A DNA stretch of 64,000 nt. Origin: Syntrophotalea acetylenica. GTDB taxonomy: Bacteria; Desulfobacterota; Desulfuromonadia; Desulfuromonadales; Syntrophotaleaceae. Position 1 is the first letter of the stretch. Each line of letters starts with the position of its first letter. Below, piece by piece: positions 1 to 64,000 of the stretch. Location: positions 2,412,001 through 2,476,000 of the forward strand of contig NZ_CP015455.1 of assembly GCF_001888165.1 (NCBI RefSeq), in the 5' to 3' direction. Made by a program: the position numbers and the translations under genes. The notes beneath the pieces were generated by a model. It saw nothing but the letters and a program-made list of their open reading frames with translations. It was not told where the DNA came from and did no database searches.

Positions 1-136
1 CGTTTCTTCCGTAGCTGCGGATTCGCTTGTCGCCTGATTTCAGGGCAAATAGCGGATGCTCCATGCTGGTCATGTCTGCTTTCGGTGAAGGATCGAGGAT
101 GTCCGCTACGAAGAAATCGCGCTGCGGGTGAGCCAT
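1..136 (-). CDS. Plasmid-type replication initiator RepA (RPA/PF10134-like), 5' end only
   Basis: An open frame starts at ATG 136-134 on the minus strand and runs off the left edge, so only 45 codons are visible. The peptide begins MAHPQRDFFVADILD and continues with SMEHPLFALKSGDKR. This FxxADIxD ... MEHPLFxL layout is what I know from the N-terminus of the replication initiator protein A family, found on plasmids and integrated plasmid-like elements. An AAAGG ribosome binding site lies 8 nt before the ATG. The gene diverges from the CI-like repressor at 489, suggesting repressor control of replication. Only the first tenth or so of the protein can be seen, so the family call rests on a short match. 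Confidence 0.6.
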   Translation of the reverse strand, partial: MAHPQRDFFVADILDPSPKADMTSMEHPLFALKSGDKRIRSYGRN

Positions 137-488
137 GTCGGTAACCTTTTTGCTGTCACAAGCGCCCGCTGGTTAGATTGTTGCGGTTTTTTGTTGCCGC
201 GATATCTGACTTCTCCACCATTTACCGATGCAACGCTTCGACGAAAATCCTCATAATCCGAATGTGTTTAGCCTTCACCAGGTCGGGGTCAACCTCGCGA
301 AATTCAAATGTTGCTTTGGAAAAACAAGAATTTGTGTTAGCATGAGTCATTTTTAAACTTGGATAAATTGGGCCAGCTATATGAAAATAATTTTATCTAT
401 ACAATTGTGTATAAAATAGCCATACGTGTATGTCAAGAAAATTTTATGTTTGGATTTAGACAAACGTATAAATATGGGGTCTGGTGAT
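137..488. promoter_or_regulatory. Divergent control region between repA-like gene and repressor, with two palindromes
   Basis: About 350 nt without a gene. It is AT-rich from 300 on. Two short palindromes sit just upstream of the repressor: ATACA-N4-TGTAT at 399-412 and CATAC-GT-GTATG at 421-432. They share the half-site ATAC and their centres are about 21 bp apart, as expected for tandem sites of a dimeric CI-like repressor. Related ACAAACGT-containing sequence recurs near 1206. No iterons were recognised. Confidence 0.4.
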
Positions 489-1136
489 ATGGCGCATATC
501 GGGGATCGCATCAGAGAACTTCGGGGCAATATCCACCTGGACCAACTCGCCGAAAAATTGGGGGTTCACCCGAACACGATCAGGAATTACGAAAACGGCA
601 AAAGGTCGCCTGACACCGAATTTCTTGCGAAATTGCTTGAGGAAATTCCCGGCACGAATCCCGGATGGCTGCTGACGGGAGAAGGAGCCAGACACAGAGG
701 GGACCATCAGGCACAGGAGGGCTATGTCATGTTTCCGCGTTATGAAATTCAGGCAGGAGCTGGCCCGGGCCGGCTTGTGGAAAGCGAGCAGGTTGTCGAT
801 TTTGTGTCGTTCAAGGAGGACTGGGTGCGCAGCTACTTGCGCGTGCCCCGCCAGAAGCTGGCCCTGCTGAACGTAAAGGGCGACAGCATGTCTCCAACCA
901 TGAATGACGGTGATCTCATTCTGATCGATATGAGGTCAGACCGGATCGAGGACAGCGCCATTTACGTCATCGAGTTCGACGAGGCCCTTCTGGTCAAAAG
1001 GATTCAGAGGCGCTTCGATGGTTCGGTGGCCATCAAAAGCGACAATCCGTTTTACGAACCGGAGATCATCCCCAAGGAAAGAGCACAGTCGCTGCGGATT
1101 GTCGGGCGTGTCATCTGGACCGGCAAAAAGGTGTGA
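489..1136 (+). CDS. CI-like repressor: XRE helix-turn-helix plus S24 LexA-type peptidase domain
   Basis: A 215-aa protein with an N-terminal XRE helix-turn-helix (about residues 5-60; LDQLAEKLGVHPNTIRNYE is the HTH) and a C-terminal S24 signal-peptidase-like fold. The catalytic serine is in GDSMSPTM and the lysine in LLVKRIQRR, so the self-cleavage Ser/Lys dyad looks intact. By family knowledge such proteins repress a prophage or plasmid and are inactivated by RecA-stimulated autoproteolysis. I chose ATG 489 because GGGG at 476-479 gives a suitable ribosome site; ATG 474 and GTG 426 are in-frame alternatives, but GTG 426 lies inside a candidate operator. It diverges from the RepA-like gene and probably controls the element's replication or transfer. 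Confidence 0.85.
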   Translation: MAHIGDRIRELRGNIHLDQLAEKLGVHPNTIRNYENGKRSPDTEFLAKLLEEIPGTNPGWLLTGEGARHRGDHQAQEGYVMFPRYEIQAGAGPGRLVESEQVVDFVSFKEDWVRSYLRVPRQKLALLNVKGDSMSPTMNDGDLILIDMRSDRIEDSAIYVIEFDEALLVKRIQRRFDGSVAIKSDNPFYEPEIIPKERAQSLRIVGRVIWTGKKV

Positions 1137-1577
1137 AAAGAGGCGGTCGCTTTTGCTTGTCCTGCTTGGACATGGAACACTACCTGTCTTTTCTGGACAG
1201 AGTACACACAAACGTGTAGAGAGCTTTTCATCTGTGTGAGAAAAATGGAAGTAGGGATCTGGATCAGAATGTCCACGAAGAACCAGGCGCGCGGGGGGAG
1301 TCCCCTAAGAACCACGAAGCCAGATCCCGGATGGATGCTGAAATCAAGCGCTGGAAGGTGGTGGAGTGCATGATCTGTCGGGCGTGTCGGGGAAGCAGGT
1401 TTCCGAGCACCCGGCGGCCCAGGCGATGTTTTCCGATGTGGCCCATGTCAGTGCCGGAAGACCATGATGGAATCCTCGTCCGACCTGATCCGGTGCCATG
1501 ACGACAACGAAGGCACCAAGGCCAGAGAATATAGCCGCCCATGTTGAACGACCATAGCCTATTTGAAAAACAAACAA
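1137..1577. other. Gene-poor stretch inside the mobile element
   Basis: No intact gene is recognised in these 440 nt. A short imperfect hairpin with CTGTC/GACAG arms lies near 1184-1200. At 1331-1354 eight codons read MDAEIKRW, resembling the start of a widespread transposase OrfA, but similarity stops immediately, so at most it is a decayed remnant. The segment looks like recombination debris between the repressor and the DUF6880 gene. Confidence 0.3.
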
Positions 1578-2801
1578 ATGACTGTCGAACATGATCTGAA
1601 ATCCAGGTTCGCGGCGTTGAAACGCAGCAGACGCTTCGTCCGCTGGGGTGAATCGGCGGTGCTGGCACGGGAGTTGCGCGAGCTCCTGCAGCAGATCGAG
1701 AATCAGGTGGAGGATGCCAAGTCCGGCTGCACGCTGGTGGCCGATTTCTACACTAGCGACCGCAGCATCTTCGACCGATGCGACGATTCCAGCGGTCATG
1801 TGGGGGATATCTACCGCTATGACGCCTGTGAGCTGTTCGTCAGCTACGCGAAGCGCTGCGCCGACAAGTCCTGGCTCGCCAAGCTGATCCTCAAGACCAG
1901 CCTGAAAGATGATTACGGCGTGCGCGATGTCCTGGTGAAAAGCGCCGTCGATTTCCTGCCGGAAGCGCAACTGCGTTGGCTGATCGATCAGTGCCAGCAG
2001 CTGGCGGAGGAGGAAAAAGAGGAATTTCAGCGCCGCCACTGGTTCTACCAGGTCGAATCCCTGGCCCGGCAGCTCAAGGATGCGCCGCTGTTCGAACAGA
2101 CCCGCCACGCTGCATGGGGCGATGATCCCGGCATTGCCGCTTGTGTCGACATCGCTCGGGTCTACCTGGAATGTGGCGAGGAGCAGACCGCCCTCGACTG
2201 GCTGGAGCGGATTCCGGCCGGTGAAAGTTTTCACCAGCAGGAGCGGGATGAACTGCTGCTTGCCATCTACGGCCGCCAGGGAGACAAACAGCGGCAGGCC
2301 GAAGTCGCCCGGCGCAGCTTCCACCGGCAGCGCAGCCGGTCAGGTTTTGAACGCTGGATCTCGATCGTCGGCGACGATCAACGTACCGACCTGCTCAACC
2401 AGGAGGTGCGGATCATCCTTGACGCCCCTCGCCTCTCCCTGACCGATGCCGCCTTCCTGGCCGCCATGGAACAGTGGGACGCCGCCGAAAGCTATCTTCA
2501 GGCCCGCGCTGAACAACTGGATGGCGATCACTATCAGTTTCTTCTGCCGCTGGCGGAAACCTTCGAATCCCTGGCACGCCCGCTGACCGCCAGCCTGCTC
2601 TACCGTGCCCTGCTCGATTCAATCCTGCGCCGGGCCAGGACCACGACCTACGGCCACGGCGTGCGCTACCTGCATAAACTCGACCTGCTGGCCCAAACCG
2701 TCAACGACTGGCGCGACATTGAGCCGCACACGGTCTATGTTGAACAGCTGCGCCGGCAGCACGGCCGCAAAACCAGTTTCTGGAGCCGGTATGAACGCTG
2801 A
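1578..2801 (+). CDS. DUF6880 family protein
   Basis: A 407-aa soluble, mostly helical protein, rich in leucine and acidic residues with TPR-like helical pairs. The stretch RARTTTYGHGVRYLHKL near residues 350-370 matches my recollection of the conserved C-terminal signature of DUF6880, whose function is unknown and which often occurs with SWIM zinc-finger proteins. There is no signal peptide or membrane segment. The start is uncertain: ATG 1578 is preferred over TTG 1563, and no strong ribosome site precedes either. The gene lies in the mobile element, 17 nt before a small interrupted gene and upstream of a pRiA4b ORF-3-like gene; these may form one cargo unit. No SWIM gene is visible next to it. 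Confidence 0.6.
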   Translation: MTVEHDLKSRFAALKRSRRFVRWGESAVLARELRELLQQIENQVEDAKSGCTLVADFYTSDRSIFDRCDDSSGHVGDIYRYDACELFVSYAKRCADKSWLAKLILKTSLKDDYGVRDVLVKSAVDFLPEAQLRWLIDQCQQLAEEEKEEFQRRHWFYQVESLARQLKDAPLFEQTRHAAWGDDPGIAACVDIARVYLECGEEQTALDWLERIPAGESFHQQERDELLLAIYGRQGDKQRQAEVARRSFHRQRSRSGFERWISIVGDDQRTDLLNQEVRIILDAPRLSLTDAAFLAAMEQWDAAESYLQARAEQLDGDHYQFLLPLAETFESLARPLTASLLYRALLDSILRRARTTTYGHGVRYLHKLDLLAQTVNDWRDIEPHTVYVEQLRRQHGRKTSFWSRYER

Positions 2802-2818
2802 AACAGACAGGGTGGGCC

Positions 2819-3130
2819 ATGGACACCGATGATTTTTCCGACATTGCCTATGCCATCCTCCGACAGGCAGCGCAAGTCTCCGACACCCTGAAGGCGGAAC
2901 TTGGTGCGATGAGCCGCGACCATCGCCACGAAGACGACTGGCTGTGCGGCGTGCAGAAACATCTGCGTGGCATCCAGGCCCATCCGCAGGACTAGGTGGA
3001 TCTCTGGAGCCTCGATGAATTCGAAGGCGTCACCCCATCAAAGATTCGGGAACTGGCGACCCAACTGCTCAACCAGATTCCAGAGATCCTGGCAATGCCG
3101 CTTGAGCAGAGGGGGCATCGGGAGTGGTAA
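2819..3130 (+). pseudogene. Small hypothetical gene interrupted by an in-frame TAG codon
   Basis: ATG 2819 opens a frame of 58 codons (MDTDDFSDIAYAILRQAAQV ...) that meets TAG at 2993-2995. The same frame continues without a gap from 2996 (VDLWSLDEFEGVTPSKIREL ...) to TAA at 3128-3130, for 104 codons in all. The two halves look like one acidic helical protein of about 103 aa. The simplest reading is a nonsense mutation, for example from a Tyr or Gln codon. Two separate genes are less likely because no ribosome site precedes 2996. The product is not recognised. It lies between DUF6880 and the pRiA4b ORF-3-like gene. Confidence 0.55.
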
Positions 3131-3212
3131 CGGGTCAGGATCAATTCCCTGACCGGAACTATGACGAGCAGGCGGAGATACAGACAACTCAAACCATGAA
3201 GGAGTGCATTGC

Positions 3213-3854
3213 ATGACACCCAAGGCCACCAAGGGAGCCTGCACCCTCTGCGGCAAAGAATATACCCGTTCGGGCATGGGCAAACACCTAGCCAGCTGCC
3301 TGACGAAACGACCCGAAGAATCAATTGTGGATGATGAGCGTTTCAGCCTGCACCTGCAGGTCATGACCCGTTATCCCTCGGGCTATTGGCTGCATCTGCA
3401 CGTGGATGAGCGAGCTACCTTCAAGACGCTGGATACGTTTTTGCGCAAGCTCTGGCTGGAATGCTGTGGCCATATGAGCCAGTTTTTCGTCGGGCGGCAG
3501 ACCATCGGTATGCAGGGACGGCTGACCACGTCGCTGAGACCGGGTGATGAAATTGATTATGACTACGACATGGGCGACACCACGGAGCTTCGGATCAAGG
3601 TTCTCGGTGCATATCAGGGCCTGGCGCCCAAAGGAAAGTCGATAACAATCCTGGCCCGCAATCATCCCCCGGAAATACCCTGCGATGACTGCGATCAGCG
3701 TCCCGCTGTGTGTATCTGCCCCGAATGCAATTGGGAGGGTGAAGGCTGGCTTTGCCGGAAGTGCGCAACCCAGCACAGTTGCGGCGATGAAGCCGATTAT
3801 CTACCGATCCCCAACTCGCCACGCGCCGGAGTCTGTGGTTACACGGGTGAATGA
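3213..3854 (+). CDS. pRiA4b ORF-3-like (IS1096 passenger TnpR-type) protein with zinc knuckles
   Basis: A 213-aa protein in three parts. The N-terminus has a CxxC...H...C knuckle (CTLCGKEYTRSGMGKHLASC, residues about 9-28). The centre carries the YDYDMGDTTEL motif, the hallmark I associate with the plasmid pRiA4b ORF-3 / IS1096 passenger family (PF07929). The C-terminus is cysteine-rich, with several CxxC pairs (CDDCDQRPAVC, CPECNWEG, CRKC) that probably bind zinc. ATG 3213 is chosen because AAGGAG at 3199-3204 lies 8 nt upstream; GTG 3204 overlaps that site. The family is common on plasmids and accessory islands; its function is not established. Confidence 0.7.
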   Translation: MTPKATKGACTLCGKEYTRSGMGKHLASCLTKRPEESIVDDERFSLHLQVMTRYPSGYWLHLHVDERATFKTLDTFLRKLWLECCGHMSQFFVGRQTIGMQGRLTTSLRPGDEIDYDYDMGDTTELRIKVLGAYQGLAPKGKSITILARNHPPEIPCDDCDQRPAVCICPECNWEGEGWLCRKCATQHSCGDEADYLPIPNSPRAGVCGYTGE

Positions 3855-3937
3855 TCCGAGTCGTCCATCACAAACCCCAGCACCTTTGATATAAAATGCA
3901 ATGAGACTGGGCACCATTATTTAGAAATTGCAAAAAT

Positions 3938-3954
3938 GTAAAGTAATGCTTTAC
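3938..3954. promoter_or_regulatory. Inverted repeat upstream of abiE, candidate AbiEi operator
   Basis: A perfect 6-bp inverted repeat, GTAAAG-TAATG-CTTTAC, about 60 nt before the AbiEi start. A further GCTTTACATT-like half-site occurs at about 4029-4039, just inside the gene. AbiEi antitoxins are known to autorepress through inverted repeats in their promoters, so this is a reasonable operator candidate. The role is inferred. Confidence 0.4.
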
Positions 3955-4016
3955 TTTTTTACGACAATCCAATATTGGTTGCTTGGGAAGCTATCTCTAT
4001 TTTGAAAAGCGTAGAC

Positions 4017-4778
4017 ATGTCAAGTCAAGCTTTACATTCCAGTGAAATGTTAAAAAAAGCGCTATTTGGCTTGCCTCCGGGCCTGCCGGTGACGATGAGC
4101 CATTTAAAAGGGTTTGGGCTATCCCGTCAACTTGTCCACCACTATGTTCAGCACGGCTGGCTGACGCAACTGGGCTATGGTTATTATCTCCGCCCCGGCG
4201 ACAAACTGACCAAAACAGGATCGGTTGCCTCTCTCCAAGCCAACGGTGTGGCCGTTCATATCGGCGGGAAAAGTGCCTTGTCCCTCAAAGGCTTTACTCA
4301 TTATCTGAGCATGAGTGAGGCAACCCTGACTCTGTACGGACGCGGGGTGAGAAATCTGCCCAAATGGTTTCAGCAACAATTCAAAGTTGTCTTATCGAAC
4401 AGTCTCCTGTTCAATGAGCCAGAAGAACCCGCCGAGCGGTATTGCGTATCACGTTTGAGCCAGACGGCAGATGCTCCATTCGTTTCCGAGCCGGAACGCG
4501 CTGTTCTGGAAATGCTGGATCTTGTTCCGAAGCAACAGACCCTTGAAGAAGCCAGGCAGATCATGGAAGGGCTTCAATCGCTACGCTCGAAGAAGATGCA
4601 GGAGTTGCTGACACACTGTAAAAAAATCAAGGCTAAAAGGCTTTTCTGGCAGGTTGCGGAAGAGCTGCGTCTACCGGTGCTGAAAAAGATAGACGCTACT
4701 AAAATCGATTTCGGCTCAAAGTCTGCGTACATCCTTCAGGGAGAAAAAACCCTGGTGCTGAGGAACCCGAATGGATAA
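4017..4778 (+). CDS. abiEi: AbiEi-type antitoxin/transcriptional regulator of a type IV toxin-antitoxin system
   Basis: A 253-aa protein with an N-terminal winged-helix region (about residues 10-75; GLSRQLVHHYVQHGWLTQLG, then YYLRPGD) followed by the AbiEi C-terminal domain with the HIGGKSALSLKG segment. In the family, the N-terminus binds the promoter and the C-terminus gives antitoxicity against AbiEii without direct binding. It overlaps the toxin gene by 8 nt, showing translational coupling. ATG 4017 (MSSQALHSSEMLKK) is preferred over the upstream TTG 3975, although the ribosome site is weak. AbiE protects against phage by abortive infection and stabilises mobile elements, which fits its position beside the element's end. 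Confidence 0.8.
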   Translation: MSSQALHSSEMLKKALFGLPPGLPVTMSHLKGFGLSRQLVHHYVQHGWLTQLGYGYYLRPGDKLTKTGSVASLQANGVAVHIGGKSALSLKGFTHYLSMSEATLTLYGRGVRNLPKWFQQQFKVVLSNSLLFNEPEEPAERYCVSRLSQTADAPFVSEPERAVLEMLDLVPKQQTLEEARQIMEGLQSLRSKKMQELLTHCKKIKAKRLFWQVAEELRLPVLKKIDATKIDFGSKSAYILQGEKTLVLRNPNG

Positions 4779-5694
4779 ACGTTACCGGGACACGGTGGCT
4801 CTCCTGCTGGATGCCATACCGCATGTGTTCACGCAGAAATGTTTTGCAATGAAGGGTGGCACGGCAATCAACCTGTTCTGCCGTGACATGCCGAGGTTGT
4901 CAGTTGACATTGACCTGGTGTTCGTTGATCCCACCTCGCCTGAAAGGGCTGAAGCTCTTGCCGCAATCCAGGAGAGTCTGCAACATGTTGCTGAACAACT
5001 GAAACATAAATTGCACGTGACAGTCCAGAGAACCACTTCAGGTTCTGATCAGGAAACGAAACTTTTTGTCAGTCGAGGTGACACACGGGTCAAGATAGAA
5101 GTAAACCATGTATTTCGTGGCTCGGTTTATCCAATCGTTGAAGGCAATTTGAGTGCGGCTGCCGAAGAACTGTTTGAGCGCGAACTGAATGTGCCGATGC
5201 TCGATATTGATGAGCTTTATGCCAGCAAGCTGGTCGCGGCGCTTGATCGTCAGCACCCACGGGATCTCTTTGATGTTTTGCTGCTGAATGAAAACGGCGG
5301 GATCACGCCACGAATGCGCCGGGCGTTTGTGATTTATCTGGCCGGGCATAATCGTCCCATGCATGAGTTGTTGCCACCGCAGACAAACAGCATGAATGAC
5401 GCCTACGAAAAAGAATTTGTCGGCATGACGACCCGGGACGTGAGCCTTCAGGAACTTGAAAAGACGCGCGACCGGCTGTTTGAGGAGTTGCCGCTAGCTC
5501 TTGACCACACCGAGCGAGCATTTCTTGATTCGCTCCACAGGCTTGCTCCCGATTGGGACCTGTTGGGACTTCCAGACGTCGCCGACCTCCCCGCAATCAA
5601 GTGGAAACTCATGAACCTTGAGATCCTGAAGAAGCGGAACCCGGGCAAGTTCAATATAATGCTTGATGCATTAAGACAAAAACTGGGTTTTTAG
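4771..5694 (+). CDS. abiEii: AbiEii-type nucleotidyltransferase toxin
   Basis: A 307-aa DNA-polymerase-beta-fold nucleotidyltransferase. Visible family motifs are KGGTAINLF (motif I, about residues 28-36), LSVDIDLVF with the metal-binding DxD (about residues 43-51), VKIEVNHVFRG, and ASKLVAALDRQHPRDLFDV (motif IV, about residues 150-168). All catalytic motifs appear intact. AbiEii/AbiGii toxins are reversible, bacteriostatic nucleotidyltransferases; related enzymes modify tRNA acceptor ends. It is coupled to abiEi by an 8-nt overlap and is the last gene before the tRNA-derived att site. No terminator is visible until 5823. Confidence 0.85.
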   Translation: MDKRYRDTVALLLDAIPHVFTQKCFAMKGGTAINLFCRDMPRLSVDIDLVFVDPTSPERAEALAAIQESLQHVAEQLKHKLHVTVQRTTSGSDQETKLFVSRGDTRVKIEVNHVFRGSVYPIVEGNLSAAAEELFERELNVPMLDIDELYASKLVAALDRQHPRDLFDVLLLNENGGITPRMRRAFVIYLAGHNRPMHELLPPQTNSMNDAYEKEFVGMTTRDVSLQELEKTRDRLFEELPLALDHTERAFLDSLHRLAPDWDLLGLPDVADLPAIKWKLMNLEILKKRNPGKFNIMLDALRQKLGF

Positions 5695-5787
5695 GGGCTC
5701 GTCTTGTCCATCATGGGGTAGATTCCGGGGTCATATCATTTTTCCGATAATAAAAATTCATTTTATATCATAGCCTTATATCTCACA

Positions 5788-5810
5788 TTCGATTCCGGCC
5801 TTCGGCACCA
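5788..5810 (+). repeat. Attachment site: 3' end of a tRNA-Leu gene (attR-like)
   Basis: These 23 nt are a T-loop TTCGATT, T-stem 3' strand CCGGC, acceptor 3' strand CTTCGGC, discriminator A and encoded CCA, ending at 5810. The acceptor strand pairs with GCCGAAG, the usual 5' end of bacterial tRNA-Leu. The sequence just upstream (CTCACA) cannot form the T-stem, so only the 3' fragment is present. This is the classic attachment core left when an integrase uses the 3' end of a tRNA gene. The original tRNA terminator follows at 5823. The intact tRNA-Leu should lie left of the window at the other end of the element. Confidence 0.75.
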
Positions 5811-5822
5811 ATAGAGAAAATG

Positions 5823-5850
5823 GCCCCTGATCCGTCAGGGGCTTTTTCTT
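5823..5850 (+). terminator. Intrinsic terminator, probably the original tRNA-Leu terminator
   Basis: A perfect 8-bp stem (5823-5830 with 5835-5842) with a TCCG loop followed by TTTTTCTTT. It sits 12 nt after the tRNA CCA end, the usual place for a tRNA transcript terminator. Confidence 0.85.
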
Positions 5851-5940
5851 TGTCCATTGTGATCTAAAAAAGTCGTCGGAAATCCATATAACGATTTATT
5901 TTCAAGCACTTAGAGAAATTCAAAAAATCGAACTTCTTTC

Positions 5941-6171
5941 TCATACTTCCGCCAAACCGTCTACTCTTACGCGCCTAGGCAGCTTTTCCCGGCAAAAAGA
6001 AACTGTTTCTTCAAGAAGGTCCCGGATCGCCAGGATTTTTCCGCAAGTCCAGCGGGCAGTTTCTTCCACGGCGGCAAGCATATAGAGAATCCAGGGCTCC
6101 CATATCTCTCGTTCCATCACTTCCCGCAGGAGCTGGCAATACTGCCTCTTGTTCTGGATGATTTTACCCCA
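5941..6171 (-). pseudogene. Fic-family protein remnant (C-terminal region fragment)
   Basis: On the minus strand an open stretch from 6171 to TGA at 5943-5941 encodes WGKIIQNKRQYCQLLREV, then EIWEPWILYMLAAVEETARW, which closely resembles the helical region following the FIC core in Fic/DOC adenylyltransferase-type proteins. The catalytic HPFxxGNGR motif would lie upstream but is absent: an in-frame TGA precedes the fragment. The C-terminal winged helix is also missing, so both ends are lost. There is no start codon with a ribosome site. It is a decayed gene next to the att site, probably eroded by earlier insertion events. Confidence 0.6.
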
Positions 6172-6211
6172 CAGAACTCAAATCCCTCATATCAAAACCT
6201 GCTTGCATTAT

Positions 6212-6245
6212 CCCATTTTGGGTTATATAGTTCCCAATATGGGAA
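6212..6245. promoter_or_regulatory. Two tandem palindromes at the start of the MNT/HEPN operon, candidate operators
   Basis: CCCA-TTT-TGGG (6212-6222) and TTCCCA-ATA-TGGGAA (6231-6245) share the core CCCA...TGGG, and their centres are 21 bp apart, two helical turns. The second overlaps the ATG at 6239. Binding of the first gene's winged-helix domain here would block both transcription and translation start. Autoregulation is inferred. Confidence 0.5.
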
Positions 6246-6850
6246 ACATCAACAGCAAAACATTTAACATCAGCGATGCTCTGTTTACCAAAACACAGCA
6301 GCAGCTTCTGCGCCTTCTCTTTGGGCAACCGGATAAAAGCTTTTATTCGAAAGAGATTGTCGATCGGGCAGGAATAGGCACCGGGACTGTCCTGCGAGAA
6401 CTGGAAAAGCTCTCAGCTTCTGGCCTTCTGACGGTCAAAAAGATCGGGAACCAGAAACATTACCAGGCAAACCCTTCATCGCCTATTTTCGAAGAGCTGA
6501 AAGGAATCGTCCGCAAAACCTTTGGTCTTTCCGGCCCGTTGCGTCTGGCCCTGGACCAATTCAAGGAGAAAATCAAAGTTGCCTTCATCTACGGTTCTGT
6601 AGCGAAAGGATCGGACACCGCTGGAAGCGACATCGATCTGATGTTGATTTCAGACCAGCTGACCTACCCGGACCTGCTTGTCAGCTTTTCTGAGCTGGAA
6701 ACCCAGTTGGGAAGACAGATCAACCCGACGATTTATACTGACGAAGAGTTCCGAAGCAAAATTACGGCGGAAAGCAGCTTTGTTGTCAGGGTAATCGAGC
6801 AACCCATAGTTTTTCTGATTGGATCGCAAGATGACCTCCCAACAGTTTAA
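6239..6850 (+). CDS. Winged-helix plus MNT nucleotidyltransferase protein, probable antitoxin
   Basis: A 203-aa protein. Residues about 12-85 form an ArsR/MarR-like winged helix (LFTKTQQQLLRLLFGQPDKS, GIGTGTVLRELEKLSASGLL). Residues about 110-170 form a minimal nucleotidyltransferase with IYGSVAKGSDTAGSDIDLML, that is GS...DxD, so the active site is intact. In MNT/HEPN pairs the MNT protein is the antitoxin and can adenylylate its HEPN partner; here it also has its own DNA-binding domain. ATG 6239 fits the domain start; the frame is open further upstream to 6149 but that stretch is unlikely to be protein. It overlaps the next gene by 20 nt. Confidence 0.75.
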   Translation: MGNINSKTFNISDALFTKTQQQLLRLLFGQPDKSFYSKEIVDRAGIGTGTVLRELEKLSASGLLTVKKIGNQKHYQANPSSPIFEELKGIVRKTFGLSGPLRLALDQFKEKIKVAFIYGSVAKGSDTAGSDIDLMLISDQLTYPDLLVSFSELETQLGRQINPTIYTDEEFRSKITAESSFVVRVIEQPIVFLIGSQDDLPTV

Positions 6851-7277
6851 AAACCTGGTTGATATCGGACAGATAAAGCAAGAACCAGGTGATCAGAAAG
6901 AATTTGATGGGCTTCTCCACTCAGGGCGCACGCAGATCAAAGACTCCCGGATGGCTGCCTTATCGTTGGAGAGTCGCTTCGACCTGGCTTACAATGCTGC
7001 ACATGCGTTATCGCTAGCCGCGCTTCGCTGGCATGGATATCGTTCGGAAAATTGCTACATCGTTTTTCAGTGTCTTCAGCACACGATAGGTGCAGGCCCT
7101 GAAGTCTGGCGTGTCTTGGCTCACTGCCACAACTTGCGCAACCGGGGGGAATACGAGGGCCTTCTCGAAGTCAGCGAGCGCCTTGTTCTTGATCTGATTC
7201 AGGCTGCCGAAGCAGTGCTTGATGAAGTCGAAAAACTCGGGGAAATCTCTTCGAAAAGAGACATCAGAAGGCAATAG
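6831..7277 (+). CDS. HEPN-domain-like protein, probable partner toxin of the MNT protein
   Basis: A 148-aa helical protein whose start overlaps the upstream nucleotidyltransferase gene by 20 nt. The segment RFDLAYNAAHALSLAALRWH and the later HCHNLRNRGEYEG resemble HEPN-fold proteins. The standard RNase motif RX4HXY is not seen exactly; HCHNLRNRGEY holds an RN dipeptide and a Tyr in a similar place. So it may be a diverged RNase or an inactive partner. The order HTH-MNT then HEPN and tight coupling support a toxin-antitoxin role, which is inference. Confidence 0.6.
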   Translation: MTSQQFKNLVDIGQIKQEPGDQKEFDGLLHSGRTQIKDSRMAALSLESRFDLAYNAAHALSLAALRWHGYRSENCYIVFQCLQHTIGAGPEVWRVLAHCHNLRNRGEYEGLLEVSERLVLDLIQAAEAVLDEVEKLGEISSKRDIRRQ

Positions 7278-7305
7278 TGTTGACAACCAACCCGGAGGAA
7301 GTAAC

Positions 7306-7350
7306 ATGTTGAGACAGTGCAAACGTTGCAAGACAGGTATGAATCCTTAA
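7306..7350 (+). CDS. 14-codon open frame with a strong ribosome site
   Basis: ATG 7306 to TAA 7350 encodes MLRQCKRCKTGMNP, preceded by GGAGGAAGTAAC, a strong ribosome binding site. The stop lies 16 nt before the ferritin-like gene. The CxxC suggests a relict rubredoxin-type knuckle or simply a leader peptide coupling translation to the next gene. No family can be assigned. Confidence 0.35.
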   Translation: MLRQCKRCKTGMNP

Positions 7351-7366
7351 CCGAAAGGCAAAGCCA

Positions 7367-7858
7367 ATGGACATCCTCAAAGTCTATCAGTATGCCCTGC
7401 AGCGTGAACATGAGGGCAAGCGTTTTTTTGAGCAGAATGCAGACCGGCTGGGTCATGCTGCAGCCGTTGGTGCATTCAAAAATCTGGCGGCCGAGGAGCA
7501 GAAGCATATCGACTTTATAGAAAATCAGATCGAGGAGATTAAAAAAGGCGGCGCGCCAAGCCTTGAGATGGGCAAAGCACTTGAAAAGGAAGGATTTTTC
7601 TCAGAAAGGGCCGTTACCGAAATCCTTGATCAAACAGTTCTGGAGTCTATGGTTCCGGATTTGCCCGTATTGCGCATGGCTTACCTGATCGAGCGGGATT
7701 TTGCCGAGTTTTATGAACATGCTGCCTCCCAGGCCGAAGGCGATACCAAAAAGGCCTTGAGCATGCTGGCTGAATGGGAGCGGGGCCACGAAAGTCTTTT
7801 TAAGCGCTATCATGACAAGGCTTTTGAGGAATATGCCCAGATGCCTTGGGGCGGCTAA
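7367..7858 (+). CDS. Ferritin-like diiron protein (rubrerythrin-type, no rubredoxin domain)
   Basis: A 163-aa four-helix protein. Diiron ligand motifs are visible as two halves: E16 with EEQKH (ExxH, about residues 43-46), and ERDFAEFYEH with EWERGHE (ExxxH). Family members act in peroxide or oxygen detoxification or in iron handling in anaerobes. There is no C-terminal CxxC rubredoxin domain, so electrons must come from elsewhere. ATG 7367 follows a weak GAAAGGCAAAGCC site. A strong terminator follows at 7889. Confidence 0.8.
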   Translation: MDILKVYQYALQREHEGKRFFEQNADRLGHAAAVGAFKNLAAEEQKHIDFIENQIEEIKKGGAPSLEMGKALEKEGFFSERAVTEILDQTVLESMVPDLPVLRMAYLIERDFAEFYEHAASQAEGDTKKALSMLAEWERGHESLFKRYHDKAFEEYAQMPWGG

Positions 7859-7888
7859 GGCCCGCCCATCACCAAAGGGAATAATTGA

Positions 7889-7924
7889 CGGGGTCCGGCC
7901 TCTTGGCCGGACCCCGTTTTTTGT
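7889..7924 (+). terminator. Strong intrinsic terminator after the ferritin-like gene
   Basis: A 12-bp GC-rich perfect stem (7889-7900 with 7905-7916), TCTT loop and a TTTTTT tail. It also separates this gene from the convergent ABM gene ending at 7954. Confidence 0.9.
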
Positions 7925-7953
7925 TTCGTCCCGGCATCTGCCGCAGCGCGGGG

Positions 7954-8244
7954 TCAGCCGATCTGATTGGCCAGGCGGATCTCCGGCGGTTCGGCACAAA
8001 TTTCGTCAACCATGCCTAAAAGCGACTGCAGGTAAGGCATCTGCAGGTGCTGCTCCAGATCTTCCCTGCTTTTCCAGCTTTCGAGAAACACCAGAACCGC
8101 GGGATTGTCGACATCCTGATGCAGATCGTAAACGATGCAGCCATCTTCGGCACGAGTCGGTTCGATGCGTGCCAGCAGTTCTTTTTTCAGAATTTCTTCC
8201 TTACCAGGCTTGGCAACAAATTTTGCGATAACGGTTAATGCCAT
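7954..8244 (-). CDS. Antibiotic biosynthesis monooxygenase (ABM) domain protein, YgiN-like
   Basis: A 96-aa single-domain protein of the dimeric alpha/beta ABM fold. Recognisable are the N-terminal strand MALTVIAKFVAKPGKEE, the central CIVYDLHQDVDNPAVLVFLE strand pair and the SWKSREDLEQHLQMPYL helix with the conserved His. Relatives include quinol monooxygenase YgiN and stress-linked cofactor-free monooxygenases; the substrate is unknown. ATG 8244 is chosen because AAGGAGAGAATC precedes it; the frame stays open further upstream but that part lacks family similarity. It is monocistronic and convergent with the ferritin gene. Confidence 0.85.
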   Translation of the reverse strand: MALTVIAKFVAKPGKEEILKKELLARIEPTRAEDGCIVYDLHQDVDNPAVLVFLESWKSREDLEQHLQMPYLQSLLGMVDEICAEPPEIRLANQIG

Positions 8245-9048
8245 GATTCTCTCCTTGTCTATGTTGAGGGAACAGATGATTCCGGCTTTAAAGGCCAAGC
8301 CGGTGCGGCAACACGATAAGGACACGCCGGGGCATGATATTTCTTCCTTGCTGGTGTCCATCCGGAAACTCCGGAGAGAGACACTGTCTCCCCTGCTTAT
8401 CGCCTTGATGTGAAGTTTTTTTGGAAAGCATATCACAAACATCGAAACCGACGAGATATTCCCTGTCCCGGCCGCCGGAATATTTCGGCACGTCTTCCAC
8501 GTCCTCCCACTTTTCACGCACATCAAAACCCACACAACATAAAAACAAACAAAGACAAACAAACCTCACCATTTCCTGACCATTCAGAGGACAATCGCAA
8601 CCAATTGTTTTTCTTTTTATTTTAACTTATATTCGGGAAATCCACTCAGAACCTCAGAAAAACATCCCTTCCGAATGGGCATATTTTTTTCATTTTTGGC
8701 AAAAACTTTCACTTGACAACAAAAACAAACATATTTTATCGTAACGCCAGCTGCAACTCGAAAGAAAAATCTCAAACCTTGTTTTTCTGGATGTTGTTAA
8801 ACATGTTAAGAAAGTAGCAAAATTTTCATATCATTATAGATTCGCAAGGCGCTGCCATCAGCACCCGAGATGCACCGAAATTGTTTTAAAATGTTCAACC
8901 CTGTTTGTTTTGTAAATCACAGCCCGACTAGAGCGCTGCTCCCGTTTCCGGATGAAAACCAGCAGGTGCCGCAAAAAACGTGGACAGCTTCAACACCCGG
9001 ACCCCATAGCGGGGGAACATTCGATTTATTTTCTACTGGAGAAACATT
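8245..9048. other. Long non-coding stretch upstream of the EamA gene
   Basis: About 800 nt without a convincing gene. The minus strand has an open frame between 8288 and 8572 with no family similarity. From 8560 the DNA is AT-rich. TTGACA at 8713-8718 is a good -35, but the possible -10 elements (TTTATC/TTATCG) are weak; a transcript from there would have a leader of about 300 nt before ATG 9049. No known riboswitch was recognised in that leader. Confidence 0.35.
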
Positions 9049-10089
9049 ATGGCCAATGGAGTCGCAGCACAAGTGGTTGGAGCGCCTTCCTCATCGAAGG
9101 TCCTCGCGAGAGATCTGAGCAACAAACGAAAGCTGAGCCACGCCAAGGCAGGTTTGCTCTGGGGAGCCTTCGGCGGAATGTCCTGGGGGTTTGCCGGTGT
9201 CGTCATGGGCATTGCCTTTGCGATGGCTCCCTTTACCGGTGGCGCCACGATCTTTACCGGGCCGCTGGTCGGCGCCGCCATGCACGACGGCTTTGCCGGA
9301 ATCTTCCTGACCTTGTCCAATATTTTCACGGGACGTGGCAGTGAAATTTTTCGCACCCTGAAAACCTGGCCGGGAATACTGGTCTGTCTCGCCGCTATCT
9401 TTGGCGGCCCCATCGCCATGGGCGGATACCTGCTCGGCATCGAGTTCGCCGGCGCATCCTATGCGTTGTCGATTACCGCCATGTTCCCAGTGGTGGGAAC
9501 CATCATGGCAGCGGTTTTCCTGAAGGAAAAAATCACCCCGCTGGTCTGGGCGGGCATTGCGCTTTCGGTTGTCGGCGCCCTTATCGTCGGCTGGACCCCT
9601 CCTGAAGGCGGCAGCATGCCCCACTTCTATCTCGGCATCGGCTGTGCGCTTCTGGCATGTTTCGGCTGGGGCATCGAGGGCGTGCTCTCCACCTTCGGCA
9701 TGGATATGGTCGATCCGGACATCGCCATCAGCATCCGTGAATCGGTGTCCTGTATCGTATCGATCGTCGGCGTGCTGCCATTTGTCGCCGGATGGGCGCT
9801 GCTCGGCGAGTCCCTCGGCACGTTCAACAGCCTGTGGATTCTGGCCTGCGCCGGCGTCATCGGCGGCATTTCCTACCTGGCCTGGTACAAGAGCCTCAAC
9901 ATGACCGGCGTCGGCCGCGCCATGGCCCTCAATATCACCTATGTCATCTGGGGGATTGTCTTCGGCTATTTCATGACCGACCTGCAATTGACCACCAACC
10001 TCGTGGTTGGCGGCCTGATCATCACCATCGGTGGTGTGCTGGTTGTGGCCAACCCCAAAGAACTTCTCAATCTGCGCCAGGGAGCATAA
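9049..10089 (+). CDS. EamA/DMT-superfamily transporter
   Basis: A 346-aa integral membrane protein with about ten hydrophobic segments arranged as two EamA repeats. Typical features are the glycine-rich start of the first repeat (GLLWGAFGGMSWGFAGVVMG), MFPVVGTIMAAVFLKEKITPLVWAGIA at the end of repeat one, and a second repeat ending in GLIITIGGVLVVANP. Family members export metabolites such as amino acids; the substrate cannot be told. A GGAGAAACATT ribosome site precedes ATG 9049. It is followed after 3 nt by a small winged-helix gene, so the two form an operon. Confidence 0.85.
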   Translation: MANGVAAQVVGAPSSSKVLARDLSNKRKLSHAKAGLLWGAFGGMSWGFAGVVMGIAFAMAPFTGGATIFTGPLVGAAMHDGFAGIFLTLSNIFTGRGSEIFRTLKTWPGILVCLAAIFGGPIAMGGYLLGIEFAGASYALSITAMFPVVGTIMAAVFLKEKITPLVWAGIALSVVGALIVGWTPPEGGSMPHFYLGIGCALLACFGWGIEGVLSTFGMDMVDPDIAISIRESVSCIVSIVGVLPFVAGWALLGESLGTFNSLWILACAGVIGGISYLAWYKSLNMTGVGRAMALNITYVIWGIVFGYFMTDLQLTTNLVVGGLIITIGGVLVVANPKELLNLRQGA

Positions 10090-10092
10090 ATC

Positions 10093-10374
10093 ATGGCTAT
10101 CAAACTACCACTGCGGTTTCGCCTGCTGCATCTGATGTCCACCAGGAACCAGGCAAATGTGCACGATCTTATGAAGGAACTGAAGGCCGAGTACGGCAAC
10201 GAAGGCCAGTTCAGCGTAAAAAGTTTCGAAAAACATCTGACCTCCATGCGTGCTTCCGGGCTCATCCAGGAAATCGACGTCGACATCGATGCCCAGGGCA
10301 AGCTGCTGGAGACCTTCACCATCACCGATTTTGGGCGGGGCAGACTGAAATATCTTCCGGCGTCCTGGAAATAA
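10093..10374 (+). CDS. Small winged-helix-like protein
   Basis: A 93-aa basic protein with helix-rich sequence and the end FTITDFGRGRLKYLPASWK, recalling the wing and last helix of PadR- or MarR-like DNA-binding proteins. It begins 3 nt after the transporter gene. Its tight link suggests it senses a related ligand or regulates the operon. The exact family is not recognised. Confidence 0.55.
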   Translation: MAIKLPLRFRLLHLMSTRNQANVHDLMKELKAEYGNEGQFSVKSFEKHLTSMRASGLIQEIDVDIDAQGKLLETFTITDFGRGRLKYLPASWK

Positions 10375-10532
10375 CCATACACCCATGCAATGCGGCCTGG
10401 CAGTGATTCGCATGTCCTCCCCATGCAACCCACTTAAGCCTGAATCTTCCGAAGTCCTCTCCCGGAAGATCAGACGCAATGATGGAACCCCTCCCTGCCG
10501 GGCCGCAATTTTTCAGTATTAAGACAAACTTC

Positions 10533-10570
10533 AACGGGGCGACCCCTGCAGCAGGATCGCCCCGTTGGTT
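10533..10570 (+). terminator. Hairpin terminator after the EamA operon
   Basis: A 10-bp perfect stem (10533-10542 with 10557-10566) followed by GGTTT. The loop is 14 nt and the T-tract is poor, so termination may be moderate. The rest of the 10375-10709 gap holds nothing recognised. Confidence 0.6.
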
Positions 10571-10709
10571 TATAAGAATCATGCCACGCCTGGGCGGCAG
10601 CCCCTTTTTAATCCTGCACTATCGATTTTTTCCCCAGCACGGCCTGGGCCGCCTCTTTCACGCTGCCCGTTTCCCCAATAAATACGGCAAAAACATGGCA
10701 ATTCATGGC

Positions 10710-11921
10710 TCAATCGCACATCGCCCCGGCAAGATGATAATCTTCATCCGCCAGGCACACCTGGTTGCGACCACTGTTTTTAGCTGCATATAATGCCTCA
10801 TCCGCCTGGCGGACCAGATCCTCCATGGTCTTTGACGAGCCTCCAGTCAGAGCCGCAATACCGACGCTGATGCTCAGGGCGATCTGCTCGCTACCAACCG
10901 GGATCCGGGCACATCTGATTTTTTCCATAAGCCGCAAGGCAACCTTTTCCGCGACGTTTCGATCACTATCGGGCAGCAGCACCGCAAACTCCTCACCTCC
11001 ATATCTGCAGGCGGCATCCCCGGGCCGCACCGAATCCTGGAGAATGACCGCAACCAGTGCAAGAACCTTATCTCCGGCGACATGGCCGAAGCGGTCGTTG
11101 ACCTCCTTGAAGTAATCAATGTCGATCAACATAAGGCTTAGCGGGGTTTGGGTCCTGACTGATTTTCCCAACTCGACCTGCAATACGGAAAAAAAGTGGC
11201 GCCGATTTGCCAGTCCGGTAAGCGGGTCCAAAAGGGACAGCTTTTCAGCTTTTTCACGCTGAAGGTCGACTTCACATAAAGCCTGATATAAACGATCAGA
11301 TTGATCCTGTATGGTAATCTTTTGCAAAAATTCTTTTCTCTGAAAAAGTTCTATTGAATAACAGGCAAACATGGCGCCAATATTAAAAAAGAAAAAAATA
11401 AAAACATTATTTAGAAATATTGAACTTGGAGTTTCCGTAAAACACATTGCAACAATGCAATACGAAAAAAAGGTACCCCATGAAAGGACATTCGAAATAA
11501 TCTGTCTTGGTTCAAAGACATAGAAAAACAAACAGCATAATAGGAGGCCACCATAATAAAGGTGACTTCCAGGAGGATTCGCTATTGAAATCATCACCAG
11601 AATTCCACCACTGGCAGCGAAACCATTAAAGACTTCAATAGAAGTTCTATATTTTTTATATAATGGCTTTCCCAACATAAAATAGGAAACCAAAAGCAAG
11701 GGGCATACAATCAAAAATCTTATAAAGGCACATATAAATATTACATTTTTCAGCAAAAACACATCGAGTACGAAAAATACTGCGTATAAAAAAGATCCGG
11801 ACAAATAAATTAATCTTGGAACAAATAGATTATCCGTAATCTTTTGATTCTGGAACTGCTTCTCAAGATCCGGATCAGAAAACTTCAGTGTTGTTCCCAT
11901 CGAACAATCTTCAGCGTACAC
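10710..11921 (-). CDS. Membrane-bound GGDEF diguanylate cyclase
   Basis: A 403-aa protein with five to six membrane segments in residues about 35-195, a linker helix, then a GGDEF domain (about 225-385). The active-site motif is RYGGEEFAVLLP, so catalysis of 2 GTP to cyclic-di-GMP is likely. DPLTGLANRRHF and IDIDYFKEVNDRFGH are typical. No known sensor domain was identified in the membrane part. GTG 11921 is preferred because GGAGGAGGGGA precedes it at good spacing; ATG 11900 lies too far from that site. The membrane-coding half is more AT-rich than its neighbours. Confidence 0.88.
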   Translation of the reverse strand: MYAEDCSMGTTLKFSDPDLEKQFQNQKITDNLFVPRLIYLSGSFLYAVFFVLDVFLLKNVIFICAFIRFLIVCPLLLVSYFMLGKPLYKKYRTSIEVFNGFAASGGILVMISIANPPGSHLYYGGLLLCCLFFYVFEPRQIISNVLSWGTFFSYCIVAMCFTETPSSIFLNNVFIFFFFNIGAMFACYSIELFQRKEFLQKITIQDQSDRLYQALCEVDLQREKAEKLSLLDPLTGLANRRHFFSVLQVELGKSVRTQTPLSLMLIDIDYFKEVNDRFGHVAGDKVLALVAVILQDSVRPGDAACRYGGEEFAVLLPDSDRNVAEKVALRLMEKIRCARIPVGSEQIALSISVGIAALTGGSSKTMEDLVRQADEALYAAKNSGRNQVCLADEDYHLAGAMCD

Positions 11922-12066
11922 TCCCCTCCTCCTCCAGGCGAATAAGCCGCGGCCCTATCCGCCCGCATTGCAGGCAGAGCCGATATTTCATCGCGCATGG
12001 CCTGCTGACACTGGGCAACAAAGAAACAACACAAAGACACCAACTGCCATTTTGGTCTGCCCCGAT

Positions 12067-12100
12067 AAAAGAAAGAGGCCCCAACCGGCGGCCTCTTTCT
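12067..12100 (-). terminator. Terminator of fba
   Basis: On the minus strand an 11-bp perfect stem (12100-12090 with 12080-12070) is followed by TTTT. It lies 44 nt downstream of the fba stop. Confidence 0.8.
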
Positions 12101-12143
12101 GGTGACATCCCAATTTTTCCGGCTCGGCCCCTGCCTGTCGTGG

Positions 12144-13124
12144 TCAAACCCGACCGGCACTGCCAAGCACATTTCTGTTTTTATGAGTGATCAGATCGAT
12201 CAGCTCCTGACGCCCGGCGCCAAGGTACTTGCGAGGATCGAATTCCCGGGGATTGTTCGCCAGGTATTCCCTTACCTTGGCCGTCATGGCAAGGCGGCCG
12301 TCGGAATCGATGTTGATTTTGCATACGGCGCTGGCCGCGGCCTTGCGCAGCTGTTCTTCTGAAACGCCGATGGCTCCTTCGAGGTTTCCGCCATATCGAT
12401 TGATAAGTTCAATATAGGCGGGCACCACGCTCGATGCCCCGTGAAGCACGATGGGAAAACCCGGGATGCGCTTTTCAACCTCCGAAAGGATATCGAACCT
12501 CAGCGGTGGCGGCTGCTCACCGGGCCGAACCTTGAATTTGTAGGCTCCGTGACTGGTACCGATGGATATCGCAAGGGAGTCGACACCGGTTTTACCGACA
12601 AAATCCTCGACTTCCTCAGGCTTGGTGTAGGTCGAATGCTCGGCCGACACTTCGTCTTCGATACCCGCAAGCACCCCCAATTCCCCCTCCACCGTTACAT
12701 CATGGGCATGCGCGTACTCAACGACCTTGCGTGTCAGAGCGATATTTTCATCGTAGGCAAGATGGGAGCCGTCGATCATTACCGAGGAGAAACCGGACTC
12801 GATGCAGGACTGGCACAACTCGAAGGAGTCGCCGTGGTCCAGATGCAGGCAGATGGGAATCTCGGAACCCATCTCGCGAGCCATGCGAACGGCACCCATG
12901 GCCATATAGCGCAGCATGGTCTCGTTGGCATAGTTTCGAGCGCCCTTACTGACCTGAACGATGACCGGCGAGCCGGTCTGGGCGCAGGCCTGGATAATCG
13001 CCTGCAGCTGCTCGAGGTTGTTGAAATTGTAGGCGGGGATGGCATATCCGCCGGCCATTGCCTTGCGGAACATATCGCGCGTATTGACCAGTCCCAGCTC
13101 CCGATAAAAGGTTTTGTCCACCAT
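12144..13124 (-). CDS. fba: Class II fructose-1,6-bisphosphate aldolase
   Basis: A 326-aa enzyme that reversibly splits fructose-1,6-bisphosphate to dihydroxyacetone phosphate and glyceraldehyde-3-phosphate. Class II signs are LHLDHGDSFELCQSCIESGF with the zinc and catalytic Asp/His region (about residues 80-100), GVLAGIEDEV with the metal-binding Glu, SIGTSHGAYK and the phosphate-binding IVLHGASSV. ATG 13124 follows GGGAGGTGCGGGGA, a strong ribosome site; the longer open frame to 13181 is unlikely. It is divergent from gap, and together they cover consecutive steps of glycolysis/gluconeogenesis. Confidence 0.95.
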   Translation of the reverse strand: MVDKTFYRELGLVNTRDMFRKAMAGGYAIPAYNFNNLEQLQAIIQACAQTGSPVIVQVSKGARNYANETMLRYMAMGAVRMAREMGSEIPICLHLDHGDSFELCQSCIESGFSSVMIDGSHLAYDENIALTRKVVEYAHAHDVTVEGELGVLAGIEDEVSAEHSTYTKPEEVEDFVGKTGVDSLAISIGTSHGAYKFKVRPGEQPPPLRFDILSEVEKRIPGFPIVLHGASSVVPAYIELINRYGGNLEGAIGVSEEQLRKAAASAVCKINIDSDGRLAMTAKVREYLANNPREFDPRKYLGAGRQELIDLITHKNRNVLGSAGRV

Positions 13125-13536
13125 TCCCCGCACCTCCCCTTCGGTTCGCAAAAGACACCTGCCTGTTGGCCGGGCACGCATGTGTCCCTGCCCAGGAGCA
13201 CGGCATCCAGATTGAGTAAAAAGTACCAGAAACTATCAACAATTGATTGAAAAGGCAAGACAGTTGGTTTAGAATAAAAAAGTTTAAAAAAGAATGAGAA
13301 ACCACCCCGGACAGGGACTGTTTGCCCATAACGCCGATGCAATCTGGTGCATCGCCTCCCTGCCCCCGCCTGCCGGGCAACCCTAATGCATATTAATATC
13401 AGATACGGATGCGAAGTCCAGCCCAAAGTGCCCCGCGCGGCACAAAACCATTGAAATGCCTCTCCTGTTTTTATAGGATGATGGCCGTTTTTTCAACCGC
13501 AGGCCCGATATTCCCATCGGGCTCCAGAAGGGAGCG
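13125..13536. promoter_or_regulatory. Divergent fba/gap promoter region
   Basis: About 410 nt between the two glycolytic genes. A palindrome ATCAA-CAA-TTGAT at 13235-13247 could be an operator; a weak minus-strand promoter (TTGCCT, 17 nt, TAGTTT) overlaps it. Nothing else was recognised. Confidence 0.3.
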
Positions 13537-14982
13537 ATGAGCATGCAAAAGCAGGAAAAGTACCTGAATGACTGGATCAGGCAAGATGAAGCCGCAGAGG
13601 CCATGCTTCCCCTGATCGGCCACCTCTACCGCGACCGTGGCGTCAACATCAACGTCTACGGTCAGTCGCTGGTCAACAAAACGGTCATCGATGTTTTGAA
13701 CGCCCACGGTTTTGCCCAACAGGTACTCGGAAGCGAACTTTCGATCCTTGATACGTATCCCGTCCTGCAGGCCATGAGCAAGCTCGACCTGTCCCCGTCC
13801 CGCATCGACATCGGGAAACTGTCGGTTCAGTTCCGGGAGCAGAAGGATAAATTGTCCTTAGAGCAATTTGTTGCGGACAAACTCACGGCGGTCAACAATG
13901 GCAGAGGCTCCCTGCTGAACGAACCCCGCGACGTGGTGCTTTACGGCTTCGGTCGCATCGGCCGCCTGCTGGCCCGCGTGCTGGTGGAAAAAACCGGAGG
14001 AGGCGACAAGTTGCGGCTGCGCGCCATCGTGGTCCGCAAAGGCACCGACAACGACCTGATGAAACGTGCCAGTCTGCTGGAAAGAGATTCGGTGCACGGT
14101 CCCTTTCATGGCGTATTGAGCTTCGACGAAGAGGAAAACGCCATCATCGCCAACGGCAACATGATCCGTCTGATCTATGCCAATGCACCGGAAGACATCG
14201 ATTACACCGCTTACGGCATCCGAGATGCCATCGTTATCGACAATACCGGCCTCTGGCGGGACCGGGAGGGACTCGGACGGCACCTCAAGGCCAAAGGCGT
14301 ATCGAAGGTCATCCTGACCGCCCCCGGCAAAGGCGACATCCCCAACATCGTTTTCGGAATCAACAACGAACTGGCCACGCCCAACGAAAATATTTTTTCG
14401 GCTGCCAGTTGCACCACCAACGCCGTGGTGCCGGTGCTCAAGGCCGTCAACGACCGTTTCGGCATCGTCAACGGACATCTGGAAACCTGCCATTCCTACA
14501 CCAACGACCAGAACCTTATCGACAACTACCACAAAAAGAGCCGCCGCGGCCGAGCCGCCGCCCTCAATATGGTCATTACCGAAACCGGAGCGGCCAAGGC
14601 ATCCGCCAAGGCCCTGCCCGAACTCGCCGGAAAACTCACCGGCAACGCCATTCGCGTGCCGGTAGCCAACGTATCCCTGGCGGTTCTGAACCTGTCCCTT
14701 AGCAAGACAACCTCCGTCGAAGAATTGAACGACTATCTGCGCGACATCGCTCTGCACTCCGATTTGCAGAATCAGATCGCCTTCGTCAATTCACCGGAGC
14801 TGGTCTCCAGCGATTTCATCGGTTCCCGTCATGCCGGGGTGGTTGACTCCCTGGCCACCATTGTCAACGGAGACCGTTGCGTACTGTACGTGTGGTACGA
14901 CAACGAATTCGGCTACACCTGTCAGGTCGTTCGCCTGCTGCAGAAAATCGCCGGAATCGAACTGCCGATCATGCCGAACTGA
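13537..14982 (+). CDS. gap: Glyceraldehyde-3-phosphate dehydrogenase, long form
   Basis: A 481-aa GAPDH, about 140 residues longer than the standard 330-340-aa enzyme because of an N-terminal helical extension (residues about 1-125). The NAD-binding GFGRIGRLLARVL begins near residue 132, the catalytic cysteine is in SAASCTTNAVVP, the histidine in ETCHSYTNDQNL, and the C-terminus carries YDNEFGYTCQVVRL. I recall this long form from several proteobacterial groups. It oxidises glyceraldehyde-3-phosphate to 1,3-bisphosphoglycerate. AAGGGAGCG precedes ATG 13537. A terminator follows at 15009. Confidence 0.93.
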   Translation: MSMQKQEKYLNDWIRQDEAAEAMLPLIGHLYRDRGVNINVYGQSLVNKTVIDVLNAHGFAQQVLGSELSILDTYPVLQAMSKLDLSPSRIDIGKLSVQFREQKDKLSLEQFVADKLTAVNNGRGSLLNEPRDVVLYGFGRIGRLLARVLVEKTGGGDKLRLRAIVVRKGTDNDLMKRASLLERDSVHGPFHGVLSFDEEENAIIANGNMIRLIYANAPEDIDYTAYGIRDAIVIDNTGLWRDREGLGRHLKAKGVSKVILTAPGKGDIPNIVFGINNELATPNENIFSAASCTTNAVVPVLKAVNDRFGIVNGHLETCHSYTNDQNLIDNYHKKSRRGRAAALNMVITETGAAKASAKALPELAGKLTGNAIRVPVANVSLAVLNLSLSKTTSVEELNDYLRDIALHSDLQNQIAFVNSPELVSSDFIGSRHAGVVDSLATIVNGDRCVLYVWYDNEFGYTCQVVRLLQKIAGIELPIMPN

Positions 14983-15008
14983 TTTTCAGCAGTCTGCCTG
15001 ACAAAAAC

Positions 15009-15044
15009 GCCGGCACCTCCGCCATCAGGAGGGTCGGCTTTTTA
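15009..15044 (+). terminator. Terminator of gap
   Basis: Imperfect stem of about 11 bp (15009-15020 with 15028-15038) followed by TTTTTA. Confidence 0.8.
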
Positions 15045-15117
15045 TCGCGCGGACCAGCAGGGAATACCTGCCAAAACCCGGCCGCCGTAAAAAACCACTG
15101 AATGCCGCGCACAACGC

Positions 15118-15152
15118 AAAAAGGGACGATTCATAAAGAATCGTCCCTTTTT
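15118..15152 (-). terminator. Bidirectional terminator downstream of rpsU
   Basis: A perfect 15-bp stem (15118-15132 with 15138-15152) flanked by A5 and T5 runs, with a 5-nt loop. It lies 28 nt past the rpsU stop and can also act on the plus strand as a second barrier after gap. Confidence 0.9.
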
Positions 15153-15179
15153 GTATCATAACCCTATAGCTGCGAGGCA

Positions 15180-15374
15180 TCAGGCTTTTTTCATCAGGCG
15201 CATTTTTTTGCGCAGACGCCGCTGTGCTTCTTTTTCCTTACGCTTGCGCTTGACGCTGGGTTTTTCGTAAAATTTGCGTTGCTTCATTTCACGAAACAAA
15301 CCTTCCTGCTGCAACTTGCGCTTCAGCACACGGATAGCCTTTTCGACATTGTTGTCGACGACTTGAATTTCCAC
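15180..15374 (-). CDS. rpsU: 30S ribosomal protein S21
   Basis: A 64-aa very basic protein. The sequence VEIQVVDNNVEKAIRVLKRK and the tail RKKMRLMKKA are typical S21. GTG 15374 is the start that gives the standard N-terminus and length; AAGG lies about 5 nt upstream. The frame is open to 15434, but that point coincides with the predicted transcription start, so the extra 20 residues are unlikely. Its own promoter lies at 15443-15471. Confidence 0.93.
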   Translation of the reverse strand: MEIQVVDNNVEKAIRVLKRKLQQEGLFREMKQRKFYEKPSVKRKRKEKEAQRRLRKKMRLMKKA

Positions 15375-15442
15375 GTAACCTTCACCTCGCTTTCCTTCAA
15401 TCAAGTTGTGCTGACCGGCACCGCCGGACGACACGAAGGGGG

Positions 15443-15471
15443 ATTATAGTGTCTACGTTGTTTCAATGCAA
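15443..15471 (-). promoter_or_regulatory. Sigma-70 promoter of rpsU
   Basis: Minus strand TTGCAT (15471-15466), 17-nt spacer, TATAAT (15448-15443). The predicted start near 15436 leaves a leader of about 60 nt before the GTG. Confidence 0.7.
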
Positions 15472-15598
15472 GGAAAATATATGTACCAGACAGTGGATAA
15501 GCAACCTCTGTCGACAATGCGCCAACAGCCACGAGCCAGCAGATTCCTGAAAAAGAATCAGCTTGCGGAAGCGGCAGACGTGGATTTTCAGAACCCTG

Positions 15599-16711
15599 CT
15601 ACGGATGAGCAACATGCAGACCGACCGCCATGCCGCCGTTATACAACACGGAGTGACACTGAAAATCAGGGCCAAGGGCGGCGCCAAGGGGACCGACAGG
15701 ACAGACGACCGCAACCCGCCAACCCTTGCAGGATTCGCGACAGTATGCACCGAGTCGACGGTAGAGGCGGGCAAGGTCGACACCGCGGCCAAGCCGCTGG
15801 CCATAAGGGGGATTGCACACCATCAGCCCGGGCCGGTCCGGCACCATGCCCGTGCCGAGCTCGGCAACCTCGAAACGGCTGGCAGCCCCCGCCCCTGCGG
15901 CCTGCGCATTGGCGTTGGCCAGGTCGATGGCGGCGTTATCTTGGTCCCGACCGATCAGCGGCACATCTAGCGGACGTTCCAGGCTCAAAGCGCCGGTTCG
16001 AAGAACCTGCCACAAACCGGGACGATACCGGGGCCAATGCATGAAGGCAAATTCGCGTGAGATGCCAGGCGCCCGCCCCATGCCCAAAAGGGCCGCCTCG
16101 ATGACAAAGGTGCCGGAGCCGCACATGGGGTCGACAAGCGGCTGGCCGGCAGTCCAGTCCAGCGACATCAGAATCCCGGCGGCCAGCGTTTCCCGGAGTG
16201 GCGCGGCGCCGGTCATGGTCCGATAGCCGCGGCGATGCAGCAGAGCCCCGCTGCTGTCAATGGAAATCTGGCACTGGTTGTCCTCGAAACGCACCAGAAT
16301 TAGCTGTTGAGGCCGATCCGTGCAGAGAGGGACGCCTCCGAGGGCCCGGTCCACGGCCTGCCGCAGGGTTTCGGCGATACGGCCGGTATGCTGCAGTCGC
16401 GACCGGTGACTGGTCGCCCGGACCTGCAAAGGGGTCCCGGGCCGCACAAACCGGCCCCAGGGCAGCTGCAGGGTCTTTCGGTAGAAGGCGGGAAAATCCC
16501 TGCAGGCAAAACCCCCGAGCCTGACCACGACACGCGACGCGCTACGCAGCCACAGATTGGCGCGGTACAGCTCTTCAAGCCCGCCGCTGAAACAGACGCC
16601 GCCCTTTGCGATGCGGATTCCGGGCAAGGACAACGCCGACAATTCTCCGGCACAAACCGCCTCCAGCCCAAGGGCCGTTACGGCAAACAGCTCAAATACT
16701 CTTTTTTCCAC
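15599..16711 (-). CDS. THUMP-domain class I rRNA methyltransferase (RlmL/RlmK N-terminal type)
   Basis: A 370-aa protein. The N-terminus (about residues 1-160) has the ferredoxin-like and THUMP RNA-binding region; the C-terminus is a Rossmann methyltransferase with VDPMCGSGTFVIEAALLGMG (SAM-binding motif I, about residues 190-210) and the NPPYGQRLG catalytic motif IV, typical of N2-guanine RNA methyltransferases. It resembles the N-terminal half of E. coli RlmL, which methylates 23S G2445; the exact target is not certain. GTG 16711 follows GGGAGAGG. It is divergent from the DUF815 gene and upstream of rpsU. Confidence 0.88.
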   Translation of the reverse strand: MEKRVFELFAVTALGLEAVCAGELSALSLPGIRIAKGGVCFSGGLEELYRANLWLRSASRVVVRLGGFACRDFPAFYRKTLQLPWGRFVRPGTPLQVRATSHRSRLQHTGRIAETLRQAVDRALGGVPLCTDRPQQLILVRFEDNQCQISIDSSGALLHRRGYRTMTGAAPLRETLAAGILMSLDWTAGQPLVDPMCGSGTFVIEAALLGMGRAPGISREFAFMHWPRYRPGLWQVLRTGALSLERPLDVPLIGRDQDNAAIDLANANAQAAGAGAASRFEVAELGTGMVPDRPGLMVCNPPYGQRLGRGVDLARLYRRLGAYCRESCKGWRVAVVCPVGPLGAALGPDFQCHSVLYNGGMAVGLHVAHP

Positions 16712-16899
16712 GAACCTCTCCCGTAAAATGCAGTATTTTACACCCTCCCCGCAGCCATGACCAACACTGTCCCGCGTCTCGCATGATTTGTTGCCGATCC
16801 GTCAGCAAGGCCGGCCTTTGCATGGAGAACACCTGGAGAAAATTCTGTTATTATTCATTACGGGTCCATTTTTCACCGGTACGCAAGGAAAGAAGCGGC

Positions 16900-17811
16900 A
16901 TGGAATTCAACCATATGGAAATCGATTGGGAATATCTCTTCGAAAGGCTGGAGCGTTTTCTTGATCTCGGCGAGGAGTACCTGACACGCAGTCTGGTCGA
17001 ATACGCTCCCGCTCCCCAGATGTTCAATGAATACATTGCCTTTCGCTGGATAAAAAACCACCATACCGGCTATCTTGAGGAAATCGCCCGGCCTGGCCTG
17101 CAGAGCCATGCCGACCTGAAAGGATTGGACCCCATCCTCGAAAACCTGTGCCGGAACACAGCTCAGTTCGCTCATGGCCTGCCGTCCAACCATGTGCTTC
17201 TCCGGGGGGAACCCGGCACCGGCAAGCGTTCGGCCATCGTAGGGCTGCTGGAAAAATTCCAGGATCAGGGACTGCGCATGATCGAGATCCGCAGCGACGA
17301 TTTGCAGCAGTTGCCCATCATGGTTTCCCGCCTGCGCAATCTCCCGTTCCGCTTTATCCTGTATTGTCGGGAGGTGTTTCCCTGCAAGGATCCCGCGTGT
17401 TTCCGGGAACTCAGAAACCTGCTGCAGGGCAATATCGAAACCTGTCCGGAAAACCTGCGGATCTACGCGACCATGGACACCTCGCTACAGCCTCTGCACA
17501 ACACCGACAACGCTGCACCCGACACGCTTGCCGCCCCGGAAGGACCGCCGCAGACAGCACCCTTCGCAGCCTGCGCGGGGTTCGGCGTCGTTCTGGACCT
17601 GCCTCTGCCACAACGGGCCGCCTATCTCGACATCTGCCGGCACTTAGCAAAAAGGCACAATCTATCGGTGGACGATGAGGAACAAAAACGTGCCGCCCTG
17701 TTGTGGGCCGAACGGCGCGGGCGGTTTTCCGGACTGGTGGCCCGCCAGTTCATCGATGATCTGAGGGGCCGCCTGGCGCTTGACCGACACCCTGCGGACA
17801 CGCCGTCCTGA
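16900..17811 (+). CDS. DUF815-type AAA+ ATPase with atypical Walker B
   Basis: A 303-aa protein. Helical N-terminus, then a P-loop GEPGTGKRS (about residues 104-112) and the order of conserved blocks known from DUF815 (GLDPILENLCRNTAQFA, FRFILYC, LRNLLQG, RLxLPLP-like FGVVLDLPLP, ARQFIDDL). In the DUF815 proteins I know, the Walker B strand ends in acidic residues (FILFCDDLSFE); here it reads FILYCREVFP, so only a Glu remains. ATP hydrolysis may be weak or lost. ATG 16900 is chosen on the AAGGAAAGAAG site. Function of the family is unknown. Confidence 0.7.
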   Translation: MEFNHMEIDWEYLFERLERFLDLGEEYLTRSLVEYAPAPQMFNEYIAFRWIKNHHTGYLEEIARPGLQSHADLKGLDPILENLCRNTAQFAHGLPSNHVLLRGEPGTGKRSAIVGLLEKFQDQGLRMIEIRSDDLQQLPIMVSRLRNLPFRFILYCREVFPCKDPACFRELRNLLQGNIETCPENLRIYATMDTSLQPLHNTDNAAPDTLAAPEGPPQTAPFAACAGFGVVLDLPLPQRAAYLDICRHLAKRHNLSVDDEEQKRAALLWAERRGRFSGLVARQFIDDLRGRLALDRHPADTPS

Positions 17812-17968
17812 TACCCACGGCGGCAGTACCTGCCTGCACGCCATGCCGGTGGCGGTTCCGGCCAGCCGGCAGGATCCTCCAGCATGGCACAAAACCTGCT
17901 AATCTGAGGTTCCGACATCCTTTCTTATCGCGCCTTATAACCGGAATCCGCAACGGAAAACACGTGCC

Positions 17969-18685
17969 ATGTACAATAAACACTTCAAGCCAGGACAAAA
18001 AGTTCTCATCCATTCTGCCAGCCCCGACCGAGGCGAGGACCGTATCGAAAACTTTTCCGCCTGCTGCCAGTCCGTGGAAAACGGCATCCTGACGCTGAGC
18101 CTGCCTTACCGGGCCGACACCTCCCTGTTTGCCGCCGGCAACCGGCTGTCCGTGGTTTCCGAGAGTCTGGGGCTGGGTCTGAAAGCCCAGGCCTTCTACC
18201 ACAATCATATTGGCAGGGATGTAATTCAGCTGCGATTCGACGGGCATCTGCAGTTTTTTCAGATACGGCCAGCCGAGCGGATCAACCTGCCCATCGGCAT
18301 TCGTTACACCCGCTCAACAGGAGACCTGCAGGAGGTGCGTCAACAGTGGCAACAGAATATCCACAGACTTGCCAACACCCCGCCCGGGTCCCTGCCCAAG
18401 CTGCCTTGCGGCATGGTCAACCTGAGTAGCGGCGGCATCCGCCTCGGTTTCAAGACCCCGATCGACAAGGCCCAGCTGTGCCTGCTGCTGATGCAGATCG
18501 AACCCGACGACGCCCCGATCTGCACTGTGGCGGAAGTAGTGTGGAGCCATGGACATGGAAGCGCCGATACCTGCATGGCAGGATTGCAATTCACGGCCAT
18601 CATGGCCGAAGATCAAAAACGCCTCGAGAAATTCATCCGCACTGCCCGCATGAATCGGCAAAAAAAGCCGGCCCCGCCCCAGTGA
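17969..18685 (+). CDS. PilZ-domain cyclic-di-GMP receptor, YcgR-like
   Basis: A 238-aa protein with an N-terminal YcgR-N-like beta domain (about 1-105) and a C-terminal PilZ domain. The c-di-GMP-binding elements are visible: the basic RPAERINLPI segment (RxxxR-like, about residue 107) and NLSSGGIRL (N/DxSxxG, about residue 150). YcgR proteins slow flagella or control adhesion when c-di-GMP rises. It fits with the three diguanylate cyclases in this window. ATG 17969 is the only good start. A terminator overlaps the stop codon. Confidence 0.82.
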   Translation: MYNKHFKPGQKVLIHSASPDRGEDRIENFSACCQSVENGILTLSLPYRADTSLFAAGNRLSVVSESLGLGLKAQAFYHNHIGRDVIQLRFDGHLQFFQIRPAERINLPIGIRYTRSTGDLQEVRQQWQQNIHRLANTPPGSLPKLPCGMVNLSSGGIRLGFKTPIDKAQLCLLLMQIEPDDAPICTVAEVVWSHGHGSADTCMAGLQFTAIMAEDQKRLEKFIRTARMNRQKKPAPPQ

Positions 18686-18712
18686 AAAGGCTGGGTCTGT
18701 CCAGCCTTTTCA
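18681..18712 (+). terminator. Hairpin overlapping the PilZ gene stop
   Basis: A perfect 13-bp stem (18681-18693 with 18700-18712), 6-nt loop; its 5' arm contains the TGA stop. No long T-tract follows, although the 3' arm itself holds TTTT. The remaining gap to 19095 shows no gene. Confidence 0.6.
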
Positions 18713-19095
18713 CAGCGACCTCTTCCCGAAAAAATTTGGCTGTCAGGCAAACCACTGGAGAAAATCCAGGGACCGTTTAAAATTCGCGCAGTTGGCCCGG
18801 CGCAGACCGGCAGCGCCCCTGAAACCACCTTCATCACAACTTTTAATTTGCTATTTTCACAGATGTTTTTCAATCCATCCACAGATCCGTGGAAAACCCT
18901 GTGGGGAACGGGCATGCATCCCCCGCAGACCCTTGATACAAAGGGCACTTCTGGCTCTTTGCATATTTTTTAAGCAGACAGAAATAGCCAGAAACAGGGC
19001 GGGTTGCCCCCGGTAAAAACCCGAGGACAGGCCGCTGCATAACCGCCGGCCGAAGCATCAGGGTGCAGCGGCATGGCGCAGGGAACATGCCCGCA

Positions 19096-19784
19096 TCAGA
19101 CAGGGAAAATCCCCTTGGCCGGATGCGTGGAAGGCAATATGCCAGCGGCTTCCAGGCGTTGCAGAAACAGGTCGCGGGCAATTTCCCGGGCACCGAAGGA
19201 CAACAGATGTGTGGATGTCTGCTGGCAGTCGATCAGCTGATATCCAAGCTCGGCGAGGCGGGTTACGAGGGTTGCGAAAGCAACCTTGGAGGCATTGTCG
19301 ATGGAGTGAAACATCGACTCCCCGAAAAAACAGCGCCCCACCGCGATGCCGTACAGGCCTCCGACGAGCCGGTCTTCGAGCCAGGCTTCGACGGAATGGG
19401 CATAACCGAGACCGTGCAGCAGTTTGTACGCCTCCAGCATATCCCTCGTCAGCCAGGTACCGGGCCCTTCCCTGCGCGGGGTTTTGGCACAGGCCTCGAT
19501 GACCCGGGAAAAAGCGCGGTCGTAGGTAATGTTAAAACGGGCGCGTCGCAGCTCCTTGGCCATGCTGCGATTCACGCGCAGCGCTCCGGGCTCAAGAATA
19601 CAGCGGGGATCGGGAGACCACCAGAGAATCGGCTGGTCATCGCCGAACCAGGGGAAAATGCCCATGCTGTAGGCAAGCAACAGGCGCCGGGGGGAAAGAT
19701 CCCCCCGATCGCAAGGATTCCGCCATCCTCGGCATGTTCCACAGGCGGAAAGATCATGTCATCGATCAGCTGATATATGGGCAT
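19096..19784 (-). pseudogene. aat: Leucyl/phenylalanyl-tRNA--protein transferase, frameshifted
   Basis: The enzyme transfers Leu or Phe to N-terminal Arg/Lys of proteins, making an N-degron for ClpS-ClpAP. The start (MPIYQLIDDMIFPPVEHAED, from ATG 19784) and the rest (LLLAYSMGIFPWF ... to 19096) are both clear Aat sequence but in different frames. The break is at a run of six G on the minus strand (plus 19701-19706, C6). One more G would restore GGD-LSP-RRLLLAY, the family sequence. So this is a one-base homopolymer deletion: a sequencing error, a recent inactivation or a slippage switch. The gene starts 1 nt after the clpA stop and is the third gene of clpS-clpA-aat. Confidence 0.85.
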
Positions 19785-19785
19785 G

Positions 19786-22044
19786 CTACCCTTTGGAAAA
19801 ATGGTAGGTCAACTTGCCCGAGCGACAGCCGATCCGCACTTCCCCACCATCCTGCAGTTCCCCGAACAATATTTCCTGGGCAATGGTATCGCCGATTTCG
19901 GCCTGGATGAGCCGGGCAAGAGGACGTGCGCCGAAGCGGGGATCGTAACCGCGGCGGGCGAGATCGGAACGGGCGGCCGGAGACAGCGCCAGCTTGACCC
20001 GGCGCTCCGTCAGGCGACTGCGCAACTCTTCGATAAATTTGTCGACGATTTTGAGCATCGTGTCTTCGCCCAGACCATGGAAGGGGATAATCGCGTCGAG
20101 GCGGTTACGAAATTCCGGCGAGAAGGTCCTCTCCACCGCCTGCCGGGGGCTGCCCCCCTCCTCCTTGCCGAAACCGATGGGGTTGGCACTCATTTCCCGG
20201 GCGCCAGCGTTGCTGGTCATGATCAGCACAACATTGCGAAAATCGGCTTTCTTGCCGTTATTGTCCGTCAGGCTGCCATGATCCATGACCTGCAAAAGAA
20301 TGCTGAACAGATCCGGATGGGCCTTTTCAATTTCATCGAGCAACAATACGGCGTAGGGCTGCTTGATCACGGCTTCGGTCAGAAGCCCGCCCTGATCAAA
20401 ACCGACATAGCCGGGAGGCGCACCGATCAGCCGTGAAACGGAGTGCTTCTCCATATATTCGCTCATGTCGAAACGGATAAAGGCCACACCCAGCTGCGAA
20501 GCCAGTTGCCGGGCCGCTTCGGTCTTGCCGACACCCGTCGGGCCGGTAAACAGAAAAGATCCGGTCGGCTTTTCCGGATGCCCCAGCCCCGCGCGGGCCC
20601 GCAGCACGGCGCGGGAGAGGGTCTCGACCGCCTCATCCTGCCCGAACACCTTGCGGCTCAGATCCCGCGCCAGGGTTTTAAGCCGACGACGGTCGGACGT
20701 CGAGACGCTGCGTTCAGGGATGCGGGCGATGCCGGCCACCACCCGTTCGATATCGTCCAGATGCACCACCCGGCCCCCGGCCAGACGCATGGCCGCCCCC
20801 GCTTCATCGATAACGTCGATGGCCTTGTCCGGCAGGTGGCGGAAGTTGATATGGCGCGCGGACAGCTCGGCGGCGGCCTGGATGGCGTCTTCGGTGTAGG
20901 TTACGCCATGGTGCTCTTCATAACGATCCTTGAGTCCGTGAAGGATGCCAATGGTTTCCTCGACGCTCGGCTCGACAATATCGATTTTCTGAAAACGCCG
21001 GGACAGGGCACGATCCTTGTCGAACAGATTCTTGTATTCCTCGTAGGTCGTCGATCCGATACAGCGGAAATCGCCGCTGGCCAGCACCGGCTTGAGGATA
21101 TTGGACGCATCGAGGGAACCGCCGCTGGTGGCGCCGGCACCGACCACGGTATGAATCTCGTCGATGAACAGGATGGCATCGGGGTGCTTTTCCAGCGCCT
21201 TGACAACCGCCTTGAGGCGCTCCTCGAAATCCCCCCGGAACTTGGTGCCTGCCAGCAAGGCCCCCATATCCAGAGCAAACACCGAGCACTGGCGAAGAAT
21301 TTCCGGCACCGTTTGCTGGCTGATCATCAGTGCCAGGCCTTCGGCCATGGCGGTCTTGCCAACCCCCGCTTCACCAACGAACAGGGGGTTGTTCTTGCGG
21401 CGGCGGCACAGCACCTGTACGGTACGCTTCAGTTCGGCCTCACGGCCGATAAGCGGATCGATGCGCCCCTGACGCGCCCGCGCCACCAGATCGACGGTGA
21501 ACAGGGCCAGAGGATCCTGTTTCGGCTTGTCTCGTGCTTCGTCGCTTTTTTCGCGGCTGCCGCTGTCCGAAGGGATTGGATCCCCGGCGGAGGGGGCATC
21601 GTGCCGTGGCGGGACCCTGGTCACGCCGTGGGAGATGTAATTGAGCACATCGAGCCGCGACACGCCTTGAGCTTCGAGAAAATGGACGGCATGGGTGTGC
21701 TTTTCGGCAAACATGGCCGCCAGCAAATCGCCGATGGTGATTTCTTTCTTGCCCGCGGAATGCAGATGCAGCACCGCCCGTTGCAGAACCCGCTGCAGCC
21801 CGACGGTCTGCTCCGGAACCGCATCGGCATCATCGACAAGGCTTTCAAGATGCTCGGCAAAATACCTTTCCAGCTGCACCTTGAGGGCTTCGGTGTCACC
21901 GCCGCAGGCCGCGATCAGATCCTTGCCGTGCTGTTCAAGCAGCATGGCATAGAGGACATGTTCGGTGGTCAGGTATTCGTGGCGTCGCCGTTGAGCTTCA
22001 CGCACCGCCAGGGAAAAGGTTATCTGTACTTCCTGTGCGAACAT
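19786..22044 (-). CDS. clpA: ClpA, ATPase subunit of the ClpAP protease
   Basis: A 752-aa Hsp100 unfoldase. Order: Clp_N repeats (about 1-145), D1 AAA+ with GEAGVGKTA and ILFIDEIHTVVGAGAT, D2 AAA+ with GPTGVGKTE and VLLLDEIEKAHPD, and a D2 C-terminal domain. It lacks the ClpB middle coiled coil, which distinguishes it from ClpB. It unfolds substrates, including ClpS-delivered N-degrons, and feeds them to ClpP. ATG 22044 (MFAQEVQITF) is the normal N-terminus and has AAGGGAGCG upstream; the open frame to 22179 overlaps clpS and is ignored. It starts 13 nt after clpS. Confidence 0.95.
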   Translation of the reverse strand: MFAQEVQITFSLAVREAQRRRHEYLTTEHVLYAMLLEQHGKDLIAACGGDTEALKVQLERYFAEHLESLVDDADAVPEQTVGLQRVLQRAVLHLHSAGKKEITIGDLLAAMFAEKHTHAVHFLEAQGVSRLDVLNYISHGVTRVPPRHDAPSAGDPIPSDSGSREKSDEARDKPKQDPLALFTVDLVARARQGRIDPLIGREAELKRTVQVLCRRRKNNPLFVGEAGVGKTAMAEGLALMISQQTVPEILRQCSVFALDMGALLAGTKFRGDFEERLKAVVKALEKHPDAILFIDEIHTVVGAGATSGGSLDASNILKPVLASGDFRCIGSTTYEEYKNLFDKDRALSRRFQKIDIVEPSVEETIGILHGLKDRYEEHHGVTYTEDAIQAAAELSARHINFRHLPDKAIDVIDEAGAAMRLAGGRVVHLDDIERVVAGIARIPERSVSTSDRRRLKTLARDLSRKVFGQDEAVETLSRAVLRARAGLGHPEKPTGSFLFTGPTGVGKTEAARQLASQLGVAFIRFDMSEYMEKHSVSRLIGAPPGYVGFDQGGLLTEAVIKQPYAVLLLDEIEKAHPDLFSILLQVMDHGSLTDNNGKKADFRNVVLIMTSNAGAREMSANPIGFGKEEGGSPRQAVERTFSPEFRNRLDAIIPFHGLGEDTMLKIVDKFIEELRSRLTERRVKLALSPAARSDLARRGYDPRFGARPLARLIQAEIGDTIAQEILFGELQDGGEVRIGCRSGKLTYHFSKG

Positions 22045-22057
22045 AAGATCGCTCCCT

Positions 22058-22372
22058 TCAGGCTTCTTCCAGGCTGCAGCGCAGCGGGAAACCGGCCTGA
22101 CGTGCCAGCCGATGAACCCGGGCAACCTTGGTTTCGGCGATTTCATGGGGGAAGGTTCCACATACGCCCGTCCCCTCATTGTGGATGTTCAGCATAATGT
22201 GATGTGCGTCCGTTGCCGATTTATGAAAGATCCCCTCGAGAACCTCCACAACAAACTCCATGGTGGTGTAGTCGTCGTTGTGCATCAATACCCTGTAGAG
22301 CGATGGCGGTGCCGTCCGGGCCGCGGTCTGGTCGTGAACATGAATATCCGCCGACGTTTTTTTCTGACTCAC
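22058..22372 (-). CDS. clpS: ClpS adaptor of the N-degron pathway
   Basis: A 104-aa protein with a flexible N-terminal tail and the ClpS core (YRVLMHNDDYTTMEFVVEVL, then ...HNEGTGVCGTFPHEIAETK). The HNDDYT and MEFVVE residues that form the pocket for N-terminal Leu/Phe/Tyr/Trp are present. It binds ClpA and delivers N-degron substrates. GTG 22372 follows GGGGGAGAAG. It is the first gene of clpS-clpA-aat, so adaptor, unfoldase and N-degron-forming enzyme are made together. Confidence 0.95.
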   Translation of the reverse strand: MSQKKTSADIHVHDQTAARTAPPSLYRVLMHNDDYTTMEFVVEVLEGIFHKSATDAHHIMLNIHNEGTGVCGTFPHEIAETKVARVHRLARQAGFPLRCSLEEA

Positions 22373-22581
22373 CTTCTCCCCCTTGCACGGTCGTTTTTCA
22401 AAAATCCTATCACACTTGCCGTCGAACTTCCAAGCCTGCCCGGCAACCCGGAATGCCCGGCGGCGGACAGCCGCTGTGATGGTTCAGCAGCTTTTCTGCC
22501 GGAGTTTATAAAATCTCTGTTATAATCCTGCCACGACCCGTTTGTTTCATGATGGACACTACCTGACGTTCATCCGCAAAA

Positions 22582-22632
22582 CGCAAACGGACACAACACC
22601 GTTTGCGTCCGGGGAAAAGACCGTTCCCGGAC
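22582..22632 (+). repeat. Two abutting hairpins in the hflK leader
   Basis: A 9-bp perfect stem (22582-22590 with 22599-22607) is followed by a 7-bp stem (22607-22613 with 22626-22632); they touch at 22607. They lie 40 nt before the hflK start. TATAAT at 22521-22526 could be the -10 of the promoter. The role is unknown. Confidence 0.35.
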
Positions 22633-22671
22633 GAAAACAAGGCTTCGAACCGGATTCAGACAGGAGGAACC

Positions 22672-23676
22672 ATGCCCGCAAGGTTTTCCGGCGACAATCT
22701 GCAAAACCTGGCCAGAAACCTCAGATCGCACCCTTTGTCACCGCGGCTGCGGTTTGCTGCCGTGGCCGGACTGCTGCTGGTGATCGGCCTGTTCAGCAGC
22801 TTCTACAAGGTGGCTACGGAAGAAACCGGCGTGATTCTGCGCTTCGGCCGCTTCAGCGGTTTTGCCGAGCCGGGACTGCACCTGAAACTTCCCTTCGGTA
22901 TCGATCGCATCCACAAAGTGCAGACCGGCCGGGTACTCAAGGAGGAGTTCGGTTTTCGCACCCTGCAGACCAAGGGACGCTCCCTCTATACCAAACAAGC
23001 ACTTGAAGATGAATCCCTGACGCTGACCGGCGACCTCAACGTCAGCGATGTGGAGTGGATCGTCCAGTACCAGATCGCCGACCCCTACAAATACCTGTTC
23101 CGCATCAGTCAGCCGGAAGCGACCATCCGCGATCTGGCCGAAGCTGTGGTCCGCAAGGTGGTGGGGAATTCCAAAGTCACCGAGGTGCTTACCACGGAGC
23201 GCGCAATGCTGGCCGACGCGGCCCACAGGGAGCTGCAGGAAATCCTTAACAGCTACGATATTGGCATCCGTATCGTCACCGTCAAATTCCAGGACGTCAA
23301 TCCGCCGGATCCGGTCAAAGCCGCTTTCAATGAAGTCAACGAAGCCGAGCAGCAGAAGGAAAGCCTGATCTTCCAGGCCAGGGAACAGTACAACCGCGAA
23401 GTGCCCAGAGCCCGCGGGGAGGCGCGTCGAACCATCCAGGAGGCGGAGGGCTACGCTGTGGAGCGGATCAACAAGGCTCGCGGCGAAACCCGCCGGTTTC
23501 TCGACCTGCTGACCGAATACCGCAAGGCGCCACAGGTAACCCGGCAGCGCCTCTACCTGGAGACGCTGGAGCAGATCCTGCCCAGGCTCGAGGAAATCTA
23601 CATCATGGACCGCGCCGGCACCGGCACCTTGCCGCTGCTGCCCCTGCGCAGCGAGACCAAAGGAGGTCAGCCATGA
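22672..23676 (+). CDS. hflK: HflK, FtsH protease modulator
   Basis: A 334-aa membrane-anchored SPFH/band-7 protein. One transmembrane segment (about residues 25-43, RFAAVAGLLLVIGLFSSFY) is followed by the band-7 domain (ETGVILRFGRFSGFAEPGLH) and a coiled coil with QEAEGYAVERINKARGE. HflK and HflC form a large periplasmic-facing cage around FtsH and limit its proteolysis of membrane proteins. ATG 22672 follows AGGAGGAACC. Its stop overlaps the hflC start (ATGA, 4 nt). Confidence 0.93.
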   Translation: MPARFSGDNLQNLARNLRSHPLSPRLRFAAVAGLLLVIGLFSSFYKVATEETGVILRFGRFSGFAEPGLHLKLPFGIDRIHKVQTGRVLKEEFGFRTLQTKGRSLYTKQALEDESLTLTGDLNVSDVEWIVQYQIADPYKYLFRISQPEATIRDLAEAVVRKVVGNSKVTEVLTTERAMLADAAHRELQEILNSYDIGIRIVTVKFQDVNPPDPVKAAFNEVNEAEQQKESLIFQAREQYNREVPRARGEARRTIQEAEGYAVERINKARGETRRFLDLLTEYRKAPQVTRQRLYLETLEQILPRLEEIYIMDRAGTGTLPLLPLRSETKGGQP

Positions 23677-24605
23677 AAAAGCCCCTGTTGCTGCTGGTAC
23701 TTATGCTGCTGATCGCGGGCTTTGTGCAATCCCCCCTGGTCATCGTTGAAGAAGGCGAACAGGCCCTGGTGACCCAGTTCGGAAAACCGGTCGGCGGGGT
23801 CCTCGGCCCCGGGCTGCATCTGAAAATACCCTTTATCCAGAAAGTGCATCGCTTCGAAAACCGGATCCTCAAGTGGGACGGCGACCCTAACCAGATCCCG
23901 ACCAAGGACAAGCGCTACATCTTCCTCGACACCACCGCACGCTGGCGCATTGCCGATCCGCTGCTGTTTTTCAAAACCGTCGCCACCGAGCGCGGCGCCC
24001 AAAGCCGCCTTGACGATATTCTGGACTCGGTGGTGCGCGATGCCGTTTCCGGGCATCTGCTGGTCGAACTGGTACGGGGCAAGGACTACCGCCCGCCCGG
24101 CAATGCGATGGAACAGATTGAGCTTGAAGGTGTTCCCGTAGCAAGCGAACATCTGGTCGGCCGCGAGGAAATTCTGGCCGATCTTTTGAAAAAAGCCCGC
24201 GCCAGCACGCCGGAATACGGCATCGAACTGATTGATGTACAGATCAAGCGCATCAACTATGTGGAGCAGGTGCGCAAGCGCGTTTATGAGCGCATGATCT
24301 CCGAACGCAAAAAAGTCGCCGCGGAATTCCGCAGCGAAGGCGAAGGGGAAAAAGCCGACATCCTCGGCCAGATGGGAAAGGAACTCAAAAGCATCACTTC
24401 CGACGCCTATCGCCAGGCCGAAGAGATACGAGGCCGGGCCGACGCCGAAGCGGCGGCCATCTACGCGGCCGCCTACGGTGGGGATCGTGACTTTTACGCA
24501 TTTTTGCGCAGCCTCGAAGCTTACCGCAAATCGGTCGGCAAAAATGGCAGACTGGTGCTCAGTACGGACAGCGATTTTTACAGGTATCTGCAGAACAGCC
24601 GGTGA
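23673..24605 (+). CDS. hflC: HflC, FtsH protease modulator
   Basis: A 310-aa partner of HflK. It has an N-terminal membrane segment (PLLLLVLMLLIAGFVQS), the band-7 domain (VEEGEQALVTQFGKPVGGV) and the HflC-typical IPTKDKRYIFLDTTARWRI and VKRINYVEQVRKRVYERMISER blocks. The coiled-coil ends with ADAEAAAIYAAAYG. It overlaps hflK by 4 nt, so the two are translationally coupled. It is convergent with the small lipoprotein gene after about 185 nt. Confidence 0.93.
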   Translation: MKKPLLLLVLMLLIAGFVQSPLVIVEEGEQALVTQFGKPVGGVLGPGLHLKIPFIQKVHRFENRILKWDGDPNQIPTKDKRYIFLDTTARWRIADPLLFFKTVATERGAQSRLDDILDSVVRDAVSGHLLVELVRGKDYRPPGNAMEQIELEGVPVASEHLVGREEILADLLKKARASTPEYGIELIDVQIKRINYVEQVRKRVYERMISERKKVAAEFRSEGEGEKADILGQMGKELKSITSDAYRQAEEIRGRADAEAAAIYAAAYGGDRDFYAFLRSLEAYRKSVGKNGRLVLSTDSDFYRYLQNSR

Positions 24606-24790
24606 AAACCGGGCTGCGGCCTTCCGGGCCAGCAACCGACTGCATGGAAGCCGTGGTGCCGGGCAACGGAAATCTGTTTGCCGCGACAAGGCTGCCTCTC
24701 TGGCTGCACCTCGGGCTGGGAGGCCTGGGGGAACGGTGCACTGACGACCATGGAGCCATGTGCCCCCAAACGAACCAACCCGTAGACGAG

Positions 24791-25174
24791 CTACCTGCCG
24801 CGGGTTTCCAGATCGATCAGAAGCTGCCGCAACTTTTCCCGCTCGTTTTCCAGAGTCTTGACCTTGGCCTGAAGCGTGTTCTGCAACCGAACGCGGTTAG
24901 CCTGGTCGCGTCGCAGCTGGTCGATGGCCTTTTGCTGCGTCTGGATGGTTTTCACCAGCTCCGCGATTTCCAGGGATTTGCGGGTCCAGGGGCTCTCCGG
25001 CCAGTCCTGCTGCAAAGCAGCGAAGGCGGGTGACGGATGCCTGTGGGCCAACAGATCGTCCATCCCCTGGACAAACAATTGCTGATCGCGCGGAGTAAAA
25101 AGCCCGGGCATGGGTCGCGAGGCACACCCCCCGACCAGCAAGGCAAGGCACAGGCAGCACAGCAAACGCATCAT
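24791..25174 (-). CDS. Small coiled-coil lipoprotein
   Basis: A 127-aa protein starting MMRLLCCLCLALLVGGCASR, a type II signal peptide with lipobox LVGGC. After a short helical domain, residues about 70-125 form a heptad-rich coiled coil (IQTQQKAIDQLRRDQANRVR). The start ATG 25174 shares its A with the stop TAA of the upstream diguanylate cyclase (TAATG), so translation is coupled. It may sit in the periplasm as a partner of the cyclase's sensor domain, which is inference. No family name is known to me. Confidence 0.7.
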   Translation of the reverse strand: MMRLLCCLCLALLVGGCASRPMPGLFTPRDQQLFVQGMDDLLAHRHPSPAFAALQQDWPESPWTRKSLEIAELVKTIQTQQKAIDQLRRDQANRVRLQNTLQAKVKTLENEREKLRQLLIDLETRGR

Positions 25175-26496
25175 TACCGTTTCTCCCGGCGGTCCAGCAG
25201 GTAATTGCTGCCAGGCAGTTTTTTGAGATATTCCTTCATTTTGGCGCACTCGCGGCCAATGGCTTCGGCGGAGGGGTTGCGCAGATTGTCCGAGCAGACA
25301 ATGGCGATGGACATGGACAACAGCGGAAATTGTCGCTCGACCCCATAACGATCCAGCCCTTTGAAGAAACCGGCGACGCGATCCTGTTCCGAGTAAAATC
25401 CGGGAACCATGGCGTCAAATTCCCGAATCAGGGCAGCCGATATGGCTTCGGCCCGGTCGGGGGTGCTCAACACCACGTAATCGTCACCTCCGATATGGCC
25501 GATGAGATCCTCCGCGTTGCCGAGACGCGCGGCAACATCCTTGATCATGGAGCCGACCCGGGCAATAATTTCGCTGCCGGACAGGTACCCGTAGCGATCA
25601 TTGTAGGCCTTGAAATAGTCGAGGTCGATATAAATATGGGCAAAGGGCCGATCGGAGGCAATGCGGTTTTCCAGTTCCCGGTCGATGGCGAGGTTTCCCG
25701 GCAGACGGGTCAGCGGATTGGCGTCCAGATTGAGTCGCTGCAACTCGTTGAGCTTGTTCTCCATTTCAGAGAAGTCACGCGCCAGGCGTCCGAACTCGTC
25801 TTCCCCTTCGAGCCCGACGGCATGATTGAAGCGGCCGGATGCAATCACCCGGGTGGCCTCGGTAAGGCGGGCGAGGGCACGCTGCATCTTGAGAATGACG
25901 GCGGTAACCACCAGGGCGGCCAGCCCGATGCCGACAGCGGCCAGCAGCAATGTCAGACGGTAGGCGTTGCCGCTCCGATCGGAAAAGTCGTGCAGCATCT
26001 GATCCATAAGAGCTTCCTGACGCTGACGAAACGCTTCAAGGCTATCGACCGTCTCCTCGTGCAAAGGCGTGACCACCTCCGCGGAATGACGTTCGGCCCG
26101 TTGCCAAAGCCCCTCATCGAGCAGAGCGCGGGCCTCGCTTTGCGCCGCTTCGAGGCTGGCAAAGCGCTGCTCAACCGCATCAAGGCGCTGCCCGAGGGAG
26201 AGCGCCCGCAACCGCTCCATAAGGGTGTCAACAGACTGCTGCCGCGCGTCGATCAGGGGAATCATGGAGGCGTCCTTGAGAATCAGGACCTGCTTTTCCA
26301 GACGTTCCTGATCCCACAATGCCTGGGAGAGATCCCGCGCCAGCACCACAGCCCCGAATTCCCTGACCACCAGCTGTTCGGAACGGCGGGTCAGATCGCC
26401 GAGCACCGTCAGAGCATAAATGATGGCCGTTAGGCAGAAAACCACCACCAGCAGGTATCCCGCGGCAATTTTTTGTGAAACCGAAAGTCGTATCAA
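25174..26496 (-). CDS. Membrane GGDEF protein with periplasmic helical sensor and HAMP
   Basis: A 440-aa protein: membrane segment about residues 10-32, a long helical periplasmic domain of the four-helix-bundle kind, second membrane segment about 178-200, HAMP (RLTEATRVIASGRFNHAVGL), then GGDEF. The active-site signature is HIGGDDYVVL, i.e. GGDDY instead of GGDEF/GGEEF, a conservative variant that may still be active. YIDLDYFKAYNDRYGY is present. The apparent start is TTG 26496 with AAGGA somewhat far upstream. It is coupled to the downstream lipoprotein gene by TAATG. Confidence 0.82.
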   Translation of the reverse strand: MIRLSVSQKIAAGYLLVVVFCLTAIIYALTVLGDLTRRSEQLVVREFGAVVLARDLSQALWDQERLEKQVLILKDASMIPLIDARQQSVDTLMERLRALSLGQRLDAVEQRFASLEAAQSEARALLDEGLWQRAERHSAEVVTPLHEETVDSLEAFRQRQEALMDQMLHDFSDRSGNAYRLTLLLAAVGIGLAALVVTAVILKMQRALARLTEATRVIASGRFNHAVGLEGEDEFGRLARDFSEMENKLNELQRLNLDANPLTRLPGNLAIDRELENRIASDRPFAHIYIDLDYFKAYNDRYGYLSGSEIIARVGSMIKDVAARLGNAEDLIGHIGGDDYVVLSTPDRAEAISAALIREFDAMVPGFYSEQDRVAGFFKGLDRYGVERQFPLLSMSIAIVCSDNLRNPSAEAIGRECAKMKEYLKKLPGSNYLLDRREKR

Positions 26497-26685
26497 CGGT
26501 CAGGTCGTCCTTGGATTTATATCGGACCATTCTTACACCAAACCGTTTTCTTTTCAAGGATCGGGCCAGGTCGCGCCATTTCCCGCAACGCCTGATACGT
26601 CGACGCCGCCACCGCGGATTTGAGTTCAACTTTCTGCAGGATTTTCTGGATCAGCACATCGGTAAACCAATCAGAACATGGCACT

Positions 26686-27258
26686 TTAAAAAGGCAGCCA
26701 AGCGCACCAACTCCAGGCAATCAGGCGCCCCAGCAAGGTGCCGAGCAGGCCACCGACCAACACATCGGTCGGATAATGAGCACCGAGGTAGACCCGCGAC
26801 AGACCAATCAACACGGCCGAGGTCAGCAGCAGAGGCACCAATACCGGCAGCAGCCCCCCCAGGCTGCCATACATGGCAAATGCGGTAAGGGTATGACCTG
26901 AAGGGAAGGAAAAACGGTCCGGAGGCATCATCAGGCAGGAAAGATCCGACCAGCGCTCGAAGGGACGCGGCCTGCGAATCACCCGTTTCATGATACTGAA
27001 CAGGGCAATCGCCAACACAGCGGCTACAGCTGCCGCCCCCACCGCCGCCCGTTCGCGCGTACCTCCGACCAGCAGCAGAGTGACGGCGACGGCTCCCCAA
27101 AGAACGCCGTCGCCAAGGCGGCTCACCAACTTGAACCCTGCTGTCAGCCAGGGATAATCGCGCAGCCAGCCAAGACGCCGCATCAAAGCAGCCTCGACAG
27201 GTGTTACATAATGTGTGTAACCGGCAACCCATCTTCTGTGCGCGTAAGAACCGGACAT
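26686..27258 (-). CDS. PAP2-family membrane phosphatase
   Basis: A 190-aa integral membrane protein with the three PAP2 motifs: KRVIRRPRP, PSGHT (in FSFPSGHTLTAF) and SRVYLGAHYPTDV. Catalytic histidines are in PSGH and in GAHYP. Relatives dephosphorylate undecaprenyl-pyrophosphate, phosphatidylglycerol-phosphate or phosphatidic acid; the substrate is not clear. ATG 27258 is chosen on a strong GGAGGGGGTGG site; an open frame to 27384 is ignored. It lies downstream of a GT4 glycosyltransferase, which suggests a role in glycolipid or envelope metabolism. Confidence 0.85.
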   Translation of the reverse strand: MSGSYAHRRWVAGYTHYVTPVEAALMRRLGWLRDYPWLTAGFKLVSRLGDGVLWGAVAVTLLLVGGTRERAAVGAAAVAAVLAIALFSIMKRVIRRPRPFERWSDLSCLMMPPDRFSFPSGHTLTAFAMYGSLGGLLPVLVPLLLTSAVLIGLSRVYLGAHYPTDVLVGGLLGTLLGRLIAWSWCAWLPF

Positions 27259-27494
27259 AACCACCCCCTCCTGGCAAAAGACAAAAGATGCCGCGACGCG
27301 GCCCGGGATTATGCGCCAAAGGATAGCGGCCCGTAATTTCGGGTTGATTAGAGGTTCGCTAAAGTTGTGTTTCGCCGCGTTCACGGGCTGTCGGAAGGGC
27401 CGCGCAGCAGCGCTTCATGCCCCACAACACCACCGGTCCTGATTTCGATGATCGGTTGGTACAAAGATGTCAGACGAATGTCAGACGACGGTTT

Positions 27495-28682
27495 TCAATA
27501 ATGTCGTTCAGGATCTCGGCCAGCATATCCGGGGCGAGTTTCTCCATGTTGGACAAAGGACATGACAACACGGTACTGATCACGAATTTGCTCCAGGATT
27601 TGTTGCCAGCTCTGTGTTTTGGCAAACTTGCGCGCCGCCCGGCCCATATGGGCCCGCTGCCGCGCCATGCCCGCCAGCTGTCCCATGGCCAGCGCCAGCG
27701 CCGCCGCGTTACGTTCTTCCACAATGAGACCGGTCTGACCGTGACGAATAATATCCCGCGGGCCGGCAACGTCGAAGCCGATGACCGGCAGCCCCGACGC
27801 CATAGCCTCCAGCATGACGTTGCCGAAGGTATCGGTAAGCGACGGGAAAACAAAGAAATCACCGGCGGCGTAGCAGCGCGCCAGGTCCTCGCCCTGGCGA
27901 TATCCGGCAAATATCACATCCGGTTGCGCCCGCCTTTCGAGAAGAGACCGCAAGGGTCCATCCCCGACCAGCAGCAGACGGTCCGGGCCCCCGGGTGAGC
28001 GCTGCCGCCAGGCTTCCATGAGCAGCTCAAGATTTTTTTCCGCCGCCAGCCGTCCAACATATACCGCCACCACCTCCCGGGCACCGATTCCCAGTTTGCG
28101 GCGCACCGCTTCCTCGCGACGGGAAACGTCGAACAGACGGGTATCCACCCCCCGGCCCCAGACCTTGACACGCTCGAAGCCGCGTGCCGCGAGCATATCG
28201 CGAATTGTCGGGGTCGGGCACAGGGTTGTTGATGTGGCGTTGTGGAACCAGCGCAGATAACGCCATGCCAGCGGTTCCAGCCGCCCCAATCGATAGGAAG
28301 CCAGATAGTTCGGAAAATTGGTGTGGTAAGAACTCACCACCGGCAGGCCGAGCTGCCGGCAGGCCTTCAACGCCGCCAGGCCCAGCGGCCCCTCCGTGGC
28401 CACATGCACCAGGTCCGGACCGAAACGGCGCAGCTGACGGCGCACCAGCGATGTCACCGCCAGGGGCAGACAGACTTCCCGGTAAAATGGCAGCCGCATA
28501 CCGCGCCAGGCATGCCGCACCACGCCAGCGCTGTCCGCGACCCGGTCCCGATAGTGCGGCACCAGAAGCTGCAGTTGATCGCCGCATTGCAGGCAGTGCT
28601 CAACCAGCCGCTCAAGGGTACGGGACACGCCGTTGATCTGCGGCATGTAGGTTTCGGAAACCAGGGTTAGCTTCAGCGGCAT
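27495..28682 (-). CDS. Glycosyltransferase family 4 protein
   Basis: A 395-aa GT-B enzyme. The N-terminal domain starts LKLTLVSETYMPQINGVSRT, the pattern of GT4 mannosyltransferases/glycosyltransferases such as MgtA-like enzymes; the C-terminal donor domain has VYVGRLAAEKNLELLMEAW and the EX7E-type PSLTDTFGNVMLEAMASGLP. The acceptor may be diacylglycerol or an isoprenoid lipid; this is inferred. ATG 28682 follows GGAGGAGCG. The neighbouring PAP2 gene and the truncated acyltransferase upstream suggest a glycolipid locus. Confidence 0.85.
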   Translation of the reverse strand: MPLKLTLVSETYMPQINGVSRTLERLVEHCLQCGDQLQLLVPHYRDRVADSAGVVRHAWRGMRLPFYREVCLPLAVTSLVRRQLRRFGPDLVHVATEGPLGLAALKACRQLGLPVVSSYHTNFPNYLASYRLGRLEPLAWRYLRWFHNATSTTLCPTPTIRDMLAARGFERVKVWGRGVDTRLFDVSRREEAVRRKLGIGAREVVAVYVGRLAAEKNLELLMEAWRQRSPGGPDRLLLVGDGPLRSLLERRAQPDVIFAGYRQGEDLARCYAAGDFFVFPSLTDTFGNVMLEAMASGLPVIGFDVAGPRDIIRHGQTGLIVEERNAAALALAMGQLAGMARQRAHMGRAARKFAKTQSWQQILEQIRDQYRVVMSFVQHGETRPGYAGRDPERHY

Positions 28683-28742
28683 GTGTCCATCGCTCCTCCA
28701 ATGTCGAAAGAAAAATCATTGCCGGTGGCGCCGGCCGGCCCG

Positions 28743-28862
28743 TCACGTCTCGTCCGTGAAAAGCCGCTGCAACCGGCGGGCAGCTTTGCGGACAATCCGG
28801 TAGTAGGCATAGCCCAGACCGCAAAAACCAGCCAGCATCAGCAAGCCGAAAAGAAATGCCAT
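28743..28862 (-). CDS. 39-aa single-pass membrane protein
   Basis: ATG 28862 to TGA 28743 encodes a peptide that begins MAFLFGLLMLAGFCGLGYAY and ends with a basic tail containing RKAARRLQRLF. A clear ribosome site (GGAGGTAAACGCC) precedes it. It has one hydrophobic helix and an arginine-rich cytoplasmic side. It lies 60 nt upstream of the GT4 gene in the same direction and may belong to that operon. The function is unknown. Confidence 0.5.
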   Translation of the reverse strand: MAFLFGLLMLAGFCGLGYAYYRIVRKAARRLQRLFTDET

Positions 28863-29020
28863 GGCGTTTACCTCCGCATCTGTCGAATGCCAACCTGCGT
28901 CTTATTCTTCCCCGAACATGTAAGGTGTTTGTTAGAATCGCATATGGATTCAGTGACTGGCGGCCTGCATGCGCTTCTGCAAAAAGACACATTGCCTTTG
29001 CAGGGAGCGCAGCCGCCATC

Positions 29021-29227
29021 TCAGACGCAGCCGACGGACAGCGCTTCAAGCGCTGCCTGGCAAAACGCCTCGGGGGAAGATGTCTCCGGCAGAAGTTGAT
29101 ACAGCTTGCGGAACTGCCTGATGCCAAACAGATGTTCCAGGGGAGTTATCAGCAGGGATTGCGCCATGCGACTGCCACGCATCGGCCAGGGAATGTCAAA
29201 GGGATTGTTTTCGTAGTTATGCTGCAT
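29021..29227 (-). pseudogene. Truncated lysophospholipid acyltransferase-like gene (N-terminal 68 codons)
   Basis: ATG 29227, with a strong AAGGAGG site, opens a 68-aa frame that includes NPFDIPWPMRG, LLITPLEHLFGIRQFRKLYQ and FCQAALEALSVGCV. This looks like the leader region that precedes the PlsC domain in hemolysin/lysophospholipid acyltransferase proteins. A TGA then ends it before any HX4D catalytic motif, and no such motif is seen downstream. I read it as a 3'-deleted gene; a short independent protein is possible. Confidence 0.4.
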
Positions 29228-29436
29228 CGGCCTCGCCTCCTTGTATCAGCGGTTCGGACAGGAGGCTATCGTGACGCCATTAGAAACGGATTACGCCGGG
29301 GTTATGTTTTCATGCCCGGTTCGATAAAATTCGCTTTGGCGCGATAATACATGTTGCAAATTGGGCCCGCTTGCTTCATATACAGGCTTTCCATCCCCGT
29401 GGTCGGGCCGTGCCCTTTCACCGCAGAGGCTTCACC

Positions 29437-29895
29437 ATGAAATCATCCGTAGGCTGGCGCGAATGGCTGGCCCTGCCCGAACTGGGCGTACCCGCCATCA
29501 AGGCCAAGATCGATACCGGCGCACGCACGTCGTCGCTGCATGCCTGGTTTATCGAACCCTTTCGCCGAAACGGCGCGGAGCATGTCCGTTTCGGCCTGCA
29601 CCCCCTGCAGCGCCGCACCGATATCGCCATGAATTGTGAAGCGCCGGTCAAGGACCGCCGGATAATCACCGACAGCGGCGGCCACCGGGAAATGCGCTAT
29701 ATCATCCAGACCGCCGTACGTTTCGGCGAAATGCAGTGGCCCATCGAAATCGCCCTTACCGATCGTACAACCATGCGGTTTCGCATGTTGCTGGGCCGCT
29801 CGGCCATGGCCGGCCAGCTGCTGGTCGACCCGGCGGCCTCCTATCTGCGGGGACGTCAATTGAGCCAAGCCTACGATCCGGGACACCACCCATGA
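29437..29895 (+). CDS. RimB-like retropepsin-fold protease (ATP-dependent zinc protease family)
   Basis: A 152-aa protein of the family fused or linked to RimK. The signature [15 protein letters not shown] holds the aspartyl-protease-like DTGA motif, and the C-terminal [16 protein letters not shown] is the second family block. In Pseudomonas, the homologue RimB removes glutamates added to ribosomal protein S6 by RimK. ATG 29437 is preferred to upstream starts on domain grounds. The stop overlaps the start of rimK (ATGA), so a writer-eraser pair is made together. Confidence 0.82.
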
Positions 29896-30797
29896 AAATC
29901 GGCATCCTGTCGCGCGACCCCGAACTTTATTCCACCCGCAGATTGTACGAGGCCGCCATTATCCGCGGTCACCAGGCCAGGATCATCGATCCGCTGCGCT
30001 GCTATATGACCATCGCCTCGGAACGCCCGACCATCCATTACAAGGGCGACGAACTGTGCGGATTCGACGCCATTATTCCGCGCATAGGAGCCTCCATCAC
30101 CTTTTACGGCACGGCAGTGGTGCGACAGTTCGAGATGATGAACGTCTACAGCGTCAACGAGTCGGTGGCCATAAGCCGCTCCCGCGACAAATTGCGCAGT
30201 CTGCAGCTGCTGTCCCGCGAGGGCATCGGGTTGCCGGTAACCGGTTTTGCCCATTCGACCCAATATACGCAGGATCTCATCGCCAGGGTCGGCGGCGCGC
30301 CGCTGGTGGTCAAACTGCTGGAAGGCACCCAGGGCATCGGTGTGGTACTGACCGAAACCCGCAAAGCCGCCGAGAGCGTCATCGAAGCCTTCAAGGGCCT
30401 CAAAGCGCAGATTCTGGTGCAGGAATTCATTCAGGAAGCCCACGGTGCGGACATCCGCTGCCTGGTGGTCGGCGGCAAAGTGGTCGCCGCCATGAAACGC
30501 CAGGGAGCCGAAGGTGAATTCCGCTCCAACATCCATCGCGGTGGCAAAGCCTCGACCGTGCGGCTCACCCCGGCGGAGCGTGTCACGGCAGTGAAGGCGG
30601 CGCGCATCATGGGACTGAACGTCGCCGGAGTCGATATCCTGCAATCGGATCGCGGTCCGATTGTCATGGAGGTCAATTCCTCACCGGGGCTGGAGGGCAT
30701 TGAAACGATCACCGGCAAGGATGTCGCCGACGCGATTATCCACTTCATCGAAAAGCATACCCGCCCCGGCAAAACAAAAACGCGAGGCCGGGGATAG
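29892..30797 (+). CDS. rimK: RimK, alpha-L-glutamate ligase (ATP-grasp)
   Basis: A 301-aa ATP-grasp ligase that adds glutamates to the C-terminus of ribosomal protein S6 in known cases. It begins [20 protein letters not shown] and shows NEPxx-like [17 protein letters not shown], the ATP-binding [23 protein letters not shown], and the metal-binding end [15 protein letters not shown]. Length and N-terminus match E. coli RimK. It overlaps the RimB-like gene by 4 nt. Confidence 0.92.
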
Positions 30798-30921
30798 CAT
30801 CCGCCGGCAGCCGGCAACAAATGCCAACAGAGTGAAAAAACTTCAAATTTCCTCCGATTAATGATAGGTAGAGGTATCGATCGTTTTTTGCAAACATGAA
30901 CGGAAAGGAGAAATCGCTACC

Positions 30922-31254
30922 ATGAAAAGCACGCTTTTGTTTTCTCTGGCAATGGTGTTTCTGACCATTCTCACGATTCCCGCCTCCGCTGGGAGCATGC
31001 CGGACTATCATTGTGGGGAACAGGCTTCGCGCTGTGAAAAAGCCTGCGACGAAATGGCCGAGCAATCCAAAAATGCCAACGCTTACCAGCGCTGTCTCGA
31101 CCGCTGCCAGGAACAAAGCCAGCAGTGCGAGGAACGCCAGGCCAAAACCACCGCCTGTGCCGAAGTGTTCATGGACTGCATCAAGCAGGCCGCCGGCGAC
31201 GACCAGGCCCTGGAAGGCTGCCGCGAAGGCTACCGGCAGTGCAAGGACAAATAA
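30922..31254 (+). CDS. Cysteine-rich secreted protein
   Basis: A 110-aa protein with a Sec signal peptide (MKSTLLFSLAMVFLTILTIP, then ASA-G). The mature part is charged and helical with ten cysteines spaced in repeated groups, including CEKACDEMAE, CLDRCQEQSQQCEE, CAEVFMDC and CREGYRQC, suggesting disulfide-stapled helical hairpins or metal binding in the periplasm. It is rich in Gln and Glu. AAGGAGAAATCGCTACC precedes the ATG. No family is recognised. A very strong terminator follows at 31274. Confidence 0.7.
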   Translation: MKSTLLFSLAMVFLTILTIPASAGSMPDYHCGEQASRCEKACDEMAEQSKNANAYQRCLDRCQEQSQQCEERQAKTTACAEVFMDCIKQAAGDDQALEGCREGYRQCKDK

Positions 31255-31273
31255 GCTCCGCTCGCAATGTGAC

Positions 31274-31310
31274 AAACGGCAGGCCCCGCGACGGGGCCTG
31301 CCGTTTTGAT
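31274..31310 (+). terminator. Strong terminator after the Cys-rich gene
   Basis: A perfect 15-bp stem (31274-31288 with 31292-31306), 3-nt loop, short TTTT tail. Confidence 0.9.
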
Positions 31311-31337
31311 ATGCAGCCAGTACAAAGGAACTCAACG

Positions 31338-31753
31338 ATGAAACGGATACTTACACTGGCCGGCGGACTGGGTCTGCTGGCAGCGGCAGCCTGCGGCGGT
31401 CCCCCCGGCCAGATGCCGGCTGATCAAATCGGGAAAATGGTCGTTGCGCGCCCGTCACAAAGCCAGAACCGGACCATCAGCAAGGATGACTGGACTTACG
31501 CGGTCAAAATCCGCAACCCCGGCACCCGCAGTGAAGGCCTTGAGGGGCGGCTCTATTACAAAGGACAGGAGATCATGATGCCCAGGGATCCGGGGGATAC
31601 TACGATACGCCCCTGGGCAGATTCTTCCACAGCGGCATCGAGCCCGGCTACGAACGCCTGCCCTGGGACAATACCGGCTGGATTTTGCAAACCGTTATCG
31701 CTCCGGGCAACGAAGGGTCGGTCCTGCCGTGGCCCGGGCAGGATCAGGAGTAA
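31338..31753 (+). pseudogene. Small lipoprotein gene with a one-base frameshift
   Basis: ATG 31338 starts MKRILTLAGGLGLLAAAACG, a lipobox-type signal peptide (AAAC). The frame is good through RLYYKGQEI near 31570. From about 31585 sequence of good coding character continues in another frame: SGGYYDTPLGRFFHSGIEPG, then RLPWDNTGWILQTVIAPGNE, ending TAA 31753. Adding one C to the CCC run at about 31581-31583 joins both into about 138 aa. The unshifted frame instead runs on into Ser/Arg-rich nonsense. So it is a homopolymer deletion, either real or a sequence error. The product is an outer-membrane or periplasmic lipoprotein of unknown function. Confidence 0.7.
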
Positions 31754-32007
31754 TCTTGCCTCCGCATCGGCAAAACCGCGCTTCCGGTCCGGGCTCGGCG
31801 GTGCCAGCCCATTTTGCGGCGGTGTCCGGGCGGGTGTTACGGCGGCCGGGACAAGGGCAAAAAACCTGGCGGGCCTGTTCCCCCCGGCAATTAACGGCAG
31901 CGCCTTGAAAAAATTTACGGGTTGCATCATATTACCGTGGGCGTTCACCACCGCGCCATGGCTATCGGCGGCGCGGATTTTCATGCGATTCTTTCCCGGG
32001 GGAAATT

Positions 32008-33084
32008 ATGCAGCTTTTGACATTCATCCTGCTTCTGGCAGGCTTCATTATTCTTATCGGCGGCGCCGAACTGCTGGTTCGCGGAGCGGCGCAGCTGGCC
32101 TCGGATATGGGCATCTCACCGCTGGTGGTCGGCCTCACCGTGGTTTCCTTCGGCACCAGCGCACCGGAACTGGCCGTCAGCGCGTTTTCGGCATGGAACG
32201 GTCAGGCCGGGCTGGCGCTCGGCAACGTGGTGGGCAGCAATATCTGCAATATCCTCCTGATCCTCGGTGTTTCGGCGTTGATCGCGCCCCTGGTGGTATC
32301 CCGTCAGGTGGTGCGGCTCGAAGTGCCTATCATGATCGGCGCGGCGCTGCTGTTTATGCTGCTGAGCCTCGATGGCAGCGTGAGCCGCGGGGAAGGGCTG
32401 CTGATGTTTGCCTGCGCCGCGGTTTATGTCACCTGGACGGTTCTGCGCAGCCGGCGCGAAAACAACGGCCAGGCGCCACAATGTGAACTGGACGGACGAC
32501 CGCGGCCCAGACGTCTTCTGCAGATCGTTCAGATCGTCGCCGGCCTTGCGATGCTCGGGCTTGGATCCCGTTGGCTGGTCGGCGGCGCCGTCGATATAGC
32601 AACCTGGTTCGGCGTCAGCGATATGGTCATCGGTCTGACCGTGGTGGCGGTCGGGACCTCCCTTCCCGAGTTGGCCACCTCGGCCCTGGCCGCCCTGCGC
32701 GGTCAGCGGGATATTGCCGTGGGCAACGTGGTTGGCAGCAATATTTTCAATATTCTCGTGGTGCTGGGGCTGACCTCCGGGATTGCACCAGTGGCCATCG
32801 ACATTCCCCGGCAGGCCATGATGGTCGACTTGCCGATCATGCTCGCGGCGAGCTTTGCCTGCCTGCCCATTTTCCTCACTGAACATCGCATCGCCCGCTG
32901 GGAAGGGGGGCTGTTCCTGGCCTATTTTATAGCCTATACCGCTTTCACCGTCCTCAACTCCATGCATCACCCCCGCATGGGGGCCTTCGTGCAGGCCATG
33001 GTTTTTTTCTTCATACCCCTTACCGCGATCACGCTTACACTGTCTCTCTGGCGCGGATTGCGCCATCACCGCAAAGCGCCCTGA
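32008..33084 (+). CDS. CaCA-family calcium/sodium antiporter, YrbG-like
   Basis: A 358-aa membrane protein with about ten segments and two inverted alpha-repeats: VVGLTVVSFGTSAPELAVS ... GNVVGSNICNILLILG in the first half and VIGLTVVAVGTSLPELATS ... GNVVGSNIFNILVVLG in the second. These hold the ion-binding Glu/Ser/Asn residues of the Ca2+/cation exchanger superfamily. It probably exchanges Na+ or H+ for Ca2+ across the inner membrane. GGGGGAAATT precedes ATG 32008. It is about 250 nt after the lipoprotein gene; nothing is seen between. Confidence 0.88.
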   Translation: MQLLTFILLLAGFIILIGGAELLVRGAAQLASDMGISPLVVGLTVVSFGTSAPELAVSAFSAWNGQAGLALGNVVGSNICNILLILGVSALIAPLVVSRQVVRLEVPIMIGAALLFMLLSLDGSVSRGEGLLMFACAAVYVTWTVLRSRRENNGQAPQCELDGRPRPRRLLQIVQIVAGLAMLGLGSRWLVGGAVDIATWFGVSDMVIGLTVVAVGTSLPELATSALAALRGQRDIAVGNVVGSNIFNILVVLGLTSGIAPVAIDIPRQAMMVDLPIMLAASFACLPIFLTEHRIARWEGGLFLAYFIAYTAFTVLNSMHHPRMGAFVQAMVFFFIPLTAITLTLSLWRGLRHHRKAP

Positions 33085-33399
33085 GCTGACCATTCGTCGT
33101 TGATGCCTTATTTTCGCGGACGATTTCCCGATCCACGGGTTTTGCTTCCCGACATCGCATCCATCAAAGAAACTTCTGCGGTTTTTTTTGCAGTTTCGGG
33201 TTGACCTGTGATATCTAGAAGCTTTTTGTACTGGGAGTGAGCTTTATCCGGATTCGCATAATCCCGCCGTGCAGACAGGCGCCCCTGGCCGTGAGGCCCA
33301 ATCGAAGACTGGATCGATCATGCGATAAAACCGTGATTCACCCCGATTCACCTTGCCCGGCGGAATACCACCCTCCGGAAAAGCCCATGGAGTAGCCCG
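33085..33399. other. Intergenic region before the SEC-C gene
   Basis: About 315 nt without a gene. TTGACC near 33202 may be a -35, but no clear -10 follows at the right distance. No RNA structure was recognised. Confidence 0.3.
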
Positions 33400-34548
33400 A
33401 TGAGCAAAATCAACCGGAATGCGCCCTGCCCCTGCGGCAGCGGCCTGAAATTCAAGAAATGCTGTCTCGTAAAAAACGACCTTGGCCAGGCGCGCCCACC
33501 GGTGGAACCGTTGCGCAAAGCCGAAGAAGAATTGTTCCACATCCTGTTCCAGCAGGCCCAAAACCAATTGGGCCCCGAAGGAATTACGGAGGCCTGGCGA
33601 GTTTTTTGCGGAAGCCGGGAAGACCTTCCCGATCCGCAGTCCCAGCCTGAGGCCAATACCTGTTTCCTGTCCTGGTTGCTGCTGCATTGGCAAACGGGAG
33701 CCGGCGAGCAGCCGCTTGAAAGCCTGGCCGGCCGCTATCGCCGTCGCATGGGCCATCGACTCCCCATCATGCAGCGTCGATTTCTGGATGAAGCCTGCCG
33801 TCAACCCTTCAGCTTTTTCGTCGTCTCCGACCTCAACCCCGGAATCTCCATAACCCTGCGCGACCTGTTCTGGCCGCGGGAACTGGAAGTGTTCGAGCAG
33901 AAAGCCTCCACATTGCTGTCCCGCGGCAATCTCCTGTACACCCAGGTACTGCCCATCGACAACGCGGCCATCCTGCTCGGCTGTGCGCCCTTTGCCATCC
34001 CCGACGCCTATCAGGTACGCCTTATCGAGGTACGCGACGCCATGCAAAAAAATCTCGGCGGTATCGATCGCAACACGCTCTTTGCCATGGCGGATCGGCT
34101 GAGGAGCTGCTATTTCGAAATCCGCAGCGAAATGCAAAAGCTGGACGAAGAGCAGGAAAATAGCGCCGGGGATACCGTGGCCACAGCACAGCAGGAAACG
34201 TCTCCCGTGACTTCCGGGAACGGGGCGCGCTTGGCGTACCGGCTGGATTGCACTGTCCGGGAGGCCTTCGAAGCGCTGCGCACCCTGAGCTGGAAGCTGG
34301 GTGACGATGAGTTACCCCCGGATACCGAGGTAAATGAACAGGGCCAGCCCCGTCGCATGGCTTTCCCCTGGCTGGAAAAAGGCAACCGCAAACCTTCCGC
34401 TGCCGACAACCCCGAACTGGGGCGCATTTTCATCGAAGGCGACCGCCTGACCATCCAAATCGCGGACTCGGAGCAAAAAGACAGCATGCTGCGTAAACTC
34501 AGCCGCCGATTGGGCAAGCAGGCCACCCTTCTGGAAACAGTCGGGTGA
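33400..34548 (+). CDS. SEC-C metal-binding domain protein of unknown function
   Basis: A 382-aa protein. Residues about 5-25 form a SEC-C zinc motif (RNAPCPCGSGLKFKKCCL, pattern CxCxnCC), as found at the end of SecA but here at the N-terminus. The rest is a helical and mixed domain without a family I recognise, with IDNAAILLGCAPFAIPDAYQ and a C-terminal part ending in LSRRLGKQATLLETVG. There are no membrane segments. GGAGTAGCCCG precedes ATG 33400. Proteins with an added SEC-C often bind nucleic acid or ribosomes, but nothing shows that here. Confidence 0.65.
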   Translation: MSKINRNAPCPCGSGLKFKKCCLVKNDLGQARPPVEPLRKAEEELFHILFQQAQNQLGPEGITEAWRVFCGSREDLPDPQSQPEANTCFLSWLLLHWQTGAGEQPLESLAGRYRRRMGHRLPIMQRRFLDEACRQPFSFFVVSDLNPGISITLRDLFWPRELEVFEQKASTLLSRGNLLYTQVLPIDNAAILLGCAPFAIPDAYQVRLIEVRDAMQKNLGGIDRNTLFAMADRLRSCYFEIRSEMQKLDEEQENSAGDTVATAQQETSPVTSGNGARLAYRLDCTVREAFEALRTLSWKLGDDELPPDTEVNEQGQPRRMAFPWLEKGNRKPSAADNPELGRIFIEGDRLTIQIADSEQKDSMLRKLSRRLGKQATLLETVG

Positions 34549-34641
34549 CAGAGAACAGGTGCGACTGTCCCGCCGGGAAAGCCTGCAACTCGGGCCTTGC
34601 CGGCGGGACGCCATGCTGTATTCTGCTGGCGTAAAAAACCG

Positions 34642-34670
34642 TTGACACCTTCGGCGACCGGCGATATGTT
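34642..34670 (+). promoter_or_regulatory. Sigma-70 promoter of the ribB riboswitch transcript
   Basis: TTGACA (34642-34647), 17-nt spacer, TATGTT (34665-34670), placed about 15 nt before the FMN riboswitch. Confidence 0.7.
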
Positions 34671-34683
34671 GAGCGCGATAAAA

Positions 34684-34826
34684 ATTCTCAGGGCGGGGTG
34701 AAAGTCCCCACCGGCGGTGATGTTGCCATGCGCAAACAAGCCCGCGAGCGCCTGTCCCCCAGGGAAGGCCAGCTGACCCGGTTGGAATCCGGGGCCGACG
34801 GTTACAGTCCGGACGGGAGAGAATGC
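34684..34826 (+). ncRNA. FMN riboswitch (RFN element)
   Basis: The conserved blocks of the RFN element are all visible: TCAGGGCGGGGTGAAAGTCC, then CACCGGCGGT, the AGCCCGCGAGCG block, and the 3' closing ACAGTCCGGACGGGAGAGAA. It binds flavin mononucleotide and shuts off expression when FMN is plentiful. It lies about 100 nt upstream of ribB. Confidence 0.95.
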
Positions 34827-34923
34827 ATGCCTGCAGGCGCCTGCCGCCTCGACTCCCCGCGAACCACGCGCAACCCCATCACGCCTTGAGATGCAACCCT
34901 TCACCATTTCAAGGAGCGTCGTG

Positions 34924-35577
34924 ATGTCCCTGTCTCTGCTCGACCGTTTCGGAACCCCAGTTGAACGCGTAAACAAAGCTGTAGAGCGCCTGCGCCAAGG
35001 TCGCGGCGTGCTGCTCGTGGACGATGAAAACCGCGAAAACGAAGGCGACCTGATCTTTCCCGCCGAAACCATCACGCCGATGCAAATGGCGATGCTGATC
35101 CGTGAGTGCAGCGGCATCGTCTGTTTGTGTCTGACCGATGAAAAACTCAAACAGCTTGAACTGCCGCAGATGGTTGGGAACAACACCAGCGCCAACCAGA
35201 CCGCCTTCACCCTCTCCATCGAAGCGCGCCACGGCGTCACTACCGGAGTTTCGGCAGCCGACCGGGTCACCACCATCCGCACCGCCATCGCCGATGACTG
35301 CCGCCCCGACGATCTGGCTCGACCTGGCCATGTGTTCCCTCTGCGCGCCCGTCCCGGCGGCGTCCTGACCCGGCGCGGACATACCGAAGGAACCGTCGAC
35401 CTGATGCGTCTGGCCGGCTACAAACCGGCGGGGGTGCTGTGTGAACTGACCAACGAAGATGGCAGCATGGCGCGCCTGTCCGAAATCATCACCTTTGCAG
35501 AACGTCACTACCTTAGCGTGGTCAGCATCGAGGATCTGGTGATGGCTATGGAACAAGGCATGGAAAAATCGGCCTGA
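34924..35577 (+). CDS. ribB: 3,4-dihydroxy-2-butanone-4-phosphate synthase
   Basis: A 217-aa monofunctional RibB, the same size as the E. coli enzyme. It turns ribulose-5-phosphate into the four-carbon precursor of riboflavin. Signature residues are [30 protein letters not shown] and [14 protein letters not shown]. There is no fused RibA domain. ATG 34924 follows AAGGAGCGTCGTG. It is controlled by the FMN riboswitch upstream; no other rib gene is adjacent, so it is a separate riboflavin-salvage-responsive unit. Confidence 0.95.
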
Positions 35578-35753
35578 AAAACCCCAAAGCGGAACCCGCC
35601 TGTTCAAAAGCACAGCTTTGCGGCGAGGGTTTGCCGCTGATTTTTTACGGCAATCCACGTGGCCCGACAACCGCGGGCGGGGTATGCTCAGTCCATCGAC
35701 AGGCCGTCGATAAGAACGGTTGGCAAATCACAAACCAACACCTCCATTTTTGG

Positions 35754-35790
35754 CGCGTTGCCTCACCTCCTGAGCAACGCGTCTTTTTTA
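35754..35790 (+). terminator. Candidate terminator downstream of ribB
   Basis: An 8-bp stem (35754-35761 with 35774-35781), 12-nt loop and TCTTTTTT tail. It is about 180 nt after the ribB stop, and no gene is seen between. Confidence 0.55.
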
Positions 35791-35813
35791 TGCGCATCCC
35801 GGCCCCGGCCTTG

Positions 35814-36521
35814 TTACGCCGACGCCGCACGCTCTCCCCTGGCAAGGCCGGCTACTGCCAGGATTGTACCCAAAACGACCCCGAGCAGGGCCGCGAACAA
35901 TACCCGATGCACTTCCGGAAGCAGGAAAGTAACGGTATGGGCCGGGATCCAGAACAGCGGCAGCGTCTTCCGGAACACAAAGCCGTACATGACCTGCCAG
36001 TCGATCTGCTGCAGCATACGACTGAAATCGATAGGACGGAAAAAACCCCTCAAGGAACCGCCGGTCTGCTGGATATGCATGTCGGTTATCCGGTGCAGCG
36101 TCATGAACATCGGCGCAAAAATCAGGTTCATGCTGACACTGATGGCGAAAGCCGCCAGCAGCTTGGCGCCGCTGACTCCCTGCTTTAAAACATCCGCCGG
36201 CAATGCCGTGAAGAATCTGCTCACCACCGCCGGTGCGCCGACGGCAAACATCACAAAAACCAACTGGATTGCAATACCCAGACACCCCCAGACGAACGCC
36301 TTCGGCAGCACGCCGAAGCCCTTCCGGTAATAGACGCCCCGTGAAATCCGCAGCCCGATAACCTCGCCCAAAGTGGCAAGAACGGCGAACTTGACGAAGC
36401 TCATCAACAAGGGCCGGGAGCCGACTGCCGCCAGATACAGATCCAGCAGCTGGCGCGACACAACGAACGGGCCGAAAAACAGTCCCAGGCACAGAATAAA
36501 CAACCAATCGTTTTTTTTCAC
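35814..36521 (-). CDS. Integral membrane protein, possibly Mpv17/PMP22-like
   Basis: A 235-aa hydrophobic protein with about five to six membrane segments. Segments such as FFGPFVVSRQLLDLYLA, FAPMFMTLHRITDMHI and the end LPLFWIPAHTVTFLLPEVHR recall the Mpv17/PMP22 layout (W.P.. ..F..P...R), but similarity is from memory and weak. The start MKKNDWLFILCLGLFFG follows AGGAATGTC. It is convergent with ribB and divergent from the feo operon. The function is unknown. Confidence 0.6.
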   Translation of the reverse strand: MKKNDWLFILCLGLFFGPFVVSRQLLDLYLAAVGSRPLLMSFVKFAVLATLGEVIGLRISRGVYYRKGFGVLPKAFVWGCLGIAIQLVFVMFAVGAPAVVSRFFTALPADVLKQGVSGAKLLAAFAISVSMNLIFAPMFMTLHRITDMHIQQTGGSLRGFFRPIDFSRMLQQIDWQVMYGFVFRKTLPLFWIPAHTVTFLLPEVHRVLFAALLGVVLGTILAVAGLARGERAASA

Positions 36522-36834
36522 GACATTCCTCCCGATAAAAAAGAGCCCGATTCAGAATGGCGAACGGCCTCCGCCTGTCCGCCCCGCCGCATACTACCCC
36601 AAACCGGCGACAAAAAAAACTCCGAAGGCATAACGACAGACATCAACGCTGCAACTTGACAGTGACGATGGCGTCGCAACAAATGAAAACGATTGTCAAT
36701 TTTAAACTTGACATCGCAGAAACGGTCGTCTATTTTCCTGAAAATTGTTTTCAATTTCACAACAGGCGTTGCACATTTGAACGGGTGTTCGCGTGCCGCG
36801 GCATGCCGCAACATGCATCAGGGAGAGACAGCCA
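36522..36834 (+). promoter_or_regulatory. Fur-regulated promoter of the feo operon
   Basis: A sigma-70 promoter TTGACA (36708-36713), 17 nt, TATTTT (36731-36736) is bracketed by two Fur-box-like sites: AATGAAAACGATTGTCAAT (36682-36700) just upstream of the -35, and TGAAAATTGTTTTCA (36739-36753) over the expected transcription start. The first resembles the Fur consensus GATAATGATAATCATTATC; the second is a 6-3-6 palindrome. Iron-bound Fur on either would block RNA polymerase. Confidence 0.7.
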
Positions 36835-37071
36835 ATGTTCAGACTCAGCATGCGGGAAATGAAGGAAAACCAGAGCGGAGTTATCACCGAGGTGCGGGCA
36901 AAAGGAGAGCTGGGAAAAAGGATCCGGGACATGGGGCTGGTTCCCGGCGCCGAGGTCAAGATCCAGGGACGGGCGCCCCTGTACGATCCGGTGGCCATCC
37001 GGATCATGGGATTTACCCTCACCCTGCGCAACAGTGAAGCCGATTACATTGACGTGACCGTGGAGGACTGA
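36835..37071 (+). CDS. feoA: FeoA, SH3-like ferrous transport accessory protein
   Basis: A 78-aa protein with the FeoA fold: LSMREMKENQSGVITEVRAK, GKRIRDMGLVPGAEVKI and PVAIRIMGFTLTLRNSEADY. It supports the G-protein domain of FeoB. GGGAGAGACAGCC precedes ATG 36835. feoB begins 3 nt after its stop. It is the first gene of feoA-feoB-p12-porin. Confidence 0.93.
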   Translation: MFRLSMREMKENQSGVITEVRAKGELGKRIRDMGLVPGAEVKIQGRAPLYDPVAIRIMGFTLTLRNSEADYIDVTVED

Positions 37072-37074
37072 AAA

Positions 37075-39237
37075 ATGAGCACAGGTATCACCATAGCCCT
37101 GGCGGGGAACCCCAATTCCGGAAAAACCACGCTTTTCAACGCCCTTACCGGTGCGCGCCAGCACGTTGGCAACTATCCGGGGGTCACGGTGGAGAGAAAA
37201 GAGGGGGCTTACGTTCTCAACGGACAGCGGTTCAACCTTATCGACCTGCCAGGCATGTATTCCCTAACCGCCTACTCCATGGAAGAAATGGTCGCCAGGG
37301 ATTTTCTGATCCAGGAAAAACCGGCGGCCATTGTCAATATCGTCGACGCCAGCAATCTGGAGCGGAATCTCTACCTTACCGTGCAGTTCAGGGAACTGGG
37401 CATACCTGTGTGCATAGCCCTGAACATGGTCGATGCGGCCCGGAAACGCGGCATCGAAATTCATGGCGAAAAGCTGTCCAGGCTGATGGACATCCCCGTG
37501 GTTCCTACCGTGGCGCGCAGCGGACAGGGCAAAACCGAACTCATGCGCGCCGCGGCACAACTGATAGAAAACGGCAGCAAAACCGAACCACTGGCGCTGT
37601 CCTATGGCAAGGACATCGACCTTGCCCTGCAAGAAATGCAGGGGATCATTTGCGCCGTGCTGCCGGACCTGAACTGCCCGCCGCGCTGGCTGGCACTGAA
37701 GTTTTTGGAAAACGACGAACAGATCCAAACCTTTTGCCAGAAACAAAGCATCGATCTGTTCATCGCCCTGGAAGCCGTCCGCAAGCAGGTCGTCAAGCAC
37801 ATTGACGACACGCTGGCCACCTGTCCCGAAGCAGTGATTGCCGATCACCGTTACGGCTATATCAAATCACTGATCAGGCAGGGCGTGGTCAGCCACAATC
37901 AGGACCGCAATCGCCTGTTTCTCTCCGATCGCATCGACCAGGTTCTCACCAACCGCATCGCCGGCCCCTTGATCATGCTTGCAGTTATTATGGGCCTCTA
38001 CAAATTCACCTTCACCTACAGCGAATGGCCCGTCGCCTGGCTGGAAGGCCTCTTCGGATGGCTGGGCGGCATCGCCGAGTCCAACCTGGCCGACGGGCTT
38101 CTCAAATCACTGATTGTTTCGGGAATCATCGACGGCGTCGGCGGCGTGCTGGGGTTTGCCCCGATCATCATGTTCATGTTCTTCGGCATCGCGATTCTGG
38201 AAGATTCCGGCTATCTGGCGCGGGTCGCCTTCATGCTCGACCGGGTGTTTCGCAGCTTCGGCCTGCACGGTGCGTCGGTCATGCCTTTCATCGTCTCCGG
38301 CGGCATCGCCGGCGGCTGCGCGGTACCCGGCGTGCTGGCCACCCGCACCTTGAAATCGCCGCGAGAACGGCTGGCGACCCTGCTCACCGCTCCGTTCATG
38401 AACTGCGGCGCCAAACTGCCGGTCTTCGCTCTGCTGGTAGGGGCTTTTTTCGCCGAAAACGAAGCCAGGGTCATGCTTTTCATCACGATTACGGCCTGGA
38501 TCGGTGCTCTGCTGGCCGCAAAGCTGCTGCGCTCCACCATCATCCGAGGCGAGTCGACCCCCTTCGTCATGGAATTGCCTCCCTACCGTCTGCCGACGTT
38601 TCGCGGGCTTCTGATCCACACCTGGGAACGCACCTGGCAATACATCAAAAAAGCCGGCACCGTGATTCTGGCCATCTCCATCCTGCTGTGGGCGCTTATG
38701 ACCTTTCCCGGCCTGCCGGAGAACCGCGAGCAGAGCTTTGAAACGGAACGGGCCGCCGTCACCGCCCTCGCCCCGCGGGACATGGAAAAACAGCTGCAGG
38801 CCATCGACGCCCGCCAGGCCGAGGCCGCCCTGCGCCATTCCATCGCCGGTCGCATCGGCATCGCCATGGAAAACGTGACACGCCTGGCCGGATTCGACTG
38901 GCGAACCAACATCGCCCTGGTCGGCGGCTTTGCCGCCAAGGAAGTGGTGGTTTCCACTCTCGGCACCGCCTATTCCCTTGGAGCAGTCGACCCGGAAGAA
39001 ACCGCCTCCCTGTCCCAGACCCTGGCAAGCTCGCCGGCCTGGAATCCGGCGGTCGCCCTGAGCCTGATCGTGTTTACCATCTTCTATGCCCCCTGCTTTG
39101 TCACGGTGGTGTGCATCGCCCGCGAAGCCGGCTCATGGAAATGGGGGGCCTTTTCCGTGATCTTCAACACCACCCTGGCCTTCATCCTGGCAACCCTGGT
39201 CTACCAGATCGGATCCTTAACCCTGTTTGGAGGATAA
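37075..39237 (+). CDS. feoB: FeoB ferrous iron transporter
   Basis: A 720-aa inner-membrane Fe2+ transporter. The N-terminal GTPase shows G1 GNPNSGKTTLFN, G3 DLPGMYSL and G4 NMVD (about residues 7-125), followed by a helical regulatory domain. The membrane part has two Gate regions, with the cysteine-containing GGCAVPGVLATRT and FMNCGAKLPVF, and a C-terminal FYAPCFVTVVCIAREAG. Length is normal. It is the core of the Fur-controlled operon. Confidence 0.95.
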   Translation: MSTGITIALAGNPNSGKTTLFNALTGARQHVGNYPGVTVERKEGAYVLNGQRFNLIDLPGMYSLTAYSMEEMVARDFLIQEKPAAIVNIVDASNLERNLYLTVQFRELGIPVCIALNMVDAARKRGIEIHGEKLSRLMDIPVVPTVARSGQGKTELMRAAAQLIENGSKTEPLALSYGKDIDLALQEMQGIICAVLPDLNCPPRWLALKFLENDEQIQTFCQKQSIDLFIALEAVRKQVVKHIDDTLATCPEAVIADHRYGYIKSLIRQGVVSHNQDRNRLFLSDRIDQVLTNRIAGPLIMLAVIMGLYKFTFTYSEWPVAWLEGLFGWLGGIAESNLADGLLKSLIVSGIIDGVGGVLGFAPIIMFMFFGIAILEDSGYLARVAFMLDRVFRSFGLHGASVMPFIVSGGIAGGCAVPGVLATRTLKSPRERLATLLTAPFMNCGAKLPVFALLVGAFFAENEARVMLFITITAWIGALLAAKLLRSTIIRGESTPFVMELPPYRLPTFRGLLIHTWERTWQYIKKAGTVILAISILLWALMTFPGLPENREQSFETERAAVTALAPRDMEKQLQAIDARQAEAALRHSIAGRIGIAMENVTRLAGFDWRTNIALVGGFAAKEVVVSTLGTAYSLGAVDPEETASLSQTLASSPAWNPAVALSLIVFTIFYAPCFVTVVCIAREAGSWKWGAFSVIFNTTLAFILATLVYQIGSLTLFGG

Positions 39238-39243
39238 CGGCCC

Positions 39244-39438
39244 ATGGAAAAACTGCTGGTTGGCACGATTGTTCTGATAGCCGCTGTTTATGGCATCCGG
39301 CAACTGCTCCAAAAATTCAACACAGCCAACATGAATTGCTGCACAGGAAATTGCGGCACCTGCCATCAACCACTGACATCCGAAAAGGAGAAACACCGTG
39401 CATCGACAGAAGGCGAAACCCAACGCCATGATCGCTAA
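39244..39438 (+). CDS. FeoB-associated Cys-rich membrane protein (P12-like)
   Basis: A 64-aa protein with one membrane helix (LLVGTIVLIAAVYGIRQLL) followed by a cysteine cluster NCCTGNCGTC. Such small proteins are frequently encoded right after feoB (P12/FeoC-position proteins). The cysteines could bind iron or sense redox. It starts 6 nt after feoB and its 3' end overlaps the porin gene by 41 nt. Confidence 0.8.
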   Translation: MEKLLVGTIVLIAAVYGIRQLLQKFNTANMNCCTGNCGTCHQPLTSEKEKHRASTEGETQRHDR

Positions 39439-40528
39439 GGGCAAATCAGGTTCCATTTTTCTGATTCTGGGACTCGCATTAACTTTTCCGGCCTGGGTTC
39501 TGGCCGCCGAACCTGAAACCCGGAGTCTCGCCGACCGCGTCGCAACGCTGGAGGAATCGGCTGGCGGTCTGCACAGCTGGCTGGACCGCATCAGCATCGG
39601 CGGACTGATCGAAGTGGAAGCAGCCTATGTCAACGTCGATTCCGATGACCCCGACGCTGACGGCAACGAAAGCGACCTGACCCTGGCGACGGTGGAACTT
39701 GGCATCGATGTCGATTTCGTCAAACATGTCTCGGGCCACGTCCTGCTGTTGTGGGAAGAAGACGAAACCGAACCGTTGGACGTGGATGAAGCCTTCATCC
39801 GTCTCGACGGAGAAGACGTGGTGCCCATGTACCTGCAGGCCGGAAAAATGTATGTCCCCTTCGGCAACTTCGAAACCCACTTCATCAGCGACCCGCTTAC
39901 GCTGGAGTTGGGTGAAACCCGCGAATCGGCGGTGGTCATCGGCTACGCCAGTGACTTGCTGGAGCTGTCCTTCGGCGTTTTTAACGGCGATGTCGACGAA
40001 ACAGGCAAAGACAGCCATCTTGACAGCTTTGTCGCCAGCGCGGTCTACAACATGCCGCGTGAAGCCATTCCCGGACTGGCATTGAGTGCCGGGGTATCCT
40101 GGATTTCCAACCTGGCCGACAGCGATGTGCTGTCGGAGGAAATCGACCACAGCATCCGTCGAAAAATCAATGGCGTCGGAGCCTTTTTCAGCGCCACCTG
40201 GCAGGATCGCCTGACCCTGATCGCCGAATACGTCGGTGCATTGGAAAAATTCAGAGCCGGTGAACTGGCCTTCGACGACGGGCAGTCCCTGGAGCCCAAA
40301 ACCTGGAACACCGAACTCGGCTACGCGGTCACCGACAAACTGACTGTCGCCGCCAGATACGAAGGCGGCGACGACCTCGGCGATCTGCTGCCGGACAACC
40401 AGTACGGAATCGCCGCCAGCTACGGGCTGTTCGAAAGCACCACCCTGTCCCTCGAATATCTGCACGGCGAATTTGAAAACCACGATAACCAGGACGTGCT
40501 TACCGCACAGCTCGCTTTCGAATTCTGA
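39398..40528 (+). CDS. LbtU-like outer-membrane porin
   Basis: A 376-aa protein. Residues about 15-37 are a signal peptide (IFLILGLALTFPAWVLAAEP), then a short coiled segment (SLADRVATLEES) and a beta-barrel with alternating hydrophobic strands ending in AQLAFEF, the C-terminal aromatic typical of outer-membrane barrels. The layout matches the LbtU family (Legionella legiobactin porin) as I recall it. GTG 39398 is chosen because AAGGAG lies 7 nt upstream. Location after feoAB suggests a channel for iron or an iron chelate; the substrate is inferred. Confidence 0.75.
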   Translation: MHRQKAKPNAMIAKGKSGSIFLILGLALTFPAWVLAAEPETRSLADRVATLEESAGGLHSWLDRISIGGLIEVEAAYVNVDSDDPDADGNESDLTLATVELGIDVDFVKHVSGHVLLLWEEDETEPLDVDEAFIRLDGEDVVPMYLQAGKMYVPFGNFETHFISDPLTLELGETRESAVVIGYASDLLELSFGVFNGDVDETGKDSHLDSFVASAVYNMPREAIPGLALSAGVSWISNLADSDVLSEEIDHSIRRKINGVGAFFSATWQDRLTLIAEYVGALEKFRAGELAFDDGQSLEPKTWNTELGYAVTDKLTVAARYEGGDDLGDLLPDNQYGIAASYGLFESTTLSLEYLHGEFENHDNQDVLTAQLAFEF

Positions 40529-40597
40529 CCCCTCCCCTGGGCTTTCGTCCCCGGGGCCGGCTACAGACCAGCTCCGGGGAACGAGGGCTGCATGATA

Positions 40598-42598
40598 TTA
40601 CATTCCAAACCGGCGCCATTTGGGCGTTACGGGGAACTTTTCCAACCAGAGCAACACCAGAGCTACAAGTCCGAAAATCCCGACCAGGGCATATTCCCAC
40701 CAACGTAAAGAGACCCGCTTCCAGTAGCGGAGCACCATCAGCAGCAAAACACACAGCAGATTGCCGATTGCCCCGAGACCGGCAAATCGGGTCGGCTCCA
40801 GGCGCAAATGGGCAAAGGTACGGGTGATGTCCTGCTGAACCAGGCGCAACGGGAACAGCACGGCGGCAACCTGTTCCCGTCGGCGCATGGATAAAATGTC
40901 CGACGCTTCCCGGGGTTGGTAATATTCCCGCCGGATACTGAAATCGGGCGTCATGGCCTGCCCCAGGCTGCCCCCGCAGGGATCCGTTACGTCCCCGCTG
41001 ACCACGCACTTGCCAAGCAGATCGGCCCACAGGCTGAAACGGGTCCGGTCGGCATCAAACCCGGAAATCGGGATAGCATGCAAAGACAGATCCTTTTGCA
41101 TGACGCCAAAAACCTTGGCAGCGGTGATGATAAGACCAAGCAATTCGCTGCTACGGTGTTCCATCAGAATCATGCCCCGCACCACGCCTGTCGGCAGCAC
41201 ACCGCCCGCACGGCAGACCGGCGCCCCACGGGCCATTTTGAGCTGAAACAAACGGTTTTGCCCATCAAGCAGCAGATAACCTTCGTCGTAATCCTTGCGC
41301 GGGTCGGGATTGCCGGCCAAAGCCCGCACCGGGAAACTGAATCCTGCCCCGCGCAGGGCCGCCGTGAAGTGTGTGCTCTTGCCCCGATCGACACAACCGG
41401 TCCGGGGGTTGATAAACTCCAACGCGCTGCGGGCGGCGCTCAGGCGGAAGAAATCGCTCGGCAACTCCAGCCTGGCCCCCTCCGGTTCGCTTTCCAGCAG
41501 CAAGTGCAGCCTGGGTTCCGGCGCATTCCAGTCATGCGGATGAAGGGTCAGGTATCGCCAGCTGTTGCGGGCCTGTTCCGGAGTGAGGTGGATCCCCTGA
41601 ATATTGTCGGGAAAAGCGTTCCATTTGAGCAGGCTGTCCGCATGCAGGATCGGCAGGGCATAAACCATCTGTCTACGGCTCAGCGGCGTGCCGTCCTCCA
41701 GCTCGATGCGGCTGTGCCCCGTGCCCGACGGACCGATCACCTTGTCGGGGAACTGTTTTACAACGACAAACTGTTCATGGACCGGACTGTAAAAAAGCTT
41801 GTGGCGCACCTGCCTGGGCGTGGCGAAACGCCAGTACAGATCGGGAAGCAGCGAACACAAAGACAGGATGATCAAGGTCAGACTGATGGCACGGGCAAGA
41901 CGGTAGATTAATCTCTGGTCGGGGGCACTTGACAAGCGCAGACAGGCGAAAAAAGCCAGTGCGCTGAAAAACAGCAAAAAAACCGCATACAGGCCGGAAG
42001 CGTGCGCCTGCAGACCGTATCCCGCAAAAGGGGCCATCAACCCATGCATGGCGATACAGGCAAGCAAGACAAAACCGCGAAAAACCATGCTGTCGTTATA
42101 GAGAAGCGCCGCGCAACCCAGATAAACAATCAGGCTCAACAAACTCCACGGCAGCAAGGTCAGCAACACCGGCCCGATAATATCGGTCGGGATGTGAAAA
42201 AAGAACATGGTGCCGGCAAGCAGCATATGAGCAACCAGGTTGGCCGTCAGCATGATTATCATGCCACAAAGCAACGTCATGCCGACCAGTTTCTCCGGTG
42301 GCAAAGGCGTGTGAAAGAGCAGGCGCAACCGCTTGCCACGCACTTCCGGCCAGACCTGCATAAAGGCCAGCAGCACGCCGGCCACCAGCAGCACCCGGAA
42401 ACTCCTGAAAAAAAGGGGTTCCCGGGTCAACAGTGTGAAAACCAGACCGAAGCTTCCGTGCGCGCGATGCACGGCCTTGAGAATCAGAAAACTGTCTACA
42501 GTTGCATAGAACAACAGCAGTGGCAAAAGCCAGACTATGTATCGCAATTTGATGCGTTCCTTCAACAGCAAGGAATGCAAAGGTGAACGCCTGAGCAT
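40598..42598 (-). CDS. ABC transporter permease with a large DUF4857-like extracytoplasmic domain
   Basis: A 666-aa protein. The N-terminal 240 residues hold about six membrane segments of ABC-2 type (YIVWLLPLLLFYATVDSFLI ... ). A soluble region of some 330 residues follows (about 250-590), with WRYLTLHPHDWNAPE and RGMILMEHRSSELLGLIITA, then two or three C-terminal helices. The mix of membrane helices and the K/Y...SP....Q/D.GT.L soluble domain recalls DUF4857 proteins, which partner with ABC ATPases mostly in Bacteroidota. It starts 2 nt after the ATPase gene stop, so the two form one transporter. The substrate is unknown. Confidence 0.65.
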   Translation of the reverse strand: MLRRSPLHSLLLKERIKLRYIVWLLPLLLFYATVDSFLILKAVHRAHGSFGLVFTLLTREPLFFRSFRVLLVAGVLLAFMQVWPEVRGKRLRLLFHTPLPPEKLVGMTLLCGMIIMLTANLVAHMLLAGTMFFFHIPTDIIGPVLLTLLPWSLLSLIVYLGCAALLYNDSMVFRGFVLLACIAMHGLMAPFAGYGLQAHASGLYAVFLLFFSALAFFACLRLSSAPDQRLIYRLARAISLTLIILSLCSLLPDLYWRFATPRQVRHKLFYSPVHEQFVVVKQFPDKVIGPSGTGHSRIELEDGTPLSRRQMVYALPILHADSLLKWNAFPDNIQGIHLTPEQARNSWRYLTLHPHDWNAPEPRLHLLLESEPEGARLELPSDFFRLSAARSALEFINPRTGCVDRGKSTHFTAALRGAGFSFPVRALAGNPDPRKDYDEGYLLLDGQNRLFQLKMARGAPVCRAGGVLPTGVVRGMILMEHRSSELLGLIITAAKVFGVMQKDLSLHAIPISGFDADRTRFSLWADLLGKCVVSGDVTDPCGGSLGQAMTPDFSIRREYYQPREASDILSMRRREQVAAVLFPLRLVQQDITRTFAHLRLEPTRFAGLGAIGNLLCVLLLMVLRYWKRVSLRWWEYALVGIFGLVALVLLWLEKFPVTPKWRRFGM

Positions 42599-42600
42599 TT

Positions 42601-43482
42601 TCAGTACTTTCCGGTCAAACCGATAAAGGCATCTTCAAAGTTCATTGGCAACCGCCGCAGCGTCTCATGCGAAACACCGTGCGCATCCAGATAGCCGGCC
42701 AACTCTGCGCCGGTAATAAAGCCATGCACGAGGGTCCGCCCACCCACATGCTCCACGCGCACCAACATTTCACCCTCCTCGAGCCGCTCCGCAGATGGCG
42801 AACGCTCGAAACTGAAGCACTGGAACTCCTCCATAAAGGCCTGCTTGCGGCCCGAAATGCAGACCCGGCCATGGTCGAGAATGATGAGATTATCAATGAT
42901 CGGGTCCAGTTCCTGAACGATGTGGGAGGTGATTAAAATGGTGGTTCCATATTTTTGCACATACTCTCCCAGATACTCGACGAACAGCCGCCGATAACCG
43001 ACATCAAGCCCCATGCTGTAATCATCGAGGATCATCAGATCGGGGCGCTGCGCCACGATGAGCCCCAAAACCACTTGAGATCGCTGTCCACAGGACAAGC
43101 GGCCAAGCGTACGCTCATAAGGCACCTGGAGACGGTTGACCAGATCGAAAAAAAGTTCGCGCTCCCAGCGGGGATAAAAACCGGCGTAATAACGTTCCAG
43201 TTCGGCAATGGACATGAAGTCATACTGAATGAAGCGCTCGTGGAGAAGGCCAATGCGACTGCGAGTCGGAGGCGACAAGGCGTGACCGGGCTCACCAAGA
43301 ACCCGGCAAAATCCAGCGGTGGGACGCAGAAATCCCATGATGATATTGATAATGGTGGTTTTTCCGGCGCCGTTTTTACCCAGAAGCCCAAACACGCCGC
43401 CCTTTTGCACACTAAAGGATATGTTGTGCAAAACATCCATTTCACCGTAGGTGTGACACAGTTGCTCGCATTCGATGATCAC
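42601..43482 (-). CDS. ABC transporter ATP-binding protein, YtrB-like
   Basis: A 293-aa ATPase. Walker A is GKNGAGKTT, the signature is LSCGQRSQV in place of LSGGQ, Walker B is LMILDDYSMGLD and the H-loop is TSHIV. The usual catalytic Glu after Walker B is an Asp (ILDD), and the signature has Cys for Gly. Both changes may slow hydrolysis, although YtrB-type exporters show variants. GTG 43482 follows AAAGGA. It is paired with the DUF4857-like permease. Confidence 0.85.
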   Translation of the reverse strand: MIIECEQLCHTYGEMDVLHNISFSVQKGGVFGLLGKNGAGKTTIINIIMGFLRPTAGFCRVLGEPGHALSPPTRSRIGLLHERFIQYDFMSIAELERYYAGFYPRWERELFFDLVNRLQVPYERTLGRLSCGQRSQVVLGLIVAQRPDLMILDDYSMGLDVGYRRLFVEYLGEYVQKYGTTILITSHIVQELDPIIDNLIILDHGRVCISGRKQAFMEEFQCFSFERSPSAERLEEGEMLVRVEHVGGRTLVHGFITGAELAGYLDAHGVSHETLRRLPMNFEDAFIGLTGKY

Positions 43483-43667
43483 TCTTATTTTCCTTTAGAC
43501 ATTTTTGCAGATGGGCCGGGAATCGGACCGCCGCCAAATTATCGTTTGTAAAAACGACACAAGAGCTTGATCCGGATTGCAGGCCGAAGCATACAGCCGG
43601 CAGGCACAGGCATGGTGTTGACACTCCCTGCCGCGCAATGCATTTTTAATCCGGAGCTTTCCCCAAA

Positions 43668-43702
43668 CAGAACAGGCCGGGAAAATCCCGACCTGCCTTA
43701 AT
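43668..43702 (-). terminator. Hairpin downstream of the coiled-coil lipoprotein gene
   Basis: On the minus strand a 9-bp stem with one mismatch (around AGGTCGGGA / TCCCGGCCT) with a TTT loop, about 45 nt after the stop; the T-tail is interrupted, so strength is uncertain. Confidence 0.45.
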
Positions 43703-43741
43703 AAACTCCTATTGAATTATCCGCGGCCGGAGAGCACCGGT

Positions 43742-44515
43742 CTAATCAAATAAACCCACGCCGCCGATGGAATAGGCGCGCCGCCTGGGAGTCCCCTTGA
43801 TTTCCGGGATATGCAGGCGGCTGCCCGCCTTGAGGGGATCGGAAAACAGCACCGTGGCTCCGGTTTTCTCATCATAGGGAACCCCCACCGGGCCCGCGAA
43901 AGCAAAACCGAGGATATCTCCGGCCTGCACGGCCATGGGCACATCAAGCTCGACCTGGGCCATGCCGGGCTTGGCGACTTCCTGCAATTCCGACACCTTC
44001 ACCACCTCCCATACGTTCTGGGCTGGCCGCAGTACCAGCACCCGCAACCTGCAGGGCACGATAAAGTACCCCCGCACCGCCAGCAGGGTTCCGCTGCCAG
44101 GGATGCGATTGCCATGGTCGACCAGGGTGAGATTCTCTTCGCCGCTGTGCTGGCGATTCACCAGTTCGGCACCGATGTAGTCGAAAAAATCCTGCCTGAT
44201 GGAGAATTCCCGCAGGGCATCCATCTGCGCCTGCACGAAACCGCGCATGGACTTGCGCAATTGCTCCGCCTCTTCGACCCTGGCGCGCTTTTCCCGCTGC
44301 AAGGTACCCGATACCCGCGTCAGATCGGCGACCTTTTCGTCCAGAGAAGCCTTCTCCCCGGTAAGGTCCGCGATGTTCTGCTGGGCAAGTACCAGCTGCT
44401 GCTGCAGGAGCCGATTCTCTTCCTGCAAACGTAGAAGAGCGTCTCCCGAGCCGGAGCACCCCGACAACAACGCCGCAAACAGCAGGCCCGCTGTCAGACT
44501 GGATAATTGGCGCAT
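43742..44515 (-). CDS. Coiled-coil lipoprotein of unknown function
   Basis: A 257-aa protein. MRQLSSLTAGLLFAALLSGC is a type II signal peptide with lipobox LSGC. Residues about 25-110 are a long coiled coil (LLRLQEENRLLQQQLVLAQQ), followed by a beta-rich domain of about 145 residues without a recognised family. ATG 44515 is chosen because GGAGGT lies 5 nt upstream; earlier in-frame ATGs overlap that site. It is anchored to a membrane facing the periplasm. It seems monocistronic. Confidence 0.65.
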   Translation of the reverse strand: MRQLSSLTAGLLFAALLSGCSGSGDALLRLQEENRLLQQQLVLAQQNIADLTGEKASLDEKVADLTRVSGTLQREKRARVEEAEQLRKSMRGFVQAQMDALREFSIRQDFFDYIGAELVNRQHSGEENLTLVDHGNRIPGSGTLLAVRGYFIVPCRLRVLVLRPAQNVWEVVKVSELQEVAKPGMAQVELDVPMAVQAGDILGFAFAGPVGVPYDEKTGATVLFSDPLKAGSRLHIPEIKGTPRRRAYSIGGVGLFD

Positions 44516-44638
44516 ACATACCTCCATAACAAACGGCAACCAAATCACTGCATACTTTAACAGATTGGCCCGATGGACGAAACCGGGAAGTTGGAATTTT
44601 AATATTCCGGCATCCAGCGGACTTTTCGGTCTTTCAAT

Positions 44639-44681
44639 AAAAAAGAGGCAATGCCGATATTTCCCGCATCACCTCTTTTCA
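44639..44681 (-). terminator. Terminator of the zinc-ribbon/CDF/DUF5320 gene group
   Basis: Minus-strand stem with an AAAAGAGG/CCTCTTTT base and further pairing inside, ending in TTTTTT; 20 nt after the DUF5320 stop. Confidence 0.75.
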
Positions 44682-44699
44682 TTTCATGAATGGCAGCAT

Positions 44700-45017
44700 T
44701 TATTCGCTGCTTTTCTCCATGGCCTCAAGCTGCTGTTTCAACACCGTCAACGACTGCTCAAGCGCATCGATCTGAGCCTTGAGCTGGTTGCTGTCCGGAG
44801 CCTGCGCGATTGGACCCGGTACAGGATAGGCAGCAGGAAAACCCCACCCGCCAAAACCGCGCCGCCAGGCCATGGCCCGGCCACCGCCGCGCCCCCGGCC
44901 CATGCCGAAACCTGCACCATAGGCAAAGCCAGGCATATCAAAACCGGCGCAATACCCCATCCGCCGACCGGTCAACGGCCCATATCCCATCGGTCCTGTT
45001 CCATCTCCACGTGGCAT
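44700..45017 (-). CDS. DUF5320 family protein
   Basis: A 105-aa protein with the standard start MPRGDGTGPMGYGPLTGRRM, a Gly/Met/aromatic-rich middle (GAGFGMGRGRGGGRAMAWRR) and a C-terminal coiled coil (LKAQIDALEQSLTVLKQQLE). DUF5320 proteins are common in anaerobes next to NifX/NifB-like genes; function is unknown, though Met/Gly/Cys-rich regions suggest metal handling. AAGGAGGGCGAA precedes the ATG. It is the last of three same-strand genes. Confidence 0.85.
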   Translation of the reverse strand: MPRGDGTGPMGYGPLTGRRMGYCAGFDMPGFAYGAGFGMGRGRGGGRAMAWRRGFGGWGFPAAYPVPGPIAQAPDSNQLKAQIDALEQSLTVLKQQLEAMEKSSE

Positions 45018-45146
45018 TTCGCCCTCCTTTCCGCCGCTTGCGCGGCCTCTGCGGGATCCTTTTCACTATTGCGATCCACGCAAATTGCTTGTAGATGTTC
45101 TTTACACTTAAAAGATAATACCCGTGTGCCGCCTTGTCAAGGGTGA

Positions 45147-46433
45147 TTATTCCACCAGGGATTCTTCGACGGAATGGGTCGGTTCGCTCAGGACCGGCAG
45201 CTGTTTTTCGCGGAATCGGGCAATGACTTCGCTGACACTCTGGTCCTCGGCCACCTGGTAGATGTCGACCAGATTGTCCTTGAGCATATAGAAGGAAATT
45301 TCGCCAATACGGGGGGTAAACAGCAGGTCGATTTTTTGCGCCAGCATGGTCTTGATGACCTTCAGGCCGATGAATTTTTTCTGGTCGAGAAACTGGTTGG
45401 AATAAAAGTCCTCGATTTCCTCGCCCTGCGCATGCAAACGCAGCACCACGAAAAAGGGCGCACGCCCGAAATGACCGTGTACCCGGGATTCCAGTCCCTT
45501 GATATCCTTGACCGGAACGATAGCGGTCAATTCATGATCGGTGGCCGGCTCGACATGCACGAAAACCGATTCAATGTGTTCGCTCTGCTTGCGGATGGCC
45601 TGCTCGGCCAGATCCGCCAGATGGTGGGCGCGATACAAAGGCAGGGTGGGACTGGTATAGATGACGCAATCGACCATGCGAAACGGGCCGGCCTGACGAA
45701 TACGCACCTCGCTGATGCCCTTGACACCGTAGATGCTGTTGACACACGCTTCGATGGCATGGGTCAACCGGGGATCGAGGTTGGCGTCCAGCAGCGCCAG
45801 AAAAGACTGCCGCACGCTGCTCCAGCCCAGTTTGATAATCAGAAAGGCGATCAGCAGAATGACAGCCCCCTCGATATAACGGATACCCAGATAGTCGAGC
45901 AGCAATCCCGCCAGCACCACGCTCGAGGTCGCGATATCAAGAAACGATTCGCCGGCATTGACCTGCAGCGACTGGGAATTGATGGCGCGGCCGACGTGTC
46001 TTTCCGCCAAAGCGATCGCCAGGGATACCACCATGGAAACGGCGCTGGCCAGCATCGGTACCAATGGCATGGTTCCCCTGCCCGCAGCATGCCCCAGTTT
46101 GTCCAGCCCTTCCGGAATCAATTCCAGTCCCGCCCAGCAGATCACCGCCCCGGCAAGCAGGGTGACAAAGGTTTCCGCCCGGTAAAGACCGTAGGGAAAC
46201 CGCTCGGTCTTTTCCTTGGCGGCCAGCCAGAGGCCAAAGAAGCTGGCAAAAATCGCCAGCAGATCCGCACCGCTGTGAAAAGCGTCGGCGATCAGCACCG
46301 GAGAATTGTAATGCCAGCCCACCAGAGCCTTGCCGACGGCCAGACCAAAGGTGGCCGCCGTCGCCAGCAGGGCGATTCTCTGGCCGCGCTGAAGCCGGGC
46401 CGTCTGGGCTCGTTGAACACAGACCTCAGTCAT
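45147..46433 (-). CDS. CDF cation efflux transporter fused to a NifX/NifB-like domain
   Basis: A 428-aa fusion. Residues about 15-215 are a cation diffusion facilitator with six membrane segments and the metal site DAFHSGADLL; residues 215-300 are the CDF cytoplasmic ferredoxin-like domain. The last 120 residues (LTAIVPVKDIKGLESRVHGH, FGRAPFFVVLRL, TMLAQKIDLLFTPRIGE) match the dinitrogenase iron-molybdenum cofactor domain of NifX/NifY/NafY. The transporter likely exports Zn2+, Fe2+ or Mn2+, and the extra domain may bind a metal cluster or sense metal. GAGAGG precedes ATG 46433. Confidence 0.85.
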   Translation of the reverse strand: MTEVCVQRAQTARLQRGQRIALLATAATFGLAVGKALVGWHYNSPVLIADAFHSGADLLAIFASFFGLWLAAKEKTERFPYGLYRAETFVTLLAGAVICWAGLELIPEGLDKLGHAAGRGTMPLVPMLASAVSMVVSLAIALAERHVGRAINSQSLQVNAGESFLDIATSSVVLAGLLLDYLGIRYIEGAVILLIAFLIIKLGWSSVRQSFLALLDANLDPRLTHAIEACVNSIYGVKGISEVRIRQAGPFRMVDCVIYTSPTLPLYRAHHLADLAEQAIRKQSEHIESVFVHVEPATDHELTAIVPVKDIKGLESRVHGHFGRAPFFVVLRLHAQGEEIEDFYSNQFLDQKKFIGLKVIKTMLAQKIDLLFTPRIGEISFYMLKDNLVDIYQVAEDQSVSEVIARFREKQLPVLSEPTHSVEESLVE

Positions 46434-46437
46434 GCCG

Positions 46438-46641
46438 CTACCTCTCTTCGGTAACGAGCTGCCGTGTCATGGGCGAGCCGCATTCAGGACAGATCCGCTT
46501 GAAACAGGGCACTCCGAGCTGGTGAGGAAGTTTAAGCCCGCATACCGGGCACACGCAATGGCTGGGCGGACCGCCGGGCCGTTTGCAGCCACTCCAGGGA
46601 TTTCCACCTCGTCTGCCACCTCTGCCAAAACCAAAAGCCAT
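46438..46641 (-). CDS. Small Gly/Arg-rich zinc-ribbon protein
   Basis: A 67-aa protein: a Gly/Arg-rich start (FGFGRGGRRGGNPWSG) and a zinc ribbon with CVCPVCG and ICPECGSPM. It resembles the small zinc-ribbon proteins found beside DUF5320 and NifX-like genes. Its TAG stop lies within the ribosome site of the CDF gene, so both are co-translated. AAGGGAAATGAT precedes its ATG. Confidence 0.7.
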   Translation of the reverse strand: MAFGFGRGGRRGGNPWSGCKRPGGPPSHCVCPVCGLKLPHQLGVPCFKRICPECGSPMTRQLVTEER

Positions 46642-46673
46642 ATCATTTCCCTTGGTGTATCATGTTTTTTGTT

Positions 46674-46696
46674 AATAGATATTTTTTACATCTATT
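46674..46696. promoter_or_regulatory. Inverted repeat between the zinc-ribbon group and the peptidase/ligase operon
   Basis: Arms AATAGAT and ATCTATT, perfect over 7 bp, separated by 9 nt, in an AT-rich divergent promoter region. It could be an operator for either side. The regulator is unknown. Confidence 0.4.
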
Positions 46697-46807
46697 ATGT
46701 TTTTTCTGCAACCAAAAGCATTCATTTTACAGATCCGCATGCCACGCCACCACCCGTCAATCTGCTAGAATAAGGAAAGAAATCCCATGCTCAAAGGAGG
46801 CTGTCGC

Positions 46808-47554
46808 ATGCGGCACATGCATCTGCCCTTTGATATTTTACCGCAACCGGATGAAACAACCTGCGGCCCGACCTGCCTCCATGCGCTTTATTGCTATTTC
46901 AACCAGGAAATGCCCCTGCCGCAGGTGATCCGGGAGGTGCCGATGCTCGAAGGCGGCGGCACCCTGGCGGTATTGCTGGCCTGTCACGCTCTGGACAAGG
47001 GATTTCGCGCCACCATCTACAGCTACAAGATGCAGCTTTTCGACCCCACCTGGCTGATGCCGGGCGGGCCGGATATTCGGGACCGCCTGCAAAAACAGAT
47101 GCTGTTCAAAAACGATCCGAAACTGCAGGCCGCCTCACGGGCTTACCTGCGTTTTCTTGATCTGGGAGGGCAGTTGCGCTTCGAGGATCTTACCCTCGAT
47201 CTTATCCGACGTTACGTCAAGCGCGAACTGCCGATCATCACCGGGCTCAGCGCCACCTACCTGTACCGCACTCCCCGCGAGTATGGTCCACTCTGCGAAT
47301 ACGACGATATCCGCGGCGAACCTTCGGGACATTTCGTCGTTTTATGTGGCTACGACAAGGAACGGCGCACCATCGCCGTGGCCGACCCGCTGCTGCCCAA
47401 TCCGGTGGCGGATCGGCAGATTTACAATGTTCCCATCGAACGGGTGCTGTGCGCCATACTGCTGGGTGTTTTGACCTATGACGCCAACCTGCTGATCATC
47501 CAACCCCGACAGGAGCGACAACGCCATGCCTCTCGACACCCTGATCGTGGTTGA
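46808..47554 (+). CDS. C39-like cysteine peptidase
   Basis: A 248-aa papain-fold protein without signal peptide. The motif QPDETTCGPTC holds Q13 (oxyanion) and catalytic Cys19; H175 (SGHFVVLCGY) and D193 (VADPLLPN) complete the triad. C39 domains of this kind cleave peptides, for example double-glycine leaders, or act as bacteriocin-type processing enzymes; here it is free-standing and cytoplasmic. ATG 46808 is chosen on AAAGGAGG 7 nt upstream. Its 3' end overlaps the RimK-like gene by 29 nt. It is the first gene of a four-gene operon with two ligases. Confidence 0.78.
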   Translation: MRHMHLPFDILPQPDETTCGPTCLHALYCYFNQEMPLPQVIREVPMLEGGGTLAVLLACHALDKGFRATIYSYKMQLFDPTWLMPGGPDIRDRLQKQMLFKNDPKLQAASRAYLRFLDLGGQLRFEDLTLDLIRRYVKRELPIITGLSATYLYRTPREYGPLCEYDDIRGEPSGHFVVLCGYDKERRTIAVADPLLPNPVADRQIYNVPIERVLCAILLGVLTYDANLLIIQPRQERQRHASRHPDRG

Positions 47555-49010
47555 TGACCCGGCCGCCTGGCCTATCGATATCCCCGGCACGGAACTCGTT
47601 AAAGCACGCCACTACCTGACCGACCCTGGATATCAAAACCGGCGGCGTGTCAAGGTTTTCAACCTCTGTCGCTCCTACCGCTACCAGAGCCTGGGGTATT
47701 ACGTCTCGTTGCTGGCCCAGGCCCGCGGTCACCGTCCGCTGCCGGATGTCTCGGCGATTCAGGATCTGAAATCGAACAGCATGATTCGTACCGTGTCGGA
47801 CGAACTGGACGATACGATCCAGAAAAGCCTGCGTCCCCTGCGTTCCGGAGAATTCATCCTCAGCATCTACCTTGGACGTAATTTTGCCAAACGCTACGAC
47901 CGACTGAGCCAGCAACTGTTCAGCCTGTTTCCGGCACCGTTTCTGAGGGCCTGCTTCGCCTACAACCCCAAACGGGAAAAGTGGCAGATGCAGAACATCA
48001 TGCCGCTGGCCGCCAGCGAAATCCCCGAAGAACATCGAGCATTTGCCCTCGAGAAGGCCGTCGAATATTTTCAGCGTCCCCGACCGCGAACGCAGCGGCA
48101 CGGCCGGGCGCGCTTCGACCTGGCTATCCTGACCAACCCCGATGAAGCCGAACCGCCATCCAACACCCGAGCCCTGCAGCGCTTTCTGCATGCCGCCAGG
48201 CAGGTCGGATTCTCAGCAGAGATCATCGGGCGCAATGATTTCGGCCGCCTGGCCGAGTTTGACGCGCTGTTTCTGCGAGAAACGACCAGCGTCAATCACC
48301 ACACCTTCCGTTTCGCCCGCCGCGCTGTCGCTGAAGGCCTGGTCGTCATCGACAGTCCGGAGTCGATTCTGAAATGCACCAACAAGGTATTTCTGGCAGA
48401 ACTGCTGCGCCGACATCACATCGCTGTGCCGGATACCCTGATCCTGCACCGCCCCGCCCCGGAACCGGTGATCGCCAGTTTGGGACTGCCCTGCATTCTG
48501 AAACAGCCGGATGGTTCCTTTTCCCGCGGCGTGCTCAAGGTCGATCGGGCAGAAGACCTGCGTCAGGAACTTATCCACCTGCTGGCCCATTCCGACCTGG
48601 TGATTGCCCAGCGCTACCTGCCAACAACTTTCGACTGGCGCATTGGCATCTTCGATCGTCAGCCATTGTATGCCTGTCGCTATTATATGGCGGCCCGGCA
48701 CTGGCAGATCCTGCGCCACGATCTTGATGGCAGGCTGCTCGACGAAGGCCGCTGGGAAACGCTGCCAATCCAGGACGTCCCCGCCGGGGTCGTTTCCACG
48801 GCGCTCAAGGCCGCCAACCTCATCGGTGACAGTCTGTACGGGGTGGACCTCAAACAGGTGGGCCGACGGGTCTATGTCATCGAGGTCAATGACAATCCAA
48901 ATATCGATGCAGGAGTGGAAGACGCCGTTCTCAAGGAGAACCTGTATCGCATCATCATGCAGGGATTGATGCGGCGGGTGGAGATGCGCAAGGGGATTCC
49001 GGGCAAATGA
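47526..49010 (+). CDS. RimK-type ATP-grasp ligase with an extra N-terminal domain
   Basis: A 494-aa protein. Residues about 1-190 are a domain usually seen in front of this ATP-grasp subgroup (VFNLCRSYRYQSLGYYVSLL, RPLPDVSAIQDLKSN). Residues about 200-490 are ATP-grasp: FRETTSVNHHTFRFARRA-like core, CTNKVFLAELL, ILKQPDGSFSRGVLKV, the ATP-binding VIAQRYLPTTFDWRIGI, and the metal-binding VIEVNDNPNIDAG. Catalytic Glu/Asn are present. It should join a carboxylate to an amine using ATP. It overlaps the peptidase gene by 29 nt and the next gene by 4 nt. Confidence 0.82.
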   Translation: MPLDTLIVVDDPAAWPIDIPGTELVKARHYLTDPGYQNRRRVKVFNLCRSYRYQSLGYYVSLLAQARGHRPLPDVSAIQDLKSNSMIRTVSDELDDTIQKSLRPLRSGEFILSIYLGRNFAKRYDRLSQQLFSLFPAPFLRACFAYNPKREKWQMQNIMPLAASEIPEEHRAFALEKAVEYFQRPRPRTQRHGRARFDLAILTNPDEAEPPSNTRALQRFLHAARQVGFSAEIIGRNDFGRLAEFDALFLRETTSVNHHTFRFARRAVAEGLVVIDSPESILKCTNKVFLAELLRRHHIAVPDTLILHRPAPEPVIASLGLPCILKQPDGSFSRGVLKVDRAEDLRQELIHLLAHSDLVIAQRYLPTTFDWRIGIFDRQPLYACRYYMAARHWQILRHDLDGRLLDEGRWETLPIQDVPAGVVSTALKAANLIGDSLYGVDLKQVGRRVYVIEVNDNPNIDAGVEDAVLKENLYRIIMQGLMRRVEMRKGIPGK

Positions 49011-50254
49011 CAACATCCAGAAGGCTGCATCTGTTCGAAGGCATTGGCGTGGAACTGGAGTACATGCTCGTCGACCGGCAATCCCTGGCGGTGGCACCCA
49101 TGGCCGACCGGCTGCTGGCCGCCCAGGCCGGGCATCTTACGGACGAAGTGGAGGCCGGACCGCTGCGCTGGTCCAACGAGCTGGTCCTGCATGTGATCGA
49201 GCTGAAAACCAACGGCCCCGCCGCCGGCCTGACCGAGTTAGCGCCGATTTTTCAAGAAGGTGTTGCCGCGGTCAACCGGCGTCTGGAAACATTTAACGCA
49301 CGGCTGATGCCCACCGCCATGCACCCCTGGATGGACCCCGCCAGGGACAGCCGTCTGTGGCCCCATGACAACAGCCTTATCTACCAGACCTACCATCGGA
49401 TTTTCGACTGTCGCGGCCACGGATGGGCCAACCTGCAGAGTTGTCACCTCAACCTGCCGTTTTGCGGCGATGCGGAATTCGGCAGTCTGCACGCCGCCAT
49501 TCGCCTGCTGCTGCCGATCCTGCCGGCACTGTCGGCCAGCTCGCCTTTTATGGACGGTCGCTTCAGCGGGTTGCTCGACACCCGCCTGCAGGTTTACCGC
49601 GACAATCAGAAACGTATCCCGATGATTACCGGCCGGGTAATCCCTGAAGCGGTGTTCAGCCGGCGGACCTACCGGGAGCAGATCCTGTGGCCACTCTACC
49701 GCGCCATCGCCACCGACGACCCGCAAGGCGTTCTGCAGGAAGAATGGCTCAATTCGCGGGGTGCCATCGCCCGGTTCGAGCGGGGCACCATCGAAATACG
49801 CACCCTGGATGTGCAGGAAACGCCGGTGGCCGACCTGGCGATTGCCGCTGCCGTGGTAGCCACGCTCAAAGCCTTGACCAAACAACGCTGGCAGTCGCCG
49901 GCAAAGATGCGGGACTGGCCGGTGGAACCACTGGCGGAAATACTTTCCGCCACCATCCGCGACGCCGAACAAGCTGTCATCGGCAACCGCGCCTATCTCT
50001 CTATGTTCGGTCTCGACCGCGACCGTGCCACGGCGAAAGAGTTGTGGCGGCACCTCGTAACCACTCTGGGGCGGGAGCAATGGGGGGAATTGAAATCGTT
50101 TCTGCCGGAGTTGACAACCATCCTGGATCGGGGGCCACTGGCGCGGCGCATCCTTGATGCCCTGGGCAAACATCCCGGTCTGGATAATATAGCCGCAATC
50201 TACCGAGCCCTGTGCGACTGCCTTGGCAAAGGCCGCATGTTTCTTGCCGAGTGA
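49007..50254 (+). CDS. Glutamate-cysteine-ligase-like (GCS2) carboxylate-amine ligase
   Basis: A 415-aa protein of the GCS2 fold (COG2170-type). GIGVELEYMLVDRQ at the N-terminus holds the metal-binding Glu residues, CHLNLPFCGDAEF lies in the core, and RFERGTIEIRTLDVQETPVA closes the active site. GCS2 enzymes form gamma-glutamyl amides; the amine here is unknown, and full glutathione synthesis genes are not nearby. ATGA overlap (4 nt) with the ATP-grasp gene indicates coupling. Confidence 0.82.
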   Translation: MTTSRRLHLFEGIGVELEYMLVDRQSLAVAPMADRLLAAQAGHLTDEVEAGPLRWSNELVLHVIELKTNGPAAGLTELAPIFQEGVAAVNRRLETFNARLMPTAMHPWMDPARDSRLWPHDNSLIYQTYHRIFDCRGHGWANLQSCHLNLPFCGDAEFGSLHAAIRLLLPILPALSASSPFMDGRFSGLLDTRLQVYRDNQKRIPMITGRVIPEAVFSRRTYREQILWPLYRAIATDDPQGVLQEEWLNSRGAIARFERGTIEIRTLDVQETPVADLAIAAAVVATLKALTKQRWQSPAKMRDWPVEPLAEILSATIRDAEQAVIGNRAYLSMFGLDRDRATAKELWRHLVTTLGREQWGELKSFLPELTTILDRGPLARRILDALGKHPGLDNIAAIYRALCDCLGKGRMFLAE

Positions 50255-50319
50255 GCGGCAGAGCAGATAAACCCATGGCTCTTTGCACTCCTGACCCAAC
50301 CGGATCAAAGGATCACCCC

Positions 50320-51036
50320 ATGACTTGCACGCCCCGGATTTTTGTCAGTTGCGAACATGCCAGCAATCGGATTCCAGTGCGATACCGGCACCTTTTCGAA
50401 GATCGGCGGGCCGTACTCGAAACCCATCGTGGATACGATATCGGCATACTGCCTTTTGCCGAAAGTCTGGCGGCAGCCTTCCAGGCACCGTTGCTTGTCG
50501 CCAATGTCAGCCGCCTGCTCGTGGACCTCAACCGGTCTGCCGCCAACCGTACGCTGTTTTCCGAATTCAGCCGCCACCTGCCTTTCTCGGAGCAGCAACT
50601 GTTGCAACAACACTACCACCGGCCCTACTGGCGCACCGCCAAAGACATCGTCGCCGGCATCATCGCTCAAAACGATCGCGCGCTGCACCTTTCGGTGCAC
50701 AGCTTCACGCCGATCCTCAACGGAAAGGTCCGCAATGCCGATATCGGCCTGCTGTACGACCCGTCGCGGAGCGCCGAAAAATTGTTTTGCCGCCAGTGGC
50801 AAAAAGCCCTCGCGGCAACACAACCGACACTGCGCATCCGTCGTAACTACCCCTATCGCGGCAACGCTGACGCCCTGGTTACCTCTCTTCGCCAAAATTT
50901 TGGGGAAAACAGCTATCTCGGCATCGAAATCGAAATCAACCAGGCCATCCCGCTCAGCGGCAAAAACACTTGGGCAAGGCTGCAACAGGCATTGATCGCA
51001 GCGCTGCGCAAAACCCTGCGAAATATCAACGCATGA
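50320..51036 (+). CDS. N-formylglutamate amidohydrolase-like enzyme
   Basis: A 238-aa protein of the FGase family. Visible are VSCEHASNRIP (metal-binding Glu/His), THRGYDIGILPFAESLA, LHLSVHSFTPILNGKVRNAD, IGLLYDPSR and YLGIEIEINQ. FGase enzymes release formate or cleave N-acyl-glutamate, so here the enzyme may hydrolyse a glutamyl or N-acyl amide formed by the ligases. ATG 50320 follows AAAGGATCACCCC. It begins 65 nt after the GCS2 gene and ends the operon. Confidence 0.82.
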   Translation: MTCTPRIFVSCEHASNRIPVRYRHLFEDRRAVLETHRGYDIGILPFAESLAAAFQAPLLVANVSRLLVDLNRSAANRTLFSEFSRHLPFSEQQLLQQHYHRPYWRTAKDIVAGIIAQNDRALHLSVHSFTPILNGKVRNADIGLLYDPSRSAEKLFCRQWQKALAATQPTLRIRRNYPYRGNADALVTSLRQNFGENSYLGIEIEINQAIPLSGKNTWARLQQALIAALRKTLRNINA

Positions 51037-51096
51037 AATTGATTTCGCAGAAGTTTCTGATAAATTCACAGGACGGTCAGGTAAATCGGTGCAAAG

Positions 51097-51110
51097 TTGA
51101 CCGGCATCAA
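51097..51110. promoter_or_regulatory. FNR/HcpR-like palindrome upstream of hcp
   Basis: TTGACCGGCATCAA: half-sites TTGA and TCAA separated by 6 nt, the spacing of CRP/FNR-family sites; the left half TTGACC matches HcpR boxes known from delta-proteobacteria. It is 101 nt before the hcp start. The regulator is inferred. Confidence 0.5.
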
Positions 51111-51211
51111 TTTTTCTCTTGTCGATCCGGGTTAGGTTGCCATCAAAGACACCCTGAAACGCTTCTGAACAGATATCGCCCAGGCATATCCCACCAAGAC
51201 GAGGAGGAAAC

Positions 51212-52864
51212 ATGTACTGTCACCAATGCGAACAGGCGGCAAAAGGCGTAGCATGCACGGTAACCGGCGTATGCGGCAAGCAACCGGAAACGGCGGCGCT
51301 GCAGGACAACCTGCTGCAGGGCCTGCGGGGTCTGGCCTACTACGCCAACGAGGCGCGCAAACAAGGCAAAAAAGATTTGCAGATCGACAAGTTCATGCTG
51401 GCCGGGCTGTTTGCCATCGTGACCAATGTCGACTTCGATCCCAAGCACCTTGAAGAACTCATCGCCCGTTGCTACAACATGGAAAAAAAAGCCATGGATC
51501 TGGCCGGAACCTCCTGCTGCGGCATCGGCAAGCTGGTGAGCGGCATCAAGGAAGCCTTCAAACCCGGGGTGCCGGCGGACGCCAAGGACTGGAAACCGAC
51601 TTCCGATCTGATCAAACAGGGGGAAAGCTACAGCATCGAGCATCTGCACGCCGATCCGGACGTGCGTTCAGCCATTGAAATCCTGATCTACGGCCTCAAA
51701 GGCATGGCGGCCTATGCCCACCATGCAATGATCCTGGGTAAAACCGACGATGAAGTTTTCGCCTTTTTCCACCGGGCGCTGGCCGCCACCTGCGACCCCA
51801 ACCTGGGACTGATGGATTTCGTCAACCTGGCCATGGAATGCGGCAAGGTCAACCTGACCGTCATGGGGATGCTCAACGAGGCCAATATCGGACATTACGG
51901 CAAACCCGAACCGACCATGGTCAACACCGGTACCCGCAAGGGCAAGGGAATCCTGGTTTCCGGACACGACCTGAAAATGCTGGAGGAAGTTCTCAAGCAA
52001 AGCGAGGGCAAGGGCATCAACGTCTACACCCACGGGGAAATGCTGCCGGCCCACGGCTATCCGGGTCTGAAAAAATACAAGCACCTGGCCGGCAACTTCG
52101 GCGGCGCCTGGCAGGACCAGGCCAAGGAATTCCCCGAATTTTCTGGCGCCATTATCTTCAATACCAACTGCATCCAGCGTCCGGCCGATTCCTATAAAGA
52201 CCGCCTTTTCACCTGGGACTGCGTAGCCTGGCCCGGCGTCAGGCATCTGGAAGGATGGGACTTCTCCGAGGTTATCGACAAGGCCCTCGCCTGCCCCGAC
52301 CTGCCCGAAGCACCGGGCAAGGAAATCATGGTCGGTTTCGGCCACGACGCGGTGCTGGGCGTAGCCGACAAGGTCATCGAAGCGGTGAAGGCCGGCGCGG
52401 TAAAACATTTCTTCCTCATCGGCGGTTGCGACGGCGCCAAACCGGGGCGCAACTACTACACCGAGTTCGCCGAAAAAGTCCCCAAGGACTGCGTGATCCT
52501 GACTCTGGCGTGCGGCAAGTACCGTTTCAACAAACTTGACTTCGGCGACATCGGCGGCATTCCACGCCTGCTCGACGTGGGACAGTGCAACGACGCCTAC
52601 AGCGCCATCCAGATCGCCATCGCCCTGGCCGGCGCCTTCGAATGCGGCGTCAACGATCTGCCTCTGTCGCTGATTTTGTCCTGGTACGAGCAGAAGGCGG
52701 TGGTCATCCTGCTGACCCTGCTGCACCTTGGCATCAAGAATATCAAGCTTGGCCCCACCCTGCCGGCCTTTGTTTCGCCGAACGTATTGAATTACCTGGT
52801 GGAAAACTTCAACATCGCCCCCATCAGCACCCCGGATGCCGATCTCAAGGAAATCCTCGGCTGA
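51212..52864 (+). CDS. hcp: Hydroxylamine reductase / hybrid cluster protein
   Basis: A 550-aa Hcp. The N-terminal cluster motif is CHQCEQAAKGVACTVTGVCGK with cysteines at 3, 6, 15 and 21. The hybrid 4Fe-2S-2O cluster ligands are seen in the family blocks with NTGTRKGKGILVSGHD, CIQRP, GGCDGAKPGRNYYTEF, LTLACGKYRFNK and CNDAYSA. It reduces hydroxylamine or nitric oxide and may S-nitrosylate proteins in other organisms. GAGGAGGAAAC precedes ATG 51212. No hcr gene follows; a terminator does. Confidence 0.95.
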   Translation: MYCHQCEQAAKGVACTVTGVCGKQPETAALQDNLLQGLRGLAYYANEARKQGKKDLQIDKFMLAGLFAIVTNVDFDPKHLEELIARCYNMEKKAMDLAGTSCCGIGKLVSGIKEAFKPGVPADAKDWKPTSDLIKQGESYSIEHLHADPDVRSAIEILIYGLKGMAAYAHHAMILGKTDDEVFAFFHRALAATCDPNLGLMDFVNLAMECGKVNLTVMGMLNEANIGHYGKPEPTMVNTGTRKGKGILVSGHDLKMLEEVLKQSEGKGINVYTHGEMLPAHGYPGLKKYKHLAGNFGGAWQDQAKEFPEFSGAIIFNTNCIQRPADSYKDRLFTWDCVAWPGVRHLEGWDFSEVIDKALACPDLPEAPGKEIMVGFGHDAVLGVADKVIEAVKAGAVKHFFLIGGCDGAKPGRNYYTEFAEKVPKDCVILTLACGKYRFNKLDFGDIGGIPRLLDVGQCNDAYSAIQIAIALAGAFECGVNDLPLSLILSWYEQKAVVILLTLLHLGIKNIKLGPTLPAFVSPNVLNYLVENFNIAPISTPDADLKEILG

Positions 52865-52884
52865 TTCGGAAATAACCCACGATC

Positions 52885-52916
52885 AAAAGGCGGCAGGAAA
52901 TCCTGCCGCCTTTTTT
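52885..52916 (+). terminator. Terminator of hcp
   Basis: A perfect 12-bp stem (52887-52898 with 52901-52912) with a TTTTTT tail. Confidence 0.9.
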
Positions 52917-52957
52917 CACAATGCACGGTTTGATGCCTGACAAACCGCCTGCAAAAC

Positions 52958-54526
52958 TCAGAGCGGAAGCCCCGCCGAAAACTCTTCGTGCATGGCCTGC
53001 TGAAACACTACCACTCTGCTTCTGCCCTCCCGCTTGGCACGGTACATGGCGGCGTCAGCTTCGCGCAGCAACTGCTCAATATCGATATGGCCACCTCCAA
53101 CAAAAACCACTCCGATGCTGGCGGCAAAACGCACCGGATGGCCGTTGTGAAAAGCCGGTTCCTGAAGGGATTCCAACAGCCGCGAGGCGAGATGGACGGC
53201 GTCCACCTTTCGTGCCACAGGATCAAGCAGTACGGCAAACTCGTCTCCCCCCATGCGCGCGAGGGTGTCGCTCTCCCGGAAACAGCGGCCGAGGCGCTCC
53301 GCGGCTACCGTCAGCAGTTCGTCGCCAGCGCCATGACCGAAGGTATCATTGATCCGCTTGAAGTGATCGATATCGATCAGCAAAACAGCCAGACCGGCAG
53401 ACTGGTTTTCCCTTAACCTCTGCAAGGCCGAATGCGCACGCTGGAAAAACAGGGAACGATTGCCCAGCCCCGTCAAAGGGTCGTGCAGCGCCTCGTGGCG
53501 CAACGCCTGCTGGACCTTCTGCAACCTGTCCAGGGTCTCATTCATGCTGACGGCAATCATGCCCAGTTCGTCATTCCCTTCCACCGTCAGCCGCAAATCG
53601 GCTTCACCGGCATCGCGGATACGCGCCAGGCCCCGGTCCAGACGTTTCAGTCGCGCCAGAACCAGACGGTGCATGAGATGCATCAGAACTATCAGGAAGA
53701 CCACCGCCGCCGCGGCCAGATTTGCCATCAGATAGTGTTGTCCGGCTTTCCCCTGCCGATAAATCCAGCGAGCATCCTGAACGCGCAGAACAGCCGCCGG
53801 GCGCTTCGCATCGTCGGCAATCAGAACATATCCGCTGATGGCATCCGCGCCTTCCGTGCGAACCGCCACAGGTGAGGCTGCTGAAACGGGCACATCGTTC
53901 GGCCGGGAAACAAGGGAAAGGTTCAACCCGGCAGGCCGCGCGGCCTGCTGCAAACGCCGGTCATCGAGAAAACGGCCTACCAGCAGGGTGCCGCGACCTG
54001 GCCCCATGGCGTTGCTGTTCAAAATCGGCGCGGCGGCAACCAGCAGGGGCCGACCTTCCACGCCTATCAAGCCGCTGGCGGGCGGATGCTTTGCCGAAAG
54101 ACGCGAGAACCTTCCGCTTTCCTGAATTGCGGCGACCCAGGCGGCAGGTGGGGCCGTCACGACATTGCTGCCATTGTGCCAGAAGCCTTCAAACAAGGAG
54201 CCGTCAGGACCAAAATACAGAAACAGCTCGGCATCCAGCTGCAGAAAAGTGGCCACCGGCAGATTGGAACGCACGTATTGCCTGTTGCCATCCTGCATGA
54301 AAGCATAGGTATCATCCCAGTAAGCCCAGTCTCGGACATACAAGGACTGGGTTTCCAGCAGGCTGTTCACCACCCGCCTTGCCAGCTCTACCCGCTGCAA
54401 CATGTATTTGTGTTCCAGCCGTTTGAAACTGCCGAGAAAAATGGTTGAGGATATCCCGTATAAAACGGCATAAAACCCCAGCAAGGTCACGGCAACCAGG
54501 CAAAAGGTTCGCAAACGTAAAGTCAC
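52958..54526 (-). CDS. Diguanylate cyclase with CHASE4 periplasmic sensor and HAMP
   Basis: A 522-aa protein. First membrane helix about 5-30, CHASE4 extracellular domain about 38-250 with the typical VRDWAYWDDTYAFMQDGN near its start, second helix about 268-290, HAMP about 290-345, GGDEF about 350-510. The active site ARMGGDEFAVLL is intact, with LIDIDHFKRINDTFGH. It makes c-di-GMP in response to an unknown periplasmic ligand. GTG 54526 is preferred: GGAGG lies 6 nt upstream; TTG 54532 is the alternative. Confidence 0.9.
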   Translation of the reverse strand: MTLRLRTFCLVAVTLLGFYAVLYGISSTIFLGSFKRLEHKYMLQRVELARRVVNSLLETQSLYVRDWAYWDDTYAFMQDGNRQYVRSNLPVATFLQLDAELFLYFGPDGSLFEGFWHNGSNVVTAPPAAWVAAIQESGRFSRLSAKHPPASGLIGVEGRPLLVAAAPILNSNAMGPGRGTLLVGRFLDDRRLQQAARPAGLNLSLVSRPNDVPVSAASPVAVRTEGADAISGYVLIADDAKRPAAVLRVQDARWIYRQGKAGQHYLMANLAAAAVVFLIVLMHLMHRLVLARLKRLDRGLARIRDAGEADLRLTVEGNDELGMIAVSMNETLDRLQKVQQALRHEALHDPLTGLGNRSLFFQRAHSALQRLRENQSAGLAVLLIDIDHFKRINDTFGHGAGDELLTVAAERLGRCFRESDTLARMGGDEFAVLLDPVARKVDAVHLASRLLESLQEPAFHNGHPVRFAASIGVVFVGGGHIDIEQLLREADAAMYRAKREGRSRVVVFQQAMHEEFSAGLPL

Positions 54527-54762
54527 AAGCAACCTCCGGGGTCCTGTCCGGAAACCGGACCGGCAAAAGCCATGCTACCGGCGGTGCAAACCTGGTCTGC
54601 GCATGCCGATTCCGAACCGCTGCAAAAAAAAGGATGACCCCCATTACCATTGGGCGTCAAACCAGCGGACCTGTTGCTTCATCGACCGACACGACCAAAA
54701 AGTTTAATCCAATGCGGGAAAGGGCGGAAGCAGGTCCGATGCGCAAAATTGATGAAATTTCC

Positions 54763-56277
<1,515 letters not shown>

Positions 56278-56294
56278 TCCATACAGCTCACGAA

Positions 56295-56333
56295 AAACAG
56301 AAAAGCCCGGCTTTTGCCGGGCTTTTCTGTTTT
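56295..56333. terminator. Bidirectional terminator between gdhA and the PEP/pyruvate-binding protein
   Basis: A perfect stem of about 16 bp (56296-56311 with 56316-56331) with A- and T-rich ends, TTTT loop. It serves gdhA on the plus strand and touches the stop codon of the minus-strand gene. Confidence 0.85.
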
Positions 56334-58918
56334 CAGCGACCGAAACAGATCACTTTTTGCGCCAGCACATCGGACATCAACTGCAGTTCGCCTTCGTCCA
56401 GAAACACGACCTTGACAATCTCTTCATACCTTCCGGCGGTCGGCTCCAGGCTCAGAAGGCGGTTCGGGTGCCGATCGAGCAGGCTGCGATTGAAAAAACA
56501 GTGCCCATCTTCGGGATACAACGCCAGATAGAAGATCTCGGTCTCCACCAGATCCTGGAAAAAATGCGATCCGAAAGACAGTTCCGGCATCAGGCCACCC
56601 GGCGGAAATGCCACTTCGACCAGCACGGAAACATTGTTGATTTCGGAAAATCTCACCGGGATGCCCAGCGAAGGGGTGCTGGTTCCCCATCGGCCAGGCC
56701 CCATCAGCAAGGTGGGCAGATCCTGTTTGTCACAGACCTTTTTATTGATCCTTCCCACCAGCCGGGCGATTTCATACTTGTCGGACAGCGGCAGAGGGCA
56801 ATAGCCCTGCGGCTCGATCCAGATGATGCAGTGCACCGGCTGCACAACGTTGCCCCCCATGAAATGCCCTTCTGACTCAAAAAAAACCCGCTCTTGGGGC
56901 AAAGCCTCGGGGATATTGCCGCCCTTCTCCAGACCGCGGGTCTGCAGCGGACGGCACTGGACCAGGTTGATACGGGGCACATCGTCCCCGATGAAATTTA
57001 CCGTAAATTCGATATCCACCGGGTAACAGTAGGTTTTCTCCAGGGTCTTGAGCATGCGTTGCATCAGCTTTGCGAAGCCGGTTTCGGACAACAGCCCTTC
57101 AAACGTCAGCAACCAGGCGGGCCGCGACTTGAGGCCGCGCTCTTCCAGTCGTTGCAGCGCCTCCCGGTCCGGCACCGCGTAACGCTCCAGCTCCATATTC
57201 AGCCGGTGTCCGGCAAGGGTCAGCAAGGATACCGTTTCCGGAGCGTTTTTATTTACATTCAGCACATCGACGTCCCGTTGGGAAAAGCGGCGGAGATCCG
57301 AGGCGTTTTTCTGGGGAATCTTGCCGGGCTGATCCAGGGCGACAATGCGCGGGTAATCGCTCTCCGCGCGGTCCACGGCACGGGTTCCCAAGCCGAGCAC
57401 CAGGCGCAACATGCCGGCCCTGGGATCCATGTCCCGATCCCACACAAAGGTGTTGTAGGAGGCCCCCACCCCGGCCAGTTCCGGAAAATAAAAGTGTTCA
57501 TGGTAGGCTCCGGACACACGCTGCACGAGCAGGGCCATCTGCTCCTGCCGCTTGTCGAGCCCCCTCTGCCGCCGATAGGTCAGGGCATCTTCGCTCATGG
57601 TGCTGGCGAAAACCTGGCGCACCGCATCTTCGAACTGTTCGTAGCGCTGTTCCGGCGCCCCCTGGTTGACGCGGAAGTAACTCTCGTATTTTCCGGCAAA
57701 GGCGTTGCCAAAACTGTCCTCGAGCAGGCTGCTGGAACGCACGATAATTGGATATTGCCCGAAATGTTCGAGCATTTCCCGAAATTTTTCCCGCACCTCC
57801 GGCGGGAACGAGCCATGGCGGAATTTTTCGGCAAGATCGGGGGCATGCCGGAAATAGCCGTCCGGAGTTTTCTGCTGCATCAGCAGTTTCCACCAGCCGT
57901 TATGGACAATATAGGAAAAATAGATATCCGAGGCGATGTAAAAGGAATCGTGCGGTTCCAGATAACGCTGCCAGTCAAAGGAAAAATCACGCAGCAGCAT
58001 ACCGCGGGCCAGCAGCATGCCAACGGCCTTGCCCCCGATATAACCGGTGCCGATAGTGCGCGATTTGATCTCGAGCAAATCCTCCAGGGAAAAATAGCTG
58101 CGCGCCAGGCTCAACATGCGGTCATCGTGCCCGATCATGATGCGGCATAGCTGATCGACCATTTCCTCCTGCTCACTACGGGAGGATGGCGTAGCGGCCA
58201 GCGCTTCGGCCCGCAGGAAAAGGCGATCCCAGTAATCCAGATGCCGGTGGGCGTTCTCGGAATTGCGCAGATAGATCCGGGTCAGGTTGGTGGCATCGTA
58301 ACTGTTGGCGATCGGCACGAAGCATTCATCCTGCTTCACATGGGGCAGAAACATGGTCGGCGAGTGCCGCTGCCAGACTTTCGTGGGGTGCACATGCATG
58401 AGGCCGTTAAACCGGTAGAGATCGAGCAGCACCTGGGTCGTCTCGCGGATCTGGGCAATCGTTTTAAAGGAATGGCTGCTGCGGATCAGTCCGAAATAGG
58501 CCACCGTATCCAATTCATAAAGGTATGGGCATGTCACCTGAAAAAAATTGCCGATCATGGCGTCTGTCGCCCAGGCCAGCAGCAGGTCCGACAGGCAATC
58601 GAACACGTAATACACCCCGGGGCCTGTCTCGGTAAGGATATTATAGACTTTGGTGGCAAAGGGCTCGAACCCTTTATAGGCATCCAGTTTGTGGATGGTA
58701 ACCCCCGGAGCCGGCTCAACCAGAGACGGGTGCTGGCCGAACCGCATATAGACGACCTGCCGGCCCTCGCCCAGCGCCTGCTGCACAAAGCGCTGCGCAA
58801 AATAATCGTAGTCGGCCACGCTGTCGACACGCCACACGACATTGTCGCCCACCCGCAAATGGTCGAGGATATCATCGAGACCAAAGAATCCCGTCGAGGC
58901 AATCGACTGCCTGTTCAT
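56333..58918 (-). CDS. PEP/pyruvate-binding-domain (PPDK_N) protein with a KaiC-like N-terminal domain
   Basis: An 861-aa protein. Residues about 1-260 start STGFFGLDDILDHLRVGDNV, like KaiC/GvpD RecA-type ATPases, but the P-loop GxxGxGKT is missing (VVWRVDSVADYDYF instead). Residues about 290-730 are the pyruvate-phosphate-dikinase N-terminal ATP-grasp-like domain (GYIGGKAVGMLLARG, IIVRSSSLLEDSFGNAFAGKYES, YPVDIEFTVNFIGDD, NLVQCRPLQTRG). The PEP-utilising swivelling His domain and the barrel are absent, so it is not a classical PEP synthase. A C-terminal part of about 150 residues is unassigned. I recall annotations such as PEP/pyruvate-binding domain protein in Geobacter relatives. Confidence 0.75.
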   Translation of the reverse strand: MNRQSIASTGFFGLDDILDHLRVGDNVVWRVDSVADYDYFAQRFVQQALGEGRQVVYMRFGQHPSLVEPAPGVTIHKLDAYKGFEPFATKVYNILTETGPGVYYVFDCLSDLLLAWATDAMIGNFFQVTCPYLYELDTVAYFGLIRSSHSFKTIAQIRETTQVLLDLYRFNGLMHVHPTKVWQRHSPTMFLPHVKQDECFVPIANSYDATNLTRIYLRNSENAHRHLDYWDRLFLRAEALAATPSSRSEQEEMVDQLCRIMIGHDDRMLSLARSYFSLEDLLEIKSRTIGTGYIGGKAVGMLLARGMLLRDFSFDWQRYLEPHDSFYIASDIYFSYIVHNGWWKLLMQQKTPDGYFRHAPDLAEKFRHGSFPPEVREKFREMLEHFGQYPIIVRSSSLLEDSFGNAFAGKYESYFRVNQGAPEQRYEQFEDAVRQVFASTMSEDALTYRRQRGLDKRQEQMALLVQRVSGAYHEHFYFPELAGVGASYNTFVWDRDMDPRAGMLRLVLGLGTRAVDRAESDYPRIVALDQPGKIPQKNASDLRRFSQRDVDVLNVNKNAPETVSLLTLAGHRLNMELERYAVPDREALQRLEERGLKSRPAWLLTFEGLLSETGFAKLMQRMLKTLEKTYCYPVDIEFTVNFIGDDVPRINLVQCRPLQTRGLEKGGNIPEALPQERVFFESEGHFMGGNVVQPVHCIIWIEPQGYCPLPLSDKYEIARLVGRINKKVCDKQDLPTLLMGPGRWGTSTPSLGIPVRFSEINNVSVLVEVAFPPGGLMPELSFGSHFFQDLVETEIFYLALYPEDGHCFFNRSLLDRHPNRLLSLEPTAGRYEEIVKVVFLDEGELQLMSDVLAQKVICFGR

Positions 58919-59012
58919 AGGGCAACCTCCGGGTTGAAGGGCAGTTCATCATGGCGGCAGGGAACACTCGCCCCCCGCGGCAGGCGGGAAAATACCCGCC
59001 ATGGTGTCTGGC

Positions 59013-59040
59013 GATATCAAGTTGCGCGAAACCTGATATC
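59013..59040. promoter_or_regulatory. Inverted repeat upstream of the Fur-family regulator
   Basis: Arms GATATCA and TGATATC, perfect over 7 bp with 14 nt between, centres 21 bp apart. It lies between the divergent PEP/pyruvate-binding gene and the regulator gene and may control either. Confidence 0.35.
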
Positions 59041-59082
59041 ATTTGCACAAAAGCATAACAACAGGTGAAAGGACCCACAAGC

Positions 59083-59562
59083 TTGAAAACCACCCCATGC
59101 CGTGACACCGCGGGCCCGGACCTTGCGGCTTTTACCGAATTCTGCCGTCGGCAGGGCATCAAACCGACCCGGCAGCGCATCGAAATCTACCGGGAGCTGC
59201 GGGCGAGAGAGGATCATCCGAGCGCGGAAATCATCTATGGCCAGGTAAAAAAACGCCTTCCCGCAATTTCCCTGGACACGGTCTACCGCACCCTGCGCCT
59301 TTTTGAACAACAAGGCATCATCTCCCGCGTCAGTGCGCCCGGAGAAAGCATGCGCTTTGACGGCAATCTGCAGCACCACCACCATTTCATCTGCACTGAA
59401 TGCGGCTCGGTACGGGATTTTTACAGCGACGCATTTGACAGCCTCACCGCTCCGGAACAAGTGGTCGAGTTCGGCGACATCCGCTCCGTCCACGTCGAGG
59501 TGCGGGGCGTCTGCCATGACTGTCGAAACAAAACCGGGGAAAAACCACCCCCATCACCTTGA
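59083..59562 (+). CDS. Fur-family regulator, PerR-like
   Basis: A 159-aa protein (165 aa if GTG 59065 is used). The winged helix spans about 12-90 (GIKPTRQRIEIYRELR, HPSAEIIYGQVKKRLPAISL, DTVYRTLRLFEQQGII). The metal-binding part has HHHHFICTECGSV and CHDCRNK, the two CxxC pairs for structural zinc. The run of four histidines and the context (rubrerythrin, catalase) suggest a peroxide sensor of PerR type rather than an iron regulator. TTG 59083 has AAAGGA 9 nt upstream; the start is uncertain. Confidence 0.85.
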   Translation: MKTTPCRDTAGPDLAAFTEFCRRQGIKPTRQRIEIYRELRAREDHPSAEIIYGQVKKRLPAISLDTVYRTLRLFEQQGIISRVSAPGESMRFDGNLQHHHHFICTECGSVRDFYSDAFDSLTAPEQVVEFGDIRSVHVEVRGVCHDCRNKTGEKPPPSP

Positions 59563-59580
59563 CTTTTGGTAGAAATGTTC

Positions 59581-59599
59581 AATAGTAATAATTACTATT
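59581..59599. promoter_or_regulatory. PerR/Fur-type operator upstream of rubrerythrin
   Basis: A perfect 9-1-9 palindrome, AATAGTAATAATTACTATT. It has the AT-rich TAAT/ATTA core and size of PerR boxes. A possible -35 TTGACT (59559-59564) with a -10 TAGTAA at 59583 would place the site on the -10 element. It is about 160 nt before rbr, immediately after the regulator gene. Confidence 0.65.
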
Positions 59600-59757
59600 C
59601 TACATCCGGGTTTCGGAAACAAGGGCAATTCCGCCAAATCCGCATTACGACCCTTGAAATGCATGTTGCATCATTTATTTTTTCAGTTAAGTGTAAGCGA
59701 CATCGCGTTTTCCGACCATGCGTTTTTCACCTGTAACACGATAGAAAGGAACAGCTT

Positions 59758-60330
59758 ATGACCCTTAAAGGCAGCAGAACCGAGAAGAACATCCTTACCG
59801 CCTTCGCCGGTGAATCCCAGGCCCGCAACCGCTACACCTACTTCGCCAGCCAGGCCAAAAAAGATGGTTTCGTGCAGATTGCCGACATTTTCGAAGAAAC
59901 CGCCAATCAGGAAAAGGAACACGCCAAGCGGCTTTTCAAGTTGCTCGAGGGCGGCGAGGTGGAAATATGCGCGGCCTTTCCGGCCGGAGTGATTGGCGAC
60001 ACCGCCACCAACCTGGAGGAAGCCGCTGCAGGGGAAAACCACGAGCACGCCCAGATGTATCCCGGCTTCGCCAAAATCGCCCGGGAAGAGGGATTCGAAG
60101 CCATCGCGGATATTTTCATGGCGATTGCGGTCGCCGAAAAACAGCACGAAAAACGCTATCGTGCCTTGCTGGCCAACATTAAAAACGGCAAGGTCTTCAA
60201 AAAAGACAGTCCGGCGGTCTGGCGCTGCCGCAACTGCGGCTACCTGCATGAAGGAACGCAGGCGCCCGCCGAATGCCCGGCCTGCGCCCATCCCCAGGCC
60301 CACTTCGAACTGCTTGGAGAAAACTACTGA
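59758..60330 (+). CDS. rbr: Rubrerythrin
   Basis: A 190-aa classical rubrerythrin: a diiron four-helix domain (about 1-145; [58 protein letters not shown]) and a C-terminal rubredoxin domain with [12 protein letters not shown] and [12 protein letters not shown] (CxxC pairs). It reduces hydrogen peroxide to water in anaerobes. ATG 59758 follows AAAGGAACAGCTT. It follows the PerR-like gene and the palindrome, and leads rbr-fasciclin-catalase. Confidence 0.95.
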
Positions 60331-60369
60331 AAATTTAAGAAGATTCCCTTCGGGGAGAAAGGAGACCCC

Positions 60370-60798
60370 ATGCCGTCCATCATGCAGACCATCGAGGCCA
60401 ACAGCACCCTCAAAACGCTGGCCACCGCCCTAAAAACTGCCGGCATGACCGACTGGCTGAACAAGCCCGGCAGCTTCACCTTTTTCGCGCCCAACGATGA
60501 TGCGTTCAAACGGCTGAACATCGAAGTGATCATGGAGGACAAGGACAAGCTCGCCACCATTCTGCAATACCACCTGGTGGCCGAAAAACACGCCGCAGCC
60601 GCGCTGGACGCCCAGAACATCTTTACCCTGGCCACTGAAATGGGCAAGAGCCTGTCGGTGTATCTCGATGAGAACGAAATCATGATCGACAACGCCCACA
60701 TCATCGAACCGGACATCGAATGCGCCAACGGTGTCATCCACATCATCGACAATGTGTTTCTACCGCAGCATTCGGGTTGGTATGAAACCACGGCCTGA
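60370..60798 (+). CDS. Fasciclin (FAS1) domain protein
   Basis: A 142-aa single-domain protein. The H1 motif [13 protein letters not shown] (about residues 36-48), the YHLVAEK centre and the H2-like [16 protein letters not shown] are typical FAS1. There is no signal peptide, so it seems cytoplasmic, unlike most secreted fasciclin proteins. GGAGAAAGGAGACCCC precedes ATG 60370. It lies between rubrerythrin and catalase in the same direction, suggesting a stress-related role, which is inference. Confidence 0.85.
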
Positions 60799-60872
60799 GA
60801 TGGCTTTTTATAGCCGGGTTCGGGTCAAACCTTACGGAAAGAATGCGTCAGATACGCAAAAAGGAGTTTTCC

Positions 60873-62348
60873 ATGGCAGAGGATAAATCCGACAAGTCGA
60901 AAAAACTCACCACCAACGCCGGCGCTCCCGTGGTGGACAACAACAACATCATGACCGCCGGTCCGCGCGGCCCGGTGCTGCTGCAGGACACCTGGTTTCT
61001 GGAAAAAATGGCCAATTTCGACCGCGAGGTGATCCCCGAACGCCGCATGCATGCCAAAGGGTCGGGGGCTTACGGCGTTTTTACCGTAACGCATGACATC
61101 ACCAGCTACACCAAAGCGAAAATTTTCTCCGAGGTCGGCAAGAAAACCGAGATGTTCGTGCGTTTCTCCACCGTCGCAGGCGAGCGCGGTGCGGCCGACG
61201 CCGAGCGGGATATCCGTGGCTTTGCCATGAAGTACTACACTGAAGAAGGCAACTGGGACCTGGTCGGCAACAACACGCCGGTGTTTTTCCTCAAGGATCC
61301 GCTGAAATTCCCCGACCTCAACCATGTGGTCAAGCGCGATCCCCGCACCAACCTGCGCAGCGCCAAAAACAACTGGGATTTCTGGACCCTGCTTCCCGAA
61401 GCCTTGCACCAGGTGACCATCACCATGAGCGACCGCGGAATCCCCTGCTCCTACCGGCACATGAACGGCTACGGCAGCCATACCTACAGCCTTATAAACG
61501 CCAAGAACGAGCGTTTCTGGGTCAAGTTCCATTTCAAGACCCGGCAGGGCATCAAGTGCCTGACCGACTGCGAGGCCGAAGCAGTGATCGGCAAGGACCG
61601 GGAAAGCAATCAGCGCGATCTTTACGAAAGCATCGAGAAAGGCGATTTTCCGGGCTGGAAGATGCAGATCCAGATCATGACCGACGAGCAGGCGCGCACC
61701 TGTCCCTTCAACCCCTTCGACCTGACCAAGGTCTGGCCCCACGGCGACTACCCGGTAATGGATGTCGGTGAATTCGAACTCAACCGCAACCCGGACAACT
61801 ACTTCGCCGAAGTCGAACAGGCGGCGTTCAACCCGGCCAACATCGTACCGGGCATCGGCTATTCGCCGGACAAGATGCTGCAAGGGCGACTGTTTTCCTA
61901 TGGGGATGCACAACGCTACCGGCTCGGCGTCAACCACCACCTGATCCCGGTCAACCGCCCCCGCTGCCCGTTCCACAGCTACCATCGCGACGGTCAGATG
62001 CGCGTCGATGGCAACTACGGCAGTACGCTCGGTTATGAGCCCAACGGCTACGGCGAATGGCAGGAACAGCCCGAATACGCCGAACCGCCGCTGGAACTCT
62101 CGGGGGCGGCGGCGCACTGGAACCACCGGGAAGATAATGACGATTACTACAGCCAACCGGGCGACCTGTTCCGACTGATGAGCCCCGAACAGCAGCAGGC
62201 CCTGTTCGGCAACACCGCCCGCGCCATGGGGGACGCCCCGCGCGAAATCAAGATCCGCCACATCGGCAACTGCATGAAAGCCGATCCGGCCTATGGCCGG
62301 GGCGTCGCCGAAGCCATGGGCATTCCGCTGGAGGAGATCCCCGAATAA
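60873..62348 (+). CDS. katA: Monofunctional haem catalase
   Basis: A 491-aa clade-type small-subunit catalase. Active-site His is in [12 protein letters not shown], the Asn in VGNNTPVFF, the proximal haem Tyr in [29 protein letters not shown] is the conserved substrate channel block. It splits hydrogen peroxide to water and oxygen. ATG 60873 follows AAAAGGAGTTTTCC; the in-frame ATG 60843 is less likely. Catalase, rubrerythrin and PerR together give two peroxide-defence routes, one oxygen-forming and one reductive. Confidence 0.95.
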
Positions 62349-62512
62349 GCGTCATCGCACGGCAAGGGCACTCTCCAAAAAGATGGAAGACCTGTCGTTT
62401 ATGGCCGGGGCCAGGTTGCCTGAGCGCACCGAAACCCCGGCCTTTTTATGGGGACCGCCTCTTGCGCGAGGGCCCCATCGAAATCCAACTTTCAGATCCG
62501 GGATGGTTCTTT

Positions 62513-63262
62513 ATGAAATCGTTCAATTGGCAGGTGCTGCTCGGTGCCACGTTGCTGCTGTTGTCCATTCTCGTCTATATCCTGCATTACCTGATCTTCA
62601 AGGATCTTCACCATATTCTTATTTTCCTGGTGGAGGACATAGCGTTTGTATTTGTGGAAGTTTTGCTGGTTACCCTCATCATTCACCGCGTACTGCAGGA
62701 GCGGGAGAAAAAGAAGCGCCTTGAAAAACTGAACATGGTGATCGGGGCTTTTTTCAGCGAGGTGGGAATCGGCCTGTTACGCCTGATTTCAGGATGGGAC
62801 GCTCAGTCCGAAAATATCGAAGCAGCCCTTGATACGCGGCAGGACACCGCCAGTGAAGGCTACAGAAAGTTGTGCGGATATCTCAGGAAGCACAGCTATC
62901 AGATTGATCAGAAAAAGGCTGAATTGACAAAACTGAAAGAATTCCTGGGGCCGAAGCGCGATTTTCTGCTGAGACTGCTGGAAAACCCGAATCTTCTGGA
63001 ACATGGAGCCTTTACGGATGTTCTCTGGGCGGTGTTTCATCTGACCGAGGAGCTTGAAGCCCGGGAAACCTTCGATGGGTTGCCGGCTTCCGACAGCACC
63101 CACCTGTGTGGCGATGCAGGGCGCGTCTACGGGCAACTGAGCCGGCAGTGGCTCAACTATATGCAGCACCTTGAAGCGGCTTACCCCTACCTTTTTTCAC
63201 TGTCCTTGCGAAAAAACCCTTTTGACCGCAATGCCTCGCCCATTGTGCAGGGCCCGCTTTAA
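62513..63262 (+). CDS. Conserved two-TM membrane protein of unknown function
   Basis: A 249-aa protein with two membrane segments near the N-terminus (VLLGATLLLLSILVYILHYL and LIFLVEDIAFVFVEVLLVTL) joined by a short loop, then a helical cytoplasmic domain of about 180 residues (REKKKRLEKLNMVIGAFFSE, SYQIDQKKAELTKLKEFLG). I recall similar proteins of this layout annotated as hypothetical in Geobacter relatives. ATG 62513 fits the first helix; the ribosome site GGGATGG is weak. It lies 165 nt after catalase and may be separate. Confidence 0.6.
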   Translation: MKSFNWQVLLGATLLLLSILVYILHYLIFKDLHHILIFLVEDIAFVFVEVLLVTLIIHRVLQEREKKKRLEKLNMVIGAFFSEVGIGLLRLISGWDAQSENIEAALDTRQDTASEGYRKLCGYLRKHSYQIDQKKAELTKLKEFLGPKRDFLLRLLENPNLLEHGAFTDVLWAVFHLTEELEARETFDGLPASDSTHLCGDAGRVYGQLSRQWLNYMQHLEAAYPYLFSLSLRKNPFDRNASPIVQGPL

Positions 63263-63277
63263 TCCAGAGTGGACAAT

Positions 63278-63302
63278 GGCCGTCCCTGCCACAGGGACGG
63301 CC
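63278..63302. terminator. Hairpin between convergent genes
   Basis: A perfect 11-bp stem (63278-63288 with 63292-63302), 3-nt loop. No T-tract on either side, so it may terminate weakly or stabilise 3' ends. Confidence 0.5.
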
Positions 63303-63332
63303 AACGGGTGGATCAACAAAGCGGCTGGCGTT

Positions 63333-64000
63333 TCAGCGTTGCTTGCGAAACATGCCCTTGGCGGATTTTTTGCCGCCCTGCTTGAATTCGTAGTACCGCA
63401 CCGCCCATCGCCACCACGCGGGCAGCGGATGCCCGAGGCGCCTGCAGTATGTCTGGATAAAGAGTTCACGATCCGGCCAATCCAGCTTGTAACAGATCCG
63501 CATCAGATCCAGCACGCGATGCCTGTCGTTGACCTCCTTCAGCACCCGGGCGCGGCCGATGTCGATCAGGTAGGGTGTTATGCGGCCGTCGGCCTTCTGG
63601 GTAAGCATCAGGTTGCCGACGGAAAGATCCCGATGCAGGATGCCGGCCTGGTGCATTTGGAATATGAAGCCGCTCAGCATATCGAACCACTGCTGCTTAT
63701 CGTAGCCACGGTAGCCGGACTCCCCCTGGCTGAAGGCCCGGCAAACGTGACGGGAGGAAAAAGCGTCGGGAATATACTCGCAGATATAATAACTGTCCCG
63801 GATGCCGCTGAAGCGATGACGCTCGTAAAAAGCGATGGGCGTCGGGGTACCGATGCCGTGCCTGAGCATGTGCGCTGCCGTATTCCAGTGCCGCACGCCC
63901 TTGCTGGGCTTGAAAAGATAGGCCAGTCGCTTGATGCCCCGGGGGCGGTTGAACTTCACGGTGAGCTGCTTTGCCGGATCCTGCGGATGTGCGATATTCC
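63333..64000 (-). CDS. LPS-kinase-like (InaA/KdkA type) protein kinase-fold enzyme, 5' end cut by window
   Basis: The frame is open from the right edge to 63333; 222 residues are visible. GTG 63959 is in frame but coding sequence (IAHPQDPAKQLTVKFNRPRG) extends beyond it, so the start lies outside. Kinase marks are the Lys in TVKFNRP, HRDLSVGNLML (catalytic loop HRDxxxxN) and LIDIGRARVL (DIG instead of DFG). Family members phosphorylate Kdo or heptose in the LPS core. It suggests an LPS locus to the right. Confident for the fold, not for the substrate. Confidence 0.75.
   Translation of the reverse strand, partial: NIAHPQDPAKQLTVKFNRPRGIKRLAYLFKPSKGVRHWNTAAHMLRHGIGTPTPIAFYERHRFSGIRDSYYICEYIPDAFSSRHVCRAFSQGESGYRGYDKQQWFDMLSGFIFQMHQAGILHRDLSVGNLMLTQKADGRITPYLIDIGRARVLKEVNDRHRVLDLMRICYKLDWPDRELFIQTYCRRLGHPLPAWWRWAVRYYEFKQGGKKSAKGMFRKQR

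Follow-up and report, generated by a model that had tools for sequence, protein, structure and literature searches.

The animal N-acetylaspartylglutamate cycle employs the GNAT NAT8L, the RimK-like ligase RIMKLA, the deacylase AspA and a peptidase. RimK itself adds glutamates to ribosomal protein S6 and, to our knowledge, the true substrate of YbdK is not settled. A type of gene neighbourhood containing GCS2 was reportedly already noted by Iyer et al. in 2009. The fusion of DUF3335 to a GNAT is in print, according to the available part of PMC10318531 (citing Iyer et al. 2009), and the available part of PMC12239564 describes Pseudomonas Rlo and Rim operons that likewise pair an ATP-grasp ligase with a peptidase.

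We analysed a stretch of 64,000 nt from Syntrophotalea acetylenica (the window), in which the ORF list and the DNA place four co-directional genes at 46808-51036, encoding a C39-type cysteine peptidase, an RLAN-RimK ligase, a GCS2-type ligase and an N-formylglutamate-amidohydrolase-like hydrolase (FGase):

46762..46771, + strand: CTGnTAnAAT element, extended -10 box-like (invariant columns in the upstream-region alignment)
46808..47554, + strand: C39-type (papain-like) cysteine peptidase (PF13529, triad C19/H175/D193)
47526..49010, + strand: RLAN-RimK ATP-grasp amide ligase (PF14401 + PF08443; RLAN at about 27-175, RimK-like ATP-grasp at about 196-487)
49007..50254, + strand: GCS2-type carboxylate-amine ligase of a distinct, RLAN-tied subfamily (PF04107)
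50320..51036, + strand: FGase (PF05013)

The peptidase ORF opens at 46787 and its best-fitting start is the ATG at 46808, with AGGAGG just upstream. As the original prediction had it, the four genes run in one direction, the peptidase and RLAN-RimK genes overlapping by 29 nt and the RLAN-RimK and GCS2 genes by 4 nt; a gap of 65 nt separates GCS2 from FGase, which starts at the ATG at 50320. The motifs listed at the outset (C19/H175/D193, EVNDNPN, GVELEYM and CEHASN) are intact, and the N-termini, judged by eye, agree with the claim that none of the proteins has a signal peptide. When upstream regions were aligned, the CTGnTAnAAT columns were invariant in the window and four loci of the same genus, and this element is the operon's putative promoter. 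An ABC ATPase gene lies 3 kb from the operon on the opposite strand (42601-43482) and is not fused to the peptidase.

All parts of the operon belong to known families. RLAN-RimK has the layout of the RLAN-RimK ligase family, which is PF14401 (1.9e-48, 164 bits, cut-off 25) and then a RimK-like ATP-grasp with its Mg/ATP residues (PF08443; 5.9e-7, 29.7 bits, cut-off 21). The other proteins match Peptidase_C39_2 (PF13529; 9.9e-9), GCS2 (PF04107; 2.4e-26, 93.2 bits, cut-off 21) and, for FGase, only the broad PF05013 (5.1e-24, 86.1 bits, cut-off 28.9). No NCBIfam model reached its cut-off for any of the four: RLAN-RimK scored 15.7 bits against the RimK S6--glutamate ligase (NF007764, equivalog cut-off 331), FGase scored 18.2 bits against the HutG N-formylglutamate deformylase (TIGR02017, 278.75), and GCS2 scored 63.8 bits against the YbdK family (TIGR02050, curated cut-off 176.4), although the fold is common to both. 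The peptidase, at 248 aa, is a single-domain, unfused protein and not an ABC-transporter C39 leader peptidase.

We counted conserved residues at positions picked from the conserved columns of the first alignments, omitting rows with stops or of insufficient length; C19 was present in 108 of 109 peptidase rows (one gap) and H175 and D193 in all 109, six ATP-grasp positions in 189/189 rows and D456 in 188/189, nine GCS2 positions in 109/109 rows (E16, E18 and E263 included), and FGase E12, H13, D40, R65, R72, H123 and H127 in 74/74 rows, with E203 in 72 (two gaps) and G135 in only 65. Judging by their families, these positions include putative catalytic residues, and E16, E18 and E263 of GCS2 are predicted to bind metal.

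We found that the four genes form one conserved unit and not a local accident. Window-type partners near RLAN are always encoded on its strand (C39 109/109, GCS2 114/114, FGase 78/78), and the median gaps between operon genes are 2-5 nt in several phyla, with variable flanks. Conservation of gene order in other genomes, which had been put forward as a check, is borne out in that distant bacteria retain the shared strand, the gene order and the close spacing, with Thiobacillus thioparus, Rufibacter roseus and Pontibacter among the cultured strains that carry the set. All four genes are full-length in 65 loci and their pairwise distances are correlated (r 0.65-0.84, computed without a control gene; shared ancestry alone may give much of the correlation). 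Strong matches to the GCS2 subfamily occur in 8/247 genomes of the window's phylum, and all eight genomes also carry RLAN.

Clustering of neighbours across loci, in which antisense shadow ORFs produced several false clusters, revealed no fifth gene common to all loci. Partial neighbours, recognised by eye unless stated otherwise, include a class II GATase-like protein at 4 loci, an RMD1/DUF155-like family (the member tested had no Pfam match), a Rieske protein at L040 and, by Pfam, at L035, and arginine genes at four loci of the single genus Pontibacter.

We determined the partner of RLAN across 111 loci, comprising all RLAN loci of three samples: 10 from the window's phylum (without the window), 70 from the class of L043 (Thiobacillus thioparus DSM 505) and 31 from the phylum of L054. 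Named records suggest that the samples include Desulfobacterota and Gammaproteobacteria. The sample centres L043 and L054 are GCS2-type and are the two of the 111 loci that were picked, not drawn; 5 loci of the window's own family, all GCS2-type, stand outside the count. RLAN genomes carry one RLAN match each (70/70 in the class of L043, 31/31 in the phylum of L054). GCS2 was the only partner at 42 loci and GNAT at 62, while 1 locus had both and 6 had neither (L203, L231 and L243, which are cut by contig ends, and L236, L255 and L295, which are not). The tally ignores strand, because some loci first scored as having RLAN only had a GNAT on the opposite strand. RLAN ligases pair with GCS2 or with GNAT and almost never with both, a pattern newly found here. 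The GNAT profile also picks up unrelated GNATs, as at L038, where the match lies in a shadow-like frame, and at L246, the sole locus with both partners, whose GNAT is by Pfam a different GNAT-CN_hydrolase fusion protein; L069 is a further candidate. The best 80 RLAN loci (GCS2 only 66, both 2, GNAT only 3, neither 9) were selected for their similarity to an alignment with the window protein at its head, and were kept out of this count.

The hydrolases differ in how they follow the two partners. FGase is found in 33 of the 43 GCS2-bearing loci, absent from the other 10, and in 0/62 GNAT-only loci; across the three samples it occurs only with the GCS2 type. A C39 peptidase of either kind is present at 85/111 loci (58/70, 21/31 and 6/10), and DUF2817 lies near 4/50 GNAT loci in the class of L043. 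The RLAN ligase is itself fused to the GNAT at one locus of the window's phylum (L031) and at two from the phylum of L054 (L273 and L280). In the RLAN tree (189 rows after those with stops or fewer than 430 residues were dropped; the 75-row tree draws on these partly at random, with 13 loci included on purpose), the partner label changes at least four times. One of these changes separates the two main clades deep in the tree, and another depends on L067, whose GNAT is 2.3 kb distant. GNAT rows are nested inside the GCS2 clade.

Because GNAT replaces GCS2 in a parallel version of the RLAN locus, GCS2 probably installs an N-acyl cap, and the two enzymes may perform equivalent amine-capping steps. 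Our preferred reading, which we hold tentatively, is that the operon makes, and can dismantle, a small intracellular N-capped peptide that is recycled via FGase and the C39 peptidase. GCS2 would use ATP to acylate the amino group of an amino acid, the cap most likely being glutamate attached through its gamma-carboxyl; RLAN-RimK would then activate the remaining carboxylate and add an amino acid, most likely glutamate, though the sequence of these two steps may be reversed. FGase would take off the cap and the peptidase would cleave the peptide, making the pool recyclable. The sister version would add an acetyl cap by GNAT; its DUF3335 peptidase is fused to the GNAT in the cases examined, and it sometimes includes the DUF2817 protein, which is weakly AstE/AspA-like and would be an N-acyl-amino-acid deacylase. 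The gamma-glutamyl nature of the cap is assumed by analogy from kinship with YbdK and glutamate-cysteine ligase (GCL).

We infer every reaction, substrate, product and direction of use in this scheme, which builds on directly observed features: the four families, whose motifs are intact, the conservation of the set as a unit, the alternation of GCS2 with GNAT and, within the samples, the occurrence of FGase with the GCS2 type only. A pair of ligases and a pair of hydrolases acting on amide links had been predicted; the single unit and the families stand, but given the GNAT/GCS2 substitution the set is better read as a capped-peptide module. FGase, DUF2817 and C39 are each missing from many loci, which means that the chemistry does not depend on the hydrolases. 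Against the capped-peptide scheme, GNAT and GCS2 could modify different positions.

Predicted structures inform both this scheme and its alternatives. In the RLAN-RimK model (pLDDT 90.7), structure-search rows covered residues 194-490, the ATP-grasp half, whose nearest folds include ArgX/LysX (Z 26.8) and RimK (Z 25.8); the GCS2 model (pLDDT 96.6) is nearest to a YbdK-like protein (Z 39.8) and plant GCL (Z 34.5). These neighbours support a capped peptide. The likeness to RimK also suits protein modification, in which RLAN-RimK would add glutamates to a protein end, GCS2 would add or branch side-chain glutamyl groups, and C39 and FGase would remove them. RimB-RimK, a related peptidase/ligase pair, acts on RpsF (PMC12239564, available part), the operon lacks a substrate gene, and PafA and Dop likewise have the GCS2 fold. 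For the three GNATs tested, the best-scoring GNAT model was the protein acetyltransferase RimI (70-80 bits, below its cut-off of 86.4), which would suit a protein target and counts against the capped-peptide scheme. However, GCS2 is far nearer to YbdK and GCL than to PafA and Dop (best Z about 21), the operon has no conserved protein partner next to it, and for a polyglutamyl tag an acetyl cap would be a less natural replacement for GCS2. We consider protein modification somewhat unlikely.

The same comparisons bear on a glutathione-like thiol, whereby GCS2 would form gamma-Glu-Cys as GshA does, the ATP-grasp would add a third residue as GshB does, and C39 would be phytochelatin synthase-like or a gamma-Glu-Cys hydrolase. 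GCS2 and ATP-grasp reproduce the GshA/GshB layout, GCS2 resembles plant GCL, an Arg of which aligns with the invariant R193, and the papain-like C83 family is phytochelatin synthase (PMC10318531, available part). Nevertheless, the ATP-grasp half is nearer to ArgX, LysX and RimK than to GshB (1gsa, Z 21.8), GCS2 fell below the cut-off of every glutamate-cysteine ligase model in NCBIfam, such a pathway could not survive an exchange of GCS2 for GNAT, and FGase would be left without a role. A thiol product is improbable. We regard as quite doubtful a salvage or catabolic module in which the ligases modify an existing metabolite (such as a folate-, F420- or methanopterin-like polyglutamate) that the hydrolases trim: the ATP-grasp half does score against LysX (TIGR02144, 52.1 bits, cut-off 275.6) and MptN (37.7 bits), all below cut-off, but no cofactor gene was seen recurring beside the operon, with gene identities judged by eye.

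The hydrolases' nearest solved relatives are 2odf (Atu2144; 3.9e-34) for FGase and, by sequence, bacteriocin/ComA transporter C39 domains for the peptidase, a weak match (3.6e-5). The latter, and the fact that graspetides are made by ATP-grasp ligases (PMC8939145, available part), would fit a RiPP/graspetide system with C39 as the leader peptidase. We searched 10 loci for a peptide gene, comparing stop-to-stop frames 18-130 residues long from the 1.5 kb on either side. Unfiltered, the largest chained group joined 9 loci; after filtering for low complexity and composition, no frame group joined the window with any of the four distant loci L023, L024, L026 and L028, and the proposed search for a short conserved peptide gene yielded none beyond the window's own family (window, L018-L022), where the groups lie mostly downstream over hcp. 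A match between window and L023 frames (32% over 43 residues, opposite strands) vanished after filtering, and a frame spanning the FGase-hcp gap, common in the genus, combines the start of hcp read in an alternative frame with a conserved stretch that looks non-coding. A RiPP precursor beside the operon is not supported, while one special to the window's family is not fully excluded. The peptidase is also without a transporter part, and the four enzymes are constant, yet the flanks vary. The RiPP reading is disfavoured and very improbable.

Returning to the capped peptide, a same-order four-enzyme set in distant bacteria points to a broadly useful metabolite or protein modification. The alternation of GCS2 with GNAT poses a testable question, namely which amine is capped and with what, and the answer would give functions to RLAN, to the RLAN-tied GCS2 subfamily and the FGase that goes with it and, by extension, to DUF3335 and DUF2817. 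In a bolder form, which is unlikely as a whole, this would be a widespread pathway to a gamma-Glu-capped acidic peptide (e.g. gamma-Glu-X-Glu), the glutamyl form of a general module of capping, RimK ligation, decapping and cleavage that has a GNAT acetyl form and a counterpart in the animal N-acetylaspartylglutamate cycle, with the capping chemistry repeatedly swapped and the ligase retained.

The original prediction also called this an undescribed system without an established product. We found no product in the open-licence literature; the first part is too strong, as both RLAN and DUF3335 already have family names and the link of DUF3335 to GNAT is published (PMC10318531, available part). 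Compared to the animal cycle, the operon shares an overall logic that combines capping, ligation of the RimK type, decapping and cleavage of the peptide, with GCS2 as its cap enzyme and with no claim of shared ancestry for the set. RLAN-RimK shares the fold of its ATP-grasp half (Z 25-27) and the ATP/Mg residues with the glutamate and aminoadipate ligases RimK, ArgX and LysX, but has an extra N-terminal RLAN domain and about 20% identity. No gene for LysW, the carrier protein on which LysX and ArgX act, was noticed next to the operon. GCS2 shares its whole-chain fold and its metal and Arg positions with YbdK and plant GCL, at 14-18% identity in structural alignments, and occurs in the phylum sample only with RLAN. 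The Pseudomonas operons differ in having an aspartic peptidase and, in rlo, the membrane protein RloB, and the available part of PMC12239564 mentions neither GCS2 nor FGase. NAGGN synthetase (TIGR03103, GNAT + ATP-grasp) has the cap-plus-ligation logic of the GNAT version, but the match is weak and confined to its GNAT part (23.6 and 26.5 of 569 bits). Finally, the GNAT-DUF3335/RLAN-RimK loci (e.g. L200, L256) differ from the window in that GNAT replaces GCS2 and FGase is absent (62/62), while sharing with it a homologous RLAN-RimK ligase and a homologous papain-like peptidase (hhalign probability 95.6 between window-type C39 and DUF3335).

The four genes at window positions 46808–51036, proposed from sequence as a same-direction operon, are borne out by open reading frames and Pfam matches:

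46808–47554, + strand, C39-type (papain-like cysteine) peptidase; Pfam
47526–49010, + strand, RLAN-RimK, an RLAN domain (PF14401) joined to a RimK-like ATP-grasp ligase; Pfam
49007–50254, + strand, GCS2 carboxylate-amine ligase; Pfam
50320–51036, + strand, FGase, an N-formylglutamate-amidohydrolase-like hydrolase; Pfam

C39 and RLAN overlap by 29 nt, RLAN and GCS2 by 4 nt, and 65 nt separate GCS2 from FGase. RLAN occurs once in this 3.2-Mb genome, the motif positions of the operon enzymes are kept nearly throughout their relatives, and an upstream CTGnTAnAAT element is invariant in an alignment of the window with four same-genus loci. No NCBIfam model reached its cut-off for any of the four proteins, and NCBIfam consequently offers no curated specific name for them. 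In RefSeq, a Legionella adelaidensis record labels such genes generically (RimK family protein, glutamate-cysteine ligase family protein, N-formylglutamate amidohydrolase). Our literature searches for the operon's product found no publication naming one. The original description as a candidate undescribed system is fair for the product, but probably not for the system's existence; Iyer et al. in 2009 probably treated this gene neighbourhood.

The gene order is kept in other genomes, with the same strand and tight spacing. Of the 14 genomes of the window's family, 6 have RLAN, as do 11 of the 247 of its phylum, and the complete C39-RLAN-GCS2-FGase set was found in 9 of 15 other RLAN loci; FGase is missing from two, three have an acetyltransferase (GNAT) without GCS2, and one (L032) has GCS2 and FGase with a broken RLAN gene and no C39 found. 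In L032 (G241 contig 6), RLAN is split into two frames while the adjoining GCS2 frame is open, reflecting either decay or sequencing error. A GCS2-subfamily profile gave matches of at least 636 bits in 8 of the 247 phylum genomes, each of which carries RLAN; the remaining matches all fell below 33 bits. Thus, the window's GCS2 is no stray ligase: within this phylum sample, it is present only with RLAN.

RLAN-RimK has at least 586 relatives in named genomes. The best 80, many of them metagenome bins in which contamination is possible, include, going by their record titles, Desulfuromonadales/Desulfobulbaceae, Gammaproteobacteria, Nitrosomonas-like bacteria, Planctomycetota, Verrucomicrobia, Bacteroidetes, Balneolaceae, Ignavibacteria, Spirochaetes, Nitrospirota, Omnitrophota and others. 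All four genes occur in cultured isolates of Thiobacillus thioparus (L043), Rufibacter roseus (L054), Pontibacter (L081, L094, L096, L097) and Marivirga (L112). Among the loci compared, the partners always share RLAN's strand (window-type C39 109/109, GCS2 114/114, FGase 78/78), with median gaps between profile hits of 3, 5 and 2 nt, respectively, and spacings within −60 to +150 nt in 107/109, 107/114 and 73/78 cases. Because this spacing is tight while the flanking genes vary, these four genes make up the unit, from which FGase and C39 are at times missing. It is real and widespread.

Several neighbours were recorded. A Prismane-family (hydroxylamine reductase-like, hcp) gene (51212–52864; Pfam) lies downstream in the window and in four same-genus loci, and shared downstream frames suggest the same for L021, a locus of the window's own family. 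No hcp cluster members were found in the more distant loci compared; hcp beside the operon is local synteny. Common translated frames mark a genus-conserved stretch in the FGase-hcp gap (about 51096–51150), which contains, upstream of hcp, TTGACCGGCATCAA at 51097–51110, resembling by eye an FNR/HcpR-type palindrome. The window also holds:

34680–34828, FMN riboswitch (109.7 bits)
44700–45017, DUF5320 gene, near the cation efflux transporter
45147–46433, cation efflux transporter with a C-terminal dinitrogenase FeMo-cofactor-type (Nitro_FeMo-Co) domain

Elsewhere, locus L024 has a tRNA-Ser (6732–6820) just upstream of C39 and, on the opposite strand beside the operon (12750–14571), an Amidoligase_2 (PF12224) and Peptidase_C26 pair, a second amide-ligase/hydrolase set. 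By eye, an RMD1/DUF155-like gene sits immediately 5′ of the operon in L050, L057 and L108, sharing its strand, and is also noted for L067 and L087; a Pfam search of the L050 protein gave no match. Two D-Ala-D-Ala-ligase-like ATP-grasp genes (by eye) lie a few genes upstream in L038 (4625–6492). A class II glutamine-amidotransferase-like gene (MCRFTLYLGPP, by eye) neighbours the operon in L035, L040, L050 and L057, on the opposite strand; the gamma-glutamyl amidase EgtC has this fold, and such a neighbour would suit a gamma-glutamyl product.

A lone RLAN-RimK gene on P. aeruginosa plasmid pZYPA1927 lies near a glutamate/aspartate ABC transporter set and pagP; GCS2, FGase, GNAT, C39 and DUF2817 profiles had no match within 5 kb of it. 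Its gene order suggests that it is the counterpart of PA1345. A table of predicted CpxR-binding sites lists PA1345 as 'Hypothetical ATP-binding protein', by motif rather than DAP-Seq (excerpt of PMC12802237), a faint lead towards envelope stress and not evidence.

So as not to inherit the bias of the best-80 list, we counted partners within 5.5 kb of RLAN, on both strands, at every RLAN locus of three samples (n = 111): the 10 other loci of the window's phylum, 70 loci in 321 genomes of the Thiobacillus thioparus class and 31 loci in 247 genomes of the Rufibacter roseus phylum. GCS2 occurred without GNAT at 42 loci, GNAT without GCS2 at 62, both at one and neither at six, three of these interrupted by contig ends. 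The GNAT at the sole locus with both is a different one, a GNAT-CN_hydrolase protein. FGase accompanied 33 of 43 GCS2-type loci versus 0 of 62 GNAT-type loci. Each RLAN genome had one RLAN match (70/70 and 31/31 in the class and phylum samples), which supports alternation weakly, as carriers of each type are few and little overlap is expected by chance.

The peptidase family DUF3335 is described as often fused to GNAT, with Iyer et al. 2009 cited for a possible part in ligation or acetylation (excerpt of PMC10318531). All four GNAT-type proteins tested with Pfam (L200, L256, L291, L288) have this fusion, and GNAT is fused to RLAN itself in L273, L280 and L031. Judged by sequence, the DUF3335 peptidase is homologous to the window's C39 (hhalign probability 95.6, E = 1.3e-8), with Cys, His and Asp-Pro motifs in register by eye. 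A DUF2817 protein lies near 4 of 50 GNAT loci of the Thiobacillus class; one of two tested had a sub-threshold AstE/AspA match.

A tree of 189 RLAN proteins requires at least four GCS2/GNAT label changes, and a better-modelled tree of 75 rows requires four as well; being unrooted, the trees do not give the direction of change. One change is the deep split between two main clades; past it, GNAT rows nest three times in the GCS2 clade: L031 grouped with Bacteroidota fusions (a clade of their own at 99, within a 96 node drawn open), L067 (joining GCS2 rows at 97) and L095 together with L109 (a separate clade at 100, within nodes of 84–94). The L067 case is weak, its GNAT lying at a distance of 2.3 kb. 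Repeated partner exchange with the ligase kept is expected if GCS2 and GNAT serve equivalent roles, namely placing an acyl group onto an amine.

Both predicted models are confident (pLDDT 90.7 for RLAN-RimK, 96.6 for GCS2). The ATP-grasp half lies nearest ArgX and LysX (Z 26.8 for both; rmsd 2.3 and 2.1; 266 and 264 aligned), followed by RimK (Z 25.8, rmsd 2.8, 272 aligned), D-Ala-D-Ala ligases (Z up to 23.7) and glutathione synthetase (Z 21.8, rmsd 2.8, 266 aligned). ArgX, LysX and RimK are ligases that attach glutamate or aminoadipate to carboxylates. The GCS2 model resembles YbdK-like 1tt4 (Z 39.8, rmsd 2.5, 348 aligned) and, next, plant glutamate-cysteine ligase 2gwc (Z 34.5, rmsd 3.1, 366 aligned), with Dop and PafA far behind (best Z about 21); its invariant R193 aligns with an Arg of 2gwc. 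FGase matches the structural-genomics protein 2odf at 3.9e-34.

The most economical reading is a small-molecule pathway, in which GCS2 would cap an amine, RLAN-RimK would extend the carboxylate, FGase would remove the cap and the C39 peptidase would do the cleavage. A serious rival is that these enzymes act on a protein target, as RimK does, and the GNATs tested look RimI-like. Under the small-molecule reading, the GNAT version would be an equivalent pathway with acetyl as the cap, and its logic would resemble that of the N-acetylaspartylglutamate cycle of animals, whose synthase is referenced in an excerpt of PMC10219603.
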